Assembly: GCA_016186045.1 (NCBI GenBank)
Contig: JACPMJ010000030.1
Coordinates: forward strand, 1 to 34,172
Reading direction: 5' to 3'
DNA length: 34,172 nt
Source: Candidatus Uhrbacteria bacterium
Lineage (GTDB): Bacteria; Patescibacteriota; Patescibacteriia; JACQRZ01
The notes under the pieces were generated by a model that saw nothing but the letters and a program-made list of their open reading frames with translations, made no database searches and was not told the DNA's origin. The translations under genes were made by a program, and so were the position numbers. Of the stretch, positions 1 to 34,172 are shown piece by piece (position 1 is the first letter of the stretch; each line of letters starts with the position of its first letter).

Positions 1-47
1 GTCCGCCTCCGCCAGTTGGCGGATGGCGGATGACCCGAGGATCCAGA

Positions 48-76
48 AAAGAGACCTCAGAAAAAGAGGTCTCTTT
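48..76. terminator. Rho-independent (possibly bidirectional) terminator hairpin
   Basis: AAAGAGACCTC-agaaaaa-GAGGTCTCTTT, perfect 11 bp stem. Confidence 0.7.
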
Positions 77-226
77 GCTATTGATATTCGCTCACAGATA
101 CGATACACTAAGAGTGTCATTAAATCGTTAAAGAATTATTCGAACTGCTACGCTTCTTCTTGTCACTTCTGTCGAAATGGTAATGAGGATAATTTTTACT
201 GACAACTGACAACTAAATACTGATAT

Positions 227-991
227 ATGTCCGATTATTATAACGCAAAACGAACAAAAAATATCTTTGATCCAGCGTCAACGGCGCCATTTAAACTTTC
301 GCGATCAAAAGTAGAGCTGTTCCAAAATTGCAAACGGTGTTTTTATATTGACCGTCGTTTAGGCGTGGGACAGCCGCCCGGATTTCCCTTTAATCTGAAT
401 TCCGCAGTGGATCATCTCCTCAAAAAAGAGTTTGATATCCACCGTGCAAAAAATCAGGCGCATCCGCTGATGAAGACGTATGGCGTGGATGCGATCCCTT
501 TTTCTCATGAAGAATTAAACGCGTGGCGGGAAAATTTTAAGGGTGTACAATACCATCACGAGAAAACAAACTTTATTCTTACCGGAGCGGTGGATGATCT
601 CTGGAAAAATCCACAGGGGGAGTTGATCGTAGTGGATTATAAATCTACCAGTAAAGACGGAGAGGTGAATATAGATGCGGAATGGCAGGATGGGTATAAA
701 CGCCAGATGGAGTTTTACCAATGGCTGTTGCGCCACAATGGATTTGCAGTGTCTGACACCGGTTATTTCGTCTATTGTAATGGCAGGCGGGATCTGGAGG
801 CATTTGACGGAAAGCTTGAATTTGATATAAAACTTATACCGTATACGGGAGATGATGGGTGGGTAGAGAGTACGCTGGATGATATCCATGCCTGTCTTGT
901 AAGTCCACGCCTGCCGGAATACTCGCGAGAGTGCGACTATTGTCAATATCGTAAGGCGGTGAAAGAGGTGTTGGATGAGAGAGAGGGATGA
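227..991 (+). CDS. PD-(D/E)XK / RecB-family nuclease-like protein
   Basis: 254 aa ORF; N-terminal FKLSRSKVELFQNCKRCFYIDRR, GAVDDLWKNPQGELIVVDYKSTSK (D..DYK motif), C-terminal CDYCQYRK as in Cas4/RecB-like nucleases. Confidence 0.8.
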   Translation: MSDYYNAKRTKNIFDPASTAPFKLSRSKVELFQNCKRCFYIDRRLGVGQPPGFPFNLNSAVDHLLKKEFDIHRAKNQAHPLMKTYGVDAIPFSHEELNAWRENFKGVQYHHEKTNFILTGAVDDLWKNPQGELIVVDYKSTSKDGEVNIDAEWQDGYKRQMEFYQWLLRHNGFAVSDTGYFVYCNGRRDLEAFDGKLEFDIKLIPYTGDDGWVESTLDDIHACLVSPRLPEYSRECDYCQYRKAVKEVLDEREG

Positions 992-1018
992 GAGGAATAA
1001 TATCAATATAACGTTTTT

Positions 1019-1158
1019 AGGGATCGTCTGTGTCTTTTTCGCGGGTTTAAACGGCCAAGCGGGCACGGTTTTTTGTGGAGCAAAAAGAGCTGGCCGTTTA
1101 CCCGCAAAAAATCTCGCTGGGATTTTTTGCGAAAGCGAAAAGGATACAGACGATCCCT
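1019..1158. repeat. Hairpin element family F1, copy a
   Basis: 24 nt outer arms AGGGATCGTCTGTGTCTTTTTCGC / GCGAAAAGGATACAGACGATCCCT; internal CGGGTTTAAACGGCCA/TGGCCGTTTACCCG and CAAAAAATC/GATTTTTTG stems; core shared with 7845-7983. Confidence 0.85.
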
Positions 1159-1177
1159 CTGGAAGACACACACACTT

Positions 1178-2848
1178 ATGAACAAAAAAATTCTTATCGC
1201 GGCCGCATGGCCGTACGCAAACGGGTCGCTTCATTTCGGGCACGCGGCATCGCTTATTGGCGGCGACGTGCTTGCGCGCTATCATCGTCTGTGCGGAGAT
1301 GACGTTCTTTTTGTATCCGGCAGTGACTGCCATGGTACGCCTATTGCGGTGGAGGCGGACAAGCGCGGCGTACATCCGTCTCTAATTGCGGAGATATATC
1401 ATAAAGAGTTTATTGAGACACTTATTGACGGTCTTGGTTTTTCATACGACACCTACACGACCACCACCACGGAAAATCATGCGCAGACCGTGCAGGAAAT
1501 ATTTACCACCCTGTATGAAAAAGAATTGATTTACAAAAAAACCGAACAACTTCCGTATTGTATATCTTGCACGCGATTCTTACCGGACAGATACATAGAA
1601 GGCGAGTGTCCAAAATGCCACTTTGAAAACGCGCGCGGGGATCAGTGCGATAATTGCGGAGATCTTTTGGATCCACACGATCTTATCCATCCAAAGTGTA
1701 AGATTTGTGGAACTCTTCCCGAGTGGCGAGAGTCAGAGCATTTTTATCTGAAACTTTCCGTCTTTGCGGATGATCTGAAAAAATGGATTGAAAAAAGCGA
1801 GGGATGGCGCACGGAGGCGAAAAATTTTTCTATAACCATGTTAGAACAAGGGCTGCATGACAGGGCCATTACACGTGATACGGAATGGGGGATCGCTATT
1901 CCTTTATCCGGATATGAACAAAAGCGAATTTATGTCTGGTTTGAGGCGGTGTGCGGATATCTTTCCGCGAGTAAAGAGTGGGCGCAAAAAAACGGCAATC
2001 CGGACGCGTGGAAAGATTTTTGGTGTCATACGCAAAGCTTTCATTATTATGTGCATGGAAAGGATAATATTCTTTTTCATACCATCATATGGCCGGCGAT
2101 GCTTTTGGGATTTCACAAAGACTTCCATCTGCCGGATAGGATCTATTCATCCGCGTACCTGACATTGGAGAAACAGCAGTTTTCAAAGAGCAGGCATCAC
2201 GCGGTATGGCTTCCTGATTTTTTAAAAAACTTTGATGCCGAACCGTTGCGATATTTTCTTATTGCAAATGGGCCGGAGACTTCGGACGCGGATTTTTCAT
2301 GGAGTGAATATGCCGTTAAAACAAACAAGGAACTTATCGGCAATGTCGGGAATTTTATCAATAGAACATTGTCTTTGATACGCGCGAATTTCCCCGATGG
2401 CGTGCGATTGCAAAAAAACGTGGAAGAGTATCAAAATGTATTTTTAGATCATATTCGCGAGAGTTTTTCTTTGGTTGGGGCAGCGATAGAACAGGGGAAT
2501 TTTAAAGACGCAATTCGGTCAGTGTGCGCTCTTACCGACGAAGGAAATAAGTTCATCAATGACACGGCGCCATGGGTGAGCGTAAAGACGGATAAAGAAA
2601 AAACCATTGGAGATCTTGGGACGGCGGCGTATGCGATCCACTGTCTTTCAATTTTATTACAGCCATTTTTGCCGCGTTCCGCAGAAAAGATCGCGCGGGC
2701 GTTTGGCATCACCCTGTCGGAAGTATGGAAGGCGCCCGAAGATGTACTGTATGTAGCAAAAGAGGTCGAGCCATTCTATAAAAAAATAGAAGATTCAGAG
2801 GTGGAGACACAGAAGGCGTTATTGGGTGGCTTGTCATCCCAGACTTGA
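1178..2848 (+). CDS. metG: Methionyl-tRNA synthetase (internal ATG 1178 preferred over ORF start 1073)
   Basis: MNKKILIAAAWPYANGSLHFGHAAS, Zn knuckles CISC...CPKC...CDNC...CKIC, QQFSKSR (KMSKS-like); upstream ORF portion lies in hairpin F1a. Confidence 0.95.
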   Translation: MNKKILIAAAWPYANGSLHFGHAASLIGGDVLARYHRLCGDDVLFVSGSDCHGTPIAVEADKRGVHPSLIAEIYHKEFIETLIDGLGFSYDTYTTTTTENHAQTVQEIFTTLYEKELIYKKTEQLPYCISCTRFLPDRYIEGECPKCHFENARGDQCDNCGDLLDPHDLIHPKCKICGTLPEWRESEHFYLKLSVFADDLKKWIEKSEGWRTEAKNFSITMLEQGLHDRAITRDTEWGIAIPLSGYEQKRIYVWFEAVCGYLSASKEWAQKNGNPDAWKDFWCHTQSFHYYVHGKDNILFHTIIWPAMLLGFHKDFHLPDRIYSSAYLTLEKQQFSKSRHHAVWLPDFLKNFDAEPLRYFLIANGPETSDADFSWSEYAVKTNKELIGNVGNFINRTLSLIRANFPDGVRLQKNVEEYQNVFLDHIRESFSLVGAAIEQGNFKDAIRSVCALTDEGNKFINDTAPWVSVKTDKEKTIGDLGTAAYAIHCLSILLQPFLPRSAEKIARAFGITLSEVWKAPEDVLYVAKEVEPFYKKIEDSEVETQKALLGGLSSQT

Positions 2849-2891
2849 TCTGGGATCCATCTTTTCTTTCTGGATCGGACTGTCTAAAAAC

Positions 2892-2927
2892 TGTCATTCC
2901 GACCGACTGTAAGGAGCGGAGGAATCT
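2892..2927 (+). repeat. REP-type dispersed repeat
   Basis: TGTCATTCCGACCGACTGTAAGGAGCGGAGGAATCT; near-identical inverted copy at 33829-33864. Confidence 0.75.
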
Positions 2928-2935
2928 GCGTCGCT

Positions 2936-3217
2936 ATGAAAAAAACTTATTTTGTTTATATTTTATCAAATATCTCACGTACGCTGTATATTGGTATAAC
3001 AAATAATTTGAACAGACGTGTGCATGAACACACAGAAGGTCTTATTGAGGGATTTACAAAAAGATATAACATTCGATGTCTCGTATATTATGAAGAATAC
3101 GATGATGTTCGAGAGGCGATCACTCGTGAAAAACAACTGAAATCATGGAATCGAAATAAAAAATGTCTTCTTATTGAGCGTTCTAATCCTGGTTGGCAAG
3201 AACTTTCATTGATGTGA
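2936..3217 (+). CDS. GIY-YIG domain endonuclease (UPF0213-like)
   Basis: YFVYILSNISRTLYIGITNNLNRRVHEH...REKQLKSWNRNKK. Confidence 0.92.
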   Translation: MKKTYFVYILSNISRTLYIGITNNLNRRVHEHTEGLIEGFTKRYNIRCLVYYEEYDDVREAITREKQLKSWNRNKKCLLIERSNPGWQELSLM

Positions 3218-3286
3218 GTAGATCCCTCCACGGAATTTATCCCGAGTACCCTCGAGGGAGTCGGGATGACAAAGAAATAATTTTTT

Positions 3287-4433
<1,147 letters not shown>

Positions 4434-4550
4434 AAAGGTACTTCAGATGTTCTTTACATATAAGCAGTATTCCTTCTTTTAGAAGGAAAATAGTGTATTT
4501 GTAAGAATATTACCTGATTTATTCAGGGGAGCAAGAGTAGAAAGGAAGCC

Positions 4551-5183
4551 ATGAAAAAGGAGAGAAGCGAGATGGCAGTTCAGAAGAAGAGCAATGTCCC
4601 CCTGGAAGAAACGCGGAAGAGAGCGACCGTTCTCACGCGTCAGCGCGAGACGGTTCTGATCTCTATCCCAAAGGCGAGGCTTCTGGGACTTCCGGAAGTA
4701 GACGTGGACAAAGAAAAGAGGGACTATGAACACAGGAAGGAGGCGGAGCGCCGAGGTCTCATCGCGAACGCCTACCGACCGCGGCCGGACACGGGATACT
4801 GCGTCATTGAGAATGCACAGGAGGTGTCTCTCCAGAATTTCCTGATACAACTCATGTCCGTGGGACTCTATTACTGCGGAGGCAAGGTAGAGTCATGGCT
4901 GCGTGACGATCGTCTTATGTACAAGACGATTCTTGAGTTCTCAAGGGATCAGACAAAGGAACAACAAATCTCGCGGATGGTGAGGGACGAGTTCTCTCGC
5001 TATGTCTTCAGTGTTTTCGTCTGGGCAAACTGGCGATTCCGAGACGAGGAGCTTGGTCACGAAGGTGGCCAGTATCGTCTGGATACCATCAACTGTCCGG
5101 ACTCAAAACGAATGGAGGAGAACGAGAAGCCCGAGAGGTACCTCAACCTCAAAGGAAATACCTACGAGATTGTCGAGGGATAA
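4551..5183 (+). CDS. Uncharacterised 210 aa protein
   Basis: ORF with upstream promoter, AAAGGAAGCC before ATG and a downstream terminator; no family recognised. Confidence 0.75.
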   Translation: MKKERSEMAVQKKSNVPLEETRKRATVLTRQRETVLISIPKARLLGLPEVDVDKEKRDYEHRKEAERRGLIANAYRPRPDTGYCVIENAQEVSLQNFLIQLMSVGLYYCGGKVESWLRDDRLMYKTILEFSRDQTKEQQISRMVRDEFSRYVFSVFVWANWRFRDEELGHEGGQYRLDTINCPDSKRMEENEKPERYLNLKGNTYEIVEG

Positions 5184-5221
5184 CTCACTGCCAAGCTAAG
5201 CGGACACAATAGTCCGCATCC

Positions 5222-5268
5222 AAAGCCCGAGGAAGCCCACAAGCATATTCCTCGGGCTTCCTTATTTT
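5222..5268 (+). terminator. Rho-independent terminator of ORF 4551
   Basis: AGCCCGAGGAA...TTCCTCGGGCT followed by T-rich tract. Confidence 0.8.
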
Positions 5269-5337
5269 AAAAATTTGGATTATGAAACTGTGGTTTATCA
5301 TTGAATTGTCATTCTCACAAATTCGCCAGCCGGTGGA

Positions 5338-6762
5338 CTAGGATGACAACTCTTCCGAGGTATCTTTTTTTAGAAGAACAATATATGGTCCCAATATTTT
5401 TTGCGTTTCTTTCAACGATCCTACGCCGAGAAGTTCCTTTATGTCAATATCCGCAGTGTTGAGCCATGCAGGAGGCGGCATGCCTTCTTGGAGCGTAAAA
5501 AGATGCGCAAGAAATGTTGTGGCATACGCGCCTTTTTTCAAATCAAAAGAAATCGCGACTCCTTCCGGCGTGCTTTTTACCACATGGATTAGTGGTTTGA
5601 TACGCGTGTCAACACTGCGCGGCGAGAGTCTGATATACGGAAATGGCCGAAGATTTTCTCCAAAATTGTTTGGCACCTCGTCGCCATCCAAAAATGCGCG
5701 ATACAATAACTGCTCTTCTTTTTTATAGGTCAGTATCAGCGGCAGAGTGGCGGTACAATTTCTGCCTCCTGACGCGCACTGCGAAAGAACGCGGTTAAAC
5801 ACATAGCTTGCGTACGCGTACGCCCAGAATTTGATTTGGTCCGGCATGGTATTGAGCGCACCGATGGTATCTTGCGGATTTTTTTGCAAATAGCTGATCA
5901 TGGCACGCTCATATCGGAATGAGTAGGGAACGCAGGCAAAAAGTTTTTCAAGTATCTCCCAATTCCCATAGTTTTCTTCCGCTTCTTGCCGCAGATGCTG
6001 GAAATAGGGAAGATCATGTGGCCCGGTTTCACAGAGATATGACCGCAACGCCCCTTCATAATCTCCTTGAAAAAGATAGAGCCCCCATACGTGCGTGAGA
6101 AGCCGGTTACCAAACCGTTGAAGCCAGAAAAAGTTCCAAAATCCATTTTTTTCAAGGTCATGAATTTTTTGCGCGATCTCCTCCTCATTGACCTTATGTT
6201 CCGTGCGCACAAGAATAGTAAATCTGTTTCCCTGCAATTGGCCGATTGAAATGGCGCCTTTTTCTAATCTGGCATTTTTTAAGAAAAAGTGAGTCGCAGG
6301 AATTTTTTCAAGCACTTCAAGAGGAATGCCATGAATGCTGACGCGCTGAGATGTGAGCGCGTACGCATCCTTGATGCCCGCGCTGTGTATTGATTTTTTT
6401 TCCACGGCAAGAAACCGCGCAAGCTCGCGCTCTGCTTCCATTGTCGCAATGCCTACTTTTACAAGATCGGTAATGATTGTTTTGCCAGAGCCGCGGTCGT
6501 GTGAAAAAAGAGGGGCGGGCTCCACAGTGCAGACAGTAGCGTCCGTTTGTATTTCTTCAACGATAAAATCAAACGGATGGTATTTGATATATCCGAGCGG
6601 AAGGTGTTTTGCAGGTAGGAAAATACCGATTCGCTCGAGAATATCTTGTGAAGCAGTATGTTCTTGCTGGATAAAAAATTCCGGATGATCCTTTTTTATT
6701 TCTTCGAAATGTTTTTGTTCGTCTTGAAAATGTTCAAAAAGCATGCGATCAGCATCTTGCAT
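5338..6762 (-). CDS. truD: tRNA pseudouridine(13) synthase TruD
   Basis: FIVEEI, SAGIKDAYALTSQRVSI, GNRFTILVR, FWLQRFGNR. Confidence 0.88.
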   Translation of the reverse strand: MQDADRMLFEHFQDEQKHFEEIKKDHPEFFIQQEHTASQDILERIGIFLPAKHLPLGYIKYHPFDFIVEEIQTDATVCTVEPAPLFSHDRGSGKTIITDLVKVGIATMEAERELARFLAVEKKSIHSAGIKDAYALTSQRVSIHGIPLEVLEKIPATHFFLKNARLEKGAISIGQLQGNRFTILVRTEHKVNEEEIAQKIHDLEKNGFWNFFWLQRFGNRLLTHVWGLYLFQGDYEGALRSYLCETGPHDLPYFQHLRQEAEENYGNWEILEKLFACVPYSFRYERAMISYLQKNPQDTIGALNTMPDQIKFWAYAYASYVFNRVLSQCASGGRNCTATLPLILTYKKEEQLLYRAFLDGDEVPNNFGENLRPFPYIRLSPRSVDTRIKPLIHVVKSTPEGVAISFDLKKGAYATTFLAHLFTLQEGMPPPAWLNTADIDIKELLGVGSLKETQKILGPYIVLLKKDTSEELSS

Positions 6763-6777
6763 AGATAGGCTCTAGTA

Positions 6778-7821
6778 TTAAAGTATCAGCATCGCGTCCC
6801 CAAAACTATAAAATCGATAGTTCTTTTGTATCGCCTCGTGATATGCGGAGAGGATGAAGTCTTTTCCTCCTGTATGTTTCCATTCCGTAAAGGCGCACAC
6901 AAGCAAAAGAAGCGTAGACTGGGGAAGATGAAAGTTTGTAATCATCCCTGTTACTATCTTAAAACAAAATCCGGGATAAATAAAGAGGTTCACATCTTTT
7001 TCACCCGCATGGAGAATGCCATGGCGATCCGCAAAGCTTTCAAGTACGCGCACGCTTGTAGTGCCTACGCAGATGATTCTGCGTTTTTTCTTTTTTGCCG
7101 TGTTGATGAGCTTTGCAGTTTTTTTTGAAAGTATCGCATATTCCGGATGCATGACGTGATGCGTGATGTCATCCGTGCGAATAGGAGAAAATGTTCCCGG
7201 CCCTACGTGAAGTGTCACTTCACAAAAGGATACACCCTTTTTACGGAGTTTTGCCAGAAGCGGCTTTGTGAAATGAAATCCCGCCGTGGGGGCGGCGACC
7301 GACCCCTCGTGTTTTGCGTAGACGGTTTGATATTTTTTTAGATCGGAAATCTGGTGAACATAGGGTGGTGTTGGCGCACTTCCCACTATATGAAGTGCGC
7401 GGCGCAGTGCCACTCCTTTTTTATTAAACTCAATCTCCCAGACGTATTCTTTATTACAAGCGGAAAGCGTTGCAGTAAGATTTGGTACGCCATTGATAAT
7501 TATTTTTTTACCAATGTCGTGCACTCGTATGTGTTTTAGAAGCGCGCTCCAGCGATTTTCTGTGAGTTGGCGCACAAGAAGAATTTCCACCGCACCTTCG
7601 GTTTCTTTTTTTCCATAGAGCCGCGCCGGAATGACCTTTGAATTATTAAAAACCAATACATCTCCGCGCTGGAGAAAAGAAAGGATATCAAAAAAATACA
7701 TATGTCGAATGTCGGAATTTTTTGTCTCAAGAACCATGAGGCGCGAATGATCCCGCGGGCGGATGGGTGTCTGCGCGATGCGTTCTTTGGGAAGGTGATA
7801 GGAAAATTCAGAGAGGCGCAT
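6778..7821 (-). CDS. queA: S-adenosylmethionine:tRNA ribosyltransferase-isomerase
   Basis: FSYHLPKERIAQTPIRPRDHSRLMVL, FNNSKVIPARLYG, AAPTAGFHFT, LHVGPGTFSPIR, NFHLPQSTLLLLV. Confidence 0.96.
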   Translation of the reverse strand: MRLSEFSYHLPKERIAQTPIRPRDHSRLMVLETKNSDIRHMYFFDILSFLQRGDVLVFNNSKVIPARLYGKKETEGAVEILLVRQLTENRWSALLKHIRVHDIGKKIIINGVPNLTATLSACNKEYVWEIEFNKKGVALRRALHIVGSAPTPPYVHQISDLKKYQTVYAKHEGSVAAPTAGFHFTKPLLAKLRKKGVSFCEVTLHVGPGTFSPIRTDDITHHVMHPEYAILSKKTAKLINTAKKKKRRIICVGTTSVRVLESFADRHGILHAGEKDVNLFIYPGFCFKIVTGMITNFHLPQSTLLLLVCAFTEWKHTGGKDFILSAYHEAIQKNYRFYSFGDAMLIL

Positions 7822-7844
7822 AGATAATAAGAAAAAACGTAGTG

Positions 7845-7983
7845 AGGGATTTCCGTATTCCTTTTCACGGGTTTAAACGGCCAAGCGGGCATGGTTTTTG
7901 CGAATCAAAAGAGCTGGCCGTTTACCCGCAAAAAATCTCGCTGGGATTTTTTGCGAAAGTGAAAAGGAATACGGAAGTCCCCT
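7845..7983. repeat. Hairpin element family F1, copy b
   Basis: Core near-identical to 1019-1158; outer arms AGGGATTTCCGTATTCCTTTTCAC / GTGAAAAGGAATACGGAAGTCCCCT differ from copy a but pair with each other. Confidence 0.85.
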
Positions 7984-8029
7984 GATGGAATGTATACTGT
8001 ATATCCTATCTTAAATGACAGAAATTAAA

Positions 8030-8056
8030 AATCCCCTTGACGCTAAGTAGGGGATT
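8030..8056 (-). terminator. Terminator of ORF 8055-8981
   Basis: Minus strand AATCCCC...GGGGATT followed by TTTAATTT. Confidence 0.65.
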
Positions 8057-8981
8057 ACGCGGCCGAGGACTCTTCACTGTTCTCGGTGTTTTCAGAGTTT
8101 TCTCGATGCGCATGTTCTTGGTGTTCTTGCATTGTCAGTCCTCTGATGATGAGTTCAATGAACTGTTGTGTAGAAATCGTCTGGGTAGATTTACTGATGA
8201 TTGTAGAGAGCTTCCTTTGCGATTCCCGGAGTTTTGCGCGTTCTACTCTGAATCCCTCAATCTCCGCTTTGAGTGCGGTGATGTACTCTTCGCGACACTC
8301 ATTGGAGTGTGCGTCAAGCTCCGCGGCGAGGTCAGAGATGAGTTCGTGCATATCTTCGAACTCCTGCATCCAGTTCGGGAAGAACTCTAGGGCTTTCTCT
8401 TTGAATTCCAAAAAGAGCAATGCCTGATTCACCGGAAAAGAGACGCCATCTTTGAATTGATCCGTAAGTTGGATATACTTGTATTGCGTGTTTTGGATGT
8501 CTTTCCGCTCTCGTATCCTCCAAAGATTAATTATCTTTTCGTGTTCGGAGACAACACAGGGAAAGTTGAGAAATCCTCCGAGTGGAATTGAGATAGCAAT
8601 GACGCCGGGCGGAAGTTCGGTGTGCAAGACGCGCCAACGCGGAACAATGATTTCCCTAAGAAGAGATTTGTTTTCCGGATCGAGGAAGTAGAGAGAATTA
8701 AACCCTATGAAGCTGCGATGCCACCATTTTTGCGCGACTTTTTCCAGAGTATCCCAGAAAAATGCCGTGAGAATGGCAGTGGAAAAAATCAGGAGCAATC
8801 CTTTTGTGTTTGCCGCGATGTTTTGATTTACTACGATTTGCAAGTAAATCAGTGCGACCAGAACCACTGACACAAACCGTATTTCCACATCCTCAAGCGG
8901 CTGGTACCTCTTCTTTGACAGGGGACGTTTGGAAGCGGTTCCTACATAGGATCCCATAGGAATCGTAGTAGCTGCACTCAT
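8055..8981 (-). CDS. Uncharacterised membrane-anchored protein, 308 aa
   Basis: Long ORF with two hydrophobic segments (VSVVLVALIYLQIVV; GLLLIFSTAILTAFF) and a charged C-terminus; own terminator and upstream operator-like palindrome. Confidence 0.75.
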   Translation of the reverse strand: MSAATTIPMGSYVGTASKRPLSKKRYQPLEDVEIRFVSVVLVALIYLQIVVNQNIAANTKGLLLIFSTAILTAFFWDTLEKVAQKWWHRSFIGFNSLYFLDPENKSLLREIIVPRWRVLHTELPPGVIAISIPLGGFLNFPCVVSEHEKIINLWRIRERKDIQNTQYKYIQLTDQFKDGVSFPVNQALLFLEFKEKALEFFPNWMQEFEDMHELISDLAAELDAHSNECREEYITALKAEIEGFRVERAKLRESQRKLSTIISKSTQTISTQQFIELIIRGLTMQEHQEHAHRENSENTENSEESSAA

Positions 8982-9007
8982 ACGCCTACTCCTTTCAAGA
9001 TATCCTT

Positions 9008-9028
9008 GTGGATATGTATAGTATCCAC
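9008..9028 (-). promoter_or_regulatory. Operator-like inverted repeat overlapping the candidate -10 of ORF 8055-8981
   Basis: GTGGATA-tgtatag-TATCCAC, perfect 7 bp arms; minus strand TTTACA-N18-TATACA candidate. Confidence 0.45.
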
Positions 9029-9144
9029 GCTTTGCCAGTGTAAAGTGAATGAAATGAACCGTGTGGAAACCTTATATAATTTCGTTAAAAATGTCAAGAG
9101 ATGAGATATTGTTTGAGATATTGGGCCTAAAATTAGAGATCCAC

Positions 9145-9173
9145 TTGACATGTGAACGATCGTCCACTATACT
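9145..9173 (+). promoter_or_regulatory. lexA promoter with embedded LexA-box-like operator
   Basis: TTGACA-N17-TATACT; spacer contains GAACGATCGTCC (9154-9165), one mismatch from GAAC-N4-GTTC. Confidence 0.7.
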
Positions 9174-9204
9174 GTAATCAGTACTGAGAACTAAGTACTG
9201 ATAT

Positions 9205-9783
9205 ATGCCCAGATCACCAATAGAATATCTTGCGGAACTTAAACTATTTTATCGAGAGGAGGCGCGCATGCCAAGCTTTTCAGAAATGCTCGGCCTGTTT
9301 GGCGTAAAATCAAAAAATGCGGTCTCACGCATTGTGCATGAACTTACACAGAACAAACTGATTCGCCGTGATACAAAGGGGCGGCTACTTCCCGGTCATT
9401 CTTTTCTTGGTATTAAAGTACTCGGTTTTATAGAAGCGGGATTTCCGGCGCCGGCGGAAGAACAGCTTGTGGATACCATTACACTGGATGAGTATCTCGT
9501 GCAAAATCATCGAGATACGTTTATGCTGAAGGTATCCGGAGACTCTATGATTGATGCGGGTATTCAACCTGGTGATTTAGTATTACTTGAGCGTGGCAGA
9601 GCGGCGCGGAATGGGGATATTGTCGTTGCGGAAATTGATCATCAGTGGACGATGAAATATTATGAAAAACGGAATGGCAAAGTGCGGCTGGTGCCGGCAA
9701 ACAAGCGGTATAAGGCGATCATTCCCAAAGAACGTTTGCTCATCTCTGGCGTTGTGATTGCCGTAGTTCGGAAATATCGGTGA
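9205..9783 (+). CDS. lexA: LexA-family SOS repressor
   Basis: N-terminal wHTH; FIEAGFPAPA (Ala-Gly cleavage site); LKVSGDSMIDAGIQPGD (Ser) and WTMKYYEK (Lys) of S24 fold. Confidence 0.95.
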   Translation: MPRSPIEYLAELKLFYREEARMPSFSEMLGLFGVKSKNAVSRIVHELTQNKLIRRDTKGRLLPGHSFLGIKVLGFIEAGFPAPAEEQLVDTITLDEYLVQNHRDTFMLKVSGDSMIDAGIQPGDLVLLERGRAARNGDIVVAEIDHQWTMKYYEKRNGKVRLVPANKRYKAIIPKERLLISGVVIAVVRKYR

Positions 9784-9894
9784 AATCAGTACTCAGTACT
9801 CAGTACTCAGTTGTCAGTTCGCGGTTTACTTCCTTGCTCTTTTTTGTTTTCCTTGGTATAGTAAAGAGAACGTAAGATTATTTTTTATTCCCAT

Positions 9895-10008
9895 ATGGCA
9901 AAGAAACCGTATATCAAAATAACAACCGGCATAAAACTGCCAAAGCTGAAACGGCATACAAAAAAAGCATCAGATAAAACTCTTATTCCCCGCAAACACA
10001 GACGGTAA
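9895..10008 (+). CDS. Small basic protein (37 aa), not in the supplied ORF track
   Basis: MAKKPYIKITTGIKLPKLKRHTKKASDKTLIPRKHRR; ends 1 nt before ORF 10010. Confidence 0.45.
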   Translation: MAKKPYIKITTGIKLPKLKRHTKKASDKTLIPRKHRR

Positions 10009-10009
10009 C

Positions 10010-10315
10010 ATGAAGGAATATATGGATGATTTTTTTCAGGTTCCTGAATTGGCAGATTGCACAGATGAACAGCGAGAGCGGATCATCGCGCTCTTTCTTC
10101 GTATGGTCCAAAACCGCGTGATTGTACGAATTTTGGATGCAAGCAATAAACAAGAACAGCAGGCTCTTGACAATCTTTTACAAATACAGGATACTGGAGC
10201 CATCAATGCGTTTCTTACAGAAAAAGGGCTTCCGAACATGGAGGATATGATCGTAGAAGAGGCTGTCGCATCAAAGTCAGAACTGACGCATCTTCTTACT
10301 GCAGTTCACATATAA
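10010..10315 (+). CDS. Small uncharacterised acidic/helical protein (101 aa)
   Basis: MKEYMDDFFQVPELADCTDEQRERIIALFLRMVQNRV...; tight operon-like spacing. Confidence 0.75.
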   Translation: MKEYMDDFFQVPELADCTDEQRERIIALFLRMVQNRVIVRILDASNKQEQQALDNLLQIQDTGAINAFLTEKGLPNMEDMIVEEAVASKSELTHLLTAVHI

Positions 10316-10321
10316 ACACAT

Positions 10322-10528
10322 ATGGAAACATGGCCATCAAAACAACCGGAAAAAATGCCGCATACTGATGCGGTTCTGCAGGCAATGGAAAAAAAGTGCG
10401 CGCAAGATGAAGCGCGTCTCTCTGAAAAGTTTGTGGGATGGGACATGACGCATACTCGCGGACTTCTTGCGCAAACATATTCGGAGGTATTTACGCATGC
10501 AAAAGACATTCTTGAGGGAAAAACGTAA
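10322..10528 (+). CDS. Small uncharacterised protein (68 aa)
   Basis: ORF 6 nt downstream of the previous one, terminator follows. Confidence 0.6.
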   Translation: METWPSKQPEKMPHTDAVLQAMEKKCAQDEARLSEKFVGWDMTHTRGLLAQTYSEVFTHAKDILEGKT

Positions 10529-10556
10529 AGCGATGTTCGCATGTTGAAATTTTTAG

Positions 10557-10585
10557 AAAAATCGCCCCGAAAAGGCGATTTTTTT
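10557..10585 (+). terminator. Rho-independent terminator
   Basis: AAATCGCC-ccgaaaa-GGCGATTTTTTTATT. Confidence 0.85.
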
Positions 10586-10660
10586 ATTCCATTCATCGTC
10601 CATAAAAAATGTGCTATACTATATACAATGGTAGGATACATTTTTTAACACGCATTTTTT

Positions 10661-12013
10661 ATGGCACGTTCATTAAAGAAGGCCTGGGTCATTGCCGTTG
10701 ATATGGGATATGGTCACCAGCGAGCCGCATATCCGCTGAAAGATATTGCGTATAAGGGCATCATTACCATGAATACCTATGAGGGAGTTCCCGCGGAGGA
10801 AAAGAAGGTATGGAAGCAGAGCCGCGAAGGGTATGAGCTCATTTCTCGTATTCAGGCAAAGTCATCAATAGGTCGCATACTATTTGATCTTTTTGACAAA
10901 ATTCAAGAAATTCCATCTTTTTATCCTCGCAGGGATATGTCACGAGCAAATCTTCAGCTCATGCATACGTATCATATGATAGAAAAAGGCGGAGTAGGGA
11001 AACATCTGTTTACAAAAGTATTGACACAAAATCCCAAGATTCCCTTGCTTGCTACATTTTTTCTTGCGGCATTCGCGGCGGAATTTTATGGATATGAGGG
11101 AGAGATTTATTGCCAGGTGTGCGATACGGATTTGAGTCGCACCTGGGTGCCCCGCGATCCCAAGCGCAGTAGGATCAAGTATCTCGCGCCAAATCCACGG
11201 GTCGTTGAGCGGCTCAAGCTCTATGGCGTAAAACCGGAAAATATTTTTCTCGTGGGTTTTCCTTTGCCAAAGGAAAATATCGGCGGACCGGGCATGTGTA
11301 TTTTGCGTAAGGACATAGGCGCGCGGCTGGTCAATCTGGATCCTCAAAACCACATGTTGCATAAATTTGGACATATTATCCAGTATCATCTTGGCAAAAA
11401 ATATGTTCCAAAACGTTCCACACATCCGCTCACCATTACATTCGCGGTAGGTGGAGCGGGGGCGCAATCGGATTTGGGCGTGAATATTATGAAAAGTTTG
11501 CGGCAGAGAATTTTAGATCATGGTATCAGACTCAATGTGGTCGCGGGCGTGCGAGAGGAGGTATACAAACAATACAAAAACGTGATCAAAGAACTTCGGC
11601 TTGAACGGGAGTATGGGAAACATGTATGTATTTTGTATGAAAAAACAAAGACAGAATATTTTGTAACATTTAATGAGATGCTTCGGACTACGGATATCCT
11701 TTGGACAAAGCCGTCGGAGCTCTCATTTTATACGGCGCTTGGACTTCCTATTATCATGGCGCCGTCGGTAGGGTCGCAGGAGGATTTCAATCGTATTTGG
11801 CTGAAGACAATTGGCGGTGGCATTAGTCAGGATGATCCGCGGTATACGGATGAGTGGCTTTTTGACTGGATAAAAAACGGTTGGCTCGCCCGTGCCGCAC
11901 TCAATGGATTTTCAAACGCGGAGATTATGGGAACGTATGAAATCGAGAATTTACTTTTTCATAAAGGATATGAGCTCAAGGATTTTGAAGGTAAGCCCGT
12001 AGTGACGATCTAA
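10661..12013 (+). CDS. Glycosyltransferase-like (GT-B type) uncharacterised protein, 450 aa
   Basis: WVIAVDMGYGHQRAAYPLKD start; ILWTKPSELSFYTALGLPIIMAPSVGSQEDFN resembles a GT-B C-terminal sugar-nucleotide site; TATACT -10 upstream. Confidence 0.6.
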   Translation: MARSLKKAWVIAVDMGYGHQRAAYPLKDIAYKGIITMNTYEGVPAEEKKVWKQSREGYELISRIQAKSSIGRILFDLFDKIQEIPSFYPRRDMSRANLQLMHTYHMIEKGGVGKHLFTKVLTQNPKIPLLATFFLAAFAAEFYGYEGEIYCQVCDTDLSRTWVPRDPKRSRIKYLAPNPRVVERLKLYGVKPENIFLVGFPLPKENIGGPGMCILRKDIGARLVNLDPQNHMLHKFGHIIQYHLGKKYVPKRSTHPLTITFAVGGAGAQSDLGVNIMKSLRQRILDHGIRLNVVAGVREEVYKQYKNVIKELRLEREYGKHVCILYEKTKTEYFVTFNEMLRTTDILWTKPSELSFYTALGLPIIMAPSVGSQEDFNRIWLKTIGGGISQDDPRYTDEWLFDWIKNGWLARAALNGFSNAEIMGTYEIENLLFHKGYELKDFEGKPVVTI

Positions 12014-12031
12014 CTATTTTTCATTATCCGT

Positions 12032-12298
12032 ATGTTTAGAGCCATTGAAAAGAAAATGAACGGCATCATTAATCATTTATTTTTATTTGGCCTCCTCTCT
12101 GTGCTTGTTGGCATGCTTGTCATGCTTAATGAACTCATGTTACGGATATTCATTGGATTTATATTTTTCTTTATCGCGTACATCGCGCTTCTCATCGCAT
12201 ATAAATTGCAGGGAATACGCGATATTTTTGAACGATTTGGCGGCGTTGCCCATGCTTCTCATGAATGTAAAACATGCGTTCCAAAAAAGAAAAAATAA
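12032..12298 (+). CDS. Small two-TM membrane protein (88 aa)
   Basis: Hydrophobic LFLFGLLSVLVGMLVMLNELMLRIFIGFIFFFIAYIALLIAY. Confidence 0.65.
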   Translation: MFRAIEKKMNGIINHLFLFGLLSVLVGMLVMLNELMLRIFIGFIFFFIAYIALLIAYKLQGIRDIFERFGGVAHASHECKTCVPKKKK

Positions 12299-13302
12299 CA
12301 TGCGTCCGGCCGCGGCGAATGTGGTGGAAAAAATTTCTCAAGGGGAGTATCTGGTTGTGTGCCCTTGTTTTTATTGTATTGAATTTTCCGGCACAAAAAG
12401 TTTCTGTGCCAACGAACTTTGGCGTAACATTCAGTCCATGGCAGGCCACCAGTTTTGGTCTTGACTGGAAGGAAACATACATCGCACTCCTTGATGATCT
12501 TGGTGTGCGTCTTTTTCGTCTGTCCGCTTATTGGGATATGATCGAGATAGAGGATAATACATATACTTTCGAAGAGATGGATTTTCAGCTTGATGAGGCG
12601 GAAAAACGCGGCGCAAAAGTCATTTTAGCGGTAGGAAGAAAACTTCCGCGCTGGCCTGAGTGCCATGATCCAAAATGGATACAGGGACTGTCGCGTGCCG
12701 GTATTGAGCGTGAGGCGTTAGAGCAAGTTCGGCAAGTAGTCCTACGTTATCGGAATCATCCGGCGGTGGCGCGCTGGCAGGTGGAAAATGAATTATTTTT
12801 CCCTTTTGGCATCTGTCCGAACTTTTTAGGAATAGATTCGCTGAAACGCGAGGTGGCGCTGGTACGATCGCTCGATTCGCGGCCTATCGTGGTAACCGAT
12901 GCCGGCGAGTGGACGGCGTGGTTTCCCGCGGCGCTCTATGGAGATATTTTAGGATCAAGTCTCTACCGCGAGGCGTGGAATACGTACTTAGGAAATATTC
13001 CATTCCCTGTTACGCCCGGGTATTATCAACTAAAAAACAATCTTATCCTCAAGCCGCTTGGCAAACAGGTGATCTTTACGGAACTTCAGGCGGAGCCGTG
13101 GGGGCCGAAGGGCGTTCAAGAAATGACAAATGCCGAAATGCTCCAGTATATGCCGATACAAAAAATACAAAATAACATCCGATTTGCTCGCGCGGTCGGA
13201 TTTAATGAGGTCTATCTATGGGGAGGTGAGTGGTGGTACGCACTCAAAAAACACGGTGAGTCGTCGGTCTGGGATGCGATGAGGGAGGTGTATCAGAATT
13301 AG
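12274..13302 (+). CDS. Membrane-anchored glycoside hydrolase-like TIM-barrel protein
   Basis: N-terminal TM; FGVTFSPWQATSFGLDWKETYIALLDDLGVRLFRLSAYWDMIE, RWQVENELFFPFG (acid/base-like NE), FTELQAEPWG; overlaps previous ORF by 25 nt. Confidence 0.7.
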   Translation: MRSKKEKITCVRPRRMWWKKFLKGSIWLCALVFIVLNFPAQKVSVPTNFGVTFSPWQATSFGLDWKETYIALLDDLGVRLFRLSAYWDMIEIEDNTYTFEEMDFQLDEAEKRGAKVILAVGRKLPRWPECHDPKWIQGLSRAGIEREALEQVRQVVLRYRNHPAVARWQVENELFFPFGICPNFLGIDSLKREVALVRSLDSRPIVVTDAGEWTAWFPAALYGDILGSSLYREAWNTYLGNIPFPVTPGYYQLKNNLILKPLGKQVIFTELQAEPWGPKGVQEMTNAEMLQYMPIQKIQNNIRFARAVGFNEVYLWGGEWWYALKKHGESSVWDAMREVYQN

Positions 13303-13476
13303 ATTCGGAGGGTTTTAAAATTTTACAGAGCTCCGATTCAAAGAAATACTGCGTGTCTCATAACGTAAAAATCAAAACTCCTCGCTTTGCTCCTCAAACA
13401 GTTGATTTTTACTACTCATCACGCGTATTTCTTATTGAATCTCCGCTAGTGTAAAATTTTAAAACCCTCAGAATCT
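13301..13476. repeat. Long imperfect hairpin element between convergent genes
   Basis: AGATTCGGAGGGTTTTAAAATTTTACA...GAAATACTGCGTG versus inverted CACGCGTATTTC...TGTAAAATTTTAAAACCCTCAGAATCT, inner GTAAAAATC/GATTTTTAC. Confidence 0.85.
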
Positions 13477-13487
13477 CTGTAGTTATT

Positions 13488-14651
13488 CTATGCAACCCAG
13501 TAAAACTGAATAAACATAAGACTGAAAAGTGAGAGAAAGAGTGTAGATAAAAAAAGAGTGACAAAAAGCGTTTGCGGACGCTGAAATGTTTTTCCAGCGG
13601 CGATAAAAAGTGGAAATGCGACAAACATATATCGCGCCATACTCAAAAGGCTTCCGCTGAGAAGCGGAATGGCGAGAAGTCCCGCGCTAAAAAGCGCGAG
13701 AGGTTTTGATGTTTTGAACCATGTAAAGATAATCCCCGCAATAAATAAAATAAAAAATGTTACGTCGATCCAGCGCGTGGCAAGCGGCATGGGATTGTTT
13801 GGATCCGCGACAAGAGAAAATTCTTGAATATACTCCTGAAATTTTGAAGCAATAGAGGCGGGAAAAAAGCTTGCATTTCTTTGCCATGCTCCTTGGCCAT
13901 TCAAAAAAAGAAGCGGATCGCCGAATATCATCCATTGATATCCGAGAAAAAGAAAAAATCCAAGCGGCATGAGGAGAAAAAGAAGTGTTTTTTTACTGAA
14001 CAGTGCGCGTAAAGAATATCCATGCTGTGTGGCGTATTCCAGTGCGAGCGCGGGTATGATAGCGAGTCCGGTAACGCGTGTCGCGGTGAGAAGCGCTACG
14101 CAAAGCGTCGCGAGAAGCCAGCGGCGTGATCGTGCGCAGTGAAACGCGGCGAGTGAGAGGAAGATAAAAAGAGACTCCGTGTATATCGAAATAAGAAAAA
14201 ATGAGACAGGGAATGCGAGGAAGAAAAAAATACTTCGCCATGCAGTTTGTTCACCATATTCTTTTTTTGCAAAAAGAAATAATAACCAGCACGAGAAAAG
14301 AGCGAATATCGTCGATACACAGATGCCGGCTATTGCTCCGTTTCCTCCGGTAAAAAAACTTGCGAATTTCACAATCAGCGGATACAGTGGAAAGAAGACG
14401 ATATTTGATCGCTTACCCTCTTGAAAAAAATAGCCCTTTTCTACCACGGTAAGATACCAGTTTGCGTCAAAACGTTGCCAGTAATTTTGCGGGAATTGTC
14501 CATGTGCCAAAAAATCATATTTTTGTTCCAACCCCTCATAGGACTTATCCGGAGATAAGATGACACGTTTTGTGTTAATATATGCAAAGACCTGCATAGT
14601 GAGAAACCATGCACAAAAGAGGAGTGTGAGAGTGGTAAGTTGTTTTTTCAT
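13488..14651 (-). CDS. PIG-V/GT-C-family mannosyltransferase-like membrane protein
   Basis: Multi-TM; QRFDANWYLTVVEKGYFFQEGKRSNIVFFPLYPLIVKF. Confidence 0.8.
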   Translation of the reverse strand: MKKQLTTLTLLFCAWFLTMQVFAYINTKRVILSPDKSYEGLEQKYDFLAHGQFPQNYWQRFDANWYLTVVEKGYFFQEGKRSNIVFFPLYPLIVKFASFFTGGNGAIAGICVSTIFALFSCWLLFLFAKKEYGEQTAWRSIFFFLAFPVSFFLISIYTESLFIFLSLAAFHCARSRRWLLATLCVALLTATRVTGLAIIPALALEYATQHGYSLRALFSKKTLLFLLMPLGFFLFLGYQWMIFGDPLLFLNGQGAWQRNASFFPASIASKFQEYIQEFSLVADPNNPMPLATRWIDVTFFILFIAGIIFTWFKTSKPLALFSAGLLAIPLLSGSLLSMARYMFVAFPLFIAAGKTFQRPQTLFVTLFLSTLFLSLFSLMFIQFYWVA

Positions 14652-14667
14652 GTTTTTAGTATAACAT

Positions 14668-15930
14668 ATGGAAGGATTACTTCAGCCTATATTTAGCGTT
14701 TCAGAATTTATTGAGTATGTCAATATCGCCCTTGGCGGCCGTCAGGTGACGGTAGAGGGTGAGATTGCGTCTTTTCGCATAAGCCAAGGAAAGTGGGTCT
14801 TTTTTGATCTCAAAGATGATCAGAGTATTGTCAATTGCTTTTCCATAGCATACCGCCTTTTATGCGCGCTTGAGGATGGGATGCAGGTGCGAGTTACTGG
14901 CACTCCGCGTGTGCATCCAAAAAGTGGAAAGTTTAGTATTACCGCGGATCGTATTGAGCTTGCGGGTATTGGTTCACTCAAACGGGCGTTTGAACTGACA
15001 AAAGCGAAACTTGAAAAAGAAGGGATATTTGCGCCGGAACGTAAACGCGCATTGCCGCGTTTTCCTTCTCGTATCGGCTTGATCGCATCGCGTGAGTCAG
15101 CGGCATATACGGATTTTATGCGGATTATGGCGGAGCGATGGGGCGGATGCGAGATTTTACTTATGCATGTGCATGTGCAGGGTGAGCAGGCGGTACAGGA
15201 TATCGTTTCCGCAATACAATATTTTAATGAAAATGATACCGGTATTGAGACGCTCGCGCTTATTCGCGGCGGAGGGAGCATGGAAGACTTGCAGGCGTTT
15301 AATACGGAGGGCGTGGCGCGCGCGATATTTGGTTCGCGTATTCCGCTTGTATCTGGTATCGGACACGAACGTGATGAGACGCTTTCTGATTACGCGGCGG
15401 ATGTACGTGCGGCGACACCCACGCACGCGGCCGCGCTTATCGTGCCGGACAGGCAAGAAATCTTAAGGATCATAGATGCCAATAGTATATATATGGAGGA
15501 GTCGATGAAAAATGAAATAAACAGACAAAAACAGCGGATAGAATTTGGCATACAAGTTATTCAGCGGGTTTTTTCTGCTCACATCCATGCATTCCACGCC
15601 TTGGTCGAGCATTTGTATGCAGATATGCGCGCATACGAAATACGTTTAAAGCATATGGGCGCATCGCTATATGATCAGCAAAATCTCTTTATCATGCGCA
15701 TGGAACAGAAAATAAAGGATGCAAAAAACAATCTCCTTTCCTTTGAAAGAAATATGGGGAATATGAATCCGCTTATGGTATTAAAACGTGGGTATGGCAT
15801 TATCAGAAAAAAAGGAAGAGCTATCTCTCATATACAAGACGTGTCAGTTGGCGACCGTATAGATATTCAGCTTTCCGATGGGACGTTACCCGCGACTGTT
15901 TCTTCGCCGCAAGGGACATTGTCATTGTAG
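14668..15930 (+). CDS. xseA: Exodeoxyribonuclease VII large subunit
   Basis: FSVSEFIEYVN, OB-fold VTVEGEIASFRIS, GLIASRESAAYTDF, LIRGGGSMEDLQAFN, SGIGHERDETLSDYAADVRAATPTHAAAL. Confidence 0.96.
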   Translation: MEGLLQPIFSVSEFIEYVNIALGGRQVTVEGEIASFRISQGKWVFFDLKDDQSIVNCFSIAYRLLCALEDGMQVRVTGTPRVHPKSGKFSITADRIELAGIGSLKRAFELTKAKLEKEGIFAPERKRALPRFPSRIGLIASRESAAYTDFMRIMAERWGGCEILLMHVHVQGEQAVQDIVSAIQYFNENDTGIETLALIRGGGSMEDLQAFNTEGVARAIFGSRIPLVSGIGHERDETLSDYAADVRAATPTHAAALIVPDRQEILRIIDANSIYMEESMKNEINRQKQRIEFGIQVIQRVFSAHIHAFHALVEHLYADMRAYEIRLKHMGASLYDQQNLFIMRMEQKIKDAKNNLLSFERNMGNMNPLMVLKRGYGIIRKKGRAISHIQDVSVGDRIDIQLSDGTLPATVSSPQGTLSL

Positions 15931-16112
15931 GTATGGGGTGTTGCAAAGCTCCCACCTTGTCATTCCGACCCATCCGCCAGCTGGCGGAGTCGGTCGGGAT
16001 GACACGTACCTCCACGGAGTTTATCCTGAGTACTCCAGACTGTTCAAAAATTGTCATCCTCATACTTGCTTTTTCATAAAAAAAGGGTACAATAGAGATA
16101 CATATAAAACGT

Positions 16113-16358
16113 ATGGCGCAAAAAAAAGACAACCAATCATTTCAGCAGGCATTTACGGAATTTGAGGCACTCGTGAAAGAATTTGAAAAAGGAGATATGG
16201 ATCTGGATGAGAGTCTAAAAAAATTCGAGCAAGGACTCACGCTCGCGTCTTTTTGCAAAGAAAAAATACAGGATATGGAGCAGAAGGTCACGGAAATAAA
16301 AAAGAAATTTCAACTAAATCATTCATCTGCGCAAACGGAGATGGATGAAGATATTTAA
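16113..16358 (+). CDS. xseB: Exodeoxyribonuclease VII small subunit
   Basis: FEALVKEFEKGDMDLDESLKKFEQGLTLASFCKEKIQ. Confidence 0.93.
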   Translation: MAQKKDNQSFQQAFTEFEALVKEFEKGDMDLDESLKKFEQGLTLASFCKEKIQDMEQKVTEIKKKFQLNHSSAQTEMDEDI

Positions 16359-16378
16359 TTTATAGAAAGTGCACGCAT

Positions 16379-16954
16379 ATGACAAAAGGATCGAAGATGT
16401 TTCTTATTCTTGGAGCGGTTGTAGTGATTGTAGGCATTGCCGCATTCGGGTCGTATAACAGTCTTGTCGGCAGTCAGGAGGGAGTAAAAAACAAATGGGC
16501 GGATGTGCAGACGCAATATCAGCGTCGTATTGATCTCATTCCGAATCTTATGGAGACGGTAAAGGGATCCGCTGAATTTGAACAGTCAACGTTACAGGCG
16601 GTGGTGGAGGCGCGAAGCGCGTGGGCAAAAGCCGCTTCCGGGACCATCAATGAGCAGGTACAGGCGGCGGGAGGATTTGACTCCGCGCTCTCACGGCTCT
16701 TAGTAACGGTAGAGGCATATCCACAATTAAAAAGTACGGAGGCATACCGTGATTTTATGACTCAGCAAGAGGGGACGGAAAATCGTGTTGCGGTTTCACG
16801 AAGAGATTTTAATGACGCGGTACGGGGATATAATACGCTTGTTCGCCGCTTTCCCTCAAATATCATAGCTGGCATTTTTGGATTTCAAAAAATGGATTCA
16901 TTCAAAGCGGATGAGGGCGCACAAAAAGCTCCTAAGGTGGATTTCACGAAGTAA
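16379..16954 (+). CDS. lemA: LemA family protein
   Basis: NSLVGSQEGVKNKWADVQTQYQRRIDLIPNLMETVKG; RDFNDAVRGYNTLVRRFPSNIIAGIFGF. Confidence 0.95.
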   Translation: MTKGSKMFLILGAVVVIVGIAAFGSYNSLVGSQEGVKNKWADVQTQYQRRIDLIPNLMETVKGSAEFEQSTLQAVVEARSAWAKAASGTINEQVQAAGGFDSALSRLLVTVEAYPQLKSTEAYRDFMTQQEGTENRVAVSRRDFNDAVRGYNTLVRRFPSNIIAGIFGFQKMDSFKADEGAQKAPKVDFTK

Positions 16955-16969
16955 ATTTAAAATAAAAAA

Positions 16970-17869
16970 ATGCGCAGTGTGAAAAAAATAGTGCTTCTTT
17001 TCGCATTTTTTTCTATCATGGCGTTTCCCATGACGACATTTTCGTATACATCACCGGGCAAGCCATCCGGTTTTGTGAATGACTTTGCTCGCATACTTTC
17101 AGTGCCAGCAGAAAATTCTCTTGAACAAAATCTACAAAAATTTTCTCAAGAGACCGGACATGAGATTTCAGTGATAACTATTCAGACATTGAACGGAGAC
17201 GTGATAGAAGATTACGCAAATACATTATTTCGCGAATGGGGGATTGGAAAAAAGAACGCGGATAACGGCGTTCTTTTTCTCATCGCAAAAGAAGATAGAA
17301 AGATGCGCATTGAGGTAGGGTATGGTCTTGAAGGTGCGTTGACAGATATTGAGTCAAAACACATTCAAGAGGATACGGTAAAACCGTTTTTTAAGGACGG
17401 GAAATTTGAGGAGGGGATTATCGCCGGAGTGAAAGGTATTGAGGACGCGATTCAGAGTGAGGTTATTCCTCAAGCGCAAAAACGCTCGGCGAGTCCAAAA
17501 AATTCACGCGCAATGTCTGAACTTCTCTTTTATGGTGCGTTTATTTTTTTCTCCGTGGTCCTTCCATGGCTTGCGAGTATGCTCGGTAGGACAAAGTCAT
17601 GGTGGCTCGGTGGCATTGCGGGCGCCGTTATTGGTGGCATTGCGTGGTTTTTTACCGGTTGGTTACTATGGGTATTTTTGTCAGCGGTTATCGGATTTGT
17701 ATTTGATTATTTTGTATCAAAAAACTATAAGGAACATTCAGATCATCCCTCATGGTGGGCGGGTGGTCCGTGGATTGGTGGCGGGATGGGCGGCGGCGGA
17801 TTTGGAGGAGGTTTCGGTGGTTTTGGCGGCGGGAGTTCCGGCGGCGGCGGATCTAGCAGTAATTGGTAA
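16970..17869 (+). CDS. TPM-domain (YgcG-like) membrane protein with Gly-rich tail
   Basis: VNDFARILSVPAENSLEQNLQKFSQETGHEISVITIQTLNG...; GGGMGGGGFGGGFGGFGGGSSGGGGSSSNW. Confidence 0.93.
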   Translation: MRSVKKIVLLFAFFSIMAFPMTTFSYTSPGKPSGFVNDFARILSVPAENSLEQNLQKFSQETGHEISVITIQTLNGDVIEDYANTLFREWGIGKKNADNGVLFLIAKEDRKMRIEVGYGLEGALTDIESKHIQEDTVKPFFKDGKFEEGIIAGVKGIEDAIQSEVIPQAQKRSASPKNSRAMSELLFYGAFIFFSVVLPWLASMLGRTKSWWLGGIAGAVIGGIAWFFTGWLLWVFLSAVIGFVFDYFVSKNYKEHSDHPSWWAGGPWIGGGMGGGGFGGGFGGFGGGSSGGGGSSSNW

Positions 17870-17924
17870 TTTTTGATAGGCGTCAGTGTAAAATATTTTT
17901 TAATATTACATATCATACGTCCAT

Positions 17925-34172: not shown

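Follow-up and report, generated by a model that had tools for sequence, protein, structure and literature searches.

A dispersed family of small three-way-junction elements with a shared core and outer stems that differ from site to site

Results

F1a and F1b, two structured elements in the window (the whole analysed stretch of 34,172 nucleotides, contig JACPMJ010000030.1 of the Candidatus Uhrbacteria assembly GCA_016186045.1), are members of an undescribed, dispersed and non-coding family of elements of ~140 nt. In this family the sequence of the outer stem is independent of the kinship of the cores, one strand is favoured, and the copies share a position and a prevailing orientation at gene ends. 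We give a probability of roughly 0.5 to the reading that the core spreads between sites and that each outer stem arises locally, by inverted copying of ~20 nt of flanking DNA.

The positions of the two elements (F1a, 1019-1158; F1b, 7845-7983) were correct in the original prediction. Folding gave both the same architecture, an outer stem around two hairpins in a three-way junction, at -79.7 kcal/mol for F1a (z -11.4, 0 of 200 dinucleotide shuffles as low) and -77.9 kcal/mol for F1b (z -9.4 against dinucleotide shuffles). The cores are ~94% identical, which bears out the near-identical core of two hairpins described originally. F1a lies in sense orientation between a PD-(D/E)XK nuclease gene (227-991) and metG. 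Its variable, site-specific left arm (1019-1042; this and all following parts on the + strand) starts 28 nt past the stop of the nuclease gene and pairs with the right arm (1135-1158), which ends 20 nt upstream of the metG ATG (1178). Between them, fold and covariation delimit hairpin 1 (1043-1103), with a bulged TT, an internal loop and an apical hairpin. It holds the motif AGCGGGCACGGT (1058-1069), which is near-invariant in 15 sequences and whose pattern matched 119 or more stretches in other genomes. Hairpin 2 (1104-1130) carries the conserved motif CTCGCTGGG at its apex (1113-1121), its helices 9 and 11 being paired at 96-97% in 111 distinct sequences, and is followed by the junction linker GAAA (1131-1134). 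F1b lies between queA (6778-7821, - strand) and the unassigned ORF 8055-8981 (- strand), antisense to both, and folds into a left arm (7846-7868), hairpin 1 (7869-7927), hairpin 2 (7928-7954), the linker GAAA (7955-7958) and a right arm (7959-7981).

The outer stem of F1a has 24 pairs, 22 Watson-Crick and 2 G.U, with no other mismatch, so that the prediction of a 24-bp stem deviating by wobbles only was right. That of F1b has 23 pairs, 22 Watson-Crick and 1 G.U. For 22 random base pairs, the chance of three or fewer mismatches is 2.5e-9. The letters given earlier for the left arm of F1a need correction, because the actual arm is AGGGATCGTCTGTGTCTTTTTCGC and the R and Y written there merged both arms. 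It had also been claimed that the outer stems differ. Each is indeed paired with its own other arm, but they are not wholly unrelated: 15 of the 24 positions of the left arm (63%) are the same in both, including AGGGAT and CTTTTC, which makes this pair by itself weaker evidence and not decisive.

Across the family, the core is a three-way junction of ~95 nt with the fixed motifs AGCGGGCAYGGT, GAGCGA and CTCGCTGGG, and the outer stem of ~20-25 bp is ~95% paired without conserved sequence. In the 11 bp of the outer helix that were counted, 94.9% of positions were paired among 111 distinct sequences, all 11 pairs had changed on both sides, and base-pair usage was near uniform. The covariation score of the whole structure was 0.786, against 0.185 for shuffled and 0.09-0.14 for slid controls, figures that are biased upward as the alignment was fitted to the structure. 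A check independent of folding and of any model found 24 matched base pairs per site, against 11 for arms of different sites. An estimate of outer-stem length by lenient extension was excluded from the results. In addition, tandem G.A mismatches stand at a fixed place of the stem in many copies. In Aminicenantes (L210, L264, L166, L228, L233 and L280), the stem seemingly extends outward beyond a second internal loop (CCAAAACCGTGAT ... ATCACGGTTTTGG in one example), and the element is longer there than in Patescibacteria.

Mismatches in the outer stem were G.U rather than A.C at 75:27 and 83:24 in two counts, and at 131:67 in a count made without folding or model. Since strand-symmetric mutation alone would give no such bias, one specific strand folds and its fold is under selection, G.U being tolerated far more than A.C. 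In DNA, G.T is likewise a well-tolerated mismatch, so that this bias cannot separate RNA from single-stranded DNA.

A search of the own genome (928 kb, Patescibacteria-like) with the core, which the original prediction had proposed, brought the number of copies to four, the two beyond the window being C28:3813-3953 and C20:29633-29775. The latter shares 0 of 11 outer-stem pairs with F1a, and its hairpin 2 is 91.7% identical. At C28:3813-3953 (L019/L002), the frame of an O-antigen-ligase-like gene is extended, its C-terminus reading through the left arm and the core. A first covariance model, built from these four copies, picked up this architecture in further families of the class. With a second model, the element turned up in 28 of the 389 genomes searched for the class, in 26 of 389 for the phylum and in every one of the six genomes of the family f84, and one genus held 12-18 copies per genome. 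Furthermore, a DNA pattern of core motifs only (AGCGGGCAYGGT, GAGC, TCGCTGGG) matched at least 119 stretches in named genomes. These belong to many Patescibacteria and many Candidatus Aminicenantes, and to Omnitrophota, Auribacterota, Stahlbacteria, Actinomycetota and one Clostridiales MAG, the taxa being those of MAG record names, in which binning errors are possible. The majority of the pattern loci examined fold as the same three-way junction, and the second model gave 99 matches over 100 of the pattern loci.

Several matches were set aside. At least L239 and L254 of the pattern matches resemble protein-kinase coding sequence and are probably due to chance; those on viral contigs are marine phage without the three-way junction and also look like chance. 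Among the model matches, G011/L033 is a tRNA-side hairpin and C3:113002 a simple long hairpin. In Rfam 15, only tRNAs rose above the gathering cut-off in the window and 23 other loci, and the element had no match. The open-access (PMC) literature, with subscription papers and preprints outside the scope of the search, held no earlier description of the family.

The history of the stem differs from that of the core. Over 541 within-genome pairs, the median share of identical outer-stem base pairs was 0.27 at any similarity of hairpin 2, against a between-genome background of 0.24, and the outer stem was still at background in the 22 pairs whose hairpin 2 reached 85% identity or more. Hairpin 2 itself varies freely across the family, so tighter constraint on its sequence is not the whole of the contrast. 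Two copies in G009 match at 93% in their cores and at 0.48 in their arms, about the value for unrelated arms under the same alignment. As had been proposed, copying of the whole element alone is insufficient to account for these pairs, and the paralogues show no gradual drift of one ancestral outer stem, the pattern named beforehand as a sign of ordinary compensatory evolution. In the one orthologous pair examined between species (L129/L130, at the same gene end in G002 and G009), the stem was kept, with single-base changes that were mostly wobbles and zero compensatory changes. Kept in orthologues but at background in paralogues, the stem is therefore set by its site and is neither inherited from the donor copy nor simply fast-evolving.

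The opposite view is that duplication takes in the whole element, stem included, and that the stem, bound only to stay paired, then changes fast through compensatory mutation or template-switch correction of quasi-palindromes, while selection or gene conversion holds the core. Template switching in replication is documented both to create and to repair hairpin stems (PMC8794818), compensatory changes occur in core stems too, and the alikeness of the F1a and F1b arms fits. Moreover, L108 and L109 (G390) have arms and flank in common, and four copies in one Aminicenantes MAG (DAOUYU) have common arms (0.73-1.0), so whole-element duplication also occurs. No coreless copies of the common Aminicenantes arms were present among the loci examined. 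As the general explanation, duplication with fast change seems improbable to us, since paralogues with outer stems at background have identical hairpin-2 stems that are free to vary, the L129/L130 stem took single-base changes only, and some copies at one gene end arrived independently (see below). In G390, the flanks of L108, L109 and L122 are alike over ~70 nt, which include a -10-like TATAAT and the beginning of a similar gene, and a further stretch of L109 matches the arm of L122; this likeness possibly goes back to segmental duplication or to recombination through the arms.

The copies adjoin the 3' ends of genes. Of those lying no more than 20 nt from a stop codon, 52 were antisense and 8 sense to the gene in two independent sets taken together, and 24 and 3 in the second set alone; gene calls followed a simple longest-ORF rule, which adds noise to these counts. 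Some copies adjoin tRNA genes and have T-rich arms. Where two genes converge, as at L114, an element at each gene end can give a close divergent doublet. As most copies are antisense to the adjoining gene, the folded strand is not the mRNA of that gene. This weighs against reading the element as an ordinary structured RNA gene or cis-regulatory RNA whose closing stem covaries freely and which owes its spread to occasional duplication and horizontal transfer. Its strong covariation, conserved loop motifs and tolerance of G.U would suit such an RNA, as would the sense placement of F1a just upstream of metG. With the unrelated gene contexts, the 12-18 copies per genome in one genus and the lack of an Rfam match added to the antisense excess, we regard it as very unlikely.

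The outer arm often holds the last codons and the stop of the gene, inverted again in the other arm. At L114, CAA AAT ATA AAA TAA CC recurs inverted in the far arm, and at L069 the gene end GAG TGA CTACGGTT lies within the arm and is inverted on the far side. At L072, the native gene end GTCACGCTCATTTAATTTTTTC is in the arm and inverted beyond the core. L123 is the orthologue of L072 without the element, and its end codons are homologous (IASVTII vs VVSVTLI); thus, it is the far arm that was copied, from a native arm on the gene side. At the end of a DHH-family gene in three sister species (L066, L069, L098), unrelated arms contain TAA, TGA and TAG, respectively. Opposite orientations at the same gene end in sister species (L068/L103 and L135/L134) mean independent arrivals. 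At the rny-hup junction, DNA with small related-looking ORFs is present in two species (L089 3105-3631, L121 3605-4690) and absent in a third; in L089 it is flanked by two elements in opposite orientation, and it is possibly cargo.

Comparison of empty sites, also proposed originally, showed that 12 of 16 orthologous empty sites had no palindrome of at least 9 bp. There was a plain 18-bp terminator in G391 at a VIIEV-ending gene where G371 has the element, plain terminators in G389 and G390 at a MGVDVI-ending gene where G391 has it, and, at a third orthologous gene end, a 12-bp hairpin ~20 nt downstream. No empty site was found at the nucleotide level: at ~70-80% identity between the compared species, intergenic DNA cannot be aligned, and the ancestral flank is visible only in coding stretches. 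For the G009 copy, none was found in the closest relatives G002 and G007 either, where intergenic DNA is too diverged and synteny is broken.

These terminators bear on a further explanation, in which long palindromes were there first, chiefly bidirectional intrinsic terminators with stems of 15-21 bp, and received the core in their loop. In 494 kb of flanking loci there were 39 coreless palindromes (at least 13 bp, loop 3-15), mostly terminator-like, and several element arms resemble terminator stems with A/T tracts, while 28% of arms are T-rich on the wrong side for a terminator. In the f84 genomes (L069, L071, L084, L087, L105 and others), bidirectional intrinsic terminators with perfect or near-perfect stems of 15-21 bp are common. 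However, the arms differ from the coreless palindromes in composition (A-minus-T over the outer 9 nt, -0.30 vs +2.67, p=3e-4), 9 of 77 copies and 0 of 39 coreless palindromes overlap coding sequence by at least 6 nt (Fisher p=0.028), most empty sites lack a palindrome, and some elements adjoin tRNA genes with T-rich arms. We therefore consider insertion into palindromes unlikely as the rule, though the strongest of the competing explanations. Inverted copying of the flank explains arm composition, coding overlap and palindrome-free empty sites together.

The window also holds other repeats. Three direct repeats of ~170 nt followed by a 99-nt repeat (79-100% identical) lie at its right end (30608-32262 and 33907-34172), and make up a separate repeat family with imperfect palindromes of its own. 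A REP-like palindromic repeat of 32-35 nt, TGTCATTCTCGGGCTTGACCCGAGAATCCAGT, occurs in both orientations at 26521-26552, 31124-31158 and 32487-32521, one copy overlapping the 5' end of a uvrB-like reading frame (26471-28591). A 54-nt inverted repeat pair, TGTCATTCCGACCGACTGTAAGGAGCGGAGGAATCT..., 87% complementary, lies at 2892-2945 and 33811-33864, 31 kb apart.

Discussion

Three possibilities had been raised for an identical core inside different stems, namely insertion into existing hairpins, inverted duplication of flanking DNA and strong compensatory selection. Inverted copying of the flank fits best, with native codons and stop codons in the arms and most empty sites free of palindromes, and insertion into existing hairpins is possible at some sites, such as the two orthologous gene ends with terminators and the third with a hairpin nearby. 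The interpretation as a whole is only partly supported, in view of the likeness of the F1a and F1b arms and of the arms common to copies in some lineages.

Under inverted flank copying, the unit copied between sites would be the ~95-nt three-way-junction core with its fixed motifs. The outer stem of ~20-25 bp would lie outside this unit, being local target DNA on one side and its inverted copy on the other, made by templated fold-back synthesis during insertion of the core or soon afterwards. Folding would then be required of one specific strand, be it single-stranded DNA or RNA, with selection keeping the pairing and tolerating G.U and not A.C, and the insertions that survive would be those lying at the 3' ends of genes, for the most part in antisense. 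We infer core movement, inverted copying at insertion and a folded strand that acts as DNA and not as RNA. Somewhat more tentatively, at a little under even chances, the element may be a mobile one without ends of its own: a folded single-strand core whose terminal inverted repeats are written at each site by reverse-copying ~20 nt of target, and whose private matched stem is needed by one folded strand.

To our knowledge, no known small mobile element builds its stem from local DNA. REP/REPIN sequences, mobilised by RAYT (TnpA-REP, a Y1 transposase; PMC3116915, PMC8266576), are likewise short palindromic non-coding intergenic repeats without cargo, in which the folded strand matters and which at times form close divergent doublets. 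Unlike them, the present element has an unconserved outer-stem sequence and a larger three-way junction. In place of a conserved palindrome with a 5' GTAG-type tetranucleotide, we found a near-uniform outer stem and the fixed motifs AGCGGGCAYGGT and CTCGCTGGG. Y1_Tnp (PF01797) was absent from G000, G009 and all six f84 genomes, the holders of most copies, and a Y1 transposase was rejected as the mover because its presence does not track the element.

MITEs, including ERIC/RU, and the Rickettsia palindromic elements (PMC10969869, PMC2759123) are also dispersed, measure ~100-170 bp, have inverted-repeat ends and lie between genes or are fused in frame, as is the C28 copy that extends an ORF. In MITEs, the terminal inverted repeats are fixed and come with target-site duplications, whereas the ends here are site-specific: outer stems within a genome are at background, some Aminicenantes copies excepted, and 162 copies had no target-site duplication (flanking direct repeats 1.87 nt vs 1.87 shuffled). 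Integron attC sites (PMC2727003, PMC6393395) share the conservation of structure over sequence, the position directly after a gene stop, and a folded strand that is the template (bottom) strand of the gene. They differ in that the present element has fixed internal motifs and was not seen in cassette arrays; the R'/R'' boxes (GTTRRRY / RYYYAAC) were absent from the stem ends, helix 1 having no sequence conservation.

Template-switch hairpins (PMC8794818) and templated inverted insertions at breaks (PMC11724301) produce in one step a stem that is the reverse complement of a neighbouring stretch, but they are sporadic mutations without a conserved inserted core. Reverse transcriptase (RVT_1, PF00078) was absent from the carriers G009, G088, G166, G193, G389 and G391 and present in many non-carriers; it was likewise rejected as the driver, as its presence does not track the element.

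If inverted flank copying is true, small dispersed elements common in uncultivated phyla would make up a class that takes its inverted repeats from the target instead of bringing them along. It would imply an unrecognised insertion chemistry, in which fold-back copying is coupled to insertion, and a new enzyme. It would also offer a simple way for long perfect hairpins to arise at the ends of genes, which bears on the origin of long perfect stems.
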